From Mucilaginibacter saanensis (GTDB lineage: Bacteria > Bacteroidota > Bacteroidia > Sphingobacteriales > Sphingobacteriaceae): a DNA stretch of 64,000 bases. The notes beneath the pieces are model-generated. The model made no database searches, was not told where the DNA came from, and saw only the letters and a list, made by a program, of their open reading frames with translations. The DNA lies in assembly GCF_014200575.1 (NCBI RefSeq), contig NZ_JACHBZ010000001.1, positions 62,001 to 126,000 of the forward strand, read 5' to 3'. Each line of letters opens with the position of its first letter. Position 1 is the first letter of the stretch. Positions 1-64,000 of the stretch are shown here, piece after piece. Both the position numbers and the translations under genes were made by a program.

Positions 1-140
1 ATGCATTTTAGTAAAGTTGTTTTACCCGAGCCTGAACCGCCAATAATAAGGTTGTTTTTACCTGTTTGAAAAGTAGCGCTTATGCCTTTAAGTACATCGT
101 TATCGCCAAATGTTTTGTAAATGTCTTTAATCTCAATCAT
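1..140 (-). CDS. ABC transporter ATP-binding protein, MlaF-like (partial, 3' end outside window)
   Basis: First 46 residues of an ABC ATPase that runs off the left edge. The frame begins MIEIKDIYKTFGDNDVL and reaches a Walker A loop, GGSGSGKT, at residues 34-41, the ATP-binding site. Its ATG overlaps the stop of the permease gene upstream (ATGA), so the two are co-translated. Next to an MlaE-type permease the likely role is the energising subunit (MlaF/YrbF type) of a phospholipid transport complex between the inner and outer membranes. Walker B, the ABC signature and the stop are not visible, so the subfamily is inferred from the neighbour. Confidence 0.85.
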   Translation of the reverse strand, partial: MIEIKDIYKTFGDNDVLKGISATFQTGKNNLIIGGSGSGKTTLLKC

Positions 141-868
141 AGCATAATACGTGTAATAACCAGGTCAGCAAATAAAATCATAACACAGCTATATACAACA
201 CCCTTTGTAGCCGACTGACCAACCTCCAATGCACCGCCAGAAGTATAAAAACCCTGGTAAGCACAGATAGAAGCAATGATAAAACCAAAAACAACAGCCT
301 TAACCAGCGCAACCCTAACGGTTAATCCATCAAAGCCGTCATGCACCCCAACCAGGTAATCAGCAGGAGTTACGTCGCCAGAAGCCAGGCAGGCAATATA
401 ACCGCCGGTGATGCCTAGCGCTATGGATACAATAACAAGCAGCGGTACCATGGCCATGCCTGCAATAATTTTAGGAGCTATAAGATACCCGGGGGCATTT
501 ACCCCCATAATTTCAAGGGCATCAATTTGCTCGGTAACACGCATGGTGCCTATTTGCGATGCAATGCTTGAACCAACCCGGCCTGCCAGCACCAATGCGG
601 ATATGGTAGGGCTAAACTCCAGTATTGTGGAATCACGGGCAATGCTGCCTGCAATACTGCGCGGCACCAGCGGACTTGATAACTGGAATGCTACCTGTAT
701 AGTAGTTGCTGCCCCAATAAATACCGATATGATACTGATAATGCCCAAAGAGCCTATACCAACTGAAACCATTTCGCGCATTACCTCTGCCCAGTAAACT
801 TTAAACTTTTCAGGCCTCCTGAAACTTAAACGCAGTAAAAGTATATACTTCCCTAAACTATGAAACAT
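137..868 (-). CDS. MlaE/YrbE family ABC transporter permease
   Basis: Membrane subunit of an Mla-type lipid ABC transporter, 243 aa, close to the usual 250-260. The family hallmark is present around residues 103-145: IGTMRVTEQIDALEIMGVN followed by a YLIAPK turn and a hydrophobic helix. About five membrane segments can be read, and an RSIAGSIARDSTILEF loop lies before them as in MlaE proteins. It is first in the operon; its stop overlaps the start of the ATPase gene. In the family this complex moves phospholipids across the periplasm; direction cannot be told here. A substrate-binding MCE protein would be expected further left, outside the window. Confidence 0.92.
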   Translation of the reverse strand: MFHSLGKYILLLRLSFRRPEKFKVYWAEVMREMVSVGIGSLGIISIISVFIGAATTIQVAFQLSSPLVPRSIAGSIARDSTILEFSPTISALVLAGRVGSSIASQIGTMRVTEQIDALEIMGVNAPGYLIAPKIIAGMAMVPLLVIVSIALGITGGYIACLASGDVTPADYLVGVHDGFDGLTVRVALVKAVVFGFIIASICAYQGFYTSGGALEVGQSATKGVVYSCVMILFADLVITRIML

Positions 869-1084
869 TGTTACGTATTAAAAAGTGGCTAAAATTACAT
901 TTTTATATTAAGCTTTATTATTGCCGATATTGATTTAACTTAAATATGCAATTTAATAAGCTATTAACTACTGCTTACGTAAATTAGCGCATTAAAGCTT
1001 CAATATAAGTCAAAAAAAATCAGCTTATCATTACTGAGGCTGCTCTTTTTAAAATAAACAGTTATAAAACACATACATATCATC

Positions 1085-1792
1085 ATGATGAAGAACGCTC
1101 TTATTACAGGCTCAACAAAAGGAATGGGCCGTGCTATTTCTATTTCTTTTGCTAATGAAGGATTAAACGTGGCAATTTGTTCGCGAAATGAGCAAGAATT
1201 ATTAAAATTTAAAGATGAGCTGCATATCATCAACCCTAATATTAAGGTTTTTGCACAGGTAGCCGATGGTAGTAATAAATTGCAACTGCTGAAATTTGCT
1301 GCCGATGCACAGCAGGAATTGGGTTTTATTGATGTGGTGGTGAACAATCTGGGTATGTTTAGCCCAAGCAGTATATTGGATGATGCTGACGACGCGCTGC
1401 AGCATCAGATAAACACCAACCTGATGCCCACCTATGAGCTGTACCGTTATTTTGGCAAAACCATGATAGCTGCACGCAAAGGGTATTTTTTTAATATATG
1501 TTCTGTTGCGGCTTTAAACCCCATTCCGCAGGCGGGCACGTATAGTGTAACAAAGTATGCGCTGTTAGGTCTAACAAAGGTAATGCGGCTTGAGATGCAG
1601 GATCATGGTGTAAAGGTAACGGCTATAATTCCCGGATCAACGTTAACGGATTCGTGGAAGGATGCAGTTGTTGATAAAGACACCATGGTATTACCAGAAG
1701 ATATAGCATCGGCAATCATCAATGTATATAAAATGAGCGCGGGTGCCAATGTTGACGAAATGATCATTAAACCTGCACCTGGCCAGTTATAA
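1085..1792 (+). CDS. SDR family oxidoreductase
   Basis: Short-chain dehydrogenase/reductase of 235 aa, a classical SDR length. The cofactor loop TGSTKGMG is at residues 8-15, an NNLG variant of the structural NNAG motif at 87-90, and the catalytic residues are Ser140, Tyr153 and Lys157 (YSVTK). It should therefore bind NAD(P)H and oxidise or reduce a carbonyl/hydroxyl group; 3-oxoacyl-ACP reductases are the nearest general resemblance, but substrate cannot be told. Two ATGs in tandem (1085 and 1088) could both start it. It stands alone, divergent from the Mla operon, with about 220 bases of AT-rich DNA between them. Confidence 0.9.
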   Translation: MMKNALITGSTKGMGRAISISFANEGLNVAICSRNEQELLKFKDELHIINPNIKVFAQVADGSNKLQLLKFAADAQQELGFIDVVVNNLGMFSPSSILDDADDALQHQINTNLMPTYELYRYFGKTMIAARKGYFFNICSVAALNPIPQAGTYSVTKYALLGLTKVMRLEMQDHGVKVTAIIPGSTLTDSWKDAVVDKDTMVLPEDIASAIINVYKMSAGANVDEMIIKPAPGQL

Positions 1793-1825
1793 CAATCATT
1801 TCAAAACGTATTACATAACTGAATT

Positions 1826-2419
1826 ATGGAAAAGAAACTTTATCGCGATGAGCACCGAAAGGTTATAGGTGGTGTTTGCGCGGGTCTGGCCGATTATTTC
1901 GGCGTGGATATAGCCATTATACGAGCCCTGTTTTTAATTACCCTGTTGCTAAAGGGCGGCGGCTTGCTGATTTATCTGGTTTTATGGGCGGTGTTGCCTA
2001 AAAAAGATTATAACTTTTACAATCCGGGTGTTGATTACCGCGTACCTCCGCAGGATCCCTTTAACCCATTTGGCAATGTACCCCCTCAACCCGGTAGTCC
2101 GTTTGCTAATGGCCCTAAAAGGCAGGGCGCCTCAACTGTAGGGATTGTTTTTGGGGTGATACTGATTTTTATAGGTGCATCTTTTTTGCTTAACGAGCTG
2201 CATGTATTCAGCAGTTTGTACTTTGGTAAGTTGTGGCCGCTTATTTTGGTAGCTACAGGTTTTGCGCTAATGGCATCTGGCAACAAAAGCAAACCCTGGG
2301 AAAAAGACAATTGGACTAACACCGATAACAAGGAAGAGGTTAAGGACGACACCCTGAATAAAGAGGCCAACTTTACTAAAGAGGATGACGATCATAAAAA
2401 CCCGCCGCCAACCGTATAG
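1826..2419 (+). CDS. PspC domain membrane protein
   Basis: 197 aa. Residues 1-60 form a PspC domain (LYRDEHRKVIGGVCAGLADYF, then a hydrophobic helix ending VLWAVLPKK). A Pro/Gly/Asn linker follows (about 65-100), then two more membrane segments (about 105-150) of the LiaI/DUF5668 kind, and a very acidic, Lys-rich cytosolic or periplasmic tail. PspC proteins sense or buffer envelope stress. The next gene, 81 bases on, carries the same two-helix module plus a toastrack-like domain, so the two probably act together at the inner membrane. It starts 33 bases after the SDR gene. Confidence 0.9.
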   Translation: MEKKLYRDEHRKVIGGVCAGLADYFGVDIAIIRALFLITLLLKGGGLLIYLVLWAVLPKKDYNFYNPGVDYRVPPQDPFNPFGNVPPQPGSPFANGPKRQGASTVGIVFGVILIFIGASFLLNELHVFSSLYFGKLWPLILVATGFALMASGNKSKPWEKDNWTNTDNKEEVKDDTLNKEANFTKEDDDHKNPPPTV

Positions 2420-2500
2420 AGTAAAAACGATCATGGAACTATGGTGGACTGAACTTAAAACGCAGTTCATGATAAAATTATAACCATAAAAAATATTGAG

Positions 2501-3493
2501 ATGAAAAACGATAAATTAGTTCCGGGTGCTATCCTGGTATGCATAGGGGCCATATTCCTGCTCAACAACTTTGGATATATTGATTTCCATTGGATGAACC
2601 TGCTGCACCTTTGGCCTATATTTTTAATTATGGGTGGTGTAAACCTGGTGTTTGCCGGTAACAGATCGGCCTGGGCCACCGTTTTAAAATTAGGTGTAGT
2701 TGTTTTGGGTTTTGGATTGCTGATGTTTGGGCATTTTGGCGACCGCTTTAATTTTTGGCCAGGTGCTTATAACTTTCATTATAACGATGATAATAACAAC
2801 GATAATGACAGTGATGACGACAGCGACAGCACCGCTACCAATCAAGGGGTAGTTAAAATAGAAGGAAGCAGCATTTTTAATAAAGAGTATACGCCCGATG
2901 CCAAGCTGGCCCGGTTAGATATCAGCGGCGGCGGTACCACTTATAATTTGAGTGATACTACCAGCCAGCTTTTTAAAGCTGAAACCAAGGAGTTTTATGG
3001 TAAGTATGAATTTAACAGCAGCAAGGAAGACTCCGTATACGTGTTGAGCCTTAAAATGAAGAACAACAAAGGCTGGCATTTTGATGCTAATGACAATAAA
3101 TCAAACCTGGCCAATATCAAACTAAACTCCAATCCGGTTTGGGATATTAATGTAGAAACAGGAGCAACAAAACTTGATTTTGATTTAACAAAATTCAAAA
3201 TAAAAAGCTTAACTTTAAAAGGTGGCGCAGCATCATTTAATGTAAAACTGGGCAATCCGGTGGTAAATACCAACGTAGAGGTTTCAACAGGTGTATCAGA
3301 GGTTAATATTAGTGTACCCAAAGAGGCCGCCTGCAGTATCCACACAAGCTCGGGTTTATCATCAAATGAGTTTGGAGGGTTTGATAAAAAGGATAACAGC
3401 CGTTATGAAACCCCGGGCTTTGACGCAGCTAAAAACAAAATATACATCAACATGACGGGTGGTGTATCTGATTTTAAAGTAAACAGGTATTAA
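2501..3493 (+). CDS. LiaF-like membrane protein with toastrack-type C-terminal domain
   Basis: 330 aa. The first 80 residues hold four short hydrophobic segments in the LiaI/LiaF transmembrane pattern (KLVPGAILVCIGAIFLLNNF, then WPIFLIMGGVNLVF). An Asn/Asp/Ser linker of about 20 residues (near 98-113) follows, then a 200-residue beta-rich region with repeated short strands, as in the LiaF C-terminal (DUF2154/toastrack) domain. In Firmicutes LiaF restrains a sensor kinase; here no kinase gene is adjacent, so it may act with the PspC protein upstream. A terminator hairpin lies 48 bases after the stop. Confidence 0.85.
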   Translation: MKNDKLVPGAILVCIGAIFLLNNFGYIDFHWMNLLHLWPIFLIMGGVNLVFAGNRSAWATVLKLGVVVLGFGLLMFGHFGDRFNFWPGAYNFHYNDDNNNDNDSDDDSDSTATNQGVVKIEGSSIFNKEYTPDAKLARLDISGGGTTYNLSDTTSQLFKAETKEFYGKYEFNSSKEDSVYVLSLKMKNNKGWHFDANDNKSNLANIKLNSNPVWDINVETGATKLDFDLTKFKIKSLTLKGGAASFNVKLGNPVVNTNVEVSTGVSEVNISVPKEAACSIHTSSGLSSNEFGGFDKKDNSRYETPGFDAAKNKIYINMTGGVSDFKVNRY

Positions 3494-3540
3494 ATTACCC
3501 CAACCGATACCGGGACAGTATATCTAATAATAATTTTACA

Positions 3541-3574
3541 AGCCGCTTCATGATCATCATGGGGCGGTTTTTTT
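3541..3574 (+). terminator. Rho-independent terminator after the PspC/LiaF-like pair
   Basis: GCCGC and GGCGG arms enclose an inner CATGAT/ATCATG pairing and are followed by seven T residues. It ends the 1826-3493 transcription unit. Confidence 0.8.
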
Positions 3575-3751
3575 GTTGAAAAAGGGGAGGGGTAACGCAA
3601 TAATAATGATGAATCAAAGCTAAAATAGCGGCTGATGATGGCCCGTCAAACTCACTTTTTTGTCATTAATTGATAATAGATGCCTAAAAGTGTTAAAATC
3701 AAAACCATTATTACTAAAAATAGGTTTATTTTACAGCTAAAATATTCTACT

Positions 3752-4456
3752 ATGAAACCTAAATATCTTGTATTAATTATCGCGCTTTTTACCGGAGGGA
3801 CGGCTGCCGCTCAAAATGTGTTAAAAGGCACTGTTTATGAGTCTGGCAAAAGTAACCGCATGCCCAATGTTTTTATACGGGATAATAACAACACCAAACA
3901 AATAACCATTACCGACGATAAGGGTAATTTCTCTATCCATACCGAACCAGGGCATACCCTCATCTTTGATTCGCCGGGTTATGTATCTGATACTTTATAT
4001 ATAGCAGATTTTGCTAACAAGAGAGTGGAGATGGTGACCAAAATGATCACCTTAAACCAGGTTAACATTACGTCAACCAAGCAGGCATTTGATGCGCATA
4101 AGGAGTATCCTGAGGTTTATACCCGGAGTAAGGTTTATCCGTTATCGCCAACTTCATGGTTCAGCAAGGATGCCCGTGATGCCCGCAGATTAAAGAAATA
4201 CTTTAAACGCGAGGAAGAAGAAAGGCATATTGATGATGCATTTAATGTTACCTATGTAGAAAGTATTGTGCCCCTGCGCGGCCAGGAACTTGAAAACTTT
4301 ATGACGCTTTACAGGCCAACTTATGCTTTCCTGAAAAACAACAATGCCGAATCAATGACGGTATATATCAACGATTCCTACAAAAAGTTTATGTCACTGC
4401 CGGCAGATAAGCGCTCATTACCTAAACTTACCAGCGAGAGTAAGAGCCTACAGTAA
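3752..4456 (+). CDS. Secreted protein with carboxypeptidase-regulatory-like domain
   Basis: 234 aa from the ATG at 3752. This start is chosen because MKPKYLVLIIALFTGGTAAAQ is a clear signal peptide; an in-frame ATG at 3680 would add 24 charged residues in front of it. After cleavage, residues 22-100 look like the beta-sandwich CarboxypepD_reg-like domain common in Bacteroidota (LKGTVYESGKSNRMPNVFI, then ITDDKGNFSI and a GYVSDTLYI strand). The rest is helical and Arg/Lys rich (DARRLKKYFKREEEERH) and not recognised. It lacks TonB-receptor features. Function unknown; likely periplasmic or outer-membrane associated. Confidence 0.75.
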   Translation: MKPKYLVLIIALFTGGTAAAQNVLKGTVYESGKSNRMPNVFIRDNNNTKQITITDDKGNFSIHTEPGHTLIFDSPGYVSDTLYIADFANKRVEMVTKMITLNQVNITSTKQAFDAHKEYPEVYTRSKVYPLSPTSWFSKDARDARRLKKYFKREEEERHIDDAFNVTYVESIVPLRGQELENFMTLYRPTYAFLKNNNAESMTVYINDSYKKFMSLPADKRSLPKLTSESKSLQ

Positions 4457-4487
4457 CAATCCGCATACAATATAACAATGCGCCAGG

Positions 4488-5111
4488 TTAATCAACCTGT
4501 ACGCTTTGATCGCCAGATATGATCTTTTGATAAAGTAATTGTATCTGGCTTTTTAATATGCGGTCTTCTGATAATTCAGGAAGATTGTCGATGTCAAAAT
4601 ATTGCACATCAAGTACGTCAAAACCTTTATTGATCACTGAGGATACCGCCCTGCAATAGAAAACCATTTTGTAAACATAGAATGGCTGCGGAGGATGGGG
4701 GTGCATTTTTTTATCAAACACGGCAAGCAACCTGTCAGGTACAACGTCAAGACCGGTTTCTTCCTGAAACTCCTTAACAATCACTTCTTTCGGGCTGTAG
4801 CCAATATCGCCCCAGCCGCCGGGTAATGACCATTTGCCATCGGCGCTTTCGCGTGCCAGTAATATCTTATTATCGGGCGATAGTAAAATACCCCTCACAT
4901 CCATTTTAGCGGTAGGATAATCCTTAGCCTGCGGAAAGTTGAGTTTGATAGTTTCTTCGCCCAAGCCGGTAACGGTGTCCAGCATTTGATTGCCAATGTG
5001 CTGTAATTCGGTATAGCGTTCAATATCGTATTCGTTTTTGGCATATAACAGGCCAATATCGGCAACAGATCTTAACTGGGTAATGAGGGTTAAAAGGTGA
5101 TTGTTATTCAT
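4488..5111 (-). CDS. NUDIX hydrolase, YjhB-like
   Basis: 207 aa. Residues 5-60 form the helical N-terminal extension seen in YjhB-type Nudix enzymes, and the catalytic domain follows. The Nudix box runs from Gly98 to Leu121: GGWGDIGYSPKEVIVKEFQEE. The core EFQEE metal-binding helix is intact, while the first Glu and the Arg of the textbook box are replaced (Tyr and Lys). The GGW-xDxG opening is usual for this subfamily. It should hydrolyse a nucleoside diphosphate linked to another group, such as ADP-ribose or a sugar nucleotide. No operon partner. Confidence 0.88.
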   Translation of the reverse strand: MNNNHLLTLITQLRSVADIGLLYAKNEYDIERYTELQHIGNQMLDTVTGLGEETIKLNFPQAKDYPTAKMDVRGILLSPDNKILLARESADGKWSLPGGWGDIGYSPKEVIVKEFQEETGLDVVPDRLLAVFDKKMHPHPPQPFYVYKMVFYCRAVSSVINKGFDVLDVQYFDIDNLPELSEDRILKSQIQLLYQKIISGDQSVQVD

Positions 5112-5255
5112 TTGGGGGCGTACTATATTGTTTGCTATTATTTATTATGCTGAGTAGCAGCGAAAAATCAGTTATACTATTTGCATAGTTTGAGAATAGA
5201 TCCTTCGTGCCTCATTCATTGACATGTCTGTTTTGGTGCGGTGATAAAGCTATAA
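5112..5255. other. Intergenic DNA with a degenerate TCATCCTGAG-like copy
   Basis: Between about 5150 and 5215 there is ATGCTGAGTAGCAGCG and, later, AATAGATCCTTCGTGCCTCA, the two arms of a worn TCATCCTGAG-type palindrome. No gene is supported here. Confidence 0.45.
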
Positions 5256-5412
5256 ACCCCATCGGGGTACCCTGTTTATAGTATGATAAGGTCCGGGCAT
5301 TAGCTCCATAGGAGCTTCCTGTTCTGATCGCTTATCAGGAAGCTCCTATGGAGCTAAGCGTTCATTCTTGACTACTATAAACACGATGCTCCTGCCGGAG
5401 CATTATGGGGGA
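5256..5412 (+). repeat. Composite palindromic repeat, family A, copy 1
   Basis: Order of modules: a GGGGTA box (CCCCATCGGGGTACC), the spacer CTGTTTATAGTATGATAAGG, a perfect 22-base inverted repeat built on TTAGCTCCATAGGAGCTTCC (5300-5321 and 5336-5357, loop 14), the spacer CTATAAACACGATGCTCC and a final GGAGCAT palindrome. The same order, inverted, is found at 39730-39934, and a half copy at 58043-58109. It encodes no protein. The shape suggests a non-autonomous, hairpin-based mobile element, but no transposase is in the window. Confidence 0.8.
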
Positions 5413-5511
5413 TGTATTATTCCTACTTCAGTGTTTCCGAAGCTTTATCACTCCGCACGTTAAAATAAAAAAATAAGATGAATTATCACATCCTGATTCC
5501 GGGGATGAAAA

Positions 5512-6228
5512 CTATCCCCTGCCCAGCAGCTCGTCCAGCTTGTTGCGTTCGGTTTGTAGTTCGCGTGCCAGTTTCTTTTCCTTTTCGTTGGCTTTTGATT
5601 TGTAGGTTTTGTACTCCTCGTCAAGCTCTTCGTATAATTTTATACGGTACCTGGCTTCGCGGGTATGTGCACCCGAACGGGCAATCACAATGGCTGCAAT
5701 AACACCAAATGCAATAACCAGTCCCCACATTAATAAATTGTAGGAAGCTTTGCTAAACGGAATGCCCAATAGCTTTATTTCGTCGCGTTTGGCGTTTGAT
5801 TCTGAAAGGGTCTGGTCTTTAGTGGTAACGTCCGTTTTAAGGCTGCTAATGTCCTTAGTTTGTACAGCAAGTTTGGCCTCGGCTTCTACCAGTTTGCGGC
5901 GCCCAACATTCAGGGTGTCCCGCATGTTTTTCCACAGGGCCGATGCCAGGGGCTCCTGGTAGTGGTATAATTTGCTTAACAGGTATTTGTACTGGCCGTT
6001 AAGTGATTTATCTTTAACCAATGCCGAATCTGCCGCTGTAGGTTTTGGCATGGCATACTTATTATACGCTGATGGGTAGGCAGATGCAGGTTTTGCAGCA
6101 TTAGGTTTTACAAGGGCAGCTCTGGGGGCCGCTGCCTTTTTTGTGGTATCCTGGGCAAGGCCCCTGGTAACATTGCCCGAAAAAAATATTAAAACGCAGA
6201 TACTGAATAAAAAATGCTTGTTCATCAA
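5512..6228 (-). CDS. Membrane-anchored coiled-coil protein of unknown function
   Basis: 238 aa (start may be the second Met, at 6225). A signal-like segment (FLFSICVLIFFSGNVT) is followed by an Ala/Pro/Lys-rich stretch, a helical region with heptad-like pattern at about 105-150 (KLVEAEAKLAVQTKDISSLK), a membrane helix (YNLLMWGLVIAFGVIAAIVIA) and a charged C-terminal coiled coil (about 195-235). No catalytic motif is visible. Related Bacteroidota proteins are sometimes labelled tRNA (guanine-N1)-methyltransferase in public annotation, but nothing in this sequence supports that activity. Probably a structural or scaffolding inner-membrane protein. Confidence 0.7.
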   Translation of the reverse strand: MMNKHFLFSICVLIFFSGNVTRGLAQDTTKKAAAPRAALVKPNAAKPASAYPSAYNKYAMPKPTAADSALVKDKSLNGQYKYLLSKLYHYQEPLASALWKNMRDTLNVGRRKLVEAEAKLAVQTKDISSLKTDVTTKDQTLSESNAKRDEIKLLGIPFSKASYNLLMWGLVIAFGVIAAIVIARSGAHTREARYRIKLYEELDEEYKTYKSKANEKEKKLARELQTERNKLDELLGRG

Positions 6229-6324
6229 ATGTAAAATTAGGTATCCAATGTTAACAAAACAGGATTTAATTAGTTTTTATTATAATATCCTGTGGTTTTG
6301 GGGGCTAATGTAAGGTTTCGTACG

Positions 6325-6332
6325 TAATTTTG
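6325..6332 (+). promoter_or_regulatory. Candidate -7 box for the prephenate dehydrogenase gene
   Basis: TAATTTTG fits the Bacteroidota -7 consensus TAnnTTTG and lies 24 bases before the ATG. The nearest upstream TTG is about 24 bases away, a little long for the usual spacer, so the -33 element is uncertain. Confidence 0.4.
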
Positions 6333-6355
6333 CTACTCATGGTTATATTAGCAGC

Positions 6356-7615
6356 ATGAATATAGGGATTATTGGCCTGGGCGATATGGGGCGTTTATAC
6401 GCTAAAGCCTTTGCAAAAGCGGGATACACAGTTAGCGGATGCGATTTGCCGGCTAACCGTACCAAGCTGGAAGAAGAGCTGGCTCCGTATAAAATAAACA
6501 TAATGGATAATGGGAGCGACATTGCACGCACCAATGATCTGATCATTTATTCGGTTGAGGCCGATAAAATGGAGCAGGTGGTAGGCGAGTGCGGCCCCTT
6601 AACCAAATATGGTGCTATTGTAGCCGGACAAACCTCTGTAAAACATCCCGAGATCACTACTTTTGAAAAACACCTGCCTGCCGATGCGCAGATCATTACT
6701 TTTCACGGTATGCATGGCCCGGGTTTTGAACCCAAAGATCAAACACTTATTCTGATACCTCATCGCTGTACTGCTGACGCTTACCAGCGCATGTATGACC
6801 TTTTTACAGCCATAGGCAGCAATATTGTAGAGATTGCCGATTATCATGAGCATGATAAAATTGTGGCCGATACCCAGGCGGTAACCCATGTAGGTTTTGA
6901 AAGTATGGGCACCGCATGGAAATCTGCCGGCTTTTTCCCCTGGGAAAATGCATCCTACTTAGGCGGAATTGATAATGTGAAAATATTGACCACCCTGCGC
7001 ATATTTAGCTATAAAGCCCACGTATATGCCGGGCTGGCCATATTAAACCCCTATGCCAAACAACAGGTTAAACGCTATGCCGAATCAGAATCGGAATTAT
7101 TTAAGCTGATGATCAAGGAGGAAGCTAAACTTTTCAGGGAACGTTTGTACCGTGCCCGCGACTTTGTTTTTCATGAAAGCCGCAAACCCATTATGCTTAA
7201 TGATGTGGTGATGAAAGAGTTTTCCCTTTCGCAAAAGCCCGAACAGCAAAAACCTAACTCGCACCTCAGCATATTAAGCATGGTTGATGCCTGGTATCAC
7301 CTGGGGGTAAATCCTTATGATAACCTTATTTGCCAAACACCGCCTTTCCGCCTGCGTTTGGGTATTGCAGAATACCTGTTCAAGAACGAGGAGTTGCTGG
7401 AAGAGTCAATAGAAACGGCATTATATGACAAAACTATCCGTGGCGATGATTTGGAATTTCATTCGGCAGTTAGGGAATGGTCGTCCATTATAGGATATGG
7501 TGATATGGAAGGTTACAAAAAGCACTTTAACGATGTACAGGCCTTTTTTAACGGACGATTAGAAGAAGGCAAAAAACAAAGCGCCGAGCTTATCAGAAGG
7601 CTCATGATGGAATAA
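6356..7615 (+). CDS. Prephenate dehydrogenase, fungal TYR1-like
   Basis: 419 aa, longer than the 280-370 aa of common bacterial TyrA. An NAD(P) loop, GLGDMG, is at residues 7-12. Blocks that match the fungal enzyme as I recall it include QTSVKHPEI (92-100), HGMHGP (117-122), HDKIVADTQAVTH (166-178), HVYAGLAILNP (222-232), PNSHLSIL near 304 and REWSS near the end. It should convert prephenate to 4-hydroxyphenylpyruvate for tyrosine synthesis, with NAD or NADP. There is no chorismate mutase or ACT domain, and no other aromatic-amino-acid gene next to it. The family call is strong; the fungal-type subgrouping rests on memory of the yeast sequence. Confidence 0.85.
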   Translation: MNIGIIGLGDMGRLYAKAFAKAGYTVSGCDLPANRTKLEEELAPYKINIMDNGSDIARTNDLIIYSVEADKMEQVVGECGPLTKYGAIVAGQTSVKHPEITTFEKHLPADAQIITFHGMHGPGFEPKDQTLILIPHRCTADAYQRMYDLFTAIGSNIVEIADYHEHDKIVADTQAVTHVGFESMGTAWKSAGFFPWENASYLGGIDNVKILTTLRIFSYKAHVYAGLAILNPYAKQQVKRYAESESELFKLMIKEEAKLFRERLYRARDFVFHESRKPIMLNDVVMKEFSLSQKPEQQKPNSHLSILSMVDAWYHLGVNPYDNLICQTPPFRLRLGIAEYLFKNEELLEESIETALYDKTIRGDDLEFHSAVREWSSIIGYGDMEGYKKHFNDVQAFFNGRLEEGKKQSAELIRRLMME

Positions 7616-7683
7616 GCGGAATTGGGTGCAATTAGTGCCTGGGAGTGGTTTCTCCATTTTGAATTGCCGTTAATTCGGATATT

Positions 7684-7810
7684 GCTCCCGCGAGATTAGC
7701 GCAGCGTATCTCGTGGGTTACAAGGTTAAAGCCTCCGGCTTTATAATTCAGCTGATCAGCTGAATTATAAAGCTTATGTTTCACACGGGCTGCAAGTCTG
7801 CGCGAGCGGA
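7684..7810 (-). repeat. Three-hairpin repeat, family B, copy 1
   Basis: Read on the minus strand it holds, in order, a GCAGACTTGCAGCCCGTG stem, a TTCAGCTGATCAGCTGAA palindrome with AT-rich flanks, and an ACGAGATACGCTGCGCTAATCTCG hairpin. The same three-part plan is at 44914-45027 and 57424-57538 (plus strand), with a truncated copy at 46920-46991. It fills most of the 312-base gap after the TyrA gene. Confidence 0.7.
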
Positions 7811-7927
7811 TAGTCGAATACTTTTGTATTGAGAATCAGTATTTTAATTTTTTTTGCTTTTGGATGTATTGCAACATCCAATAATGATATGGTATTATAT
7901 TACTTTTATACTATATAAAACCTTATC

Positions 7928-9097
7928 ATGAGCAAGTTTGCCGTTAAGTTTAGGCTAATATTTCTACCTTTTGTATATATTACGGTGTGCGCCATTTGTA
8001 TTTATACTTTTTTAAACTGGCTTTTGATAATTAAGCTTAAAGCCTTTGCAATTGATCAAGACATCATCAATTTTTTTATACCAGCAATTTTTATAGTTAT
8101 CCCGCTTGTAATATGGCTACGCCCTCGTTTAAAACTGCTTAAGTTTAAAAACACCGGCCGGCACGACCCTTTATCCGGCTATATTATGCTTGCCTTTATA
8201 ACCATACTGGCGCCCATGGCTATTGCCCAAATGTACATGGTAACCGCTACTGGTAAACTAACGCGGCTTGATAATATTAATCAGATCAACAACTTTCCTG
8301 CAACTAAATATTACACAGCCAGGCATTTTTATGTTAGTAAAGGTTTTTCGCATTTCAGGTTTACTTTTGTGGTCAGTGGTAAGTCGAAGAGTGATTTTGA
8401 CATGTATATTTATGCGGCTGTACCGGTTTTTGATCATCTTTTTCCGGATACGAACCAAATAGCTGCTATACGTACCGGTGCAAATGCCAACGTATTAATT
8501 TTTATAGATAACAAACTAAGCAATATGCAACGGCTAAAAAAATTAACAGCCGATTCTATCAGAATGATGCGTTATTTAAATCCATCGTTTGTAATGCCAA
8601 AATATGGCGACGCTGGCAAATATGGTGCTATAGCAGTTGTGACGAAACAGTATAAGATGAAGTTTAACCAACCGGAGATGAAAATATCGCCGGCTGCCTG
8701 GTTGGCTGTAAAATACATTAAGACAATTAGTAACAGCCTGTCATTGCCTGAAAAAGAGAATCTTTACAAGGTATTTACCGCTGAGTGTGATGCTGATTTC
8801 AAACATTTGCAGTTGAATAAATTTATTTATCTGAATCGCTTGTCCTATAATAACAGGGACTTGAAAAACTATGTCACTGCAATAAAGTTAAAAGGTGACG
8901 TTATCGGTAATGAGCCTATTATTCTTTTGCCAGTGTTTGAACCATTTGCCAACAGAAATGGTAATAAGCTGCTATGGATATTTGGTTCGTTTGTTATTGG
9001 AGCGGGTGTTTTTTTGATCACGCTGCAATTTACACCTTTGAGAGATATCGATTTTGATAATTTGAATCATGCGGCTATAATTGCCAGAGAGCGCTAA
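7928..9097 (+). CDS. Membrane protein of unknown function
   Basis: 389 aa, not recognised. Three hydrophobic helices lie near the N-terminus (about 10-35, 45-65 and 85-110), then a soluble region of about 230 residues with a beta-like block (TKYYTARHFYVSKGFSHFRF, FVVSGKSKSDFDMYIYAAVP), and one more helix near the C-terminus (LLWIFGSFVIGAGVFLITL). The middle part would sit on one side of the membrane. No protease, kinase or transporter motif could be found. AT-rich DNA precedes it and it has no same-strand partner. Confidence 0.7.
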   Translation: MSKFAVKFRLIFLPFVYITVCAICIYTFLNWLLIIKLKAFAIDQDIINFFIPAIFIVIPLVIWLRPRLKLLKFKNTGRHDPLSGYIMLAFITILAPMAIAQMYMVTATGKLTRLDNINQINNFPATKYYTARHFYVSKGFSHFRFTFVVSGKSKSDFDMYIYAAVPVFDHLFPDTNQIAAIRTGANANVLIFIDNKLSNMQRLKKLTADSIRMMRYLNPSFVMPKYGDAGKYGAIAVVTKQYKMKFNQPEMKISPAAWLAVKYIKTISNSLSLPEKENLYKVFTAECDADFKHLQLNKFIYLNRLSYNNRDLKNYVTAIKLKGDVIGNEPIILLPVFEPFANRNGNKLLWIFGSFVIGAGVFLITLQFTPLRDIDFDNLNHAAIIARER

Positions 9098-9144
9098 TGG
9101 TAAAATAAACCGTCTGTAATTTTGATGGGCGCGTGTATAGGTAT

Positions 9145-9780
9145 TTATAATGATCTCATCCGCAAAACATATACCTCTTTTTTTTGAGGCATCCTGAATT
9201 TCTCATTGTTGTCGCCGTTGTAATAAGGTTCAGCTATCTCTACATCGGCAGACATGAATGACTTGCCTAACACCAGTTCGGCCTCGTCAATGGAATAAAG
9301 CTGGTTATTGATCTCAAAAATAAATCCATAGTCGGAGTTTCTGAGCTGTTTCATGGTCACCTTGCCTTTTTCGATAGAAAAATTGATGGGAACCGAGTAC
9401 TGTACACGCACCGGTCTGCTATTCTGTATGCCGGGTGTCCAGGGTTTGCTGGCCTCCAGAACTCCTGCCGCTTCGGCCTCGCAGCCTGCACCTATACAGT
9501 TAAGCGGGGTAACCTGGGTTACTTTGCCATCCCGTTCCACCACAAATGAAACAACAACCCTACCGCTGATGCCTATTAAGCGGGCAACTTCCGGGTATTT
9601 AAGATTTTTACTGATGTATTTTGCAAAAGCCTCCATGCCTCCCGGATATTCCGGAACTTTCTCAATGCTTGTAAAAGTAGGGCCGGCGGTTCTTTTCCTG
9701 ACGGTATCGGCATTTAATATATGTGCATAAGATATTCGCGAAACAAACAGAGCAATTAACAGGAAGTAATAAGGTTTCAT
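9145..9780 (-). CDS. Secreted TonB C-terminal domain protein
   Basis: 211 aa with an N-terminal signal sequence (YYFLLIALFVSRISYAHIL). Residues 38-135 form a TonB_C domain: PEYPGGMEAFAKYI, LKYPEVARLIGISGRVVVSF and VERDGKVTQV, then PVRVQYSVPINFSI. There is no transmembrane anchor of the classic TonB kind nor a Pro-rich spanning region, so it is more likely a periplasmic protein using the TonB fold than an energy transducer. The last 70 residues are unassigned. The gene lies alone, convergent with 7928-9097. Confidence 0.85.
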   Translation of the reverse strand: MKPYYFLLIALFVSRISYAHILNADTVRKRTAGPTFTSIEKVPEYPGGMEAFAKYISKNLKYPEVARLIGISGRVVVSFVVERDGKVTQVTPLNCIGAGCEAEAAGVLEASKPWTPGIQNSRPVRVQYSVPINFSIEKGKVTMKQLRNSDYGFIFEINNQLYSIDEAELVLGKSFMSADVEIAEPYYNGDNNEKFRMPQKKEVYVLRMRSL

Positions 9781-9888
9781 GGCGTAAAAGTAATGCTTTT
9801 AAGCAGGGGCATTATTAAATGAAAATAAAATTAATATAACGTTACTTGCCCAATTATAGCGGTTGCTTTACCAACGACACGAACCTTG

Positions 9889-11295
9889 TTATTGAGCACT
9901 GAACAGCGTCCAGGGGTAAGCTTTCATATCTCTGAGGTATTTGGCCTGGTAATTATATTCGGGGTGCTGCTTAAAGAAAGGTGCAGCCAGGAAATCTGTA
10001 CCGCCGGGATGCCCCATGTGTGCCCATAGCTGCATTTTACCGGCCAGGGCAGCGCTGGTAACCTTGCCCTGCACAGCCCCCATCGGAAAGTAGGGCCCTT
10101 CGCTCCACTCAGGGCAGCCTTTGGCATCCTGGTCAATGTGACCATCGATAATGCAGCGGTTAAAGGCATTTTTACCTTGCAGGGCATCAAAGGTATCGCC
10201 CTCAATGGTTTTGCCATTCTCTGCATCAAGCTTTCCCTTATAATCCAGGCATACCAGTTTCTCCATGCGCAGCTTGCGGGCGTTGGGCGATGTAGTTTTA
10301 TCATTGACATCAAAAGTGGTTTCTTCTTTAATCAGTTTAGGATCACTCGGAAAGTTGGAGCCAATCATGGCTGTATCCTTTGACCGCCAAATTTTCACCA
10401 CTTTTAACCCGAGTTCAAGTTTGGCCACTTCGTTGGTTTTGGTGTCACCTATTAGCCAGTCGTTGGCATAACCGCCGTTATTATCCGTACTCATGATCCT
10501 GATTACATCATCAATGCTGTTACTGTATTGCGAAGCCCTGCGGGCGCGTACAAACTCCGGGGTGCGGGTAGTATCAAAACCATTAAAGCCGGTGATAGTT
10601 GTTTCGGTGATTAATATACCGTTGTTGGTTACTACAAAATCGTCACCGCTGTGTATATAACCCGGGGCACAATCCATTAATATATGGTTGCCTTTTTGAG
10701 GGGTAATATCGGCTATTACATTCCAGCGTTCGCCTATGATATAATCTGTCCAGTTATTATGGCCAATTACTATCTTACCATCTTTGGTATAACGGCCGGT
10801 AGCTATAAACGCGCTGCAATTGCCCGGGGCCTTATTATTACCGCTGCCAGGGTTAATCTTGTTCATCAGCCCAGGTACATAATATTGCGCCAGTTCAATG
10901 TTGGCGTTAAGGGCGGTAATATCCAGGGTGTCATATTTGAGGCCACGGGCCTGCAGGCCCTCGGTTATGCCCCGTATTTCGTCTTGGTATTCTTTATCAA
11001 TCTTTTTCCATAAAAATCTTGCCGATGCATTACGGTAAAAAGCCCAGTCCTTTTTACTGCTGTAGGGGAGGTAATAGGCCATTACTTTGAGCAGGGTATC
11101 TATCTCTTTATATAACAGGTAACCATGCTGGTAGCCAATATCGGCCGGCGAACCGGCAACATGCAGGTATATCCAGCCATTTTTATCTTCGCGACTGGCC
11201 TTGCCCATGCGGTTATGCGGTTGCTTTTGATGCTGGCAGCTAATTAATAAGATACAGATAAACGCTGTTGCGAGGATTTTGGCAAGGGTTTTCAT
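9889..11295 (-). CDS. C45-family autoproteolytic acyltransferase/hydrolase lipoprotein
   Basis: 468 aa. A lipobox (LLISC, Cys20) marks it as a lipoprotein. The body resembles the C45 group of Ntn hydrolases, related to acyl-CoA:6-aminopenicillanate acyltransferase and phospholipase B-like proteins: GYQHGYLLYKEI near 54-65, then GNCSAF with Cys160 as the likely self-processing nucleophile, GHNNW soon after and NDWLIGDTKTNEVAKLELG in the middle. The chain would be cut before Cys160 to free the nucleophile. Substrate unknown; an amide or ester in the periplasm is expected. It lies alone on the minus strand. Confidence 0.82.
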   Translation of the reverse strand: MKTLAKILATAFICILLISCQHQKQPHNRMGKASREDKNGWIYLHVAGSPADIGYQHGYLLYKEIDTLLKVMAYYLPYSSKKDWAFYRNASARFLWKKIDKEYQDEIRGITEGLQARGLKYDTLDITALNANIELAQYYVPGLMNKINPGSGNNKAPGNCSAFIATGRYTKDGKIVIGHNNWTDYIIGERWNVIADITPQKGNHILMDCAPGYIHSGDDFVVTNNGILITETTITGFNGFDTTRTPEFVRARRASQYSNSIDDVIRIMSTDNNGGYANDWLIGDTKTNEVAKLELGLKVVKIWRSKDTAMIGSNFPSDPKLIKEETTFDVNDKTTSPNARKLRMEKLVCLDYKGKLDAENGKTIEGDTFDALQGKNAFNRCIIDGHIDQDAKGCPEWSEGPYFPMGAVQGKVTSAALAGKMQLWAHMGHPGGTDFLAAPFFKQHPEYNYQAKYLRDMKAYPWTLFSAQ

Positions 11296-11640
11296 GATCA
11301 GTGTAGTTTTGGAAAGCTGAATTTAATAAAATATTGTTGAAATTCAGTTAGTTATAGAGGTTTGGTGCCGGGTTTGTATTTTTGCTGTGCTCTAATACCT
11401 GGTGGGGTGGTTTACGCAGGGTGCCGCGGTTGTTATGAATTAAATAATCCATATCACTTTTTAAAACAACAACGGAGAAATTTGGATGATGCAGGTATTT
11501 TACGCCGCGGTTTTTATCAGCACAATGTAAAGTCAAAAATCAAATTTGGGGAGGTTTTAATAAAAAGGCTTAACCGCCAGTCAAATACCGGTAAAGGAGC
11601 TGTTGAAAACCTTTGTGGAAAATTATAAAAAAATAATTCA
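11296..11640. other. Gene-free stretch before the ribosomal cluster
   Basis: No coding, repeat or RNA signal was recognised. Short open frames here (for example 11362-11628) have no family likeness and no credible start signal. Its right end leads into the rplC promoter. Confidence 0.5.
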
Positions 11641-11647
11641 CTAACTA

Positions 11648-11678
11648 TTTGAGAGTTAATACAAAATTCCTATCTTTG
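11648..11678 (+). promoter_or_regulatory. Promoter of the rplC ribosomal operon
   Basis: TTTG (11648-11651), a 19-base spacer and TATCTTTG (11671-11678) match the Bacteroidota primary-sigma promoter exactly. Transcription would start near 11685, leaving a leader of about 65 bases before rplC. Confidence 0.85.
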
Positions 11679-11711
11679 CCGTCCCTTAAGGGGGAAATAA
11701 TATGCCTTGAA

Positions 11712-11729
11712 CGAAGCCCTACTGCTTCG
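11712..11729 (+). promoter_or_regulatory. Leader hairpin upstream of rplC
   Basis: CGAAGC-CCTACT-GCTTCG forms a perfect 6-base-pair stem with a 6-base loop inside the short 5' leader, 23 bases before the rplC start. It could be a site for feedback by a ribosomal protein; this is inference only. Confidence 0.4.
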
Positions 11730-11752
11730 ATGGGCACAAACAAATTAAGAAA

Positions 11753-12370
11753 ATGTCAGGAATTATTGGTAAAAAAGTAGGAATGACCAGCATTTTCGAT
11801 GAAACAGGGAAGAACATTCCTTGTACAGTAATCGAAGCTGGCCCTTGCGTGGTAACACAAGTTAGGTCTGTTGATACAGACGGATATGCTGCTGTACAGT
11901 TGGCATATGGTGACAAAAAGGAAAAAAACACTTCTGGACCGTTAAAAGGTCACTTCCAAAAAGCCGGTACTGCTCCAAAGCGCAAACTGGTTGAATTCAA
12001 AACTTTCGAGGACGAGAAAAACTTAGGTGACACAGTTACCGTAGAGATTTTTGCAGCCGGAGATTTTGTGGATGTGGTTGGTACCTCAAAAGGTAAAGGT
12101 TTTCAGGGTGTGGTAAAACGTCATGGTTTTGCGGGTGTGGGTATGCAAACTCACGGTCAGCACAATCGTTTACGTGCGCCGGGTTCCTTAGGTGCGTCAT
12201 CATGGCCATCGCGTGTATTTAAAGGTATGCGTATGGCGGGTCAAACCGGAAACAGTCGCGTTAAAGTTCAGAACTTACAAGTTGTGAAAGTTTACGCGGA
12301 GCAGAATCTGTTGGTTGTTAAAGGTTCCATCCCCGGAGCTAAGGGTTCATTCGTAATAGTGGATAAATAA
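11753..12370 (+). CDS. rplC: 50S ribosomal protein L3
   Basis: 205 aa, of normal length. The start [19 protein letters not shown] and the core [13 protein letters not shown] with the following [13 protein letters not shown] loop are diagnostic of L3, which reaches into the peptidyl-transferase region of the 23S rRNA. It is the first gene of the block; rpsJ, which usually precedes it, lies instead behind fusA at 47.6 kb. rplD follows after a single base. Confidence 0.98.
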
Positions 12371-12371
12371 G

Positions 12372-13004
12372 ATGGAAGTTAACGTATTAAATGTATCAGG
12401 TAAAGAAACAGGTGCCAAGGTGCAACTTCCTGAGTCGGTATTCGGTATTGAACCAAACGATCACGCGATCTATCTTGATGTTAAGCAGTATTTAGCTAAC
12501 CAGCGTCAAGGTACACACAAAGCAAAACAGCGTAACGAAATTGCAGGTTCAACCCGCAAATTATATAAACAAAAAGGTACAGGTGGTGCCCGTGCAGGTA
12601 GCGTAAAATCTCCATTATTTAATGGTGGTGGTCGCGTTTTCGGTCCGCAGCCCCGCGATTACAGTTTCAAATTAAACAAGAAACTTAAATCACTGGCCCG
12701 TAAATCAGCTTTATCATACAAAGCAAAGGATAACAACATTTTAGTATTGGAAGATTTTAATTTTGATAGCATCAAAACTAAAAACTACATTAAAATGGAA
12801 GCTGACCTGAATGTTACTAATGACAAAACATTATTAGTAGTAGCAGGCGCTGAAAATAACAATGTGTATTTATCAAGCAGAAACCTGAAGAAAACTAAGG
12901 TTATCTCAGTTGAGCAGTTAAACACTTATGATGTGTTAAATGCTGGCAAACTGTTATTAACTACAGGCGCTGTTAAAACTTTGGAGGAAGCATTAGCTAA
13001 GTAA
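12372..13004 (+). CDS. rplD: 50S ribosomal protein L4
   Basis: 210 aa. The [25 protein letters not shown] loop region, read at about residues 55-78, is the long L4 extension lining the exit tunnel, and [13 protein letters not shown] follows. In Enterobacteria L4 represses its own operon; the hairpin in the rplC leader is the only comparable structure here. It starts one base after the rplC stop, suggesting coupled translation. Confidence 0.98.
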
Positions 13005-13006
13005 TT

Positions 13007-13297
13007 ATGGAAATTTTAAAGAAACCCCTACTTACTGAAAAAGTAACTCAATTAACCGAGAAACTTAACCGTTATGCTTTCAAAGTTGATCACAGAGCAA
13101 ACAAAATTCAGATTAAAGGTGCCATTGAGGCAATGTATGGTGTTAACGTTAAGGCGGTAAACACTATGAAATACGTCGGCAAACTAAAAACTCGCAATAC
13201 TAAGGCAGGCGCCGTTTCTGGCCGCGCTGCTACGTATAAAAAAGCGATCATTACGTTGAATGACGGGCAAACAATTGATTTTTACAGCAATATATAA
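13007..13297 (+). CDS. rplW: 50S ribosomal protein L23
   Basis: 96 aa. It opens with ILKKPLLTEKVTQLTEKLNRY and contains the KIQIKGAIEAMYGVNVKAVNT segment typical of L23. The protein sits at the tunnel exit and docks trigger factor and SRP. Two bases separate it from rplD. Confidence 0.98.
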   Translation: MEILKKPLLTEKVTQLTEKLNRYAFKVDHRANKIQIKGAIEAMYGVNVKAVNTMKYVGKLKTRNTKAGAVSGRAATYKKAIITLNDGQTIDFYSNI

Positions 13298-13304
13298 TTA
13301 AGAC

Positions 13305-14132
13305 ATGGCAGTAAAGAGATTTAAACCGGTTACCCCGGGTACCCGATTCAGAGTTGATGTATCTAACTCTGATATTACAACAAACGTTCCTGAAAAGTCG
13401 TTGGTTGTATCAGCCAACACAAGATCAGGCGGACGTAACCATAGCGGTAAAATGACCATGCGCTACTTAGGTGGTGGTCACAAGCAGGCATACAGATTGA
13501 TCGATTTTAAACGTAATAAGTTTGATATCCCGGCAAAAGTTGCAACTATTGAGTACGATCCTAACCGGTCTGCACGTATAGCATTGTTACACTTTGTTGA
13601 CGGTGAAAAACGATATATGATAGCTCCGGAAGGCTTAACAGTTGGAACGGTAGTTGTATCTGGCGAGAATGCTGCTCCAGAGGTAGGTAATACCATACCT
13701 TTGAAGAACATCCCACTGGGTTCTATCATTCACAACATAGAGTTAAACCCTGGCCAGGGCGGTATCATTGCACGTAGTGCAGGTACTTACGCTCAGCTAT
13801 CAGCACGTGATGGTAAATATGCCATCATCAAATTGCCTTCAGGCGAAACACGTATGATACTGTCAACTTGTTTGGCAACTATCGGTACCGTTTCAAATGG
13901 CGAAAGAGCAAATGCAGTGTTGGGTAAAGCTGGCCGTAACCGCTGGTTGGGCCGCAGACCAAGAGTTCGTGGTGTTGCCATGAACCCGGTAGATCACCCT
14001 ATGGGTGGTGGTGAGGGTAGAGCCTCAGGTGGTCATCCACGTTCACGTAAAGGTTTGTTAGCTAAAGGCTACAAAACACGTGACAAGAAAAAAGGGTCGG
14101 ATCGTTATATCATTGAAAGAAGGAAAAAATAA
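13305..14132 (+). CDS. rplB: 50S ribosomal protein L2
   Basis: 275 aa, standard length. [20 protein letters not shown] near the N-terminus and the conserved [20 protein letters not shown] loop near residues 225-244 identify L2; the His in that loop is important for peptidyl transfer. The stop shares a base with the start of rpsS. Confidence 0.99.
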
Positions 14133-14398
14133 TGGCACGTTCAATTAAAAAAGGACCTTATATTGATCATAACCTGGAAAGAAAAGTTCTGACCTTGAAT
14201 GATTCAAACAAAAAATCAGTTGTAAAAACATGGTCACGTCGTTCCATGATCTCTCCTGATTTCGTTGGTCACACATTCGCAGTACACAACGGTAATAAAT
14301 TTATACCGGTATACGTAACAGAAAACATGGTTGGTCACAAGTTGGGAGAATTTGCTCCAACCCGTACATTCCGCGGTCACGCAGAAAAGAAAAAATAA
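14132..14398 (+). CDS. rpsS: 30S ribosomal protein S19
   Basis: 88 aa. [19 protein letters not shown] and the C-terminal [16 protein letters not shown] are the S19 signatures. It binds the 16S rRNA head near S13. Its first base is the last base of the rplB stop. Confidence 0.99.
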
Positions 14399-14401
14399 GG
14401 C

Positions 14402-14830
14402 ATGGAAGCAACAACTAAAATCAAAAAGTCTGTATTAATCAGACAACGCAAAGAGCAAGAGAAAGCTCTGCAAGGCGGTCCATCTGTTGCCAAACTACAG
14501 AACTGTCCAACATCACCACGCAAAATGCGTTTGGTGGTTGACCTGATCCGTGGTGAAAACGTTGAGAAAGCGTTGTACATTTTAAAATATACTAACAAAG
14601 AAGCTGCCATTCGTGTAGAGAAACTTTTGTTATCAGCTATTAAAAACTGGGAAGCAAAAAACGAAGGCAAACGCGTTGAAGATAGCGCCTTATTTGTTAA
14701 AGAAGTTTCAGTAGGTGGTGGCCGTCAGCTAAAAAGATTGCGCCCTGCTCCGCAAGGAAGAGGATACCGCATACGCAAACGCTCAAACCATGTACACTTA
14801 ACTGTGGATAGTAAAAACGATAATAATTAA
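14402..14830 (+). CDS. rplV: 50S ribosomal protein L22
   Basis: 142 aa, with a charged extension of about 25 residues before the core. [20 protein letters not shown] and the tunnel-lining hairpin near the C-terminus ([24 protein letters not shown], here [18 protein letters not shown]) fit L22. Changes in that hairpin are known to alter macrolide response in other bacteria. Confidence 0.98.
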
Positions 14831-14836
14831 TTTGAA

Positions 14837-15742
14837 ATGGGACAGAAAGCACATCCAATAGGTAACAGGTTAGGAATCATCAGAGGATGGGATTCTAATT
14901 GGTTCGGTGGCAACAACTACTCCGACAAATTAGTTGAAGACGAAAAGATCCGCAAATACCTTTCAGCTCGTATAGCTAAAGGTGGTGTATCAAAAGTGGT
15001 AATCGAACGCACATTAAAACGCATTACTGTAACTATACACACTGCCCGTCCGGGTATTGTAATTGGTAAAGGCGGCCAGGAAGTTGATAAGATCAAAGAA
15101 GAGTTGAAAAAACTTACCAAAAAGGAAGTTCAGATCAACATATTCGAGATCAAACGCCCTGAGCTTGATGCACAATTAGTTGCAGAAGGTATCGCAAAAC
15201 AACTGGAAGCACGTATCTCTTTCCGTCGTGCCATGAAAACTACTATCGCTGCAACCATGAGAATGGGTGCCGAAGGTATCAAAGTAATGACATCAGGCCG
15301 TTTAGGTGGCGCTGAGATGGCACGTAGCGAACAATATAAGGAAGGAAGAATTCCTTTGCACACTTTCCGTGCTGATATTGACTATGCATTAGCAGAAGCA
15401 TTAACTACTTATGGTAAAATAGGTGTTAAAGTATGGATCTGTAAAGGCGAAGTTTACGGCAAACGCGACCTGTCACCAAACATTGGCGGCACAAGCAGCA
15501 ACAGCGGCAAAGGTGGCCGTCCAGACGGTGCTCCGGCATTTGGCGGACGTGACAACCAACGCGGTGGCGAACGTGGCGGAGAGCGCCGTGGCGACAGGAA
15601 ACCAGGCGGTGATCGTCGTGGTGGCCCAGGTCAGGGTGGTAACAATGGTCCTCGTGGTGGTGGTAACCGTCCAGGTGGCCAGGGTGGTAATCGCCCAGGT
15701 GGCCAAGGTGGCAACCGTCCGGGTGGTCCAGGAAAGAGATAA
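14837..15742 (+). CDS. rpsC: 30S ribosomal protein S3 with Gly/Arg/Pro-rich tail
   Basis: 301 aa, some 60-80 longer than typical S3. Residues 1-210 are a normal S3: the start [19 protein letters not shown], the KH-domain [10 protein letters not shown] loop, then the C-terminal domain ending WICKGEVYG. From about residue 215 a low-complexity tail takes over, with RGG-type runs and three 24-base tandem units near 15655-15727 encoding GGNRPGGQ. Such tails are expected to be disordered and RNA-binding; a role beyond the ribosome is not shown. Confidence 0.97.
15655..15732 (+). repeat. 24-base tandem repeat inside rpsC
   Basis: About three units of GGTGGTAACCGTCCAGGTGG plus four bases, each encoding GGNRPGGQ, with silent differences between units. 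Such repeats can change copy number by slippage. Confidence 0.75.
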
Positions 15743-15790
15743 TAATTAAAGTAGAAGAAAGATATCGTAACGATATAAAAGCTTAAGAAA

Positions 15791-16213
15791 ATGCTACAGC
15801 CAAAAAGAACGAAGTTCAGAAAGATGCAAAAAGGCAGGATGAAAGGTTTAGCCACTCGTGGTGCTGAACTGTCATTCGGATCTTTCGGTGTAAAATCACT
15901 CGAAGCGGCCTGGATCACCAGCCGCCAGATCGAGGCTGCACGTATTGCTGTAACACGTTTTATGAAACGTGAAGGCCAGGTGTGGATCAGGATATTCCCT
16001 GATAAGCCTGTAACCAAAAAACCAGCAGAGGTACGTATGGGTAAAGGTAAAGGTGCTCCTGAATACTGGGTTGCGGTAGTACGCCCCGGAAGGATCATTT
16101 TTGAAGCCGAAGGAGTACCTTTGGAAGTTGCTAAAGAGGCATTACGCCTTGCAGCACAAAAACTGCCGGTACAAACGAGATTTATAGTACGTAGGGATTA
16201 CGTAGAAGCATAA
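15791..16213 (+). CDS. rplP: 50S ribosomal protein L16
   Basis: 140 aa. [19 protein letters not shown] at the start and the middle block [18 protein letters not shown] are diagnostic. L16 helps place the A-site tRNA. A 48-base gap with a small ATATCGT/ACGATAT palindrome separates it from rpsC. Confidence 0.99.
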
Positions 16214-16224
16214 ATAAGTTAGCG

Positions 16225-16283
16225 GTTTTGAGTTTGCGGTTATCAGTTTGGATATAGTAAGCTTGGAACTAAAAACTCAAAAC
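16225..16283 (+). promoter_or_regulatory. Inverted repeat between rplP and rpmC
   Basis: Perfect 11-base arms, GTTTTGAGTTT (16225-16235) and AAACTCAAAAC (16273-16283), enclose a 37-base loop. It has no T-run and is probably an mRNA structure rather than a terminator. Confidence 0.5.
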
Positions 16284-16295
16284 AATAATAAGAAA

Positions 16296-16505
16296 ATGAA
16301 AAACTCAGAAATTTTGGAGCTATCAACAGAAGAATTGGTTGCAAGGATCAGTGAGGAAAGAACAAATCTGACCAAATTGAAATTCGCACACGCAGTTTCG
16401 GCTATTGAGAATCCAACCCGTATAACAAAGGTACGCAAGGGAATTGCTCAGTTAAATACTGAATTAACAAAGCGCAAAGCGGCGTCAGCTTCTGAAAAGA
16501 ATTAA
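16296..16505 (+). CDS. rpmC: 50S ribosomal protein L29
   Basis: 69 aa from the ATG at 16296, which gives the normal L29 start MKNSEILELSTEELVARI. An in-frame ATG at 16248 would add 16 residues that lie in the inverted repeat and match no L29. Two long helices, with the NPTRITKVRKGIAQLNTEL helix at the C-terminal half. Confidence 0.96.
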   Translation: MKNSEILELSTEELVARISEERTNLTKLKFAHAVSAIENPTRITKVRKGIAQLNTELTKRKAASASEKN

Positions 16506-16525
16506 TTTTTTAAGCGTTCAGAAAA

Positions 16526-16780
16526 ATGGAAAGAAATTTAAGAAAAACACGTACCGGCCTGGTAGTTAGCAATAAGATGCAAAAATCTATTGTAGTTGCT
16601 GTTGAGCGGAAAGTGAAACACCCGATCTACGGTAAGTTCGTTAAGAAGACTACCAAATTTATGGCTCACGATGAAACCAATACTTGTGGTATTGGAGATA
16701 CCGTATTGATTATGGAAACCCGTCCGCTGAGCAAAAGCAAAAACTGGAGATTAGTTCAAATTATAGAAAGGGCTAAATAA
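16526..16780 (+). CDS. rpsQ: 30S ribosomal protein S17
   Basis: 84 aa. [19 protein letters not shown] and [20 protein letters not shown] identify S17, an OB-fold primary 16S rRNA binder. Ends one base before rplN. Confidence 0.98.
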
Positions 16781-16781
16781 G

Positions 16782-17150
16782 ATGGTACAACAGGAATCAA
16801 GATTAAACGTAGCCGATAACAGCGGAGCTAAAGAAGTTTTAGTGATCCGTGTATTGGGTGGTACTGGTAAAAGGTACGCCTCAATCGGCGATAAGATAGT
16901 AGTTACCGTAAAAAGCGCTTTACCATCAGGTAACGTGAAAAAAGGTACAGTATCAAAAGCCGTAGTAGTACGCACCAAAAAAGAGATCCGCAGAAAAGAT
17001 GGTTCATACATCCGTTTCGACGATAACGCAGCTGTTTTGTTAAATAACCAGGACGAGCCAAGAGGCACACGTATCTTCGGCCCTGTTGCAAGAGAATTGC
17101 GTGAGAAACAATTTATGAAAATTGTATCATTAGCACCGGAGGTATTGTAA
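16782..17150 (+). CDS. rplN: 50S ribosomal protein L14
   Basis: 122 aa, exact family length. [20 protein letters not shown] and the C-terminal [15 protein letters not shown] are diagnostic. It forms an intersubunit bridge with the 16S rRNA. First of the classical spc operon, one base before the rplX start. Confidence 0.99.
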
Positions 17151-17151
17151 C

Positions 17152-17496
17152 ATGGAAAAGAAAAAACACGCACAACCAGCTAAATTAAAAATCCGCAAGG
17201 GTGACCTGGTAAAAGTTATTGCAGGTGATTCAAAAGGAACGCAAGGCAAAATTGTAGAAGTTATATTAGACAAAGGCCGCGCTATTGTTGAAGGTGCCAA
17301 TATGGTATCAAAACATACCAAGCCTAATGCGGCTAATCCAAACGGCGGTATTGTTAAACAAGAAGCTGCTATACACATTTCAAACCTGGCGCTGGTTGAT
17401 CCTAAAACAGGTAATACAACCCGTGTTGGCCGTAAGAAAAACGAAGCCGGCAAATTAGTAAGGGTAGCAAAAAAATCAGGGGAGGAAATTAAGTAA
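17152..17496 (+). CDS. rplX: 50S ribosomal protein L24
   Basis: 114 aa. The KOW motif reads [20 protein letters not shown] near residues 13-32, followed by [15 protein letters not shown]24 starts 50S assembly. The final base of its stop is the first base of rplE. Confidence 0.98.
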
Positions 17497-18059
17497 TGAC
17501 TTACGTACCAAGATTAAAAACAAAATATAAGGACGAGATACGTACCGCACTGAAAGATAAATTTCAGTACAAAAGCGTAATGCAGGTTCCTAAACTGGAA
17601 AAAATTGCCATTAACCAGGGTGTAGGTGGTGCTACAACCGATAAAAAACTTATCGAAAACACCATCACTGAGTTAACTACCATCACCGGTCAGCAGGCAG
17701 TTGCTTCAAAATCTAAAAAAGATATCTCAAACTTTAAATTACGTAAAAACATGCCAATCGGCGTTCGTGTAACTTTACGTGATAACACAATGTATGAGTT
17801 TTTAGATCGTTTAATTGCTGTTGCCCTGCCACGTATCCGTGACTTTAAAGGCATCAACGATAAAGGTTTTGACGGAAGAGGTAACTATACATTAGGTATT
17901 TCTGAGCAAATTATATTCCCTGAGATAAATATTGACAAGATCAATAAAATTCAAGGTATGGATATTACCTTTGTAACCTCCGCAACAAATGATGTTGAAG
18001 CATTAGAGTTGTTGAAACAATTTGGATTACCATTTAAAAATCAAAATAACAATGGCTAA
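17496..18059 (+). CDS. rplE: 50S ribosomal protein L5
   Basis: 187 aa. [15 protein letters not shown], the [19 protein letters not shown] block and [20 protein letters not shown] are L5 signatures. It contacts 5S rRNA and the P-site tRNA. Its 3' end overlaps the rpsN start by 8 bases. Confidence 0.99.
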
Positions 18060-18321
18060 AGAAGGTGTAAAAGCACGTGAAGTTAAACGCGCTAAATTGG
18101 TTGCTCAATACGCAGAGAAAAGAGCAGCTCTTAAAGAAGCCGGCGATTACGTTGGCTTAGATAAATTACCTAAAGCTTCGTCACCGGTAAAATTACACAA
18201 CCGTTGTAAATTAACCGGCCGCCCTCGTGGTTATATGCGTCAGTTTGGTATTTCACGTGTAACATTCCGTGAAATGGCATTAGCAGGCAAAATACCAGGA
18301 GTAAAGAAAGCAAGCTGGTAA
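18052..18321 (+). CDS. rpsN: 30S ribosomal protein S14 (zinc-free type)
   Basis: 89 aa from the ATG at 18052, giving [17 protein letters not shown]. The 89-residue length and the [18 protein letters not shown] block with only one Cys show the zinc-independent form rather than the 61-residue CxxC form. The start lies inside the end of rplE, so translation is probably coupled. Confidence 0.97.
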
Positions 18322-18331
18322 AAAATCGATG

Positions 18332-18386
18332 TTCAAAAGTAAAAATTCAAAACACTAAATAATTGGTTTTGAATTTTTACTTTTGC
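18332..18386 (+). promoter_or_regulatory. Perfect 20-base-pair hairpin between rpsN and rpsH
   Basis: CAAAAGTAAAAATTCAAAAC and its exact reverse complement are separated by 12 bases. The stem is AT-rich and has no trailing T-run directly after it on the plus strand, so it is more likely an mRNA processing or stability element than a terminator. Confidence 0.65.
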
Positions 18387-18413
18387 GCTTTGAATTTTAA
18401 AATGAATTTAACC

Positions 18414-18456
18414 GATGGCAGGTCGTTCCGGATGTTACGGAAAGGAAACCACCATC
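18414..18456 (+). promoter_or_regulatory. Candidate rpsH leader stem
   Basis: GATGG (18414-18418) can pair with CCATC (18452-18456), and inside it TTCCG (18426-18430) with CGGAA (18438-18442). It ends 13 bases before the S8 start. In E. coli S8 represses its operon by binding such a bulged stem in the rplE leader; whether this is a counterpart is a guess. Confidence 0.35.
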
Positions 18457-18469
18457 ATAACACAATAAA

Positions 18470-18868
18470 ATGAATACAGATCCAATCGCAGATTATCTTA
18501 CAAGAGTAAGGAATGCTATTAAAGCCAACCATAGGGTTGTTGAAATTCCTGCATCAAATCTGAAAAAGGAAATCACGAAAGTGCTTTTCGACAAAGGTTA
18601 CATTGCCAATTATAAGTTTGAGGAAGTTGGTCCGCAAGGCAGCATTAAAGTTGCTTTAAAATACCATCCGATAACTAAAATTTCTGCTATCCGCAGCATT
18701 TCGCGCATCAGTAAGCCAGGTTTGAGGAAATATGCAGGTACTGATAACTTGCCAAGAGTATTAAATGGTTTAGGTATCGCTATCCTGTCAACTTCAAAAG
18801 GTGTAATGACCGATAAAGAAGCCCGTCAGCAAAATGTAGGTGGCGAAGTTTTATGCTACGTTTATTAA
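18470..18868 (+). CDS. rpsH: 30S ribosomal protein S8
   Basis: 132 aa. [19 protein letters not shown] at the start and the C-terminal [20 protein letters not shown] block are typical. S8 is a primary 16S rRNA binder and known feedback repressor in other bacteria. Unlike its neighbours it follows a 148-base spacer holding two possible stems. Confidence 0.99.
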
Positions 18869-18884
18869 TAGGAGAAATTAAGCA

Positions 18885-19442
18885 ATGTCAAGAGTAGGAA
18901 AAGCACCGATAGCACTACCAGCAGGAGTAACTATTACCGTATCAGCAGATAATGTTGTTACTGTAAAAGGCCCTAAAGGTGAGTTGCAGCAAGCGGTTGA
19001 TAGCGATATCACCATTGCACAGGAAGACGGCAATTTGTTAGTTCAACGCCCGTCTGAACAAAAACGTCACAAAGCATTACATGGTTTATACCGTGCGCTT
19101 TTAAATAACATGGTAATAGGCGTAACCGAAGGTTACAAGGTACAGCAGGAATTAGTGGGTGTGGGTTACCGTGCTACCAATACTGGTAATACTTTGGATT
19201 TAGTGTTGGGTTACTCTCACCACTATGTATTTGAATTACCAAAAGAAATTAAAGTTACAACCACTGCTGATAAGGGTAAAAACCCAACCATCATCTTGGA
19301 ATCAATAGACAAACAACTTATTGGCCAGGTAGCGGCAAAAATACGCTCGTTACGTGCACCAGAACCTTACAAAGGTAAAGGTATCAAGTTTGTTGGCGAG
19401 ATATTAAGAAGAAAAGCAGGTAAATCAGCATCTAAAAAATAA
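18885..19442 (+). CDS. rplF: 50S ribosomal protein L6
   Basis: 185 aa. [19 protein letters not shown] at the start and [21 protein letters not shown] near the end are the L6 signatures. It binds near the sarcin-ricin loop. Confidence 0.99.
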
Positions 19443-19447
19443 TCGTC

Positions 19448-19801
19448 ATGGGAGCTAAATTATCAAGAAGAGACAGGATTAAAAAAGGCATCAGAAAACG
19501 CCTTTCAGGATCAACAGAGCGTCCTCGCCTGTCAGTTTACAGAAGTAACAAAGGAATTTACGCGCAGATCATTGACGATTTAACCGGTAAAACTATTGTA
19601 TCAGCATCATCTTTATCAAAAGATTTTGTAGCAGCCGAAGGCACTAAATCTGATCAGTCAGTAGCTGTAGGTAAATTGGTAGCTCAAAAAGCTATTGCTG
19701 CAGGTATCAAAGATGTGGTTTTTGATAGAAACGGTTATTTGTACCATGGTCGTGTTAAGTCACTGGCCGAAGGTGCACGTGAAGGTGGTTTAAACTTTTA
19801 A
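19448..19801 (+). CDS. rplR: 50S ribosomal protein L18
   Basis: 117 aa. [21 protein letters not shown] and the C-terminal [23 protein letters not shown] are diagnostic; the protein binds 5S rRNA with L5. Confidence 0.99.
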
Positions 19802-19813
19802 TCGAAAAGAGAA

Positions 19814-20332
19814 ATGTCAACAATCAACATAAAAAGAGTAAAAACAAGCGAGATCGAATTAAAAGACCGCTTGGTAAGCATACAACGTGTTGCCAAAGTA
19901 ACCAAAGGTGGCCGTACATTCAGTTTCTCTGCCATTGTGGTAGTAGGTGACGAGAACGGCGTTGTAGGTTATGGCCTAGGTAAAGCAAAAGAGGTTACCG
20001 AAGCAATTGCAAAAGGCATTGATGATGCTAAAAAGAACCTGGTAAAAGTTCCAATTTTAAACGGAACTATACCTCATGAGCAAATTGGTAAATTTAGCGG
20101 TGGTTTTGTTTTTATTAAACCAGCTGCAAATGGTACCGGTGTTATTGCTGGTGGTGCAATGCGTGCAGTGTTAGAGTCTGCAGGTATCCACAACGTATTG
20201 GCAAAATCAAAAGGTTCATCAAATCCGCACAACGTGGTTAAAGCAACTGTATCAGCATTAGCACAATTACGTGATGCGCATACTGTAGCTCAGCAACGTG
20301 GCGTTAGTTTAGGTAAAGTATTTAACGGATAA
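19814..20332 (+). CDS. rpsE: 30S ribosomal protein S5
   Basis: 172 aa. [19 protein letters not shown] and [17 protein letters not shown] form the double-stranded RNA-binding domain, followed by the [18 protein letters not shown] block. S5 affects decoding fidelity and helicase activity. Seven bases separate it from rpmD. Confidence 0.99.
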
Positions 20333-20338
20333 TCAGTC

Positions 20339-20518
20339 ATGGCCAAAATCAAAATAACACAGATTAAGAGCGTGATCGACAGAAGTGAACGCCAAAAAAA
20401 GACAATCGAAGCTTTAGGCTTACGTAAAATTAACCACAGTGTAGAAGTTGAAGCTACACCTGCTATAGTTGGTATGGTTAGAAAAGTTAATCACCTGGTA
20501 GCGGTAGAAAATATTTAA
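20339..20518 (+). CDS. rpmD: 50S ribosomal protein L30
   Basis: 59 aa, exact L30 length: starts [19 protein letters not shown], then [20 protein letters not shown] and ends VENI. It is short enough to be easily missed but sits between rpsE and rplO as in most spc operons. Confidence 0.96.
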
Positions 20519-20522
20519 TATC

Positions 20523-20969
20523 ATGAATTTAAGTAATCTTAAACCTGCAGAAGGTTCTACTAAAAATAGAAAAAGAATTGGCCGTGGTACAGGTTCTGGC
20601 CGTGGCGGTACGTCAACCCGTGGCCACAAAGGCGCCGGTTCACGTTCAGGTACCAGCACCAAGGTAGGTTTTGAAGGTGGTCAAATGCCTTTGCAACGCC
20701 GTGTACCTAAGGTTGGTTTTAAAAACCCTAACCGTGTTGAATATACAGGTGTTAATCTTGACGTATTGCAAGAGTTGGTTGAAAAATACTCACTTGCAGC
20801 AGTTGATTTTGATACACTGAAAGAACATGGTTTGGTTTCACGTAACGACTTGGTTAAAATACTGGGCCGTGGCGAACTGAAAGCCAAATTAGAAGTTAAA
20901 GCACATGCATTTACTGCTACAGCGCAAAAGGCGATTGAAGCAGCTGGTGGTACCATAGTTAAGTTGTAA
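20523..20969 (+). CDS. rplO: 50S ribosomal protein L15
   Basis: 148 aa. The Gly/Arg-rich N-terminus (KRIGRGTGSGRGGTSTRGHK) and GFEGGQMPLQRRVPKVGF are diagnostic. It is a late-assembly protein in the 50S interior. Confidence 0.99.
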   Translation: MNLSNLKPAEGSTKNRKRIGRGTGSGRGGTSTRGHKGAGSRSGTSTKVGFEGGQMPLQRRVPKVGFKNPNRVEYTGVNLDVLQELVEKYSLAAVDFDTLKEHGLVSRNDLVKILGRGELKAKLEVKAHAFTATAQKAIEAAGGTIVKL

Positions 20970-20975
20970 GTTTCA

Positions 20976-22316
20976 ATGAAGAAATTTTTCACCACATTAT
21001 CCAATATCTGGAAAATCGAAGATCTGAGAGTGCGTATTATTAACACACTCTTATTTCTTTTAATATATCGCGTAGGCTCATTCGTGGTTTTACCTGGTGT
21101 TAATGCAACATCAATATCAAACCAAAAGGCAGAAGGATTAGTAGGATTGCTGAATATGTTTGCAGGAGGTTCGTTTTCACGTGCCTCTATATTTGCGTTA
21201 GGTGTAATGCCTTATATTTCGGCTTCAATTGTGGTGCAACTGCTGGGTATTGCAGTGCCTTATTTTACTAAACTTCAAAAAGAAGGCGAAAGCGGACGTA
21301 ACAAGCTTAACCAGTGGACCCGCTATTTAACCATAGCTATTACCGGTTTACAGGCTATTGGCTATGTACGTTCACAAATTGCTCCTGATGCTCGTTTAAT
21401 AAGCGACCCGATATTTACCGTATTAACTACTGTAGTTTTAACAGCAGGTACATTATTTGTAATGTGGTTGGGTGAAAAAATTACTGATAAGGGAATCGGT
21501 AACGGTATATCTTTAATTATCATGGTGGGTATTATTGCCCAGTTGCCAGGTGCGTTTTTAACAGAGTTCCAGTCACGTACCGGTGGTGCAGGTGGTTTGG
21601 TAACTTTTGTAGTTGAAATTGTGGCACTTATTGGTGTGGTAATGTTCACTATACTTATTGTACAGGGTACCCGCAAAATTGCGGTACAATATGCAAAACG
21701 TATAGTAGGTAACAAGCAATACGGTGGCGTACGCCAGTATATACCTTTAAAGGTAAATGCAGCAGGTGTAATGCCAATCATATTTGCCCAGGCCTTAATG
21801 TTCATTCCGCAAACAGTATCACAGTTTTTCCCTAACGCGGCATCAAACGGTATTTTGATAGCATTATCAAATTATAACTCATGGGAACATAACCTGTTGT
21901 TTGGTATCCTGATCATCCTGTTTACTTATTTCTATACGGCTATTACGGTTAACCCTAACCAAATGGCTGATGATATGAAAAAGAACGGTGGTTTTATACC
22001 GGGCATTAAACCAGGTAGAAGTACTGCGGAGTATATTGATGGTGTAATTTCAAGGATCACTTTACCAGGATCAATATTCCTGGCTATTGTAGCAATCATA
22101 CCGGCAATTGCCAGTTTGGTAGGTGTATCCCCAATTTTCGCAAGATTTTTTGGTGGTACCTCACTGATCATTCTGGTAGGTGTTGTGTTGGATACCCTGC
22201 AACAGGTGGAAAGTCATTTGTTAATGCGTCACTATGATGGTTTAATGAAAACCGGACGAATTAAAGGTCGTACAGCAATGCCTGCTGCTGCCGGAACAAG
22301 TCCGACAGCGATCTAA
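20976..22316 (+). CDS. secY: Protein translocase subunit SecY
   Basis: 446 aa with ten hydrophobic segments, the channel of the Sec translocase. RVGSFVVLPGVN after the first helix, FAGGSFSRASIFALGVMPYISASI in the plug/TM2 region and NPNQMADDMKKNGGFIPGIKPG in the cytosolic loop between TM8 and TM9 are conserved. It follows rplO by 6 bases as in other spc operons and precedes map by 6. Confidence 0.99.
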   Translation: MKKFFTTLSNIWKIEDLRVRIINTLLFLLIYRVGSFVVLPGVNATSISNQKAEGLVGLLNMFAGGSFSRASIFALGVMPYISASIVVQLLGIAVPYFTKLQKEGESGRNKLNQWTRYLTIAITGLQAIGYVRSQIAPDARLISDPIFTVLTTVVLTAGTLFVMWLGEKITDKGIGNGISLIIMVGIIAQLPGAFLTEFQSRTGGAGGLVTFVVEIVALIGVVMFTILIVQGTRKIAVQYAKRIVGNKQYGGVRQYIPLKVNAAGVMPIIFAQALMFIPQTVSQFFPNAASNGILIALSNYNSWEHNLLFGILIILFTYFYTAITVNPNQMADDMKKNGGFIPGIKPGRSTAEYIDGVISRITLPGSIFLAIVAIIPAIASLVGVSPIFARFFGGTSLIILVGVVLDTLQQVESHLLMRHYDGLMKTGRIKGRTAMPAAAGTSPTAI

Positions 22317-22322
22317 TAAGGG

Positions 22323-23114
22323 ATGTCAAAAATCATTTATAAGTCTGCCGAGGAAATAGAGCTCATTAGAGCAAGCGCTTTGCTGGTGTCAAAGACACAT
22401 GCAGAGATCGCTAAAGTAATTGCTCCTGGCGTTACTACTATTGAACTCGACAGACTTGCTGAAACCTTTATACGCGACAACGGCGGTATACCTACTTTTT
22501 TAAACTACGGCGGCTTTCCTTACTCACTTTGCATTTCACTGAATGATCAGGTTGTGCATGGTTTTCCCGGAAAGTATACCTTGGTTGAAGGAGATCTGGT
22601 TTCTGTTGACTGCGGTGCTACCCTAAACGGATTTGTTGGCGACTCTGCTTATACCTTTGCCATTGGCGAGGTAAGCGATGCCGTTAAGAAGCTGATGCGG
22701 GTAACCAAAGAGTGCCTTTACTTAGGTATTGAAAAAGCAGTTGTTGGTATGCGTATAGGCGATATAGGCTATGCTGTACAGGAACATGCCGAGAAGAACG
22801 GCTTTGGTGTAGTTAAGGAGCTTGTAGGGCATGGAGTGGGCGTTAAGCTTCACGAAAAGCCCGAGGTACCTAATTATGGCAAACGCGGTGCTGGCATTAA
22901 ACTGGAAGAAGGCATGGTGATAGCGATTGAGCCCATGATCAATGCAGGCCGGGCAGGTGTTAAGTTTTGGGATGATGGATGGACTGTATCAACGGTTGAT
23001 AAAAAACCATCGGCACATTACGAGCATACAGTTGCAATAGGTAAAGGCAAAGCAGACATTTTATCAACATTTGAATACGTTGATAATGTTTTAAAAGAAA
23101 AGAATAATAATTAA
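22323..23114 (+). CDS. map: Methionine aminopeptidase, type I
   Basis: 263 aa. It removes the initiator Met from new proteins. Metal-binding signatures are visible: DCGATLNGFVGDSAYTF (first Asp pair), GHGVGVKLHEKPEVPNYG (His), IEPMINAG (Glu) and the last Glu in SAHYEHTVAIG. Its place between secY and infA is common in Bacteroidota and Firmicutes. Confidence 0.98.
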   Translation: MSKIIYKSAEEIELIRASALLVSKTHAEIAKVIAPGVTTIELDRLAETFIRDNGGIPTFLNYGGFPYSLCISLNDQVVHGFPGKYTLVEGDLVSVDCGATLNGFVGDSAYTFAIGEVSDAVKKLMRVTKECLYLGIEKAVVGMRIGDIGYAVQEHAEKNGFGVVKELVGHGVGVKLHEKPEVPNYGKRGAGIKLEEGMVIAIEPMINAGRAGVKFWDDGWTVSTVDKKPSAHYEHTVAIGKGKADILSTFEYVDNVLKEKNNN

Positions 23115-23125
23115 ATAATTTTTAT

Positions 23126-23133
23126 TAATTTTG
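23126..23133 (+). promoter_or_regulatory. Candidate internal -7 box before infA
   Basis: TAATTTTG fits TAnnTTTG and is 45 bases before the infA ATG, in an AT-rich stretch. No TTG lies at the ideal 19-base distance, so it may be a weak secondary promoter for infA and the genes after it. Confidence 0.45.
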
Positions 23134-23177
23134 CATCCCGGTTTTAGGGCGGATAATTAAGTAATAATCAATAAAAT

Positions 23178-23396
23178 ATGGCTAAACAATCATCGATTGA
23201 GCAAGACGGTACAATTAGAGAAGCATTGTCAAATGCAATGTTCCGGGTTGAACTGGAAAACGGTCATGAGATTATTGCACATATATCCGGCAAGATGCGT
23301 ATGCACTATATCAAGATTTTACCTGGCGACAGAGTGAAACTGGAGATGAGCCCATACGATTTAACAAAGGGTAGAATAACCTATAGATATAAATAA
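23178..23396 (+). CDS. infA: Translation initiation factor IF-1
   Basis: 72 aa, exact length. [20 protein letters not shown] and the OB-fold core [21 protein letters not shown] are typical. It blocks the ribosomal A site during initiation. Confidence 0.99.
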
Positions 23397-23404
23397 ACAA
23401 AGAG

Positions 23405-23521
23405 ATGAAAGTTAGAGCATCCATTAAGAAACGCAGCGTTGATTGTAAAATCATTCGCCGTAACGGGAAACTTTATGTAATTAACAAAAAGAATCCTAAG
23501 TATAAACAACGCCAGGGCTAA
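23405..23521 (+). CDS. rpmJ: 50S ribosomal protein L36 (zinc-free type)
   Basis: 38 aa: [20 protein letters not shown] to KYKQRQG. It has a single Cys, so it lacks the four-ligand zinc ribbon of the C+ form. It starts 8 bases after infA and is followed by an AT-rich spacer with TTCAATAAC-like repeats. Confidence 0.97.
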
Positions 23522-23545
23522 AAATAATTTTGAATTGGAGAAGGA

Positions 23546-23604
23546 TTGAATTACTGATTAATTAGAATTCGATAATTCAATGGTTCAATAACTCAATAAA
23601 TAAG
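23546..23604. repeat. Degenerate TTCAnTAAn spacer repeat, rpmJ-rpsM gap
   Basis: Short AATTCAATNN units in both orientations, for example GATAATTCAATGGTTCAATA and ACTCAATAAA, at about nine-base steps. Similar runs are in 24073-24110, 47943-48017, 50139-50308 and 57244-57275. Confidence 0.5.
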
Positions 23605-23611
23605 ATAAAAT

Positions 23612-23989
23612 ATGGCAAGGATATCAGGTATTGATTTACCAAAAAATAAAAGAGGAGAAATCGGACTTACTTACATTTTCGGTATAGGCCGCTCAACAGC
23701 TCAAAAGATTTTGACTGAGGCAGGTATTGATTTTAATATAAAAGTACAAGAATGGACCGATGATCAATTATCCTCAATTCGTGGAATTATCAACGATCAG
23801 ATCAAGGTGGAAGGTTCACTTCGTTCAGAAGTGCAGCTTAACATCAAACGTTTGATGGATATAGGTTGTTACCGCGGTACACGTCACCGTAAAGGTTTAC
23901 CATTACGTGGTCAGCGTACTAAAAATAACTCACGTACCCGTAAAGGAAAACGTAAAACAGTTGCTAACAAGAAAAAAGCTACTAAATAG
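23612..23989 (+). CDS. rpsM: 30S ribosomal protein S13
   Basis: 125 aa. [20 protein letters not shown], the [11 protein letters not shown] turn and [22 protein letters not shown] are diagnostic, with a basic KKK tail that contacts the P-site tRNA. First of the classical alpha operon. Confidence 0.99.
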
Positions 23990-24072
23990 TAATTGATTAA
24001 TGATTAAGGGGCGTTAATTAATGCTTTAAGATCATTAGGAATAAAAATTAAAAAAACAGTTGGTGGGTCCGG

Positions 24073-24110
24073 ATTATTCAGTAATCCAATAATTCATTAA
24101 CTCAATAATT
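24073..24110. repeat. Degenerate TTCAnTAAn spacer repeat, rpsM-rpsK gap
   Basis: ATTATTCAGTAATCCAATAA followed by TTCATTAACTCAATAATT: three or four units of a nine-base TTCAnTAAn motif. It is one of several such spacers between translation genes. Confidence 0.5.
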
Positions 24111-24116
24111 AAAAAA

Positions 24117-24506
24117 ATGGCTAAGAGCAAAAAAGTTACCAAAAAGCGCGTTGTAATTGTTGAACCAGTAGGTGAGGCACACATCAATGCTACTTTTAAC
24201 AATATCATTATCACCCTTACTAATAAAACCGGGCAGGCTGTATCATGGTCATCAGCTGGTAAAATGGGTTTTAAAGGTTCAAAAAAGAATACTCCTTATG
24301 CTGCCGGTCAGGCTGCTGCCGATTGCGGTAAAGTTGCTTATGATTTAGGCTTACGTAAAGTTGAAGTATTTGTAAAAGGCCCAGGTGCCGGTCGTGAGTC
24401 AGCTATCCGTACGTTACAAACTACAGGTATCGAAGTTACTACGATTAAAGACATTACACCGCTTCCACACAATGGTTGTCGTCCTTCAAAAAGAAGAAGA
24501 GTTTAA
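24117..24506 (+). CDS. rpsK: 30S ribosomal protein S11
   Basis: 129 aa. [19 protein letters not shown] and the C-terminal [17 protein letters not shown] are diagnostic of S11, which lies on the platform near the mRNA exit. Confidence 0.99.
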
Positions 24507-24573
24507 TTAACAAATTTTTTAAAGCTAAGATTCGGCAGCTGCAGGCTGCTTGATACTTTAAGAACACACAAAA

Positions 24574-25182
24574 ATGGCAAGATATACAGGACCAAAATCC
24601 AAAATTGCACGTCGTTTCCGTGAGCCGATCTTCGGTCCGGATAAAGCGTTAGAACGTAAAAACTATCCACCAGGAATGCACGGTGCTTCCAAACGTCGTG
24701 GAAAACAATCTGAGTATTCAACTCAATTAATGGAGAAACAAAAAGTTAAATACACTTATGGTGTATTAGAGCGTCAGTTCGAAAACTTGTTTCACCGTGC
24801 ATCAGCTAAAGAAGGTATCACAGGCGAAAACCTGCTGAAATTTTTAGAGGCTCGTTTAGATAACGCTGTTTACCGTTTAGGTATTGCTCCTACACGTTCA
24901 GCAGCACGCCAGCTGGTAAATCACAAACACATTAATGTTAACGGTGCTGTTGTAAACATTGCATCTTACGCATTAAAAGCTGGTGATGTGATTTCAGTTC
25001 GTGAAAAATCTAAATCATTAGAAGCAATTACATTGTCAGTTGCCGGAAGAAGAATCAACAAATACAGCTGGTTAGAGTGGGATGCTAATGCCTTAACAGG
25101 TAAGTTCCTTAACTATCCTAACCGCGATGAGATCCCTGAAAACATTAAGGAAAACCTAATCGTCGAGTTGTACTCAAAATAA
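24574..25182 (+). CDS. rpsD: 30S ribosomal protein S4 (zinc-free type)
   Basis: 202 aa. [20 protein letters not shown] and the S4 RNA-binding domain ([19 protein letters not shown], then [14 protein letters not shown]) are clear. There is no Cys cluster at the N-terminus, so it does not bind zinc. It is a primary 16S rRNA binder and, in E. coli, the repressor of the alpha operon. Confidence 0.99.
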
Positions 25183-25277
25183 TAACGATACATATCCATG
25201 GGATGGTTGGCATATTATGTCAATCATTTTCGTGGTTTAAATCAATTCAATTAGTAAACAATAAATAAAGGATATAA

Positions 25278-26270
25278 ATGGCAATTTTAGCATTTCAAAA
25301 ACCAGACAAGGTTATCATGCAGAAATCGAATGATTTTGATGGCACGTTTGAGTTTCGTCCGTTAGAACCAGGCTTCGGTGTAACCATTGGTAATGCTCTA
25401 CGTCGTATCTTACTTTCATCACTCGAAGGTTATGCGATTACTTCCGTTCGTTTTTCAGGAGTAATGCATGAGTTTTCAACCATCAAAGGTGTTGTTGAAG
25501 ACGTTACCGAGATCATTTTGAACCTTAAACAAGTTCGTTTCAAAAAAACAGGTGAATCTGGCGACAACGAGAAGATATTTGTTATCATAAATGGCCAGGA
25601 CGCTTTTAAAGCCGGAGATGTTACTAAATTCTCTAATAACTTTACTGTTTTAAATCCTGATCTGGTTATCTGTAACATGGATTCATCAGTAACGCTTGAA
25701 ATTGAGCTTACTGTTGCTAAAGGCCGTGGTTACGTTCCGAGCGAGGAGAATAAAAATCCTGATGCGAATGTTGGTGTAATAGCTATTGATTCCATCTTTA
25801 CGCCTATTAAAAACGTAAAATATACTATTGAAAACTATCGTGTTGAACAAAAAACAGACTATGAAAAATTAGTACTGGATATTGCAACAGATGGCTCAAT
25901 TCATCCTGAAGACGCATTAAAAGAAGCTGCTAAGATCTTGATCCAGCACTTTATGTTATTCAGCGATGAGAACATGATGCTTGAAGCACAGGCTAAAGAA
26001 GAAACCAAAGAAGTTGATGAAGAGATCCTGCACATGCGTAAGATCCTGAAAACTGAACTGGTTGACCTTGACCTTTCTGTACGTGCGTTAAATTGCCTTA
26101 AAGCTGCTGATATCCGCAGCCTGGCTGATTTAGTGTCATACGATGTTGCTGATATGTTAAAGTTCAGAAACTTTGGTAAAAAGTCATTAACTGAAATTCA
26201 GGACCTGGTTAAATCAAAAGGTTTATCTTTTGGTATGAACCTGTCAAAATTTAAGTTAGACGAAGAATAA
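25278..26270 (+). CDS. rpoA: RNA polymerase subunit alpha
   Basis: 330 aa. The N-terminal dimer domain (about 1-230) has [22 protein letters not shown]; the C-terminal domain (about 255-325) has the helix-hairpin-helix block [18 protein letters not shown] and [15 protein letters not shown] that binds UP elements. An acidic linker ([14 protein letters not shown]) joins them. A strong terminator hairpin follows immediately, before rplQ. Confidence 0.99.
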
Positions 26271-26278
26271 TAAAACTT

Positions 26279-26320
26279 AAAAAGTGAGGCCGGAGAAATT
26301 TCTCCAACCTCACTTTTTTA
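26279..26320 (+). terminator. Terminator hairpin between rpoA and rplQ
   Basis: AAAGTGAGG (26281-26289) pairs with CCTCACTTT (26308-26316), with an inner GGAGAAATTTCTCC stem, and is followed by a T-run. This is a rho-independent terminator form within what is normally one transcript. Confidence 0.8.
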
Positions 26321-26410
26321 TTTATATAATACAAACAATTTAGCGAAGGCATAATTCCGAAGGCTTGAGTTCATCGCCGGACGGTATGCACGTGAAATAA
26401 TTTAATAACA

Positions 26411-26971
26411 ATGAGACACGGAAACAAAAACAATCACTTAGGCCGTACTACCAGCCACCGCAAAGCGATGCTGGCTAACATGGCAACTTCGCTTATTTTA
26501 CACAAGCGCATCACTACAACATTAGCAAAAGCAAAAGTTTTGCGCGGTTATGTTGAGCCTTTATTAACTAAATCAAAAAACGATACTACTCACTCTCGTC
26601 GTACAGTGTTTAGCTACCTGCAAGACAAAGACGCAACAACTATCCTTTTCCGCGAAATTGCTGAAAAAATAGCTAACCGTCCAGGTGGTTACACCCGTAT
26701 TATTAAGTTAGAGAACCGTTTAGGCGATAACGCTGAAATGGCAATCATTGAGTTAGTAGACTATAACACTGTTTACGGTGTTGATACTGCTGCCGCTGCT
26801 AAAAAATCAACACGTCGTCGTGGTGGTTCTGCTGCAAAAGCTAAAACAGCTGCACCTGTTGCTGCTGCCGAAGAAGCACCGGTTGCTGAAGAAGTTAAAG
26901 CAGAAGCTCCTGCAACTGAAGAAGCTCCAGCTGCTCCTGCAAACGAGGAAAACGCTGAAAAAGGAGAATAA
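26411..26971 (+). CDS. rplQ: 50S ribosomal protein L17 with Ala/Glu/Pro tail
   Basis: 186 aa. Residues 1-125 are a normal L17 ([20 protein letters not shown], then [19 protein letters not shown] and [18 protein letters not shown]). The last 60 residues are a low-complexity, first basic ([15 protein letters not shown]) and then acidic Ala/Glu/Pro run with no known domain. Such extensions on L17 recur in Bacteroidota. It lies beyond the terminator after rpoA, so it may have its own promoter, which I could not identify. Confidence 0.97.
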
Positions 26972-26992
26972 TTTTTTCTTTTTGAATATAGA

Positions 26993-27023
26993 AAAGCCCC
27001 GCTCATTAGAGTGGGGCTTTTTT
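26993..27023 (+). terminator. Terminator of the ribosomal block
   Basis: AAAGCCCC/GGGGCTTT stem with a short loop and T-run, 22 bases after the rplQ stop. Confidence 0.88.
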
Positions 27024-27265
27024 GTTTACTATAAATTTTAGCGTTTCCGGCTGTAAGCCCCGCCGGTACACTGTTCCCTAATATTTACCCAAACCTTCTT
27101 TTTGGGCGCTAACATTAACTGCACCGCATTATTTTGTTGTTTCCCGTACTAATATTTCTTGATAGTGAATTGTTCTTTTTTTATTAAAGTGTTAATAATC
27201 AGGTAATTAGTTATTAAATTTAATGCAAGTAAATATTAGTTGTTAACCCCTTAATCTTAAAGAAA

Positions 27266-27748
27266 ATGAGAAATCTTTTGATTGTGGTATTTACACTGCT
27301 TGCCTGCACCACACTGGCTCAAACCACTACAAAAAACGGTACTATTTACAAAGATCATCCTTACATTACTATTGTAAACACCTCCAATGACCTTTTTTTA
27401 AAGCAAGACTGGGATGGCTTGTCAAAGCTTTATGCCGATACGGCGAAGTTTTATGACCCGGGGAGCCCTAAAAAGATGTCGCTTGATGAACAGAAAAAAG
27501 ATTGGGCAGATATCGTAGCCAACTGGGAACAAATAAAAGTAGTTAAGGTAGGTTACCCTGATGGTTTGGAATACGATAAAGATCCATTTACCGTACAATC
27601 CTGGTGGAAAATAACTGCCGTTAACAAGAAAACAAAAAAAACGGCAACGTTTCACATGGTTCAGTTTGATGAGTTTAATAAGGATGGAAAGATAGGGGTA
27701 GAGTTTTCTTACTATGACCGTACGCCGCTGATAGAGGCATCTAAATAA
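27266..27748 (+). CDS. Secreted NTF2-like (SnoaL-type) protein
   Basis: 160 aa with a signal peptide (RNLLIVVFTLLACTTLA, cut before QTTT). The rest fits the NTF2-like cone fold: an N-terminal helix with DWDGLSKLYADTAKFYDPGS, then WWKITAVNKKTKKTATFHMV and a final FSYYDRTPL strand. Such proteins serve as small-molecule binders or unusual enzymes; the role here is unknown. It is a lone gene before dnaK. Confidence 0.75.
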   Translation: MRNLLIVVFTLLACTTLAQTTTKNGTIYKDHPYITIVNTSNDLFLKQDWDGLSKLYADTAKFYDPGSPKKMSLDEQKKDWADIVANWEQIKVVKVGYPDGLEYDKDPFTVQSWWKITAVNKKTKKTATFHMVQFDEFNKDGKIGVEFSYYDRTPLIEASK

Positions 27749-27990
27749 TTTAATATGATTACTCATGCAGGCTCATGGTGCTTTTAAACGCGGTGAGTCT
27801 GTATGATTTGTTGTTCTGAACGAGGTTCCCATCAGTTTGCTAAAGCAGCCTCAAGTGTATGCGCTCAGCGGTCTTTGTCTTGTGGACTGCAATAAGCACA
27901 AGGGCAGGTTTCTGCCAACCTGTCACCAATATGTACGGTATTTCTGACGCAATAATTGTCATCCTGGCTATATCTCCTGCCAAAAGGGTA
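27749..27990. other. dnaK upstream region without recognised gene
   Basis: About 240 bases without coding or repeat signals beyond an incomplete GTCATCCTGG half-motif at 27957-27968. A possible sigma-54 promoter follows at 27993. Confidence 0.4.
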
Positions 27991-27992
27991 TT

Positions 27993-28008
27993 GGCACAAA
28001 CGTTGATA
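27993..28008 (+). promoter_or_regulatory. Candidate sigma-54 type promoter of dnaK
   Basis: TGGCAC (27993-27998), five bases, then TTGAT (28004-28008) resembles the -24/-12 form TGGCAC-N5-TTGCA, with A in place of the important C. It is 45 bases before the dnaK ATG. A TGCCAA...TTGGCA inverted repeat overlaps it. No HrcA CIRCE element was seen. Confidence 0.4.
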
Positions 28009-28052
28009 AATAGCTGTAGTTAGTAAAATATTAAATCAAGTAAAACAATCAT

Positions 28053-29969
28053 ATGTCTAAAATAATTGGAATCGACTTAGGAACAACAAACTCCTGCGTG
28101 TCTGTAATGGAAGGTAATGAGCCTGTAGTTATAGCAAACAGCGAGGGCAAACGTACTACGCCGTCCGTAGTAGCTTTTATTGATAACGGCGAGCGTAAAG
28201 TTGGTGATCCTGCAAAACGTCAGGCTATCACTAACCCTACAAAAACCATTTCGTCAATCAAACGCTTTATGGGTAACCAGTTTAACGAAGTTACGAATGA
28301 AGCTGGACGCGTACCTTACAAGGTAGTTAAAGGTGACAACAATACCCCCCGTGTTGAAATTGGTGACCGTAAGTATACTCCTCAGGAAATCTCAGCAATG
28401 ATTCTTCAAAAAATGAAGAAAACTGCCGAAGACTTTTTAGGAACTGAAGTTACAGAAGCAGTTATTACTGTACCTGCTTACTTTAACGATGCACAACGTC
28501 AGGCAACTAAAGAAGCCGGCGAAATTGCAGGTTTAAAAGTACGCCGTATCATTAACGAACCTACTGCTGCTGCCTTAGCTTATGGCTTTGACAAAGCACA
28601 CAAGGATATGAAAATTGCCGTGTTTGACTGCGGTGGTGGTACACATGACGTATCAATCCTTGAATTAGGTGATGGCGTTTTTGAAGTAAAATCAACCGAT
28701 GGTGATACTCACTTAGGTGGTGATGACTTTGACCAGGTAATTATTGACTGGTTAGCTGACGAATTTAAAAGCGACGAAGGTATTGATCTGCGTAAAGATC
28801 CAATGGCTTTGCAACGTTTAAAAGAATCTGCCGAAAAAGCTAAAATTGAATTATCAAGTTCAGCACAAACAGAAATTAACTTACCATACATCACCGCTGT
28901 TGACGGTATGCCAAAGCACTTGGTTAAAACTTTAACCCGTGCTAAATTTGAGCAACTGGCTGATAGCCTGATCAAACGTACTATTGACCCTTGTAAAACC
29001 GCTTTGAAAAACGCCGGTTATAGTACTTCAGATATTGACGAAGTTATCCTGGTAGGTGGTTCAACCCGTATCCCTGCTATACAGGAAGCTGTTGAAAAAT
29101 TCTTTGGTAAAGCTCCTTCAAAAGGTGTTAACCCGGATGAGGTTGTTGCCATTGGTGCTGCCATACAAGGTGGTGTATTAACCGGCGAAGTTAAGGATGT
29201 GTTGTTGTTAGATGTTACCCCACTTTCATTAGGTATTGAAACTATGGGTGGCGTAATGACCAAATTAATTGAGTCAAACACAACTATCCCAACCAAAAAG
29301 TCTGAAACATTCTCAACTGCGTCTGATAGCCAGCCATCTGTTGAGATCCACATATTACAGGGTGAGCGCCCAATGGCTGCGGGTAACCGTACTATAGGCC
29401 GTTTCCACCTGGATGGTATACCACCAGCACCTCGCGGTGTGCCTCAGGTTGAAGTAACCTTTGATATTGATGCCAACGGTATATTACATGTATCAGCAAA
29501 AGATAAAGCAACCGGTAAAGAGCAAAAGATCCGTATCGAAGCTTCTTCAGGCTTAACTGATGCCGAGATCAAAAAGATGAAGGACGAAGCTGAAGCTAAC
29601 GCTGATGCTGACAAAAAAGCAAAAGAAGAAGTTGAAAAACTGAATGCTGCTGATGCCCTGATCTTCTCGACAGAAAAACAACTGAAAGAGTATGGCGACA
29701 AAATTTCAGGTGATAAAAAAGCTCCTATCGAAGCTGGTTTAACCAAGCTGAAAGAGGCTTATGCATCTAAAAACTTTGATGCCATTGATGCTGCTCAAAC
29801 TGAACTGAATGCTGCCTGGGCTACTGCATCTGAAGAGATGTACAAAGCTGCAGCTGATGCAGGTCAGGGTCAGCCAGGTGCAGAAGGTGCTCCGGGCGCA
29901 GGTGCGCAGGATCATTCTGATACTGTCACTGATGTTGACTTTGAAGAAGTAAAAGACGACAAAAACTAA
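28053..29969 (+). CDS. dnaK: Molecular chaperone DnaK (Hsp70)
   Basis: 638 aa. The ATPase domain opens [18 protein letters not shown] and has the phosphate loop near residue 195 as [12 protein letters not shown], where most DnaK proteins have DLGGGTFDVSIL. The interdomain linker and substrate domain follow ([19 protein letters not shown]) and the C-terminal tail is Gly/Gln rich, ending [10 protein letters not shown]. It refolds proteins with DnaJ and GrpE, whose genes are not adjacent. The possible sigma-54 promoter suggests stress control. Confidence 0.99.
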
Positions 29970-29990
29970 ACAGTAGTTTTAGCATATTAA

Positions 29991-30027
29991 AAAGCCCGGT
30001 TCAGGATTCTGAACCGGGCTTTTTTTG
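29991..30027 (+). terminator. Terminator of dnaK
   Basis: AAAGCCCGGTTCAG / CTGAACCGGGCTTT stem with a four-base loop and a T-run. Confidence 0.9.
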
Positions 30028-30521
30028 TGGTGATTTTTATATGTTGATGTGATTGCTGAGGGGAATTAAAATATAAGAGTAGTAGGTGTATAGAGCCGAT
30101 AGAAGGCTCCTGCAGAGCTTAGTAATGGTTTGGTGCTGTATGAATGAATGGTGGCAAATAAGGGATTGATAGGAGCGCTATGGGCCCAACGGCATTTGTT
30201 TAGGAGCTATAAAAAAGGAACATTTCCTAAAGCGTTGTTATTTTGACAAAAACGTTTCGCCTGCCTGAAAAAGCCGACCAATTATTACAAAACTACCGAC
30301 GAATAAAAGAAATATCCCGATGAATGGCGGATATTAAACTATAAAGATGTAATTATTTGATTATCAGTATGTTTTTTGGTGTTTGACGATTGCTGTCGAC
30401 GCTTGGTCTATATACCGGTGCAGGTGGTCTATTTGATTTTTTTGGTATTAAAAGATGTTGTTGATTTGAATATTGAAAACGAAAAAACAACTTCAATAAC
30501 AAATATTAAATTAAAAATATC
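30028..30521. other. Gene-free stretch between dnaK and a small secreted-protein gene
   Basis: No gene is supported. Fragments such as GGCTCCTGCAGAGCTTAG near 30105 and TTTAGGAGCTATAAA near 30200 faintly recall the family A repeat, but they are too worn to call. Confidence 0.4.
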
Positions 30522-30905
30522 ATGAAAAATTCAATCAAATTATCAGCATTATTCTTTTTATTAAGCACCGGAATTTTCGCCGCAACATCTGCAAACGCTA
30601 AAGATCACCCTATAAAAACAAAAGACGTTATCACCTTTGGTGCGCTTCAAAAAGACCGTGGGGTTAGTGTAAATATTTTAAAAGCCAACGGAGGCAAATC
30701 ATACGTAATGGTTTATGACCAGGACAAAAACATGCTGTTAAAAGATTTTTTACCTAAAGGAACAGTTGTTAATAAAGGCTATGTATTAACCGACCTGGAC
30801 AATGGCGACTATACCATCGAGGTTACCTCAAACAACGAGGTAGTGAAAAAAGTAGTTCATGTTTACGATGAAGACCGCCGCAAAACGTTCTTCTTTGTAA
30901 ACTAA
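30522..30905 (+). CDS. Small secreted protein of unknown function
   Basis: 127 aa. A signal peptide (KLSALFFLLSTGIFAATSANA) would leave about 100 residues rich in beta strands: DVITFGALQKDRGVSVNIL, GGKSYVMVYDQD and DNGDYTIEVTSNNEVVKKVV, then a DEDRRKTFFFVN end. This looks like a single beta-sandwich module, as in many Bacteroidota exported proteins. No motif gives a function. It ends before a strong bidirectional terminator. Confidence 0.72.
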   Translation: MKNSIKLSALFFLLSTGIFAATSANAKDHPIKTKDVITFGALQKDRGVSVNILKANGGKSYVMVYDQDKNMLLKDFLPKGTVVNKGYVLTDLDNGDYTIEVTSNNEVVKKVVHVYDEDRRKTFFFVN

Positions 30906-30921
30906 CAAATGCCAGGTATAT

Positions 30922-30962
30922 AAAGCAGAAAACCCAGCCGTATGGCTGGGTTTTCTGCTTTA
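30922..30962. terminator. Bidirectional terminator between convergent genes
   Basis: Perfect 18-base arms starting AAAGCAGAAAACCCAG enclose a four-base loop (GTAT), with T or A runs on each side. It serves the gene ending at 30905 and the one ending at 30983. Confidence 0.88.
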
Positions 30963-30982
30963 TAATAATGTAAGAGATGTGA

Positions 30983-31885
30983 TTAATCCCACAGATTGGC
31001 AGGATAAGTGCCGTTCTCTACCAGTGTCGAAATTGATTTTTGAACAATTGGTTTATCTTCTTTATAAGTTACGCCAAACCATTTTGACCCGGTTGGGATA
31101 ACTTTAAAAGATGCGGTACCCGCTTTAATTAATTCATCAGCTACCAACGGAATAAAGAACTCCGATTTAGGGTTGTTTTCGTTGGCATCCACAAATGTTC
31201 TGAACATTTCTTCGCTTTGCTTAAATACGGCCGGAGTAAAGCCCCAGAAGTTCATCGATACGCGGGTATCATTGCTTAATGCGTGCTCGCCGGTGGCATC
31301 TTTATAGGCAACGCTGCCGTCTTCTTTAAAGTAAACTTCGGTACGCTCGTTAATTTCAACCATGTTACCTTCGTCATTAACCTTACAAACACCACGTGAT
31401 ACGGAACCATAGTCAGACAAAGTTCTGTCAATCTGGTAACCAATCAGCGAGTAAGTATCATCAGCAACTTCGGTAGTTAAAAACTTAGCCATTTTTTCAA
31501 ATGAGTCATAACCGTAAAAGTCATCGGCGTTAATAACGCAGAACGGCTCGTTTATCTGGTTGCGGGCAGCAAGTACCGCGTGGGCAGTACCCCATGGTTT
31601 GGCACGCTCAATAGTTTTATCAATACCAAAAGGGGTAAGGTCAAAACTCTGAAAAACGTAATCGGTTTCAATACGGCCCTTTAGTTTGGGCTCAAAAATA
31701 GCTTTAAAATTATCTGCAAACTCTTCGCGGATAATGAAGCTTACTTTACCAAAGCCTGCTTTTATGGCGTCATAAATAGAGTAATCAATAATAGTTTCAC
31801 CATTGGGGCCAAAGCCATCAACTTGTTTCATGCTGCCGTATCGGCTGGCCATACCTGCGGCCAAAATAAGAAGTGTTGGTTTCAT
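30983..31885 (-). CDS. NTP transferase family nucleotidyltransferase
   Basis: 300 aa from the ATG at 31885, which starts MKPTLLILAAGMASRYGS; a longer frame from 31903 would add six residues before the conserved LILAAGMASRYG loop. That loop, VDGFGPNGETIIDYSIYDA and INADDFYGYDSF are the sugar-nucleotide-transferase signatures (Asp pair binds metal). The product is probably a nucleotide-activated sugar, but sugar and base cannot be told. The M42 peptidase gene is upstream, about 100 bases away. Confidence 0.85.
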   Translation of the reverse strand: MKPTLLILAAGMASRYGSMKQVDGFGPNGETIIDYSIYDAIKAGFGKVSFIIREEFADNFKAIFEPKLKGRIETDYVFQSFDLTPFGIDKTIERAKPWGTAHAVLAARNQINEPFCVINADDFYGYDSFEKMAKFLTTEVADDTYSLIGYQIDRTLSDYGSVSRGVCKVNDEGNMVEINERTEVYFKEDGSVAYKDATGEHALSNDTRVSMNFWGFTPAVFKQSEEMFRTFVDANENNPKSEFFIPLVADELIKAGTASFKVIPTGSKWFGVTYKEDKPIVQKSISTLVENGTYPANLWD

Positions 31886-31984
31886 AGATGTATGTGGGGG
31901 CATTAATTAACTATATGTCTTTTTTGCTATTTTTTTATAATGAAATGATCGGTAACCAAAATTGTTTTACCCGGTAAACTCAAA

Positions 31985-33100
31985 TTATTTGATATACCTG
32001 AAATCCTGGCCTGCCTTAATGTTTAACAAAACCTCATAAATAAGGCGGATCACGTTGTCAACATCCTCTTTATGTATCATCTCCACCGTAGTATGCATAT
32101 ACCTTAACGGAAGCGAGATCAATGCAGATGGCACCCCGTCATTTGAATAAGCAAATGCATCGGTATCGGTACCGGTTGAGCGTGACGATGCCTGGCGTTG
32201 GAAAGGAATCTCGGCCTTTTGCGCTGTTTCAATTAATAATTTGTTCAGGTTGTTTTGTACCGCCGGTGCGTATGATACCACAGGTCCTCTGCCACAAGCA
32301 AGATCGCCCTGCGTTATTTTGTTGATCATCGGGGTCTGTGTATCATGCGTAACATCGGTTACAATGGCTACGTTAGGTTTTATTTTGTGGGCTATCATCT
32401 CGGCACCACGTAAACCTATCTCCTCCTGTACGGCGTTAACGATGTATAAGCCAAATGGCAGTTTTACATTATTCTCTTTAAGTAAGCGGGCAACCTCGGC
32501 TATCATAAAGCCGCCTGCGCGGTTATCCAATGCACGGCCAACATAGTAGCGGTCGTTAAGCACCATAAACTCGTCTTCGTAAGTAATTACGCAGCCCACG
32601 TGGATGCCTAATTTTTCAACCTCTTCTTTGGAGGTGCAGCCGCAATCTAAAAAGATGTTTTTTAAAGTTGGGGCTTCTTCTTTTTCACCAGCCTGCCGGG
32701 TATGGATGGCCGGCCATCCAAAAACTGCCTTTACAATACCGTTGTCGGTATGTATGTTAACCCTTTTTGAGGGGGCAATCTGGTGGTCTGAACCGCCATT
32801 GCGTATCACATATATTAAACCATCATTGGTGATATAGTTTACAAACCATGATATCTCATCGGCATGGGCCTCAATAACTACTTTGTAATCGGCCTTTTGG
32901 TTAATGATACCAACCGCGGTGCCATAATTATCAACATAGTAGTCATCTATATATGGTTTTAAATAATCAAGCCATAGCTCCTGACCTTTCCATTCAAAAC
33001 CGGTAGGTGAGGGATTATTGATATATTTTTCAAAAAAAGATAGTGAAGTTTCGTTTACAACTGGAATATGCGGTGAGGCATCAGATTTTTTTTTAGCCAT
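31985..33100 (-). CDS. M42 family metallopeptidase
   Basis: 371 aa, in the usual 340-370 range. Dinuclear-zinc aminopeptidase of the glutamyl-aminopeptidase/endoglucanase M group. Motifs: EAHADEISWFV (first ligand His-Asp pair), ALDNRAGGFM, QEEIGLRGAEMIAHKI, DVTHDTQTP and RYMHTTVEMIHKEDVD. Expected to trim N-terminal residues from peptides in the cytosol; no signal peptide is present. It is upstream of the nucleotidyltransferase on the same strand. Confidence 0.93.
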   Translation of the reverse strand: MAKKKSDASPHIPVVNETSLSFFEKYINNPSPTGFEWKGQELWLDYLKPYIDDYYVDNYGTAVGIINQKADYKVVIEAHADEISWFVNYITNDGLIYVIRNGGSDHQIAPSKRVNIHTDNGIVKAVFGWPAIHTRQAGEKEEAPTLKNIFLDCGCTSKEEVEKLGIHVGCVITYEDEFMVLNDRYYVGRALDNRAGGFMIAEVARLLKENNVKLPFGLYIVNAVQEEIGLRGAEMIAHKIKPNVAIVTDVTHDTQTPMINKITQGDLACGRGPVVSYAPAVQNNLNKLLIETAQKAEIPFQRQASSRSTGTDTDAFAYSNDGVPSALISLPLRYMHTTVEMIHKEDVDNVIRLIYEVLLNIKAGQDFRYIK

Positions 33101-33132
33101 GTTTATTAGGTAAACTATTATTTTGTAATAAG

Positions 33133-33140
33133 CAAATATA
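33133..33140 (-). promoter_or_regulatory. Candidate -7 box for the M42 peptidase gene
   Basis: On the minus strand this reads TATATTTG (TAnnTTTG), 33 bases before the ATG. No TTG is found at the ideal distance, so the -33 element is unclear. Confidence 0.42.
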
Positions 33141-33379
33141 ATAAAGCTGATGGTAAACCCCTAAAATATGCTGTCATATTGGAAACAAAAACGCGTTTTT
33201 ATTATTAATTTAATACTAAGCTTATAATATTAGCGTTTTTTTTTCAAATATGTAAAATTTTGCCTGCTTGATTAATTAGTTGTGATTAACTGTATAGTTT
33301 ACATTAATGACATTAATGTTCATTTCAAATTCATTGTTGTTTCTTAACTTTACATTCATCTATAATTTACCATACTGCC

Positions 33380-34255
33380 GTGAAAGTGTTTAAGCTTATC
33401 TGTATATTATCCATAGCCTGCTTAACCTCATGCAACGTTGTTCAATATGCAACCGTGCCTGTTGATTATGCTCCCAAATTAGTTTTTAATCCGGATACCA
33501 CCCATATCCTGATCATTAACAAACTTGCTTTTGATTCCACTAAAATTAGTCGCCGTAAAATTGTGGCGCTAAAAGCGGGTGCTTACAGCGCCATTGCAGG
33601 TGTGCAAAAGCAATTGAGCCTGTTGCCGCGTGTTAAGGTGACCAGTTTGGTTGACTCATCAAATTTTACCGTTAATACCGATTCTGTAAAACAATTGTCG
33701 GCCACTTACAAGAGCAATTATGTGCTGACGCTTGATTACTTTAATGCAGGTGTAGCGCTTGACAATGTGCAGTACGATGGTAATGCACAGGTAGCCTATT
33801 ACAGCATTAAGGCAAGGGCCGATTTTACTTTGTATGAAAATAACGGCATGTACTTTAAAAAGCTGAAGGGGATGGCCGCAGAGCCGGAATCTGAGGCCGA
33901 CCGGAGGGCTGGCTTCTCCATTAACAACGTAGCCCGTAATGCCGGTTTAGATGCGCTGAAGGACTATCTACCCTATACCATAACCAATTACAGGCCGCTG
34001 TATAATGAAACCGACGAGCTGAAGGCATCGGTAGTGCAAATACTGGCCGGTAAGTTTGATATAGCCTATAAAATATTAAACCCACTGATTGACGGTAAGG
34101 ATCCTAAACTGGCCGGCAAGGCTGCCTATAACCTGGCGGTAGTTTATGAAGCCCAGGGCGATATTGATGAGGCGCTTGACCTGGCTAAACTATCAAACCA
34201 GAAGATGCAAAGTGAATATGCCACCACGCTTATTGCCGAGTTGATTAAGGAATAA
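33380..34255 (+). CDS. DUF6340-like lipoprotein, first of tandem pair
   Basis: 291 aa, GTG start. Lipobox LTSC (Cys18) marks a lipoprotein. The body has an N-terminal beta/alpha domain (TTHILIINKLAFDSTKI, AGAYSAIAGVQKQL) and a C-terminal TPR-like helical pair with the pattern AYNLAVVYEAQGDIDEALDLA. Its neighbour at 34339 is a close paralogue with the same layout. Family naming is from memory; the role is unknown, and an outer-membrane or cell-surface location is likely. Confidence 0.78.
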   Translation: MKVFKLICILSIACLTSCNVVQYATVPVDYAPKLVFNPDTTHILIINKLAFDSTKISRRKIVALKAGAYSAIAGVQKQLSLLPRVKVTSLVDSSNFTVNTDSVKQLSATYKSNYVLTLDYFNAGVALDNVQYDGNAQVAYYSIKARADFTLYENNGMYFKKLKGMAAEPESEADRRAGFSINNVARNAGLDALKDYLPYTITNYRPLYNETDELKASVVQILAGKFDIAYKILNPLIDGKDPKLAGKAAYNLAVVYEAQGDIDEALDLAKLSNQKMQSEYATTLIAELIKE

Positions 34256-34338
34256 TATATTTTGCAGGCACGCGGTAATAAAATGCCGGGTGTGATAGTT
34301 ATTGATAAAGTTCCCTTATCTCAATAATTATCACTCCT

Positions 34339-35265
34339 GTGAAACCATTAGTATTCATATGCTTATTATTTGCTGGCGTATTAGCGTCATGCGGTTCGGC
34401 AAAATATGCAAGTGTACCGGTATCGGTAAATTATGCTGCCAAGCTTACCCTTAACCCGGACACTGCCTGTGTGCTCATCATCAACAGGCTTGCTTTTGAT
34501 TCAACAAAAATTACCAACAAGAAAAAACTCGGGGTATTGCGGAGCGGGGCGTACAGCGCTATTGCCGCTGCCCAAAAGCAACTGATGCAGTTAAAAGGGG
34601 TGAGGCTGATTAATCTGGCCGACTCGGTGCCGTTTACCGTAAATACCGACTCCATAAAACAACTGGCCGCTAACCATAAAGCAGGTTATGTATTAACGCT
34701 TGATAACTTTACTGCCGATATTGTGCTGAACGGCATAGATGGGACTGGCGCGGACCGCCTGGCCTATTACAATACCAAAGCCACTGTACAGTTTACGTTG
34801 TACGAAGCTAACGGCCTCTATTTTAAAAAGCTGAAGGGGGAGGCCGATGATCCGCAGTCAGAAAGTACCTACCAGGGCTTTTTTGCTGAGTTGATTGTGC
34901 ACCCTACCATCAAGCGGAATGGGGCAGCCATCAGTTATTCGGCACGTAACGCTGCTTTAAATGCCCTGAAAGATTATCTGCCGTTTTCCATAACGAATAA
35001 CAGGCCCTTGTACAACCAGGGCGATGAACTGCATGCCGCGGTACTGCAAATACAAGCGGGCAGGTTTGATATGGCTTTCAAGGTGCTCAACCCGCTGGTT
35101 GATAGTGCCGATGTTCAGCTGGCCAGCAGGGCTGCTTATAACCTGGCTGTAATTTACGAGGCACAGGGCGATATGGAGGAAGCGCTTGAGCTGGCCAAAC
35201 AATCAGACCAGAAACAGCAGAATGTATTTGCCGCCACGCTTATTGCCGAGCTGAATAAGGAATAA
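34339..35265 (+). CDS. DUF6340-like lipoprotein, second of tandem pair
   Basis: 308 aa, GTG start, LASC lipobox (Cys17). Same order of blocks as the gene before it: TACVLIINRLAFDSTKI, SGAYSAIAAAQKQL, KDYLPF and AYNLAVIYEAQGDMEEALELA. It has an extra segment of about 17 residues (FFAELIVHPTIKRNG) before the conserved SARNAAL block, the chief difference from its neighbour. The pair looks like a recent tandem duplication. The 3' end overlaps the GNAT gene by 26 bases, convergently. Confidence 0.78.
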   Translation: MKPLVFICLLFAGVLASCGSAKYASVPVSVNYAAKLTLNPDTACVLIINRLAFDSTKITNKKKLGVLRSGAYSAIAAAQKQLMQLKGVRLINLADSVPFTVNTDSIKQLAANHKAGYVLTLDNFTADIVLNGIDGTGADRLAYYNTKATVQFTLYEANGLYFKKLKGEADDPQSESTYQGFFAELIVHPTIKRNGAAISYSARNAALNALKDYLPFSITNNRPLYNQGDELHAAVLQIQAGRFDMAFKVLNPLVDSADVQLASRAAYNLAVIYEAQGDMEEALELAKQSDQKQQNVFAATLIAELNKE

Positions 35266-35668
35266 GTTGTTTCTCTAATATTTCATAATCAAAACCATGG
35301 CGGCTAAAAAACTGCCCGGTATGGCCAAAACCGGCTTTTAGGTAAAAGCCAATGGCGGTTACGCGGGCATTGCACCATAACCGTTTGGCGCCGTTTGTTT
35401 GGGCAAATTGGGTAATATGATCAAGCATCTGCCTGCCGATCCCCATATTTTGAACACTATCGTCAACCGCGAACTTACGGAACTGGTAATCGTGGCCTTT
35501 GGCGAACAGGGATATCACGCCCACAATGGCGTTATCCTTAAAGGCAGCAAAGTGCAGGCCGTTGTTATCCTCTTCCATCTCCATTTCGTACAGCTTTTGT
35601 TCCGGATATAAAATTCTTTGCCGTAGCCGCCAGGTGAGTTCGGGGCGTATTTGTTCTATGTAGATCAT
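35240..35668 (-). CDS. GNAT family N-acetyltransferase
   Basis: 142 aa. The acetyl-CoA binding motif A is visible: FRKFAVDDSVQNMGIGRQML (about residues 64-83), with QNMGIG as the QxxGxG pyrophosphate loop, and YLKAGF follows as motif B. Substrate unknown. It runs convergent to the lipoprotein gene and overlaps its end by 26 bases. Confidence 0.88.
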   Translation of the reverse strand: MIYIEQIRPELTWRLRQRILYPEQKLYEMEMEEDNNGLHFAAFKDNAIVGVISLFAKGHDYQFRKFAVDDSVQNMGIGRQMLDHITQFAQTNGAKRLWCNARVTAIGFYLKAGFGHTGQFFSRHGFDYEILEKQLIPYSARQ

Positions 35669-35694
35669 TTTTGAGCCGTAAAATAAAAATATGT

Positions 35695-35736
35695 TGTTGC
35701 GAGCGATAGCGTGGCAATCTCGCCAAAAGGAGCTTA
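35695..35736. repeat. TCATTGCGAG family half-copy
   Basis: TTGTTGCGAGCGATAGCGTGGCAATCTCG resembles one arm of the 46811-46899 palindrome. The surrounding 480-base gap carries no gene. Confidence 0.5.
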
Positions 35737-35872
35737 ATGCTGTTTATTACCTCGGCGGTGCTATTGCTTTTAATACATCAAAAGTAACAAAAAAGCTTTT
35801 TACCGAGAGACTTACTTAGACGGTTAGAATAAATAATGCGCTATTGCCAAGGAACGAAGGTGTTTTGTTAAC

Positions 35873-35931
35873 TGTCATCCTGAGGAACGAAGGATCTGCT
35901 CTACGAATAGATCCTTCGTTCCAGGATGACA
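35873..35931. repeat. TCATCCTGAG palindrome, family C
   Basis: Arms TGTCATCCTGAGGAACGAAG and TTCGTTCCAGGATGACA close over a short loop containing a GATC pair. It is one of at least six palindromes of this class here. Confidence 0.75.
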
Positions 35932-36119
35932 AATTGTTGTTTAGGGCAACTACCTCGTACCTCATGATCACGCGTTTTTTTGAAAATGGAACAATGTTGT
36001 TAAACTGTTACAGGAAGCCCTCGCTTTCGTAAATGCTATTATATGAGGAAGTCAAACGTTTGCGTGGTGTATGCGGTATTTTTGACATTTCCTCAATCTA
36101 CCATCCCCTGCAAAATCCT

Positions 36120-36127
36120 TATCTTTG
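36120..36127 (+). promoter_or_regulatory. Candidate -7 box for pruA
   Basis: TATCTTTG fits TAnnTTTG, 22 bases before the ATG chosen for pruA. No TTG lies 19 bases upstream. Confidence 0.45.
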
Positions 36128-36148
36128 CGGCAACATAAATCACCATCT

Positions 36149-37786
36149 ATGCTTAAAGGATTTTTTACTGTTCCGCCACCGCAAAACGAGCCTGTTTTAA
36201 ACTACGGCCCGCGCAGTTTGGAACGTGTAGCGCTTAAGGCCGCTTTAGACGAAGCCCGCGCTCAACAACTGGATATACCTATGTACATCGGCGACAAAGA
36301 AGTACGTACCGGCAACAAGCTGGAGATCCGTCCGCCGCATGATCATAAACATTTACTGGCCACTTTTTCTGAAGGTGATGCCAGCCACGTTACTGCCGCT
36401 ATTGATGCCGCCCTGGCTGCCAAAGCTGATTGGGAAAATTTACCCTGGGAGCAACGTGCCGCCATATTTTTAAAAGCTGCCGAACTAATTGCGGGCCCGT
36501 ACCGCGCTGCCATTAACGCGGCAACTATGCTGGGCCAGTCAAAAAATGCCTACCAGGCCGAGATTGATTCTGCCTGCGAGCTGATTGACTTTTTGCGCTT
36601 CAACGTGCAATACATGACCGAAATTTATCAGCAACAGCCGCCTATATCAAGCAAAGGTGTTTGGAACCGGGTGGAGCAACGCCCGCTGGAGGGTTTTGTG
36701 TTTGCCTTAACGCCATTTAACTTTACTGCTATTGCGGGTAATTTACCGGCATCAGCGGCTATGATGGGTAACGTAGTAGTATGGAAACCTGCGTATCCGC
36801 AGATTTATGCCGCCAACGTGATCATGAAAGTGTTTAAGGAAGCCGGTGTACCTGCCGGTGTCATCAACCTGATCTATGTTGACGGGCCGGTTGCAGGTGA
36901 GGTGATATTTAATCATCCTGATTTTGCGGGTATTCACTTTACAGGTTCAACCAAAGTGTTCCAGAACATCTGGCAAACCATTGGTACCAACATTCATAAA
37001 TATAAAACCTACCCGCGTATTGTGGGCGAAACCGGTGGTAAGGATTTTGTGCTTGCCCACCCAAGTGCCAATGCTGATGTAGTAAGTACAGCCCTGGTAC
37101 GTGGTGCTTTTGAGTATCAGGGACAGAAATGTTCGGCTGCTTCACGTGCTTACGTGCCGGCCTCATTATGGCCTGCAGTAAAAGCCAATATGCAGCGCGA
37201 CATCACCTCGTTTAAAATAGGCCCTGTTGAGGATTTTGAAAATTTCATTAACGCGGTGATCACCGAGGTATCGTTTGATAAACTGGCTAAATATATTGAT
37301 GCTGCCAAAACAGATAAAGGTGTTGAAGTGGTTGCCGGTGGTAACTATGACAAAACCAAAGGCTGGTTTGTGGAGCCTACCGTACTTAAGGTTGACGACC
37401 CGTACTACGTAACCATGTGCGAGGAGCTTTTTGGCCCCGTATTAACCATTTACGTGTACGAGGACGCCAAATTTGATGAGGTGCTTAACATTGTAGACCA
37501 AACCTCCATCTACGCGCTTACAGGTTCTATCATATCACAAGACAGGTATGCCATTGCCGAGGCTACTTACCGTTTACGTAACGCAGCTGGTAATTTTTAT
37601 ATCAATGATAAACCAACCGGAGCAGTAGTTGGTCAGCAGCCATTTGGTGGCGCCCGCGGTTCCGGCACCAATGATAAGGCCGGTTCAATGGTTAACCTGT
37701 TGCGCTGGGTATCTCCGCGTACCATCAAGGAAACCTTTGATCCACCAATTGATTACAGGTACCCGTTTTTGGCGAAGGAACTATAA
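36149..37786 (+). CDS. pruA: L-glutamate gamma-semialdehyde dehydrogenase (1-pyrroline-5-carboxylate dehydrogenase)
   Basis: 545 aa from the ATG at 36149; the first eight residues of the longer frame (from 36125) overlap the promoter and do not match the family. This is a monofunctional enzyme of the ALDH4A1 type: MLKGFFTVPPPQNEPVLNYG at the start, TPFNFTAIAGNLP, GETGGKDFVLAH and the catalytic loop EYQGQKCSAASRAYVP with its Cys. It oxidises glutamate semialdehyde to glutamate with NAD in proline catabolism. There is no proline dehydrogenase gene adjacent. Confidence 0.95.
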   Translation: MLKGFFTVPPPQNEPVLNYGPRSLERVALKAALDEARAQQLDIPMYIGDKEVRTGNKLEIRPPHDHKHLLATFSEGDASHVTAAIDAALAAKADWENLPWEQRAAIFLKAAELIAGPYRAAINAATMLGQSKNAYQAEIDSACELIDFLRFNVQYMTEIYQQQPPISSKGVWNRVEQRPLEGFVFALTPFNFTAIAGNLPASAAMMGNVVVWKPAYPQIYAANVIMKVFKEAGVPAGVINLIYVDGPVAGEVIFNHPDFAGIHFTGSTKVFQNIWQTIGTNIHKYKTYPRIVGETGGKDFVLAHPSANADVVSTALVRGAFEYQGQKCSAASRAYVPASLWPAVKANMQRDITSFKIGPVEDFENFINAVITEVSFDKLAKYIDAAKTDKGVEVVAGGNYDKTKGWFVEPTVLKVDDPYYVTMCEELFGPVLTIYVYEDAKFDEVLNIVDQTSIYALTGSIISQDRYAIAEATYRLRNAAGNFYINDKPTGAVVGQQPFGGARGSGTNDKAGSMVNLLRWVSPRTIKETFDPPIDYRYPFLAKEL

Positions 37787-37947
37787 GCCCCCCGGCCCCC
37801 TGAAGGGGGAGGGTAAAACAAGATCGATCTTCCAAACCCCTTTTTGAATGATAAGGGTTTAAATAAAAAAAAGCGATGAATTTATTCATCGCTTTTTTTT
37901 ATTTATCAAAAGATTTTTTCCCTCCCCCTTCAGGGGGCCGGGGGCTC
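37787..37947. repeat. Inverted CCCCCTGAAGGGGG repeats flanking a terminator
   Basis: GGCCCCCTGAAGGGGGAGGG at 37795-37814 and its inverse CCCTCCCCCTTCAGGGGGCC at 37920-37939 enclose the terminator at 37871-37900. The whole 160-base gap could fold as one long stem between the convergent pruA and carbonic anhydrase genes. Confidence 0.7.
37871..37900. terminator. Bidirectional terminator between pruA and carbonic anhydrase
   Basis: AAGCGATGAAT / ATTCATCGCTT stem with an eight-T run on one side and an A-run on the other. Confidence 0.9.
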
Positions 37948-38615
37948 TACTGGAACTTAAACACGTTGGCCATGTGTTCGCTGTTGTGGGCGCTTACCTT
38001 CATATCGGTAATGATACCGGTGCTCAGGCTGTACACCCAGCCATGTACGGCTAAAGGCTGGCCGTTTAGCCAGGCATTTTGTACAATGGAGGTTTTACAT
38101 AAGTTATAAACGTTTTCAATCACGTTAAACTCCACCATGCGGTTGGTGCGTTCCTGTTCGTCTTTAATAGCGTCCAGCTCGTCGGCATGCAGGCGGTAAA
38201 CATCTTTAATGTGGCGCAGCCAGTTGTCAATCAAACCAAATTGCTGGTTGCTCATAGCCGCTATAACACCTCCGCAACCATAGTGGCCGGTAACTATCAC
38301 GTGTTTTACCTTTAAAACGTTAACCGCATAATCCAGTACCGATAGCATATTCATATCTGAGTGGATAACCATGTTGGCAATGTTGCGGTGCACAAATATT
38401 TCGCCCGGGGCGGTATTAGTGATCTGGTTGGCCGGCACGCGGCTATCGGCGCAGCCTATCCATAATACGGGTGGTTTTTGACCATTGGCAAGCTTCTCAA
38501 AATAATGAGGGTCCTCGTTTAAGGTATCTTCAATAAATTGCTTGTTACCTTCCAGCAGGCTTTCATAAGTGATATGGCTGGTGTCGTGGATGATTTTTTT
38601 AGTTTTAGCGCACAT
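37947..38615 (-). CDS. Beta-class carbonic anhydrase (copy 1)
   Basis: 222 aa. Zinc ligands Cys55, His111 and Cys114 are in IGCADSR and GHYGCGG; Asp57 and Arg59 form the usual gate. HRNIANMVIHSDMNMLSVLDYAV is the conserved helix. It interconverts CO2 and bicarbonate in the cytosol. It lies 24 bases after a DUF1275 gene on the same strand. The copy at 40143 shares this layout and most of the core residues. Confidence 0.95.
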   Translation of the reverse strand: MCAKTKKIIHDTSHITYESLLEGNKQFIEDTLNEDPHYFEKLANGQKPPVLWIGCADSRVPANQITNTAPGEIFVHRNIANMVIHSDMNMLSVLDYAVNVLKVKHVIVTGHYGCGGVIAAMSNQQFGLIDNWLRHIKDVYRLHADELDAIKDEQERTNRMVEFNVIENVYNLCKTSIVQNAWLNGQPLAVHGWVYSLSTGIITDMKVSAHNSEHMANVFKFQ

Positions 38616-38639
38616 AGTATTTATTGCTGTTTAAAGGGT

Positions 38640-39386
38640 TTAAACTGATCTGCTTTTGCCTGCATAAAATATCCGCGATAATTTATGCAATGCTACCGGC
38701 GAAAGATCGTAATATAAAATGGTAAGCAAAATTAATGGAATGAAATAAAAAATAGCAAAATCATACAGGTTAAAAAAGAATCCGCCCATAATACCACCTA
38801 AAAAGTAAAAGCCGAGTACGGTAAGCCGCACATAGATCTTGTTACGGGTAGTTTCGGTTTTGGCTACGTTGGGATGAAACCACTCAGATACATCGCCCCC
38901 CAGGTCGGTAAATAAGCCGGTGAGGTGGGTTGATTTGATCAGTCCGCCTGATATGGTTGACACCAGGCTGTTTTGCAACCCCATTGAAAATATGATCACC
39001 CCGATAACTATCTCGCGCTCGGTTTGGGTTTCACGGTAAAAGTTATGCCCGTAAATAGCCACAAACAGGAGCAGCAGTATTTCAATAATGATAGGGACGG
39101 AATGTGCCCGGTAGCGGCTTTTATGTTCCAATGACCTCACAATGAAGTTTGATATAAACGCACCTGCAAAAAACATCAGCAGCCAAATCACAAATACCAC
39201 TATCCCGCTCCAGTTTTGTTCAACTATATGTTTGGCCAAATTGGCCACATGCCCGGTAATATTGGAGGTGAAGGCCAAAAAGGCAACCATGCCCGCCACA
39301 TTAGTAACGCCCGACACAAAAGCGGTGGAAGATGCCAGCAATAAATTCTCTTTTAACGTACGTGCTTCTTTTGATTGCCTCAGCAT
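38640..39386 (-). CDS. YoaK family (DUF1275) membrane protein
   Basis: 248 aa from the ATG at 39386, giving MLRQSKEARTLKENLLLASS, the usual family start; a longer frame from 39497 adds a 37-residue hydrophobic leader with no family match. Six membrane segments are visible, with GVTNVAGMVAFLAFTSNITGH near the N-terminus and SFGLQNSLV-like NSLVSTISGGLIKSTHLTG in the middle. Function unknown; some relatives are near sulfate or bicarbonate genes, and here it precedes a carbonic anhydrase gene. Confidence 0.9.
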   Translation of the reverse strand: MLRQSKEARTLKENLLLASSTAFVSGVTNVAGMVAFLAFTSNITGHVANLAKHIVEQNWSGIVVFVIWLLMFFAGAFISNFIVRSLEHKSRYRAHSVPIIIEILLLLFVAIYGHNFYRETQTEREIVIGVIIFSMGLQNSLVSTISGGLIKSTHLTGLFTDLGGDVSEWFHPNVAKTETTRNKIYVRLTVLGFYFLGGIMGGFFFNLYDFAIFYFIPLILLTILYYDLSPVALHKLSRIFYAGKSRSV

Positions 39387-39497
39387 AAAATATCCATTGC
39401 TTATTTGTAGCAGGATAAAAATAAGATAAAAAATAATGGATTGCTTAGGATGTTTACAACTTGATGGTGTATTTACTTTAGTTGGGATAAAATGCAA

Positions 39498-39729
39498 TTT
39501 AGTGAGGGGGGAGTGATACTTCTCATCAAGCTAATAGCTGATTAAAAACATCTGCAAAATAAGGGTGTCATGCTGAGTACCGTCAAAGCATGGCGGTGTG
39601 GCCCCTGCGCTCAACCCTTCGACAAGCTCAGGGTGACACCCCGACTTTTTCGGCTATTGTTATAGTGTGTTTTTCACCCGTTATTGCCCTTAAGAAAGAA
39701 GCAGTTAATACCGCTAAACCATTATCCTC
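39498..39729. other. Intergenic stretch with TCATGCTGAG palindrome
   Basis: No gene is supported. The family C palindrome at 39564-39640 takes up the first part, and the family A element begins at 39730. Confidence 0.6.
39564..39640. repeat. TCATGCTGAG palindrome, family C variant
   Basis: GGTGTCATGCTGAG on the left and CTCAGGGTGACACC on the right are near-complements. The region between holds TTCGACAA, as often seen in this class. Confidence 0.65.
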
Positions 39730-39934
39730 CATCCGGCTCCTATAGGAGCATCGTGTTTATAGCAATCATGAAGCAAGTGCTTAGCTCCATAGGAGCTTCC
39801 TTATCGCAAACAAGCGTATCGTCCTAAAAAGAGTTTACAATTCTTATGACTGTGTTTACAGAATTTTCAGGAAGCTCCTATGGAGCTAATGCCCCGGTCT
39901 ATTATACTATAAAACAGGGTAACCCGATGGGGGT
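39730..39934 (-). repeat. Composite palindromic repeat, family A, copy 2 (inverted)
   Basis: Reverse of the 5256-5412 element in module order: CCCCCATCGGGTTACCCTGT, then the TATAGTATAA spacer, the TTAGCTCCATAGGAGCTTCC inverted repeat (39868-39889 and 39781-39802), and the CTATAAACACGATGCTCC box with a GGAGC end. The middle loop is longer (65 bases versus 14), so only the ends and modules are conserved. Confidence 0.78.
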
Positions 39935-40031
39935 ATGCTTTGTCACCTTGCCAAAACAAACCTGTATCGGGTATTGCTGTCAAAGCATGATAGGGTGTCC
40001 CGGCACACGCACTTCCTCTCACTCTCTCCCA

Positions 40032-40067
40032 ATAAAAAACCCCGGCCATTTTCATGAAACCGGGGCA
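40032..40067 (-). terminator. Terminator after the SulP-carbonic anhydrase operon
   Basis: On the minus strand, GCCCCGG pairs with CCGGGG and is followed by TTTTTTATT. Confidence 0.85.
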
Positions 40068-40142
40068 AACCAAACATAAACCTCTCTGTAGTTGCAGGTA
40101 CGGAGAGTGTCCGGAGGTGTGATCACAGGTATTAATCCAAAT

Positions 40143-40865
40143 TTAATGTTGGGCTACAGATTCAACGCTATTCAGCTCATACACATAACCTAAATTATGC
40201 GGACTGCTGCTGCTCACCTTCAAATCTTTGATCAAGCCTGTACCCAGGTCAATCACCCATCCATGAACCTCAAGGTCATGGCGTTCCATCCAGGCATTTT
40301 GTACAATGGATGTTTTGCACAGATTGTACACCTGCTCGCTTACATTAAGCTCAACCAGGCGGTTCTGTTTCTGTTTATCGTCGGTAATGCGGTCAAGCTC
40401 GTGGCTGTGCAAACGATAAACATCTTTAATGTGCCTTAACCAGTTGTCAATAAGGCCAAATTGCTTGTTGCTTAGCGCAGCGGCTACGCCGCCGCAGCCG
40501 TAATGTCCGGCAACAATAACATGTTTTACTTTAAGCACGTTTACGGCATAGTCAAGTACGCTCAGCATGTTCATGTCAGAGTGTACCACTACGTTGGCAA
40601 TGTTGCGGTGTACAAACACTTCGCCGGCCTTGGTGCCTGTTACCTCATTGGCCGGCACGCGGCTGTCTGAGCAACCTATCCACAATACCTGCGGACTTTG
40701 GCCTTTGGCCAGGGTCTTAAAATATTCAGAATCTTCTTTTAATTTCAGATCTACCCATTCGCTGTTGCCGCGTAATAAGGCATTATAACTATCGTTTTGT
40801 GCAAGTTTCAGGTTATTGGTATCAATAACGGGTTTGCCATTTTTTTTATCATCTATAAGAGCCAT
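40143..40865 (-). CDS. Beta-class carbonic anhydrase (copy 2)
   Basis: 240 aa. Zinc ligands Cys65, His121 and Cys124, with Asp67 and Arg69; HRNIANVVVHSDMNMLSVLDYAV matches copy 1 nearly residue for residue. The N-terminus is longer and more basic than in copy 1. Twelve bases separate it from the SulP gene upstream, so the two form an operon. It would supply or consume bicarbonate next to an anion transporter. Confidence 0.96.
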   Translation of the reverse strand: MALIDDKKNGKPVIDTNNLKLAQNDSYNALLRGNSEWVDLKLKEDSEYFKTLAKGQSPQVLWIGCSDSRVPANEVTGTKAGEVFVHRNIANVVVHSDMNMLSVLDYAVNVLKVKHVIVAGHYGCGGVAAALSNKQFGLIDNWLRHIKDVYRLHSHELDRITDDKQKQNRLVELNVSEQVYNLCKTSIVQNAWMERHDLEVHGWVIDLGTGLIKDLKVSSSSPHNLGYVYELNSVESVAQH

Positions 40866-40877
40866 TTTTTTTCTTCT

Positions 40878-42482
40878 TTAGTTGGGGTTATACATTAATT
40901 CTTTTAAGGCAGGTACATCGTACTTGTCCTTCACTTCGTGTAATTGCACTACAATACCTTTAGTATAGGCGTTGTGCTTATAATTGTGGATGATCTCGAT
41001 CACATCCGGGTCAATATACCGGGAGTTGGAGCCATCAATGATCACATCGGTGCCGCTTGGCAAACTGGTTAGTGTGATCTGTATCGCAGCTTTATTTAAA
41101 AACGAAACTTCTTCGGCAAGCTTTATCCTGATCACCTTTTTATCGCCGTTTTTATCAATGTGGTAAAAGTAAGGGTTGCGTAAATTGGTGCGTAGTATAT
41201 AAAACACACCTACCAGCATACCAATACCTACCCCTATCAGCAAGTCTGTTAATACCACGGCAACAATAGTTACCACAAATGGTATAAATTGGCTTAGGCC
41301 CTGGTGCCACATGTGTTTAAACAGGCTTATACGGGTTAGCTTATACCCGGTCATGAGCAGGATAGCTGCCAGGCACGATAACGGAATCAGATTTATTAAC
41401 ACCGGGATGCACAGTAACGAGATCAGTAACAGTAAGCCGTGTGTTATGGCGCTCATTTTTGTGCGGGCCCCGGAGTTTACATTTGCAGACGAGCGTACAA
41501 TTACCGCCGTCATGGGCAGGCCGCCTAATAAACCACTGGTAATATTCCCTATTCCCTGGGCTACCAGTTCGCGGTTGGTGGGCGATATACGCTTTATGGG
41601 GTCAATCTTATCAACTGCTTCCAGGCTAAGCAAGGTTTCTAAACTGGCTACTACGGCTATGGTAAATGCGGTTATCCAAACCTGCTTATTACCAATATCA
41701 CCAAAATTGGCCGATTTAAACAACCCTAAAAACTCACTGCTGCTATTTACTACCGGTATGTGTACAAACTGTTTTTGAAGCAGGGCTAACCCTGTGTTGG
41801 CAAACAGCATACTTAAGCCAATGCCCGATAAAACAACCAGTAAGGGCGCAGGTACAACGGCCAGTTTTTTAAACTTTGGCCAGTATATCATCAGCAGTAA
41901 TGAAACTGCAGCAATAATTACGGCTCCGTAATTGATCTTGGCTACTGCACCCAATATGCCCGAAAAGGTATTGTGCTCATCGGTTTGGCTAAAGCGTTCA
42001 TCACCTTCATAATCGGCATCGTAACCAACCGCATGTGGAAATTGCTTCATGATAAGGATGATACCTATGGCGGCAAGCATCCCCTCAATAACTGATGACG
42101 GGAAGTAGTTGGCTATGGTACCCGCCTTTAGTATACCTAACAGCATCTGGAAAACACCCGCAAGCACCAGGGCAAGCAAAAATGTTTCATACGAGCCCAG
42201 GGTGGTAATGGCATTGAGTACGATAACGGTTAACCCAGCGGCAGGACCGGCCACACTAAGCTGCGAACCGCTTAACGCGCCCACTACAATACCCCCGATA
42301 ATACCTGTGAGCACACCGGCAAACAATGGTGCGCCCGATGCCAGGGCAATGCCCAAACATAATGGCAGTGCTACCAGGAATACAACAATACTTGACGGAA
42401 GGTCTTTTTTTAAGTTTTTAGGTAAAAAATATTTTTTCAGGTTGAGATTGCCCGCAGCAAAGTCACCTTGCTTAATTTGCAT
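40878..42482 (-). CDS. SulP family inorganic anion transporter
   Basis: 534 aa. Ten or more membrane helices in the first 400 residues with SIVVFLVALPLCLGIALASG (first helix), TGIIGGIVVGALSGSQLSVAGPAAG and SASANVNSGARTK-like RSSANVNSGARTKMSAITHG, then a cytosolic STAS domain (about 440-525) with DVIIDGSNSRYIDPDVIEI. Members move sulfate or bicarbonate with sodium or protons. Because the next gene is a carbonic anhydrase, bicarbonate is the favoured substrate, but sulfate cannot be ruled out. Last gene on this strand before a small membrane protein. Confidence 0.92.
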   Translation of the reverse strand: MQIKQGDFAAGNLNLKKYFLPKNLKKDLPSSIVVFLVALPLCLGIALASGAPLFAGVLTGIIGGIVVGALSGSQLSVAGPAAGLTVIVLNAITTLGSYETFLLALVLAGVFQMLLGILKAGTIANYFPSSVIEGMLAAIGIILIMKQFPHAVGYDADYEGDERFSQTDEHNTFSGILGAVAKINYGAVIIAAVSLLLMIYWPKFKKLAVVPAPLLVVLSGIGLSMLFANTGLALLQKQFVHIPVVNSSSEFLGLFKSANFGDIGNKQVWITAFTIAVVASLETLLSLEAVDKIDPIKRISPTNRELVAQGIGNITSGLLGGLPMTAVIVRSSANVNSGARTKMSAITHGLLLLISLLCIPVLINLIPLSCLAAILLMTGYKLTRISLFKHMWHQGLSQFIPFVVTIVAVVLTDLLIGVGIGMLVGVFYILRTNLRNPYFYHIDKNGDKKVIRIKLAEEVSFLNKAAIQITLTSLPSGTDVIIDGSNSRYIDPDVIEIIHNYKHNAYTKGIVVQLHEVKDKYDVPALKELMYNPN

Positions 42483-42563
42483 AAGATCAGGATAATATGA
42501 TTGAAAAATTTAAATGAATTGTAAAGCGTTGCTATCCGGATAGGGAATATCCGGTTATATCAT

Positions 42564-42896
42564 TTAAACGTTGGGAGGCGGGGTAGGGACTACAGGGTGA
42601 TATACCTGTTTGTACAGGGAGTTTTCCTGGTTATGGAGTACTTTGGTTTCTACAACAAATGTAATAAAGGCTACACTGTGCAGATCATAGTCATCGAAAA
42701 CCTTTTTCTCCTTAAAAGCATCCTTATCAGTTGTGTCTTTTTCACCTTTGGATTCCAGCTCCAACTGCAGGATAACTGCCTTTACGGTTTGATTATCAAG
42801 ATATAAAAACACAGGCGCAACAGATATGGCCATCTTTATTAGAAAGACCCCCATAAACATTACAACTACCAGTGTTTTAAAATTCCTGATTTTCAT
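42564..42896 (-). CDS. Small membrane-anchored protein of unknown function
   Basis: 110 aa. One N-terminal hydrophobic helix (FKTLVVVMFMGVFLIKMAIS) is followed by a charged, Asp/Lys/Glu-rich middle and a Pro-rich end (VYHPVVPTPPPNV). It probably faces the periplasm. It lies 81 bases upstream of the SulP gene on the same strand and may belong to its operon. No domain was recognised. Confidence 0.6.
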   Translation of the reverse strand: MKIRNFKTLVVVMFMGVFLIKMAISVAPVFLYLDNQTVKAVILQLELESKGEKDTTDKDAFKEKKVFDDYDLHSVAFITFVVETKVLHNQENSLYKQVYHPVVPTPPPNV

Positions 42897-42959
42897 TAAT
42901 ACAAATATACGAAATTACAGATGTTAGAACGTGGCGAATGTGCTTTTAGTCTAATCTTA

Positions 42960-43120
42960 CAATTTAATTACTATTTAGCCTCACCTAAACGGCGAAGCCC
43001 TCATGTAATGATCTTCTCCAACGGAGGGGACTTCAAACTTGGCACTTTTTGAACCCTTACCCCTGGAGAGGGTAGGGTGAGGCTGAATAGTTTCAATTTA
43101 ATTACTATTTTTAGCCTATT
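42960..43120. repeat. Element with 17-base direct repeats in front of the carboxylase gene
   Basis: CAATTTAATTACTATTT at 42960-42976 and again at 43094-43110 bracket a segment with inverted ends AGCCTCACC (42977) and GGTGAGGCT (43077). The inner part has the CTCTCC / GGAGAG boxes of a common Bacteroidota repeat. The direct repeat plus AGCCT, seen twice with a two-base difference, may be a target duplication or a homologous event. Confidence 0.6.
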
Positions 43121-43136
43121 ACAAACAACCTGAATT

Positions 43137-44678
43137 GTGGATAAAAAGCTCGGAGTATTAAGGCAAAAGCGGCAGAAAGCGTTTGAAGGCGGCGGTGCAT
43201 TACGTATTGAAAGTCAGCATAAAAAAGGGAAGCTCACGGCGCGCGAGCGCTTGCATTTTTTAATGGATGAGGGCTCGTTTCAGGAGATTGGGATGCTGGT
43301 TGCCCACCGCTCAACCGATTTTGGAATGGAGAAGGAAAAATACCCCGGCGATGGCGTAGTAACCGGTTATGGTACCATAAACGGGCGCCTGGTTTACGTG
43401 TTTTCGCAGGATTTTACCGTTTTTGGCGGTTCGCTGTCTGAAACCCATGCCGAAAAGATCTGCAAGATCATGGATCTGGCTATCAAGAACGGAGCGCCGG
43501 TAGTAGGGCTTAATGATTCAGGTGGAGCGAGGATCCAGGAAGGCGTAGTATCATTAGGTGGTTATGCCGACATTTTTTACCGCAATACCATGGCATCTGG
43601 TGTAGTACCGCAAATATCGGCCATTATGGGGCCATGTGCAGGTGGGGCAGTGTATTCGCCGGCCATAACCGATTTTATTCTGATGGTTGAAAACACCTCT
43701 TATATGTTTGTTACCGGCCCCAATGTGGTAAAAACGGTGACCCATGAGGTAGTAACTTCCGAGGAACTGGGCGGTGCAACCACCCATGCAACCAAATCGG
43801 GTGTTACCCATTTTGCTTGTGCCAATGAAATAGCGGCTATTCAAAATATTAAGAACCTGCTGAGCTATATGCCCCAGAACTGTGAGGACAGGGCGCCGGC
43901 ATTACCCTACGAAACGCAAAACGAGCTGCGGCCCGAATTAAATATCCTGTTGCCCGAAGTAGCTTCAACTCCTTATGACATTCGTGAAATTATTGATCAT
44001 GTAATTGATGTGGGCTCATTTTTAGAGATCCATAAGGATTTTGCTGAAAATATTGTGGTTGGCTTTGCCAGGCTTGCCGGGCGCAGCATTGGTATAATAG
44101 CCAATCAGCCTGCGTTTTTGGCGGGTGTGCTTGATATCAACTCATCAACCAAGGCGGCGCGCTTTGTGCGCTTTTGCGACAGCTTTAACATACCCCTGCT
44201 GGTGTTTGAGGATGTACCCGGATTTTTGCCCGGTACCGATCAGGAGTGGAATGCCATTATAACCAACGGTGCCAAGTTGCTGTATGCTTTTTGCGAAGCC
44301 ACGGTGCCCCGCATTACCGTGATTACCCGTAAGGCTTATGGCGGGGCTTATGACGTGATGAACTCCAAGCACATAGGCGCTGATATGAATTTTGCCTGGC
44401 CATCGGCAGAGATAGCCGTAATGGGCGCCAAGGGTGCCGCCGAAATTATTTTTAAACGGGAAATAACTACCGCCGAAGATAAGGAAGCCAAATGGCGTGA
44501 AATGGAACAACTGTATTCAGACACGTTTGCCAACCCTTACCGGGCCGCTGAACGCGGTTTTATTGACGAAGTGATAGAACCTGCAGAAACCCGTATTAAA
44601 CTGATACAAGCCTTTAAAATGCTGGAGAATAAAGTGGTGAATAACCCGCGTAAAAAGCACGGCAATATGCCTTTGTAA
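43137..44678 (+). CDS. Acyl-CoA carboxylase, carboxyltransferase beta subunit
   Basis: 513 aa, GTG start. Carboxyltransferase fold of the PccB type: [20 protein letters not shown] at the start, [20 protein letters not shown] (acyl-CoA pocket), [17 protein letters not shown] and [20 protein letters not shown]. It moves a carboxyl group from biotin to an acyl-CoA, most likely propionyl- or methylcrotonyl-CoA, and needs biotin carboxylase and carrier genes, which are not nearby. The promoter is split by the element at 42960-43120. Confidence 0.92.
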
Positions 44679-44817
44679 GCTGAAAGCTTACCAAATGGAA
44701 CCCGCGGTAACAGATGTGTGGATGTGCGGATTTTGGATGTGCCGATGAGGGTTTGGCAACGGTAAATTGATAAATAGCGTAATTGCGGTACGAAGTAATC
44801 TCTAAGCTTCTCCTAAC
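44679..44817. other. Start of a 519-base gap after the carboxylase gene
   Basis: No gene recognised. The gap holds the family C palindrome at 44818, the family B element at 44914 and an AT-rich stretch before the serine hydrolase gene. Confidence 0.5.
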
Positions 44818-44884
44818 TTGTCATCCTGAGCGTAGCGAAGGATCTATTCGGCGATTGGATTCTTCGCTACGCTCAGAATGACAA
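44818..44884. repeat. TCATCCTGAG palindrome, family C
   Basis: TTGTCATCCTGAGCGTAGCG and CGCTACGCTCAGAATGACAA close over a GATC-rich loop. It is nearly perfect. Confidence 0.8.
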
Positions 44885-44913
44885 ACTATTTTATTTACTT
44901 CGTGGTTCTTCTT

Positions 44914-45027
44914 GCTGCCGCGAGCTTATAGCTCGTGGTGTATCATGGCTTCAGCTTTCAGCTGAATGTATGCTGAATGCTTACAAAATGCAATCCGCGG
45001 GTTACACTGCGCTAAACCCGCGTTACC
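44914..45027 (+). repeat. Three-hairpin repeat, family B, copy 2
   Basis: GCCGCGAGCTTATAGCTCGT, a TTCAGCTTTCAGCTGAATGTATGCTGAA middle and CCGCGGGTTACACTGCGCTA then AACCCGCG, in the same order as the other copies. Confidence 0.75.
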
Positions 45028-45197
45028 TTATAAGTCAGACTGAAGATATCTTCTGCTTTTATCGGACAATGATATGTCCGGTAACGATACAGGTTTTTAG
45101 ATAAGATTAAAGTTAATTTATTATTAATCAGTCCGTTGTATTTTAGGCACAACGTTGGTTTATTCGGTTTGAACTTTAGTATGTAATATTAATTGAT

Positions 45198-46238
45198 ATG
45201 AACCGATTGCTAATCAAAATTATCGCCTTGTTACTGTGGACTTCCTTTTATACTATAGCGGCGGAGGCGCAGGTAGCCGACTCAACTATTATACGGCTGA
45301 TGCAGGAGAAACATATTCCGACATTAGGCCTGGGCTTTATTGATAGCGGGAAAGTTGTACTATCAAAAGTTTATGGTGAACTTAAAACGGGGGTACCTGC
45401 TCCGGCCAATACGGTATTTAATGTGGCTTCGGTCACCAAAACGGTAACGGCGATGGTTACGCTGTGCCTGGTTAATTCTGGTAAATGGGATCTGGATGAA
45501 CCGATCTGTCATTATTGGACTGATCCGGATGTTGCAGCTGATCCTCGGAGTAAAAGGCTCAACACCCGGCATATCCTGACACACCAAACGGGCTTTCCCA
45601 ACTGGCGCTGGATGAAGCCGTCGAAAAAGCTGGCCTTTGAGTTTGAGCCCGGCTTAAAATTCCAATATTCAGGCGAAGGAATGGAGTATTTGCGGCATGC
45701 CCTGGAAAAGAAGTTTAACCGCTCGCTACAACAATTGGCCGATTCACTGATCTTCGGGCCTTTGCATATGAACGATACTCACTTCGTTTGGGAAGATGCC
45801 ATGCTTGATCATTTTGCTGTTGCACACAACAGCAAGGGCGAAGCAATGGAAATTATTAAAAACAGTGAACCCAGTGCAGCCGATCAACTAAAAACAACGG
45901 TAACAGATTATAGCAGGTTCCTGATCTGGGTGATGAACGGTGCCAACCTATCCAAGGCACTTTACCGGCAGATGACGAGTCCGCTGTCCAAAATCAAGGA
46001 TAACAAATTTATAGGGTTGGGCTGGGCAGTTTATCCGGATTTGGGCGGGGAGCTTGGCCTGTCGCACAGCGGTATTGATCCGGGAGTGAATACGATTGTT
46101 TTTGTTTTACCCAAGTCCAGGCGCGCCTTACTGATCTTTACCAATTCTGATAATGGACCTCAAATATACACCGACCTGGTAAAGAGATTTCTGAAGGAGC
46201 AGGGAAATGCTATAATTAATACCGAAATGAACAATTAA
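45198..46238 (+). CDS. Secreted serine hydrolase, beta-lactamase class C fold
   Basis: 346 aa with a signal peptide (LIKIIALLLWTSFYTIAAEA). The active-site Ser78-Val-Thr-Lys81 (SxxK) and the YSGEGM motif near residue 155 are the first two catalytic elements; HSGIDPG near the end takes the KTG position. It may be an esterase, peptidase or beta-lactamase-like enzyme in the periplasm. An NTF2-like gene follows 17 bases on, so the two are probably co-transcribed. Function beyond the fold is open. Confidence 0.88.
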   Translation: MNRLLIKIIALLLWTSFYTIAAEAQVADSTIIRLMQEKHIPTLGLGFIDSGKVVLSKVYGELKTGVPAPANTVFNVASVTKTVTAMVTLCLVNSGKWDLDEPICHYWTDPDVAADPRSKRLNTRHILTHQTGFPNWRWMKPSKKLAFEFEPGLKFQYSGEGMEYLRHALEKKFNRSLQQLADSLIFGPLHMNDTHFVWEDAMLDHFAVAHNSKGEAMEIIKNSEPSAADQLKTTVTDYSRFLIWVMNGANLSKALYRQMTSPLSKIKDNKFIGLGWAVYPDLGGELGLSHSGIDPGVNTIVFVLPKSRRALLIFTNSDNGPQIYTDLVKRFLKEQGNAIINTEMNN

Positions 46239-46255
46239 CAATCAAAAACTATAAG

Positions 46256-46726
46256 ATGAAAACAATCAATAAGTACTTGGCTACAACACTTTTTTTAATG
46301 ACTGCCACCCTTTTTACAGGTATCCGCGCCGAGGCGCAGACTTCCGGCCCATTGTTTAACGAGATAGCGCATGTGGATTCACTCCAGTTTGGTGCCTTTA
46401 ACGCCCGTAACCTGGACCAACTCATGAATTATTTTGACAATAGCCTGGAGCTTTACCAGGACAATACCGGTGTGCGAAATTTTGATCAGACAAAACAGGC
46501 CTTTGGCGGATTGTTTAAAATGAGTTATGTTTTGACCCGTAAATTAATTCCCGGAACAATGGAAGTGTACCCGATCAAAGATTATGGCGCTATCGAAACC
46601 GGACAGCACACATTTTCACACACAGAAAACGGCCAGTTACAGTCATTCACCTATAAGTTTATGCAAATCTGGCAGAAAAAAGACGGCGTTTGGCGGGTAA
46701 CCCACGAGATTACCTACGGTCACTAA
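46256..46726 (+). CDS. Secreted NTF2-like (DUF4440-type) protein
   Basis: 156 aa. Signal peptide (MTATLFTGIRAEAQ) and an NTF2-like fold: HVDSLQFGAFNARNLDQLMN, FDQTKQAFGGLFKM and GVWRVTHEITYGH as the closing strand. It could bind a small ligand or act on one. Its placement right behind the serine hydrolase suggests a shared role, as yet unknown. Confidence 0.82.
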   Translation: MKTINKYLATTLFLMTATLFTGIRAEAQTSGPLFNEIAHVDSLQFGAFNARNLDQLMNYFDNSLELYQDNTGVRNFDQTKQAFGGLFKMSYVLTRKLIPGTMEVYPIKDYGAIETGQHTFSHTENGQLQSFTYKFMQIWQKKDGVWRVTHEITYGH

Positions 46727-46807
46727 GAGGTATCATTGCTTTGTACCTTGAAATAACGTGGTGCGGATATGTACCCTCATGGGGCAGCTAAAAGTTACCC
46801 AACTTCC

Positions 46808-46900
46808 ATGTCATTGCGAGGAGGTACGACGAAGCAATCGCGAACGATGCATAACTACCTGCTTTGTTTGCGATTGCCACGCTTCGCTCGCAATGACATG
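46808..46900. repeat. TCATTGCGAG palindrome, family D
   Basis: CATGTCATTGCGAGGAGGTA and CGCTTCGCTCGCAATGACATG are inverted arms; inside are GCAATCGCG and CGCGATTGC-like pairs. Open frames over this 380-base gap (46758-47104) are produced by the repeats. Confidence 0.75.
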
Positions 46901-46919
46901 GGTTTCAGTATGCGGCATA

Positions 46920-46991
46920 GTGGTGTACTATGGCTTCAGCTTTCAGCTGCATGTAAGCTGAAAGGTTACAAAATGCAACCTGCGGGTTACT
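46920..46991 (+). repeat. Three-hairpin repeat, family B, truncated copy
   Basis: GGCTTCAGCTTTCAGCTGCA, TGTAAGCTGAAAGGTTACAAAA and AACCTGCGGGTTACTCTG match the middle and right parts of the other copies. The left hairpin is missing. Confidence 0.65.
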
Positions 46992-47002
46992 CTGTACAGC
47001 AT

Positions 47003-47033
47003 AGAGATTGCTTCGTACCTCGCAATGACGTGG
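47003..47033. repeat. TCATTGCGAG family half-copy
   Basis: GAGATTGCTTCGTACCTCGC followed by AATGACGTGG, a single arm of the family D palindrome. Confidence 0.6.
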
Positions 47034-47106
47034 TGGGGGACATGCGCATTATTGCATGTATTAGCAAACAGAAGGTAACACTAACCGCAGTTATCAAAGG
47101 ATAGAT

Positions 47107-47496
47107 CTAAAGCTTTATTACTTTGCCGTAATATGTTTTTTTAACCTCGCAATCAAATTGTGTATAACCCACGGCGATATCAAAAGGTGGTTTTTCTTGA
47201 GGTATTATTTTTACGTTTATTCCTCTACCAAATTTATTTAGGTTACAAAGTTCTATTATTCTGATAGTATCTCCGGCCACAGTTTTTACAATTGTGTTTG
47301 AGGCAAAAGCAACATAACCGCAATACTTACCGTTATCTTGTTGTTCAATTAACTCGCCGTATAAAGTATCCTTTAGGGTGTAATATTGCCAATCTTTTTT
47401 GCATTCAAATAGTGTCTTTTGGGCAGAAGTAAAATGATAAGGGGACCGGCAGCCCATTAGTAGATATAGTATTATGAAAATCAAAAGGCTGCGCAT
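47107..47496 (-). CDS. Small lipoprotein of unknown function
   Basis: 129 aa from the ATG at 47496, giving MRSLLIFIILYLLMGCRSP with a lipobox (Cys16). A longer frame starting at 47559 would place the signal region inside and overlap the terminator of the str operon. The rest is a small beta-rich domain with YCGYVAFASNTIVKTV and DCEVKKTYYGKVIKL. No family recognised. It lies 15 bases downstream of the str-operon terminator. Confidence 0.65.
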   Translation of the reverse strand: MRSLLIFIILYLLMGCRSPYHFTSAQKTLFECKKDWQYYTLKDTLYGELIEQQDNGKYCGYVAFASNTIVKTVAGDTIRIIELCNLNKFGRGINVKIIPQEKPPFDIAVGYTQFDCEVKKTYYGKVIKL

Positions 47497-47510
47497 AATT
47501 AAATATAAAC

Positions 47511-47546
47511 AAAAAACGCCATCCGAAACCGGATGGCGTTTTTTTA
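47511..47546 (-). terminator. Terminator of the str operon
   Basis: AACGCCATCCG / CGGATGGCGTT stem with A and T runs on both sides, about 35 bases after rpsJ in the minus-strand direction. Confidence 0.9.
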
Positions 47547-47581
47547 TGTTGTCCCACACCTTTCAGTGGGCCGGGCATCTA

Positions 47582-47887
47582 TCAAACTTTGATTTCAACT
47601 TCAACGCCACTTGGCAATTCAAGTTTCATCAGGGCATCTACAGTTTTTGAATTAGAGCTGTAAATGTCTAATAAACGTTTGTATGAGCATAATTGAAATT
47701 GCTCACGTGCTTTTTTGTTTACGTGTGGTGAACGTAAAACAGTGAAAATTTTCTTTTCGGTTGGTAACGGAAGTGGTCCGCTAACTACAGCGCCTGTTGG
47801 CTTTACTGTTTTTACGATTTTCTCGGCAGATTTATCTACCAGGTTGTAATCGTAAGATTTTAATTTGATCCTGATTCTTTGGCTCAT
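47582..47887 (-). CDS. rpsJ: 30S ribosomal protein S10
   Basis: 101 aa. [20 protein letters not shown] at the start and [20 protein letters not shown] in the middle are diagnostic. In many bacteria it opens the S10 operon; here it closes the str operon behind fusA, as in other Bacteroidota, while rplC onwards is at 11.7 kb. It also works with NusB in antitermination. Confidence 0.98.
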
Positions 47888-47942
47888 GTTAATTTGATTT
47901 TAACCATCCTAAGAGCTATTTATTAGGGTGGTTGGTTTTTAT

Positions 47943-48017
47943 TTATTGAATTAATGAATTAGCGAGTTGGTGATTTTTATTTATTCAATAATTCACTAAC
48001 TCACTAATTCAAAATTA
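47943..48017. repeat. Degenerate TTCAnTAAn spacer repeat, fusA-rpsJ gap
   Basis: ATTCAATAATTCACTAACTC and ACTAATTCAA repeat a nine-base TTCAnTAAn motif; the inverse TTGAATTAATGAATTAG lies at the left. It fills most of the 131-base gap. Confidence 0.6.
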
Positions 48018-48018
48018 T

Positions 48019-50130
48019 TTATGCGTTAGCAGCAGCTTTTTTGCCTTTTACTTTGGCAACTACTTCTTCCTGTACGTTACGTGGTGCTTCAGCATAGTGA
48101 TCAAACTCCATGGTTGAAGTAGCACGGCCAGAGGTGATGGTACGTAACTGGGTTACATAACCAAACATTTCTGAAAGTGGTACAGTTGCTTTAATTACCT
48201 GTGCACCTGCACGTGAATCCATACCTAAAAGCTGGCCACGACGACGGTTCATGTCACCGATAACATCACCCATGTTTTCTTCAGGGGTAAGGATCTCGAT
48301 TTTCATGATCGGCTCAAGTAACATTGGTTTACATTTTGGCAATGCCTCACGGTAAGCCATTTTTGCAGCTAACTCGAAAGATAGCGCATCTGAATCGACC
48401 GCGTGGAATGAACCATCAATTAAACGAACTTTTAAGTTGGTTAACGGGTAACCCGCTAATACACCATTTGCCATTGAAGCTGCGAAGCCTTTTTCAACAG
48501 ATGGGATAAACTCACGAGGGATTGAACCACCGCTGATTTCGTTTACAAACTGTAAGCCTTCTTTACCTTCGTCATTCGGAGATAAGATAACTTGTATATC
48601 GGCAAATTTACCACGACCACCGGTTTGTTTCTTGTAAGTTTCGCGGTGTTGGATAGTACCTGTGATTGACTCTTTGTAAGCAACTTGTGGCGCACCCTGG
48701 TTAACCTCAACCTTAAACTCACGTTTTAAACGGTCCATGATAATATCTAAGTGAAGCTCGCCCATACCTGAAATTACAGTTTGGCCGGTTTCTTCGTCAG
48801 TATTAACACGGAAGGTTGGATCTTCTTCAGATAATTTACCTAAAGCCATACCTAATTTATCTACATCGGCCTGTGTTTTAGGCTCAATAGCTAAACCGAT
48901 AACCGGCTCCGGGAAATTCATTGACTCCAGAATGATCGGGTGTTTCTCGTCGCAAAGGGTATCACCAGTTTTAATATCTTTAAAGCCTACTACCGCAGCA
49001 ATATCACCAGCACCTACGTTAGGGATTGGGTTTTGCTTGTTAGCATGCATCTGGAATATACGTGATATACGCTCTTTGTTGTTTGATCTCATGTTGTACA
49101 CATAAGAACCAGCGTCAAGGTTACCTGAGTATACGCGGATAAAGCACAAACGACCTACGAAAGGATCGGTTGCAATTTTAAACGCTAATGCAGCAAATGG
49201 TTCTTTTTCTGACGGCTGACGAACAATTTCTTCGCCTGTATCAGGGTTTGTACCAACAATACCATCAACATCAAGTGGCGAAGGCAATAACTCCATCACA
49301 TAGTCAAGCATGGTTTGTACACCTTTGTTTTTGAAAGATGAACCACAAACCATAGGAACTATCTTGGCATCTAAAACAGCTTTACGTAAAGCATCAAGTA
49401 CTTCGCGCTCAGTGATTGTTTCAGGGGCATCAAAGAATTTCTCCATTAATGACTCATCGTAATCAGCAACAGATTCCAATAATTTCTCTCTCCACTCAGT
49501 TGCTTCTTCAATCATATCCTCCGGGATAGGCACTTCAGTAAAGGTCATACCTTTATCATGCTCATTCCAAACGATACCTCTCCAGTTAATTAAGTCAATA
49601 ACACCTTTAAAGTTCTCTTCTGCACCTATTGGTAACTGAAGCGGAACGGCGTTACTGCCTAACATGCTTTTTACTTGTTTTACAACATTTAAAAAGTCGG
49701 CACCAGAACGGTCCATTTTATTAACGAAACCTATACGGGCAACGTTGTAGTTGTTTGCAAGTCTCCAGTTAGTTTCTGATTGTGGCTCAACACCATCAAC
49801 AGCACTAAAAAGGAATACTAAACCATCTAATACACGTAACGAGCGGTTTACCTCAACGGTAAAATCCACGTGTCCCGGTGTGTCAATGATGTTGATATGG
49901 TAGTTATGTCCACGGTATTTCCAGCCAACAGTTGTAGCCGCAGAGGTAATGGTGATACCACGTTCCTGTTCTTGCGCCATCCAGTCCATTGTAGCAGCAC
50001 CTTCGTGTACTTCACCAATTTTGTGGCTTACACCAGAGTAGTATAGAATACGCTCTGTTGTAGTGGTTTTACCAGCATCAATGTGAGCGGCAATACCTAT
50101 GTTTCTTGTGTATTTAAGATCTCTTGACAT
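48019..50130 (-). CDS. fusA: Elongation factor G
   Basis: 703 aa. GTPase P-loop [25 protein letters not shown] and NKMDRSG at the usual places, then domain III-V with the RGVDADSNK-like regions and the C-terminal [20 protein letters not shown]. It moves tRNA-mRNA through the ribosome with GTP. Middle gene of the rpsL-rpsG-fusA-rpsJ operon; gaps of 131 and 181 bases around it carry AATTCACTAA-type repeats. Confidence 0.99.
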
Positions 50131-50138
50131 GTTAAATA

Positions 50139-50308
50139 TTGAGTTGTCGAATTATTGAATTAGTGATTGAAACGAATTTTGGGAGTAGTCTTAATAATTC
50201 TCATTCATTAAATTATCCATCGGTTGTTATCAGATGAATTGACGAAATAATGAATTATTGATTAGTATAATGTTACTAAATCAATAATTCACTAATTCAA
50301 TGATTCGC
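50139..50308. repeat. Degenerate TTCAnTAAn spacer repeat, rpsG-fusA gap
   Basis: Both orientations occur: ATTATTGAATTAGTGATTGA on the left, and TCAATAATTCACTAATTCAA on the right, so the gap can form an AT-rich stem. It fills the 181-base gap almost fully. Confidence 0.6.
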
Positions 50309-50311
50309 TTA

Positions 50312-50779
50312 TTAGAATCTAAAGTGTGAGAACGCTTTGTTGGCCTCAGCCATTTTGTGCGTATCTTCTTTCTTCTTCACTGCCGCACCTTCACCTTTAG
50401 CTGCTGATATGATCTCGCCGGCTAATTTCTCCATCATGGTTTTTTCACCACGACGACGGGCATAGCTGATCAGCCATTTCATACCTAAAGCTATTTTACG
50501 CTCCGGACGAACTTCTGTTGGTACCTGGAAGTTAGCACCACCTACACGGCGGCTTTTTACTTCAACAGCAGGCATTACATTGTTTAAAGCCTTTTTCCAG
50601 GTTTCTAAACCGCTTTCGCTGGTTTTCTTTTCAACAATATCAACTGCGTTATAAAATATAGCGTATGCGGTAGATTTTTTACCATCATACATCATGTTAT
50701 TTACGAACCTTGTTACCAGGGTATCATTGAACCTTGGATCAGGAAGGATAATTCTCTTTTTTGGTTTTGACTTTCTCAT
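50312..50779 (-). CDS. rpsG: 30S ribosomal protein S7
   Basis: 155 aa. [39 protein letters not shown] and the [19 protein letters not shown] block are the S7 signatures. Primary 16S binder in the head of the subunit. Confidence 0.99.
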
Positions 50780-50799
50780 TGCTATCTATCCTCCTTTAA

Positions 50800-51213
50800 T
50801 TATTTCTTTTTACCTTTTGTTGGCGCTGCAGCTACCTGACCTGGTTTTGGACGTTTAGTTCCGTATTTAGAACGACGTTGGTTACGGCCGGCTACACCTG
50901 ATGTATCTAATGCACCACGGATGATGTGGTAACGTACACCTGGTAAATCCTTAACACGACCACCACGGATCAAGACAATAGAGTGCTCCTGTAAGTTGTG
51001 ACCTTCACCAGGGATGTAAGCATTTACTTCTTTTCCGTTGGTTAAGCGCACACGGGCAACTTTACGCATTGCTGAGTTTGGTTTTTTAGGGGTAGTGGTA
51101 TACACGCGTGTGCATACTCCTCTTCGCTGTGGACAGCTGTCCAACGCTGGTGACTTACTCTTGTCAACCAGAGCTACTCTACCTTTTCTAACTAATTGCT
51201 GAATAGTAGGCAT
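50800..51213 (-). CDS. rpsL: 30S ribosomal protein S12
   Basis: 137 aa. [19 protein letters not shown], then the conserved [19 protein letters not shown] (the Lys whose change gives streptomycin resistance in other bacteria lies in TPKKPNS) and [17 protein letters not shown]. First gene of the operon; 20 bases before rpsG. Confidence 0.99.
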
Positions 51214-51258
51214 TTTTCCTTTTTTGTATTTACTGTTTTATCCTTATTTTAAGGACTG

Positions 51259-51288
51259 CAAAGGTAGCTACTATTTTTTGATTTTCAA
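51259..51288 (-). promoter_or_regulatory. Promoter of the str operon
   Basis: On the minus strand: TTG (51288-51286), 19 bases, TACCTTTG (51266-51259). This is the same perfect form as the rplC promoter, 45 bases before rpsL. Confidence 0.85.
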
Positions 51289-51406
51289 GGGGTTGTATCG
51301 AAAAAGTTTTTGTAAGGGGTTGGGGTAGAGCGGGAGCGGGGTGTGGGAGCCGGATTTTAAAGTGAAAATATTGATAACTAATACAATAAATTATGATGTT
51401 GGTCAT

Positions 51407-51434
51407 AAAAAAAGCGATGATCGTTAGATCACCG
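51407..51434 (-). terminator. Terminator of the small Gly/His/Tyr-rich lipoprotein gene
   Basis: GCGGTGATC and GATCATCGC pair on the minus strand, followed by seven T residues. Confidence 0.75.
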
Positions 51435-51469
51435 CCCTTTCATCATTATCACATCAATCAATTATCAAA

Positions 51470-51643
51470 TTAGTATCCGCGGTTATCATGATCATAGTTG
51501 TGGTCATGACCATAACCGCCGTTATTGTAATACCTGTCGTGGTGATAACCACGGTGTCCGTATCCGTCACGTACCACGCAACCTGAGGTTACTGATACTA
51601 TAGCTGCTAATAACAAAGCATATGCAAGAAATCTCTTTTTCAT
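51470..51643 (-). CDS. Small Gly/His/Tyr-rich lipoprotein
   Basis: 57 aa: MKKRFLAYALLLAAIVSVTS then GC, with Cys22 as the lipobox residue, followed by a Gly/His/Tyr/Asp tail (YGHRGYHHDRYYNNGGYGHD). The tail has eight His and may bind metal. The gene is too short for usual gene finders, but the terminator right behind it, at 51407-51434, supports it. No family recognised. Confidence 0.7.
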   Translation of the reverse strand: MKKRFLAYALLLAAIVSVTSGCVVRDGYGHRGYHHDRYYNNGGYGHDHNYDHDNRGY

Positions 51644-51743
51644 GGTGTATAATTTTAATGGTACACCCTACTAACGGACGTACACATATATGACTATTAT
51701 TAAATGAAAAGGATTAACCGGGAACGTTAATTGCCATGTATGA

Positions 51744-51824
51744 TTGTCATGCTGAACTTGTTTCAGCAACTCACATACTATATAATATTTATCCTGTGGG
51801 ATCCTGAAATAAATTCGGGATGAC
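51744..51824. repeat. TCATGCTGAA palindrome, family C variant
   Basis: TTGTCATGCTGAACTTGTTTC on the left and ATTCGGGATGAC on the right, with an inner GGGATCCTGAAATAAATTC arm. It is part of a 460-base gap without genes. Confidence 0.6.
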
Positions 51825-51903
51825 TTGAGCGGAACACAGCATTGACACAGGATTTATCAGCATAGGTGTTCTAAAGATTACAAGGACAAAAGCAAAGGGT
51901 ATG

Positions 51904-52048
51904 TTTGGCTAAAGCCTTATAACTTTTTATTTGCAATCCGTTGGCTAAAGCCAACGGCAATGATAGATACAGTGGGATATAATTTTCATTCATTGCCGTC
52001 CCATTTATGGGGCGGATTGAGAAGTTGGAATTAGGGCTTTAGCCAAAA
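51904..52048. repeat. GGCTAAAGCC element, family E, copy 1
   Basis: TTTGGCTAAAGCC at one end and GGCTTTAGCCAAA at the other, with CCGTTGGCTAAAGCCAACGG and a CCCATTTATGGGGC hairpin in the middle. A second copy is at 60682-60772. Confidence 0.72.
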
Positions 52049-52107
52049 CTCTAATCTTCCAGACACCAACATGATGCAGAGTATTATCAGAATTTAAGTA
52101 GTGCTAA

Positions 52108-52317
52108 TTACACCAATCCCATACTCACCCTATACTCCTGCTGAATAAGCAGCAGGCAGCTGGCGCAGAGGCATCCGTCATACAGTTCGCTTACGTACTG
52201 CACCTCGTTAAGGCTAAGCTGTACGGTACTGCACTGGCACTTGGTGAATGAGTTTGCTTTACATTCAAAAGGGGCCTCACAGCGTTCGCAACGGATAATT
52301 TCGTGTTTGGTATTCAT
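52108..52317 (-). CDS. Cysteine-rich CWC family protein
   Basis: 69 aa. CERCEAPFECKANSFTKCQC (residues 10-29) matches the cysteine-rich CWC pattern, and a second CLCASC lies near residue 49. It probably binds zinc or another metal. It is a short soluble protein with no signal. It lies alone on the minus strand, facing away from the ribonucleotide reductase genes. Confidence 0.82.
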   Translation of the reverse strand: MNTKHEIIRCERCEAPFECKANSFTKCQCSTVQLSLNEVQYVSELYDGCLCASCLLLIQQEYRVSMGLV

Positions 52318-52420
52318 TTTTATGGTCCGGAGGTAAGCTTTTAGTCCGAAAGTAATCGTTGCAAAAATACAGATAATTGAAATAAGCAGGCGCGGATGTA
52401 GTCAGGATAAAGCCATTAAA

Positions 52421-52456
52421 AATAAAAACGTCCATGAACCTTAGCTCATGGACGTT
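52421..52456 (-). terminator. Terminator downstream of nrdA
   Basis: AACGTCCATGA / TCATGGACGTT stem with a TTTTTATTTTT run on the minus strand. Confidence 0.85.
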
Positions 52457-52479
52457 GATATAGTCCTTTATCTTTTGTC

Positions 52480-52507
52480 CATAATTCTTTTAGATAAAAG
52501 AATTATG
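52480..52507. promoter_or_regulatory. Palindrome over the nrdA stop codon
   Basis: CATAATTCTTTT and AAAAGAATTATG, 12-base perfect arms with a four-base loop, overlap the nrdA stop (52503-52505). It may add mRNA stability or termination strength. Confidence 0.5.
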
Positions 52508-54875
52508 CCGAACAGGTTACGCAGCCTTCTTCCATTGAGCAGCTTGGGCCTTCTGGTACATTGTCTGCAAGTTGTGCTACATGTTCTGGTATTACCGGCT
52601 CCATGTTTGAACCGCCCTGGTTTTCAACTGTAAACTTAACCGCTTGTGATGCCGCTTGAGTGCGCAGGTAGTACATACCAGTTTTTAAACCTTTTTTCCA
52701 TGCGTAGAAGTGCATAGATGTTAGTTTTGATGCGTTTGGCGAGTTGATGAACAGGTTTAATGATTGCGACTGGCAAACATAGGCGCCCCTGTCAGCAGCC
52801 ATGTCAATAATGTTACGCATTTTTATTTCCCAAACGGTTTTGTATAGTTCCTTGATATCGGCAGGTATTTCTGCAATATCCTGGATTGATCCGTTTGCGG
52901 TAATGATCTTATCTTTCATGGCAGGTGTCCACAAGCCCAGGTTAACCAGGTCACGCAGCAGGTATTTGTTTACCACGATAAACTCACCGCTTAATACACG
53001 ACGGGTGTATATGTTAGAGGTATATGGCTCAAAGCACTCGTTGTTACCTAATATTTGTGAGGTTGATGCTGTTGGCATTGGTGCTACTAACAGGGAGTTG
53101 CGCACACCATGGTTCATCACATCTAAACGCAGGTTTTCCCAATCCCAGCGGTTGCTTGCCGGAGATACGTTCCACAAATCAAACTGGAATTTACCTTTTG
53201 ACAATGGTGAACCCTGGAATGTTTCGTAAGCACCTTCGGTAATGGCCAGATCTTTTGAAGCTGTCATAGCTGCAAAATAAATGGTTTCAAATATCTCTTT
53301 GTTCAGTTGCTTGGCTTCTTCGCTTTCAAACGGCATACGCAGCTGGATAAACGCATCAGCTAAACCTTGTACACCTAAACCAATAGGACGGTGCCTTAAG
53401 TTAGAGTATTCTGCTTCGGCAACAGGGTAGTAGTTACCATCAATAATACGGTTAAGGTTAATGGTAGCCTGGTAAGTTACATCATATAATTTCTGATGAT
53501 CAAACACACCGTTGATCACGTAACGTGGCAATGCTAATGAGGCAAGGTTACAAACCGCAATTTCATTGGCATCGGTATACTCCATAATTTCGGTACAAAG
53601 GTTTGAACTTTTGATTGTACCTAAATTTTGCTGGTTTGATTTGCTGTTGGCAGCATCTTTATATAACAGGTATGGTGTACCGGTTTCAACCTGGGCATCC
53701 AGTACGGCAAACCAAAGATCCTGTGCTTTGATTACTTTACGGGCACGGCCTTCTTTTTCGTATTTGGTGTAAAGAGCAACAAACTCAGCACCAAAACAAT
53801 CAGCTAAACCTGGTGCTTCATGCGGGCAAAATAAACTCCAGTCTTCGTTGGCTTCTACACGCTCCATGAACAGGTCAGATACCCAAAGGGCGTAGAACAG
53901 GTCGCGGGCACGCATTTCTTCTTTACCGTGATTTTTACGCAGGTCTAAAAATTCAAATATATCTGCATGCCATGGCTCTAAATAAATAGCAAAGGCACCT
54001 TTACGCTTGCCACCACCCTGGTCAACATAACGGGCAGTATCATTAAACACACGCAGCATAGGGATAATACCGTTGCTGGTACCGTTTGTACCGCTGATGT
54101 AGGAGCCTGTAGCCCTTACGTTATGGATGCTTAAACCAATACCACCTGCACTTTGTGATATTTTGGCGGTTTGTTTTAAAGTATCATATATACCATCAAT
54201 ACTGTCATCCTTCATGGTTAACAAAAAGCATGACGACATTTGTGGTTTTGGTGTACCTGCGTTGAAAAGGGTAGGAGTGGCGTGAGTAAACCAGCGCTCG
54301 CTCATTAAATGGTAAGTTTTAATAGCGCTATCGATATCGTGTTTATGAATACCAACCGATACACGCATAAACAAATGCTGCGGACGTTCGGCTATTTTAC
54401 CGTTGATCTTTAACAGGTATGATTTTTCAAGCGTTTTAAAGCCGAAGTAGTCAAAGCCAAAGTCGCGGTCATATATAATGGTACTGTCTAAAAGCTCGGC
54501 ATTTTTTTCAATAACTTCCCATACATCGTCGGCAATCAGGGATGCATCTTTACCCGTTTTAGGGTCGATGTACTCATGCAGTAAACGCATGGTTTCTGAA
54601 AACGATTTGATGGTGTTTTTGTGCAGGTTTGATACGGCTATGCGCGAAGCCAGCAAAGCATAATCAGGGTGCTTTGTGGTTAACGAAGCTGCAGTTTCGG
54701 CGGCAAGGTTATCCAGCTCAGATGTGGTTACGCCATCAAATAAACCTTCAATAACCTTTTTGGCCACATCAATAGGATCAACTAAATTGAACCCGTAGCA
54801 CAGTTTTTCAATGCGTGCTGTGATCTTGTCGAATTTTACCGACTCTTTTCTACCGTCTCTTTTTACTACAAGCAT
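52503..54875 (-). CDS. nrdA: Ribonucleoside-diphosphate reductase, alpha subunit (class I)
   Basis: 790 aa. An N-terminal ATP-cone ([20 protein letters not shown]) gives allosteric control. Catalytic Cys in MSSCFLL, NLCTEI and AVCNLAS; the C-terminal CVTCSA carries the exchange CxxC pair. It makes deoxynucleotides with NrdB. The order on the minus strand is nrdB, a four-helix-bundle gene, nrdA. Two strong hairpins follow the stop. Confidence 0.98.
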
Positions 54876-54922
54876 ATTAGTGAGTTGTGAATGGTGAGTA
54901 GTTAATGTTAATTGTAAATTTG

Positions 54923-55288
54923 TTAATTGATCCGGATTGAATTTATAAGAGCACTTAGATATTTAAAACACTTAACCAATATCTCGCCAAGTGTGTTTAA
55001 ACTTTCAGCTGAACAATATCCTAAATCTGATGCTACATCAAATGCAGCGTCAACTTCAATGATTGATCCTCTGGCTATCTCATAATATCTTTTTCTTTCA
55101 ATATCAGATTTTCTTGAACTTCCCTCTGCCAGATTTAAATGAACAGAAAGGGCCGCTCGTTTTATTTGTTGTGTTAAATTGAATTTCTCTTCGTGGGGGA
55201 ATTGACTTATAGCTAAATAACATTCTTTTACAAATTGCCTGGTAATCGTATAGGCATCTAACTTAGTGTGCCCTAATTGTAAAAACAT
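54923..55288 (-). CDS. Four-helix bundle protein (S23-type) inserted between nrdB and nrdA
   Basis: 121 aa. [40 protein letters not shown] and [20 protein letters not shown] are the family pattern (IVP/S23/Avd-like four-helix bundle). Members are found as rRNA intervening-sequence proteins and as accessory parts of diversity-generating retroelements; no such element is here. It looks inserted between nrdB and nrdA, keeping their strand. It could stabilise RNA or bind nucleotides; unknown. Confidence 0.85.
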
Positions 55289-55335
55289 GCTTGCGATTAT
55301 TAATAATTCACTACTGCCAACTCGCCACTCACTAT

Positions 55336-56307
55336 CTAAAAGTCCTCATCCAATGAAAACGCTTTGCTTTCGGCGTTGTTTAATACGCCGCTTTTCTGAT
55401 AGTCGCCTACACGTTTTTCAAAGAAATTGGTTTTACCCTGTAATGATATCATTTCCATAAAATCAAACGGGTTGGTTGCGCCATAGTGTTTTTCGTAACC
55501 CAGTTCGCCCAACCATCTGTCGGCTACAAACTCAATATACTGGCTCATCATTTTGGCGTTCATGCCTATCAGGTTAACCGGTAGGGCGTCGGTAACAAAT
55601 TCTTTTTCAATTTCAACCGCGTCAGTAATAATCTTGGTAACCTGCTCGGCAGGCAACCTGTTTTGCAGCATTTTGTATAGCAAACAAGCAAACTCACAGT
55701 GTGAACCTTCATCGCGCGATATCAGTTCATTACTAAAGGTAAGACCAGGCATCAGGCCGCGTTTTTTAAGCCAGAATATGGAGCAAAAGCTGCCCGAGAA
55801 GAAAATGCCCTCAACCGCTGCAAATGCTACCAAACGCTCGGCAAAGTTGCCCTCGTTTATCCAGCGCATGGCCCATTCAGCCTTTTTGCCTACACAAGGT
55901 ACGGTATCAATGGCGTGGAACAGGCGGTCTTTTTCGGCCGGATCTTTTATGTACGTATCTATTAACAGGGCGTAAGTTTCTGAGTGGATGTTTTCCATCA
56001 TGATCTGGAAACCATAAAAACAACGGGCTTCAGGTAGCTGAACTTCGCTCATAAAGTTTACGGCTAGGTTTTCATTAACAATACCATCGCTGGCAGCAAA
56101 AAATGCCAGGATGTGCGAAATAAAATGCTTCTCGCCTGCGTTCAGGTTTTCCCAGTGTTTCATATCATCCGAAAGATCGATCTCTTCGGCAGTCCAAAAG
56201 CTGGCTTCGGCCTTTTTGTACATTTCCCAAATAGCCGGATACTTAATAGGAAGTATCACAAACCTGTCCTTGTTCTCTCTCAGTAATATTTCGTCTTCCT
56301 GTTTCAT
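55336..56307 (-). CDS. nrdB: Ribonucleoside-diphosphate reductase, beta subunit (class Ia)
   Basis: 323 aa. Iron ligands Asp45 (EEIDLS), Glu105 and His108 (ENIHSETY), with radical Tyr112 in the same block, then the second [16 protein letters not shown] and [14 protein letters not shown] ligand helices. It makes the tyrosyl radical used by NrdA. First in the unit; the ATG is 56307. Its 560-base upstream region holds a palindrome at 56396-56420. Confidence 0.98.
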
Positions 56308-56395
56308 AGATACCTGTGTTTTTTATTGTTATTTCCTTAACTTAATGCCATCAGACACGAAAGCCAGCCTCATTTAAAATGAAGCTTTGTTATTT

Positions 56396-56420
56396 TTGTG
56401 ATCAACTTGATTAATCACAA
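56396..56420. promoter_or_regulatory. Candidate operator upstream of nrdB
   Basis: TTGTGAT (56396-56402) and ATCACAA (56414-56420) are perfect inverted arms over an 11-base centre; TGATTAATCA (56408-56417) is a smaller palindrome inside. It lies 89 bases before nrdB and looks like a binding site for a dimeric regulator, possibly of the CRP/FNR type, but the spacing does not match a known site. Confidence 0.4.
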
Positions 56421-56869
56421 GTTTTATTATGTAACTTACTGACAGCTAAGTTCTTGAATGTTGGATGGTTGATACATCCCGCTGTCTTTCGAATACCTTA
56501 TACAACAAAGTTAATGTTTGAAGCCTTAAGATTTTAGTGTTAGTTTTTAACAAAGCATCAAGTTATTAACACTTTACCCACTTGTGTGGAATAGTACACT
56601 GTAAAAGAAAAAATTAATGAACTTGATTACAGCTAATTAAAAAATGCAGTGAATTTTTGCCCCGGAAATATTTGCAGAAAACGATAATTTAACATTATAA
56701 ATTACTTGACTTAACACCGACAATTGTTGCGAATAGCGAAATACGTTTGCTAAGCAACGGTTAAAATTTCTAAATCTGCCCGAAAATATGACCTGCCCGG
56801 CCAATTGTGGAAAACAATATAACCCGGCAGAGCAGCGACCCGCCGGGATATTCCTTAAAGTTGTGAGAA
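56421..56869. other. Gene-free stretch between nrdB and msrB
   Basis: No gene found. A -7-like box (TAACTTTG on the minus strand, 56506-56513) lies about 200 bases before nrdB without a proper -33. A GTGTGGAATAGTACAC partial palindrome near 56583-56598 could be a weak NrdR-type box; neither is secure. Confidence 0.4.
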
Positions 56870-57241
56870 TTATTTAGCATCATCGGCCGATACAAACTTC
56901 ATCGATACCGAGTTAACACAGTGGCGTACATTTTTCGCTGTCAGGTATTCGCCCTCAAAAACGTGACCCAGGTGGGCGCCGCAATTAGCGCACACAATTT
57001 CAACACGCCGGCCATCGGCATCGGGTACCCTTTTTACAGCGCCGGGTATTTCGTCATCAAAGCTTGGCCAGCCGCAGTGTGATTCAAATTTTGAATCGGA
57101 TGTGTACAGCGGTGTGTCACAACGTTTACAAACATATAGGCCCTCGGCTTTATTGTCGAGCAGTGCGCCGGTAAATGGTCTTTCGGTTCCTTTATATAAT
57201 ATTACCCTTTCTTCGTCGGGTGTTAATTGATTATATTCCAT
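56870..57241 (-). CDS. msrB: Peptide-methionine (R)-S-oxide reductase
   Basis: 123 aa. Zinc-binding pairs Cys38/Cys41 and Cys84/Cys87, the SHCGWPSFD motif around Cys56 and the catalytic Cys108 in RHCVNS are all present. It repairs oxidised methionine in proteins, here in the cytosol (no signal). It stands alone and is followed by a repeat-rich gap. Confidence 0.95.
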
Positions 57242-57423
57242 TTAATAATTATTGGTTGTTGAATTAGTGAATTATTGATTAAAATGATTCATGTTATTTA
57301 CTTAAAGATACGACAATTAGATGGCAGTAAATGTTTACCCAAAGCTTATTTACACTGGTTTGACGGAGGGAACAGATGCGCAGATGCTTGGTGGGCGGCT
57401 TGCTTATCTTGCGCGTTTGCGCT

Positions 57424-57538
57424 TGCTGCCGCGAGCTTATAGCTCGTGGCATAACATAGCTTCAGCTTTCAGCTGAGGTAAGCTGAAAGCTTACGAAATT
57501 GCAACCCGCGGGTTACGCTGCGCTAAACCCGCGGGAGC
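57424..57538 (+). repeat. Three-hairpin repeat, family B, copy 3
   Basis: GCTGCCGCGAGCTTATAGCT, TTCAGCTTTCAGCTGAGGTAAGCTGAA and CCGCGGGTTACGCTGCGCTA then AACCCGCGG. The best-preserved copy. Confidence 0.78.
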
Positions 57539-57557
57539 GGGCGAGCGGGGCGGCCAT

Positions 57558-57581
57558 CCCGCGGCCAAGAGCGGGTATACG
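57558..57581. repeat. 24-base direct repeat (first copy)
   Basis: CCCGCGGCCAAGAGCGGGTA followed by TACG, identical at 57982-58005 about 400 bases on. The unit has inverted CCCGC/GCGGG ends. Confidence 0.75.
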
Positions 57582-57595
57582 CCACGCTCCTTCAA

Positions 57596-57629
57596 GAATA
57601 GATCCTTCGCTATCGCTCAGGATGACAAG
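57596..57629. repeat. TCATCCTGAG family half-palindrome
   Basis: AATAGATCCTTCGCTATCGC followed by TCAGGATGACAAG; one arm of family C. Confidence 0.65.
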
Positions 57630-57673
57630 TTTGTTTGTTTTATAGGAGAAATTCGGTAAGGCTGGACTTGTGG

Positions 57674-57700
57674 GGTGCCGAAACAAGTTCGGCATGACGA
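57674..57700. repeat. GCCGAACTTG family C half-palindrome
   Basis: GGTGCCGAAACAAGTTCGGC followed by ATGACG; a small inverted repeat (GCCGAA / TTCGGC) with the GATGAC-like end of the family. Confidence 0.6.
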
Positions 57701-57981
57701 GCTTTTGTTATTTTTATAGAGTATGCAAAAAATAAAACCGACGAGTTTATTCCCCCGTCAGCAGATAAGCTTCGGATGAAAAGCGGGCAGAACATGGTGG
57801 GATTGTGCGATGGCAGGGGCATTAGCAAACCTCGCCGAAGCGGGGATGTTGAGCGAACGAAGTAGAGCAAGGTTTAGCAGCCCGTGGTTCTGTCCGGTTT
57901 GCGGGCAAAGGCCAGTGGGCAAAGAAGTATTTCTGATGACAAGCGGTTTGGTTACTTTGTCGCAACAAAGTGACTGGCCCT

Positions 57982-58005
57982 CCCGCGGCCAAGAGCGGGT
58001 ATACG
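57982..58005. repeat. 24-base direct repeat (second copy)
   Basis: Exact match to 57558-57581 (CCCGCGGCCAAGAGCGGGTA then TACG). A small ACTTTGTCGCAACAAAGT hairpin precedes it. Confidence 0.75.
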
Positions 58006-58042
58006 ATATGATTGTTTACGAGCAGATAATGCGAAAATATAG

Positions 58043-58109
58043 AGGGAGCTCCTATGGAGCTAATACTCACACTCAATAATAGCTATAGACACGGTACCCC
58101 TGTGGGGTA
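58043..58109. repeat. Composite palindromic repeat, family A, half-copy
   Basis: GAGGGAGCTCCTATGGAGCT, then the TATAGACACG spacer and GGTACCCCTGTGGGGT end correspond to the second half of the 39730-39934 copy. The other half is missing. Confidence 0.65.
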
Positions 58110-58112
58110 AAA

Positions 58113-58198
58113 CTTGTCATCCTGAGCAATAGCGAAGGATCTGTTATTGAACTATACATGTAGGCCAATAGATGCTTCACTACGTTCAGCATGACAAG
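58113..58198. repeat. TCATCCTGAG palindrome, family C
   Basis: CTTGTCATCCTGAGCAATAGC and CGTTCAGCATGACAAG close over a longer loop, in which GATC-type pairs are worn. Confidence 0.65.
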
Positions 58199-58223
58199 CG
58201 GCGTAAAGAAGAAAAATGGTCAA

Positions 58224-58256
58224 CAAAAAAATCCCGGCCAATCATGACCGGGATTT
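58224..58256 (-). terminator. Terminator of sucD
   Basis: AAATCCCGG / CCGGGATTT stem with a TTTTTTTGTTG run on the minus strand. Confidence 0.88.
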
Positions 58257-58283
58257 AAATATGTTTATACGGAGTCAGTAGGT

Positions 58284-59162
58284 TTAAGCTAATTTAGCCA
58301 GCTCTTCTGCCATGGCAGCGCCAATTTCGGCAGGTGAAGCCACTACGCGGATACCGCACTCAGTCATGATCTTCATTTTTGCAGCAGCAGTATCATCGGC
58401 ACCGCCAACAATAGCACCAGCGTGGCCCATACGGCGTCCCGGAGGCGCAGTTTGACCGGCAATAAAGCCTACAACTGGTTTAGTACCATTTGCTTTGATC
58501 CAACGAGCCGCGTCAGCTTCCATGCCTCCGCCAATTTCGCCAATCATGATAATGCCATGAGTATCCGGATCGTTCATTAACAATTCAACAGCCTCTTTAG
58601 TAGGGGTGCCAATAATAGGGTCGCCACCAATACCAATAGCGGTAGTAATACCTAAACCAGCTTTAACCACCTGGTCAACTGCTTCGTAAGTTAAAGTACC
58701 TGATTTTGAAACCACACCTACATTACCTTTTTTAAAGATAAAGCCAGGCATAATACCAATTTTACTTTCATCGGCAGTAATAATACCCGGGCAGTTAGGG
58801 CCAATAAGGCGTGCATCCTTATCAGTTAAATATTCTTTTACCGCAATCATATCCTTTGTAGGGATACCTTCGGTGATACAAACAATAACCTTGATACCGG
58901 CTTCGGCAGCTTCCATAATGGCATCTGCACCAAAAGCAGGAGGTACAAAAATGATAGATACATCGGCGCCGGTTTGGTCAACCGCGTCTTTAACGGTGTT
59001 AAAAACCGGTCTGTCTAAATGTTGCTGACCGCCTTTACCTGGTGTAACACCCCCAACAAGCTGGGTACCATAAGCAATCATTTGCTCAGCATGGTAAGTA
59101 CCTTCTTTACCTGTGAAACCTTGTACAATAACTTTTGAATCTTTATTTACGAGAACACTCAT
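58284..59162 (-). CDS. sucD: Succinate--CoA ligase, alpha subunit
   Basis: 292 aa, standard length. [19 protein letters not shown] (CoA-binding domain), [19 protein letters not shown] and the phosphohistidine loop GHAGAIVGG are present. It makes ATP or GTP from succinyl-CoA in the TCA cycle. The beta subunit gene (sucC) is not adjacent, so the two are unlinked at least on this side. It has its own near-perfect promoter. Confidence 0.97.
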
Positions 59163-59185
59163 TGGTTTTTTTCGTTTTAGTACGG

Positions 59186-59216
59186 CAAAGCTAAAGTTAT
59201 TGCCAATAAAGTCAAA
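59186..59216 (-). promoter_or_regulatory. Promoter of sucD
   Basis: On the minus strand: TTTG (59216-59213), 19 bases, TAGCTTTG (59193-59186), an exact match to the Bacteroidota consensus, 24 bases before the ATG. Confidence 0.85.
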
Positions 59217-59459
59217 TTAAATTTAAACCTGTGGCATTCTTTTTACATGGATGCCTTTCAGATTCAAATAACACCTGCAAAGTGTAGCAAACAGTTGATA
59301 TGCTAAAATATAAGTGCCATTTATAAAAACAGCACCTGACCGCTGCAACCTCTATTTTTGCCAAACAAATTCTGGTAACGCGGGTTTATCCCGTATCTGT
59401 ATTTATATCATATTATTTGAATATCATTTTTATTTTAGCGGCTTACAATAACCTATCAC

Positions 59460-60464
59460 ATGAAAAAAACAAACAAACACCTTATTTTGTGGCTTATAAC
59501 GTGCTTATTTTGCACCACGGCCGCCCACGCACAGTTTGGCGGCTTAGGGAAAAAACTGCTGGACAAGGGTACCGAAATGGCATCAGGCGGCGGATTAAAC
59601 AAAATACTGAAACAGCCGCAGGCCATTACCACCAACTTTAAAGATGTTGATAAAACCGGCTCTAAACCACCCTCATTTATGGAAGGGCAAGCATCGCAGC
59701 CCTTATACCTTTTACCTAAGGCACCGGATGGCGGCTATAAACTTTGCGCCGGTTTTTTTGAAATGACCAGCAAAAGCTATTGCCTGCACGCCGGTACCCG
59801 CGGCCCAAGCACAGGCGATGGCTATATGCTTGCACCGGTACTGGGGCCTAAACGGGATGTGGTGATATTGATATTGAAACATGCCGAGAAACATCCGGAA
59901 GTAAACCAGCACAGTATCCAGATATTGTTGTGGGCCATCATTGCCCGTACCCGTTTTGTTGATTTTGGTAATGATATTAAGCTTACGGCCACCAAGCTGC
60001 TGTCGCCAAGTGAATTGCTGATGCTGGAGGGCGGAGCTCTGGGCGTGTTACCTGCCAGTGTAATGGATAAAGCCAAAAATCAGCTGCCGCCTGCCGCGCA
60101 AGGTGTTTTTGAGGCCGAAAATAACATCCGTCAGCTGGCGGCATCGGGTAACGCTTCGTACGAGGAAATGGAGAAATATGCCATGCTGGCCGGCCTGGCG
60201 CCACAGCCCGATCCGGAAGTACCGTCGGGTATATGGTCGCTGCATCCGGATGGTTATTATATCCGTTTTTACCCGCACGGCTATCAGCAAACCACCGTAC
60301 AGATCTATGTACCGCAGGAGCTGATCAGCACTAAGCCCGGTTTAGTTTATGATGGCCCCAATGGTATTGCCTGCCCGGCCAACGTAGGTGCCCAGCGGCT
60401 GGCCCAAACCAACGAGCCGCTAAATCCGGACTATACCAAAAAGCTGAAGATAATTTGTAATTAA
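59460..60464 (+). CDS. Secreted protein with possible thioester-domain-like motif pair
   Basis: 334 aa. Signal peptide MKKTNKHLILWLITCLFCTT then AAHA, cut near residue 24. At 107-121 is YCLHAGTRGPSTGDG, and at 152-158 SIQILLW followed by AIIAR; Cys108 and Gln154 stand in the order YC-L...IQxLLW that resembles the Cys-Gln pair of Gram-positive thioester domains (YCxx ... xQxAIW). A weak C-terminal domain near 258-280 (IWSLHPDGYYIRFYPHGYQQ) and a CPANVG end follow. Relatives without known function seem common in Bacteroidota. The thioester idea is inference from the motif pair only. Confidence 0.7.
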   Translation: MKKTNKHLILWLITCLFCTTAAHAQFGGLGKKLLDKGTEMASGGGLNKILKQPQAITTNFKDVDKTGSKPPSFMEGQASQPLYLLPKAPDGGYKLCAGFFEMTSKSYCLHAGTRGPSTGDGYMLAPVLGPKRDVVILILKHAEKHPEVNQHSIQILLWAIIARTRFVDFGNDIKLTATKLLSPSELLMLEGGALGVLPASVMDKAKNQLPPAAQGVFEAENNIRQLAASGNASYEEMEKYAMLAGLAPQPDPEVPSGIWSLHPDGYYIRFYPHGYQQTTVQIYVPQELISTKPGLVYDGPNGIACPANVGAQRLAQTNEPLNPDYTKKLKIICN

Positions 60465-60468
60465 TTAG

Positions 60469-60519
60469 GCCAAAGGCGAAGGGCGAAAGGTTTGATATCT
60501 TTCGCCCTTTGGTTTTGGC
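60469..60519 (+). terminator. Hairpin downstream of the secreted protein gene
   Basis: GCCAAAGGCGAAGGGCGAAAG and CTTTCGCCCTTTGG are inverted arms with a short AT loop. The T-run after it is weak, so it may act as a barrier rather than a classic terminator. Confidence 0.55.
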
Positions 60520-60523
60520 TACA

Positions 60524-60619
60524 TGCTGGCGCACGCGTGCCGCGTGTGCCTTTAAAGTCAGGGATCATTGAAATTTTAGGCGGATACAATTAAGCACACG
60601 CGGCACGCGTGCGTCAGCG
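60524..60619. repeat. GGCGCACGCGTGCC inverted repeat, family F
   Basis: TGCTGGCGCACGCGTGCCGC at 60524 and its near-complement GCACGCGTGCGTCAGCG at the right end; 24 of 26 bases pair. A related, more degenerate copy is at 61345-61388. Confidence 0.75.
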
Positions 60620-60681
60620 AGGGGATGGCCTTAAAACGCAGAATTGTGTTTAAGATTTTTTAAAGGACTAATTATTTGCTA

Positions 60682-60772
60682 TCTTGGCTAAAGCGAGCGG
60701 TAATGCATTTCTAATAATTGCCGGCGCATTGATGGGGCTGGCAATTGTTACAATTAAAAGGCTTTAGCCAAA
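60682..60772. repeat. GGCTAAAGC element, family E, copy 2
   Basis: TTGGCTAAAGCGAGCGGTAA on the left and AAAGGCTTTAGCCAAA on the right, with a GCATTGATGGGGCTGGCAATT centre. Same layout as 51904-52048 but shorter. Confidence 0.7.
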
Positions 60773-60863
60773 TATCGCTGCCGAGTTTTAAAGGCGATTT
60801 TTTCTACCCGGGTTTTAAAGGAGTTGTTGATGTGCACTTGTCATCATAATTAAAACTATAAAT

Positions 60864-61244
60864 ATGAAAAAAGTAACAGGGATTGGCGGCGTATTTTTTA
60901 AATGCGATGATCCGCAGGGTATGAACGCATGGTATTCAAAAAATCTTGGATTACCTCACGGTGAATACGGAGTAACGTTTGAATGGCAACATGCCGATGA
61001 TCCGTCGAAACAAGGATCTACCTCCTGGTGTACGTTTCCGCAGAATACGAAATATTTTGATCCTTCGACCAAGCCATTTATGATCAATTACCGGGTTGAA
61101 AATATAGTTGAACTGGTAGCTGAGCTAAAAAAGGACAACGTGACTATAGTTGATGAAATTGCGGAATATGATTACGGCAAATTTGTTCACGTACTCGATC
61201 CCGAAGGAAATATTATTGAACTGTGGGAACCAAAGGATGAATAG
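60864..61244 (+). CDS. VOC family (glyoxalase-fold) protein
   Basis: 126 aa. TGIGGVFFKCDDPQGMNAWY opens the first beta-alpha-beta module, and the closing VHVLDPEGNIIELWEPKDE is the classic end with a metal-ligand Glu. Two such modules in one chain make a dimer-like active site. Substrate unknown: relatives act as glyoxalases, dioxygenases or resistance proteins. Alone on this strand. Confidence 0.88.
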   Translation: MKKVTGIGGVFFKCDDPQGMNAWYSKNLGLPHGEYGVTFEWQHADDPSKQGSTSWCTFPQNTKYFDPSTKPFMINYRVENIVELVAELKKDNVTIVDEIAEYDYGKFVHVLDPEGNIIELWEPKDE

Positions 61245-61344
61245 TTTTGCCGGGTAGGTCATAGTAAAAATAATTCCTTTAAGGTTTTACATTTATACTT
61301 TCGCTGTCGTAAGGGGCCGTCTTTTGGTTACATGATAACGGCAT

Positions 61345-61388
61345 TTGCTGGCGCATGCGTGCTGTGTGTGCTTACATCTATGCGCCAG
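61345..61388. repeat. GGCGCATGCGTGC repeat, family F, degenerate copy
   Basis: TTGCTGGCGCATGCGTGCTG then TGTGTGCTTACA and TGCGCCAG; the right arm is shortened relative to 60524-60619. Confidence 0.6.
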
Positions 61389-61453
61389 TAGATGGCTTCA
61401 ATATACCTGGCCTTTAATTGCTTTTACGCCCTGATTTTAGTATCTTTAAAAAT

Positions 61454-61496
61454 CAAACGGCCCGTTACTTCTTTATCTGGATTAATGGGCCGTTTG
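61454..61496. terminator. Hairpin between convergent genes
   Basis: CAAACGGCCC (61454-61463) and GGGCCGTTTG (61487-61496), perfect ten-base arms. It lies in the gap between the VOC gene and the small membrane protein gene. Confidence 0.55.
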
Positions 61497-61577
61497 CATA
61501 AAGCCACAAAAATCATAAAAACAGACCGCTTGTTTTGTAGTGTTCTTTAAATCAATTAGTTGATGCTTTTTAAAGCT

Positions 61578-61668
61578 AAAAAAAGCACCTGAAAAAGAAC
61601 TAAAAACAACACTTTTTACTCGTTTTTGATTGATTTTGGCTCGTTTTTAATCAAATTCAATCGTTTTT
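61578..61668. other. Phased A/T-tract DNA, probably curved
   Basis: A or T runs of four to seven are centred near 61581, 61594, 61604, 61615, 61625, 61636, 61646 and 61666, close to one helical turn apart. Such phasing bends DNA. CGTTTTT occurs three times at 61621, 61642 and 61662. There is no gene in this stretch. Confidence 0.55.
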
Positions 61669-61695
61669 GACACAAAATATTGTTAAAACAAAACT

Positions 61696-61896
61696 TTAAG
61701 AAGTTTTAATTACGGTAAATTCTATAATCATTATAACCAAAATAAAAAGCCATGTGGTTATAAAAATGATCCCTGCTCTTTTTATTTTCGGGTAGTCTTT
61801 TTTAATAACACCGGGAATAAAATAATATGCAGTAAGGCCAAAGCCCAGAATAACAATTGCAAGTTTTAAAAGGAAAACGGCTATAGATAAAGTCAT
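61696..61896 (-). CDS. Small two-helix membrane protein
   Basis: 66 aa from the ATG at 61896. An upstream GTG at 61929 would lengthen it by 11 residues and overlap the symporter stop by 8 bases, so either start is possible. Two membrane helices (AVFLLKLAIVILGFGLTAYYF and IIFITTWLFILVIMIIEFTV) are joined by a basic loop (KKDYPKIKR). No function recognised. It follows the dicarboxylate symporter on the same strand, so it may be in its transcript. Confidence 0.6.
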   Translation of the reverse strand: MTLSIAVFLLKLAIVILGFGLTAYYFIPGVIKKDYPKIKRAGIIFITTWLFILVIMIIEFTVIKTS

Positions 61897-61921
61897 AAAA
61901 ATAGTGTTATAGGTAGCTATT

Positions 61922-63160
61922 CTAAACACCCTCCCGAATTACCGGGGGATGAAATTCTTTTTCACTTTTTGCAATTACAATAGTAGCTACCCCGTTGCCA
62001 ATTACATTAGTGATGGCCCGTGCTTCGGACATAAAGCGGTCGACCCCCAGCAGGATGGCCACGCCCTCCACCGGAATCACCTTGATGGCCGCCAGCGTAC
62101 TGGTGAGCACAATAAAACCGCTGCCGGTTACTCCTGCTGCGCCCTTGGAGGTAATCATGAGGATACCAATAATGGTAAGCTCCTGGAACAGCGTTAGCGG
62201 AATATGGAAAACCTGCGCCAGAAATATTACCGACATGGACAAATAAATGGTAGTGCCATCCAGGTTAAAGGAATAGCCGGTGGGGATTACCAAACCTACT
62301 ACTGATTTGGAGCAGCCAAATTTCTCCAGTTTATCCATCATTCCCGGCAGTGCCGATTCTGAGGAGGAAGTTCCCAGCACAATCAGGATTTCCTCCTTAA
62401 TATGTTTGAGGTATTGCCACAGGCTAAATTTAAACAGGTAGCAAATAATGTTGAGTATCACAAAAATAAACAGGAACATGGTAAGGTAAACCGAGCCCAT
62501 AAGCATAGCCAGGGGCTGTAATGTTTTTATGCCATACTTACTGATGGTGAAGGCCATACCGCCAAATGCGCCTATAGGAGCCACCTTCATTACTATTTTC
62601 ATGATATTGAAGAAAACTTTTGACAGCTTATCAAACAACTGGATAACGGATTGCCCGGCCTCGCCCATACGGCTCAGCCCAAAACCAAACAGGATGGCAA
62701 AAAACAGGATCTGTAAAATATCGCCTTTGGCAAAGGCATCAAATGCGTTGGCTGGTATAATGTGGGTGAAAAAGTCGCCCCAGTGCATTTCTGAGGCTGC
62801 TTTTTGATAGGTAGCCAGTTTGCTGGTATCAACCGCAGTGTGGTTTACAAAGCCTTCGCCGGGTTTAATGATGTTGGCAACGGTAACGCCAATTATCAAG
62901 GCAAAGGTGGTTACCACTTCAAAGTAAAGCAGGGCCTTGCCGCCCACGCGCCCCACCTTTTTCATATCGCTCATGCCCGCAATGCCCAGCACTATGGTGA
63001 AAAATATGATAGGCGCTATCAGCATGGTAATAAGGCTGATGAACATTTTGCTGATCATCTCCGCTGTTGGTCCAAATTGTTTAAAATTCAGTCCTACAAC
63101 TACACCTAAGGCAATGGCAACAAGAACCTGGAAGGTAAGGTTTGATAAAAGGCGTTTCAT
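61922..63160 (-). CDS. Dicarboxylate/amino-acid:cation symporter (DctA/GltP family)
   Basis: 412 aa with eight membrane helices and two hairpin loops. SSSESALPGMMDKLEKFG is the first re-entrant loop, GYSFNLDGTTIYLSMSVIF the NMDGT-like loop and KGAAGVTGSGFIVLTSTL the second. It carries C4-dicarboxylates or acidic amino acids with sodium or protons. Residues that separate the two substrates cannot be judged safely by eye. No sensor kinase is nearby. Confidence 0.93.
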   Translation of the reverse strand: MKRLLSNLTFQVLVAIALGVVVGLNFKQFGPTAEMISKMFISLITMLIAPIIFFTIVLGIAGMSDMKKVGRVGGKALLYFEVVTTFALIIGVTVANIIKPGEGFVNHTAVDTSKLATYQKAASEMHWGDFFTHIIPANAFDAFAKGDILQILFFAILFGFGLSRMGEAGQSVIQLFDKLSKVFFNIMKIVMKVAPIGAFGGMAFTISKYGIKTLQPLAMLMGSVYLTMFLFIFVILNIICYLFKFSLWQYLKHIKEEILIVLGTSSSESALPGMMDKLEKFGCSKSVVGLVIPTGYSFNLDGTTIYLSMSVIFLAQVFHIPLTLFQELTIIGILMITSKGAAGVTGSGFIVLTSTLAAIKVIPVEGVAILLGVDRFMSEARAITNVIGNGVATIVIAKSEKEFHPPVIREGV

Positions 63161-63290
63161 TATTCAATGATACGGTTTTAGATACAAAAAAGGTATTCTT
63201 ATGCCTGTGTCAAATTACAATCATTTCATTTTGCACTACTATACTTTGGTTAAACAGGTGAATCGTTCTCCGGTAAAAATTTCAACCCCC

Positions 63291-63390
63291 TGTTTTCTGC
63301 CGTTTACCGAAAGTTTCAAAAGCTTCGCCAAAAAGCCCTGTTAATAGTTTGGCCTGCACTGCAATTTTGAAGAAAAAACAACATTGCTCT
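63291..63390 (+). promoter_or_regulatory. Shared leader block, unit 1
   Basis: TTTTCTGCCGTTTACCGAAA followed by GTTTC and TTCGCCAAAAAG, ending at the micro-ORF start. GCCGTTTACCG begins at 63299, 92 bases before the ATG. It matches the block at 63552 in sequence and distance. Confidence 0.55.
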
Positions 63391-63486
63391 ATGAAAACTT
63401 TATTTACTCCACTGGTATCGCTGATAGTTTACTTACAGGAACATTCGCCCTTATTTACGCAGTTGATTGGTAACCTGGTTACTTAA
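63391..63486 (+). CDS. Putative 31-codon micro-ORF (unit 1)
   Basis: 31 aa, starts MKTLFTPLVSLIVYLQEHSP and ends with IGNLVT, with few charges. It aligns with the next micro-ORF as MKTL, a hydrophobic run, His, Leu and IGxL. An amphipathic helix is likely. No family known. The evidence that it is real is the paralogue and the shared leader, not length. Confidence 0.5.
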   Translation: MKTLFTPLVSLIVYLQEHSPLFTQLIGNLVT

Positions 63487-63551
63487 AAAAGGAATCGCCA
63501 GATTTATGCTTAAAACCAACAGGTTTAAATAAGCCGGCTCATTTCATCGGT

Positions 63552-63650
63552 ATTTTCAGGCCGTTTACCGGAAGTTTAGCTGTATTCGCCTAAAACCATT
63601 ACTTAAAAAAACATTCTGTTAGCACATTTGAACTATAAATCACAAACACT
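63552..63650 (+). promoter_or_regulatory. Shared leader block, unit 2
   Basis: ATTTTCAGGCCGTTTACCGG then AAGTTTAGCTGTATTCGCCT and AAAACC. GCCGTTTACCG begins at 63560, 91 bases before the second micro-ORF. Together with unit 1 it suggests a duplicated segment of 200-250 bases. Confidence 0.55.
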
Positions 63651-63749
63651 ATGAAAACTTTACTTGCCGTACAAATTATTCATCTGCTCATGAAAGCGGC
63701 AGATCATGCCGGGGCACTGCTCCATTCTATCGGTCACCTCATAAAATAG
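63651..63749 (+). CDS. Putative 32-codon micro-ORF (unit 2)
   Basis: 32 aa: MKTLLAVQIIHLLMKAADHA, then GALLHSIGHLIK. The first four codons are MKTL as in unit 1, and HxxxLxxxIGxL is shared. Four His residues line one helical face. It may be a small membrane-active peptide, a toxin or a regulator; unknown. Confidence 0.5.
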   Translation: MKTLLAVQIIHLLMKAADHAGALLHSIGHLIK

Positions 63750-63809
63750 TGCTCTCCATCAATCATTATAGCAGATATTTTGTTGTTATGATACATAACC
63801 TACTTTAAT

Positions 63810-64000
63810 ATGAAAAAGGGAGATACTGTAAACTGGAAATGGGGCGAATCAACTGCCGAAGGCAAAATAGTTAAGACATATCAGGAGCCTGTAACCAAGG
63901 TTATAAAAGGCGCTAAGGTAAAGCGTAACGCCAATAAAGATAAACCTGCCTTTGAAATTGAACAAGACAACGGCAACAAGGTGCTAAAATCAGCAAGCGA
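63810..64000 (+). CDS. DUF2945 (hypervirulence-associated TUDOR) domain protein (partial, 3' end outside window)
   Basis: First 63 residues of a gene cut by the right edge. MKKGDTVNWKWGESTAEGKI, TKVIKGAKVKRNANKDKPAF and EIEQDNGNKVLKSAS match the small DUF2945/HVA1 fold, which runs 65-75 residues in the family, so the stop should be just outside. Function unclear; such proteins often lie near stress or DNA-repair genes. Confidence 0.88.
   Translation, partial: MKKGDTVNWKWGESTAEGKIVKTYQEPVTKVIKGAKVKRNANKDKPAFEIEQDNGNKVLKSAS

Follow-up and report, generated by a model that had tools for sequence, protein, structure and literature searches.

Tandem microprotein genes in Mucilaginibacter saanensis and a putative LytTR-type operator shared with LiaF and PspC genes

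Two conserved microprotein genes

Near the end of the window (the whole stretch of DNA analyzed here, 64,000 nucleotides long, G000:C1:62001-126000, where G000 is the source genome) lie two micro-ORFs in tandem, units 1 and 2, which sequence comparison indicates are nearly certainly conserved microprotein genes. Their promoter element is also found ahead of LiaF and PspC genes, namely at the LiaF operon of the same genome and in 11 of 18 selected regions in relatives, and because of this sharing with LiaF/LytTR and PspC operons we read the products as envelope-stress effectors. The best single reading, held here with moderate confidence, is that the microproteins are stress-induced amphipathic membrane helices under LytTR/LiaF-type control. 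The locus contains the following features.

63282..63329, + strand: unit 1 operator-like element, three repeats at 21-bp steps, the first weak; includes the block; 3 mismatches to TTYAYCG-N14-TTYACCG-N14-TTYRCC
63366..63369, + strand: TTTG of the presumed unit 1 -7 promoter box (Bacteroidota type), 36 nt past the element and 21 nt ahead of the ATG
63391..63486, + strand: unit 1 microprotein ORF, 31 aa; 10 homologues, codon-position bias, conserved P7, LQEH, Q24 and L29
63543..63590, + strand: unit 2 operator-like element, three TTYAYCG-like repeats at 21-bp steps; includes the block; 0 mismatches
63627..63630, + strand: TTTG of the presumed unit 2 -7 promoter box; spacing fixed across homologues
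63651..63749, + strand: unit 2 microprotein ORF, 32 aa; 79 homologous loci, dN/dS about 0.10; one predicted helix, residues 2-31
63810..64000, + strand: DUF2945 / Hva1_TUDOR gene, truncated at the window end (Pfam PF11160; tblastn with its 63 residues)

The original prediction, made from the letters of the window, had placed the micro-ORFs at 63391-63486 (31 aa) and 63651-63749 (32 aa), each following a shared block at 92 and 91 nt, and both the coordinates and the distances were borne out. In the ORF list, unit 1 is nested in a longer TTG-started frame, with its ATG at 63391. The units repeat each other in register over 18 nt of the block (94%, 63299/63560) and over 17 nt of the start region (94%, 63389/63649). 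The combined block pattern, allowing at most 3 mismatches, has 2 matches in the 64 kb as opposed to 0 in 100 shuffles, and with homologues at 79 loci for unit 2 and at 10 other loci for unit 1 the claim that the duplication exceeds chance stands. The peptide pattern HxxxLxxxIGxL attributed to both units does not extend to unit 1, which reads HxxxFxxxIGxL and among whose relatives the IG is not kept. The DUF2945 gene was suspected from the start of being unrelated; it adjoins the micro-ORFs only in part of the relatives and is probably not part of the micro-ORF unit.

Distribution and selection in the unit 2 family

The search for homologues that had been proposed as a check yielded 79 loci for unit 2 and 10 for unit 1. 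For unit 2, a first profile was built from nine peptides read downstream of the block. With a cut-off of E <= 0.1 it found matches in 81 of the 149 genus genomes, 73 of which still match at E <= 6e-5, and by construction the nine are among the matches. Among the 84 matches in these 81 genomes, we did not count those in G000:C3 and G035 (internal stop), in G034 and the second in G148 (partial), or the second in G183 (partial, L109), which is outside the 79-locus set. Once identical contexts were removed, 79 loci in Mucilaginibacter-group genomes were retained. All 79 are full-length open ORFs, in a set that was gathered as short ATG-to-stop ORFs and that excludes interrupted copies. The peptides have 32 residues at 77 loci and 34 at the other 2, and they are best conserved at the C-terminus, GHL[IVM][KS], where residues 28-32 read GHLVK (34), GHLIK (33), GHLIS (6), GHLMK (4), GHLVS (1) or GHMIS (1). 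Over 440 pairs with DNA identity of at least 70%, differences at codon positions 1/2/3 number 2859/903/6070, and the median dN/dS is 0.10 (353 of the 440 pairs having a finite dS); judged from these substitutions, the family is under strong purifying selection. Chance ORFs are ruled out by the homologues at 79 loci together with the codon-position bias.

A larger profile of 72 peptides, run at E <= 0.01 on 399 genomes of the taxonomic family, matched 54, which all lie within Mucilaginibacter, one of 25 genera. The micro-ORF mostly occurs once per genome, in a conserved place. Within the genus, 137 genomes carry the ABC transporter gene discussed below, and 59 of these have no counted peptide match; 40 of the 59 were read, one (L147) with merely 19 nt upstream, while the 12 genus genomes without an ABC match lie outside this set of upstream loci. 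At 25 of the 39 readable loci a diverged ORF of 28-34 residues (starting, for example, MTTLLTLP or METLLT) lies behind the same element, and at 14 of the 39 there is none. The larger profile also matched G019, G104 and G138, which had no counted match to the first. As far as these comparisons reach, the family extends beyond what the first profile matches, with a sequence that drifts fast and a length and promoter that stay. Upstream of the ABC gene in G016 (L125) and G011 (L131) we observed a 28-residue variant, MKTLLIN...LTN, with a 3-mismatch element ahead of it in G016 and none detected in G011.

Unit 1 as a diverged paralogue

The relatives of unit 1 at 10 other loci have M1, K2, P7, LQEH, Q24 and L29 in common, and differences at codon positions 1/2/3 number 476/282/793 in 55 pairs. 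Aligned with each other, the unit 1 and unit 2 family profiles score 17.9, compared with at most 13.6 in 200 column shuffles, while the hhalign probability is only 37%. On this profile match unit 1 is a diverged paralogue of unit 2, and the match together with the shared promoter points to old tandem duplication as the likely source of the pair. We also considered that unit 1 might be a decayed copy, which is ruled out by its 10 relatives under selection.

A promoter element with the layout of a LytTR operator

Upstream of the 79 micro-ORFs, the sequence follows the pattern TTYAYCG-N14-TTYACCG-N14-TTYRCC-N36-TTTG and departs from its 24 fixed letters by 0-5 mismatches; in 1580 shuffled regions the mismatches number at least 7. 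The TTTG, which we take to be the Bacteroidota -7 promoter box, lies 19-31 nt from the ATG over the 79 loci. The block of the original prediction is present in both units, and its extent was underestimated, since it continues upstream into three repeats (63282-63329 and 63543-63590); the third repeat is poor in several unit 1 relatives. The block had been taken for a leader. Its place ahead of the -7 box should leave it outside the transcript from that promoter, and we read it as part of an operator common to other genes.

LytTR sites are described, in the available part of PMC4847170, as two repeats of 9-11 nt that stand 11-13 nt apart, with a period of about 21 bp. The pattern fitted to the 79 promoters has the same period, with fixed 21-bp steps, and three phased repeats upstream of a TTTG would have the layout of a LytTR operator. 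We consider LytTR-type activation of the micro-ORFs probable.

A leader RNA or a dual-function RNA, the latter raised by the original prediction, was set aside for lack of support. Rfam gave no match, and over the 60 nt 3' of the stop conservation does not exceed that of distant flank (0.584 versus 0.595 over 809 pairs, which were picked by a coding identity of 0.70-0.88 that fixes their coding value by choice). Terminators were found 3' of the micro-ORF at 3 of 79 loci and in 7 of 790 shuffled sequences, and these counts show neither a monocistronic nor a shared transcript.

The element at other genes

Across the 149 genus genomes, a search allowing up to 3 mismatches returned 639 element matches, compared with 59 for the reversed pattern, although at this threshold it also picks up chance sites and TTCACC tracts (e.g. 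G000:C9:46708). Every one of the 149 genomes has at least one match, and in 104 of them the reversed-pattern control has zero. The source genome has 8 matches and 0 control matches. Two of the 8 are those of units 1 and 2, two stand before a LiaF/LiaF/DUF4288/His_kinase/LytTR operon, and one each belongs to an OMP_b-brl_3 gene, a Beta-lactamase-family serine hydrolase and a TM2-domain protein; the eighth, within a TTCACC tract, was judged false.

The operon with two element copies (L213, G000:C1:281500-287500) is made up of two LiaF-TM genes, DUF4288, a LytS-type His_kinase and LytTR. One of its two LiaF-TM proteins carries LiaF-like_C, and the operon is a candidate envelope-stress two-component system. 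Its LytTR gene is the only one of 14 in the source genome that is near element sites, which are of another spacer class.

Among relatives we read 18 regions, chosen among the matches listed and favoring good matches, so that the tally of genes is not a census. In 11 of these 18 the element stands before a LiaF or PspC operon. It precedes LiaF genes in L188, L190, L197 and L201, two of which (L188 and L201) also display His_kinase and LytTR. PspC genes follow it in L186, L189 and L192, and SDR genes with PspC behind them in L194, L195, L199 and L200; these SDR genes were named by eye, and PspC, like the LiaF, TM2, cyclase-domain and FAD-binding genes, by Pfam. TM2 genes follow it in L193 and L198, and an OMP gene, named by eye, in L185. 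We also observed it before genes with a cyclase catalytic domain (L184, L191) and before FAD-binding genes (L187, L196), a hint that the regulon is wider or that several LytTR regulators are involved.

Compared over 110 nt, two OMP-gene copies share 85% of positions with the unit 2 promoter, and three PspC promoters share 72%, 64% and 44% (44% being L192); identity falls to 36-42% for the LiaF-operon promoters of G101 and G119. The low identity to these LiaF promoters and to the L192 PspC promoter means that another LytTR paralogue could own the micro-ORF class. One of the 85% copies lies before the OMP_b-brl_3 gene of the source genome (L203, G000:C7:136741-136828, minus strand), where an 8-codon ORF (MKKTAYII) occupies the place of the micro-ORF; similar copies occur in L006, L007 and L185. 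At 1085-3493 of the window, SDR, PspC/LiaF-TM and LiaF-like genes (Pfam) stand in a row. This PspC operon is without the element (best site 10 mismatches), which the corresponding operon in relatives has. Given the shared element, but also the low identity to LiaF promoters and the element-free PspC operon, we consider it likely that the micro-ORFs belong to a Lia/Psp-type regulon, whose acting LytTR protein may be that of the LiaF operon or a paralogue.

Properties and proposed function of the microproteins

AF2 predicts the unit 2 peptide as one helix spanning residues 2-31 (mean pLDDT 83.5, pTM 0.37). The amphipathic character that had been proposed for the peptides is upheld by a hydrophobic moment that is on average 2.8 standard deviations above that of shuffled peptides. 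The mean net charge is +1.5, His not counted, and the Kyte-Doolittle value is 1.77 in thirteen diverged members versus 0.94 in the 79. The predicted helix and its properties fit a helix that lies on the membrane surface or spans the membrane, with which the earlier idea of a membrane regulator is compatible; for small helices of such composition, a helical prediction is also what a non-membrane protein can give.

We infer the identity of the regulator, the stress induction, the membrane location and the molecular action of the microproteins, and the proposed mechanism would be as follows. Each unit would have its own promoter and encode a single-helix microprotein, of 31 residues in unit 1 and 32 in unit 2. 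As regulator we propose a LytTR response regulator, probably the product of the operon that also encodes the LiaF-type proteins and the LytS-type kinase at 281.5-287.5 kb of G000:C1, and it would bind the three phased repeats 36-84 nt upstream of the TTTG box. Under cell envelope stress this regulator would activate units 1 and 2, and the peptides would associate with the inner membrane as amphipathic helices, either along its surface or inserted in it, where they might alter membrane properties or bind a membrane complex (LiaF/PspC or the neighboring ABC-2 exporter). Counting against this mechanism are the low promoter identities in G101, G119 and L192, the PspC operon of the window that lacks the element, the 14 of 39 ABC loci with no micro-ORF behind the element, and the poor third repeat in several unit 1 relatives. 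A more far-reaching form of the proposal, which we regard as unlikely, is a Lia/Psp-type system of Mucilaginibacter working through LytTR, with the fast-diverging family of 31-32-residue amphipathic microproteins as a main effector; in some species a tandem pair might co-assemble or gate the ABC-2 exporter, and the family would provide the membrane protection given elsewhere by PspA.

The ABC transporter neighbor and alternative explanations

An ABC ATPase gene lies downstream of the micro-ORF, on the same strand, in 75 of the 79 loci, at 55-2133 nt (median 255), and in 41 of the 75 it starts less than 300 nt behind the micro-ORF stop. At the four remaining loci the ABC gene is about 2.5 kb away (G113) or far away (G118, G125), or the contig ends (G178). 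The ATPase of the source genome is past the window, at window-equivalent position 64095 (G000:C1:126095), and is followed by a permease in ABC-2 families that include drug and peptide exporters. ATPase genes of this kind occur in 137 of the 149 genus genomes and in 11 of the 25 genera sampled, and at 20 ABC loci outside the genus no micro-ORF of the unit 2 family was found ahead of the ABC gene. Outside the genus we also observed a weak two-repeat match before the ABC gene itself (L174) and a reverse-strand match before an unrelated 20-residue ORF (L166). The transporter as a necessary partner of the peptide is ruled out by this wide occurrence of the ATPase and by the 20 loci. The link between peptide and transporter may matter in Mucilaginibacter; the exporter does not depend on the peptide.

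The micro-ORF could instead encode a leaderless amphipathic peptide akin to phenol-soluble modulins or bacteriocins, and the ATPase and ABC-2 permease would export it or protect the producer from it. The position and strand of the ATPase in 75 of 79 loci, the permease families, the amphipathic helix with its positive mean charge and the fast drift of the sequence at constant length all favor this explanation. However, the transporter reaches well beyond the peptide, both in the genus (137 of 149 genomes) and in the 11 genera, the two genes are far apart in G118 and G125, and the NCBIfam delta-lysin models gave E values of only 0.084 and 0.089, above a useful cut-off and in 1 of 72 peptides, so that we judge an exported peptide improbable. 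Micro-ORF translation might instead control transcription or translation of the ABC genes, the peptide itself having no job. Starts within 300 nt of the stop in 41 of 75 loci, and the C-terminal GHL[IVM][KS] as the best conserved part, favor such a leader peptide, but selection acts on amino acids along the whole peptide, with helix periodicity, and there is no fixed coupling, as the distance varies from 55 to 2133 nt, DUF2945 or other genes may intervene, and G118 and G125 have the two far apart. Moreover, at 4 of the 79 loci (one being at a contig end) the stretch examined contains no ABC gene, and what comes downstream of unit 1 is unit 2's own promoter; we give the leader peptide little credence.

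In being small, helical and present in tandem copies, the peptides of units 1 and 2 have a general likeness to type I toxins. A type I toxin-like peptide, its translation blocked by an antisense RNA, is nevertheless hard to reconcile with a mostly single copy per genome at a conserved place, with a conserved activator-type promoter common to other genes, or with a 3' flank that is unconserved; Rfam gave no match, nor did plasmid and phage records searched with the peptides, and we see scarcely any likelihood in this explanation. The stress-induced membrane helix under LytTR/LiaF-type control is the reading that we carry forward.

Significance and comparison with known systems

Genes so short are easily missed in annotation, and here a family of them, each with a nearly invariant promoter, extends across a genus. 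That the peptides match no known family, as first noted, agrees with searches of Pfam, NCBIfam and PDB, none of which gave a significant match, and a search of the open-licence PMC literature, by title and start of abstract, found no paper on these peptides or the operator. If the link to LytTR, LiaF and PspC is true, it would add a small effector class and a readable envelope-stress operator in Bacteroidota, and one motif would predict regulon members genome by genome.

Phenol-soluble modulins combine a leaderless amphipathic helix with the Pmt ABC exporter and a LytTR regulator. The microproteins are similar in having a predicted amphipathic helix without a leader, an ABC-2 exporter gene nearby and putative LytTR control; they differ in that they have no family match (best E 0.084, in 1 of 72) and in that other genera have the exporter and lack the peptide. 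Like the operators of LytTR proteins of the AgrA and YpdB type, as presented in the available part of PMC4847170, the putative operator places direct repeats ahead of the promoter at a period of 21 bp, whereas it has three repeats, not two, and TTYAYCG was not matched to a published site.

The stress-induced small membrane protein YohP of E. coli has 27 aa (PMC12719787, available part). Proteins of the YohP type, as far as that part describes them, resemble the microproteins in being very short and helical, without a catalytic domain, and would share with them production under stress and, potentially, an ability to alter the membrane; units 1 and 2 differ in being tandem paralogues with a putative LytTR-type operator. 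The available part of PMC11237479 describes Lia/Psp envelope-stress systems with LiaI-LiaF-TM, PspC and two-component systems, and in that part of its account we found no such microproteins. The likeness is that LiaF-TM, the LiaF C-terminal domain, PspC and a two-component system here carry the promoter element of the micro-ORFs. Compared with those systems, what differs in Bacteroidota is a LytS-type kinase with a LytTR regulator, and microproteins of 31-32 residues as putative members.
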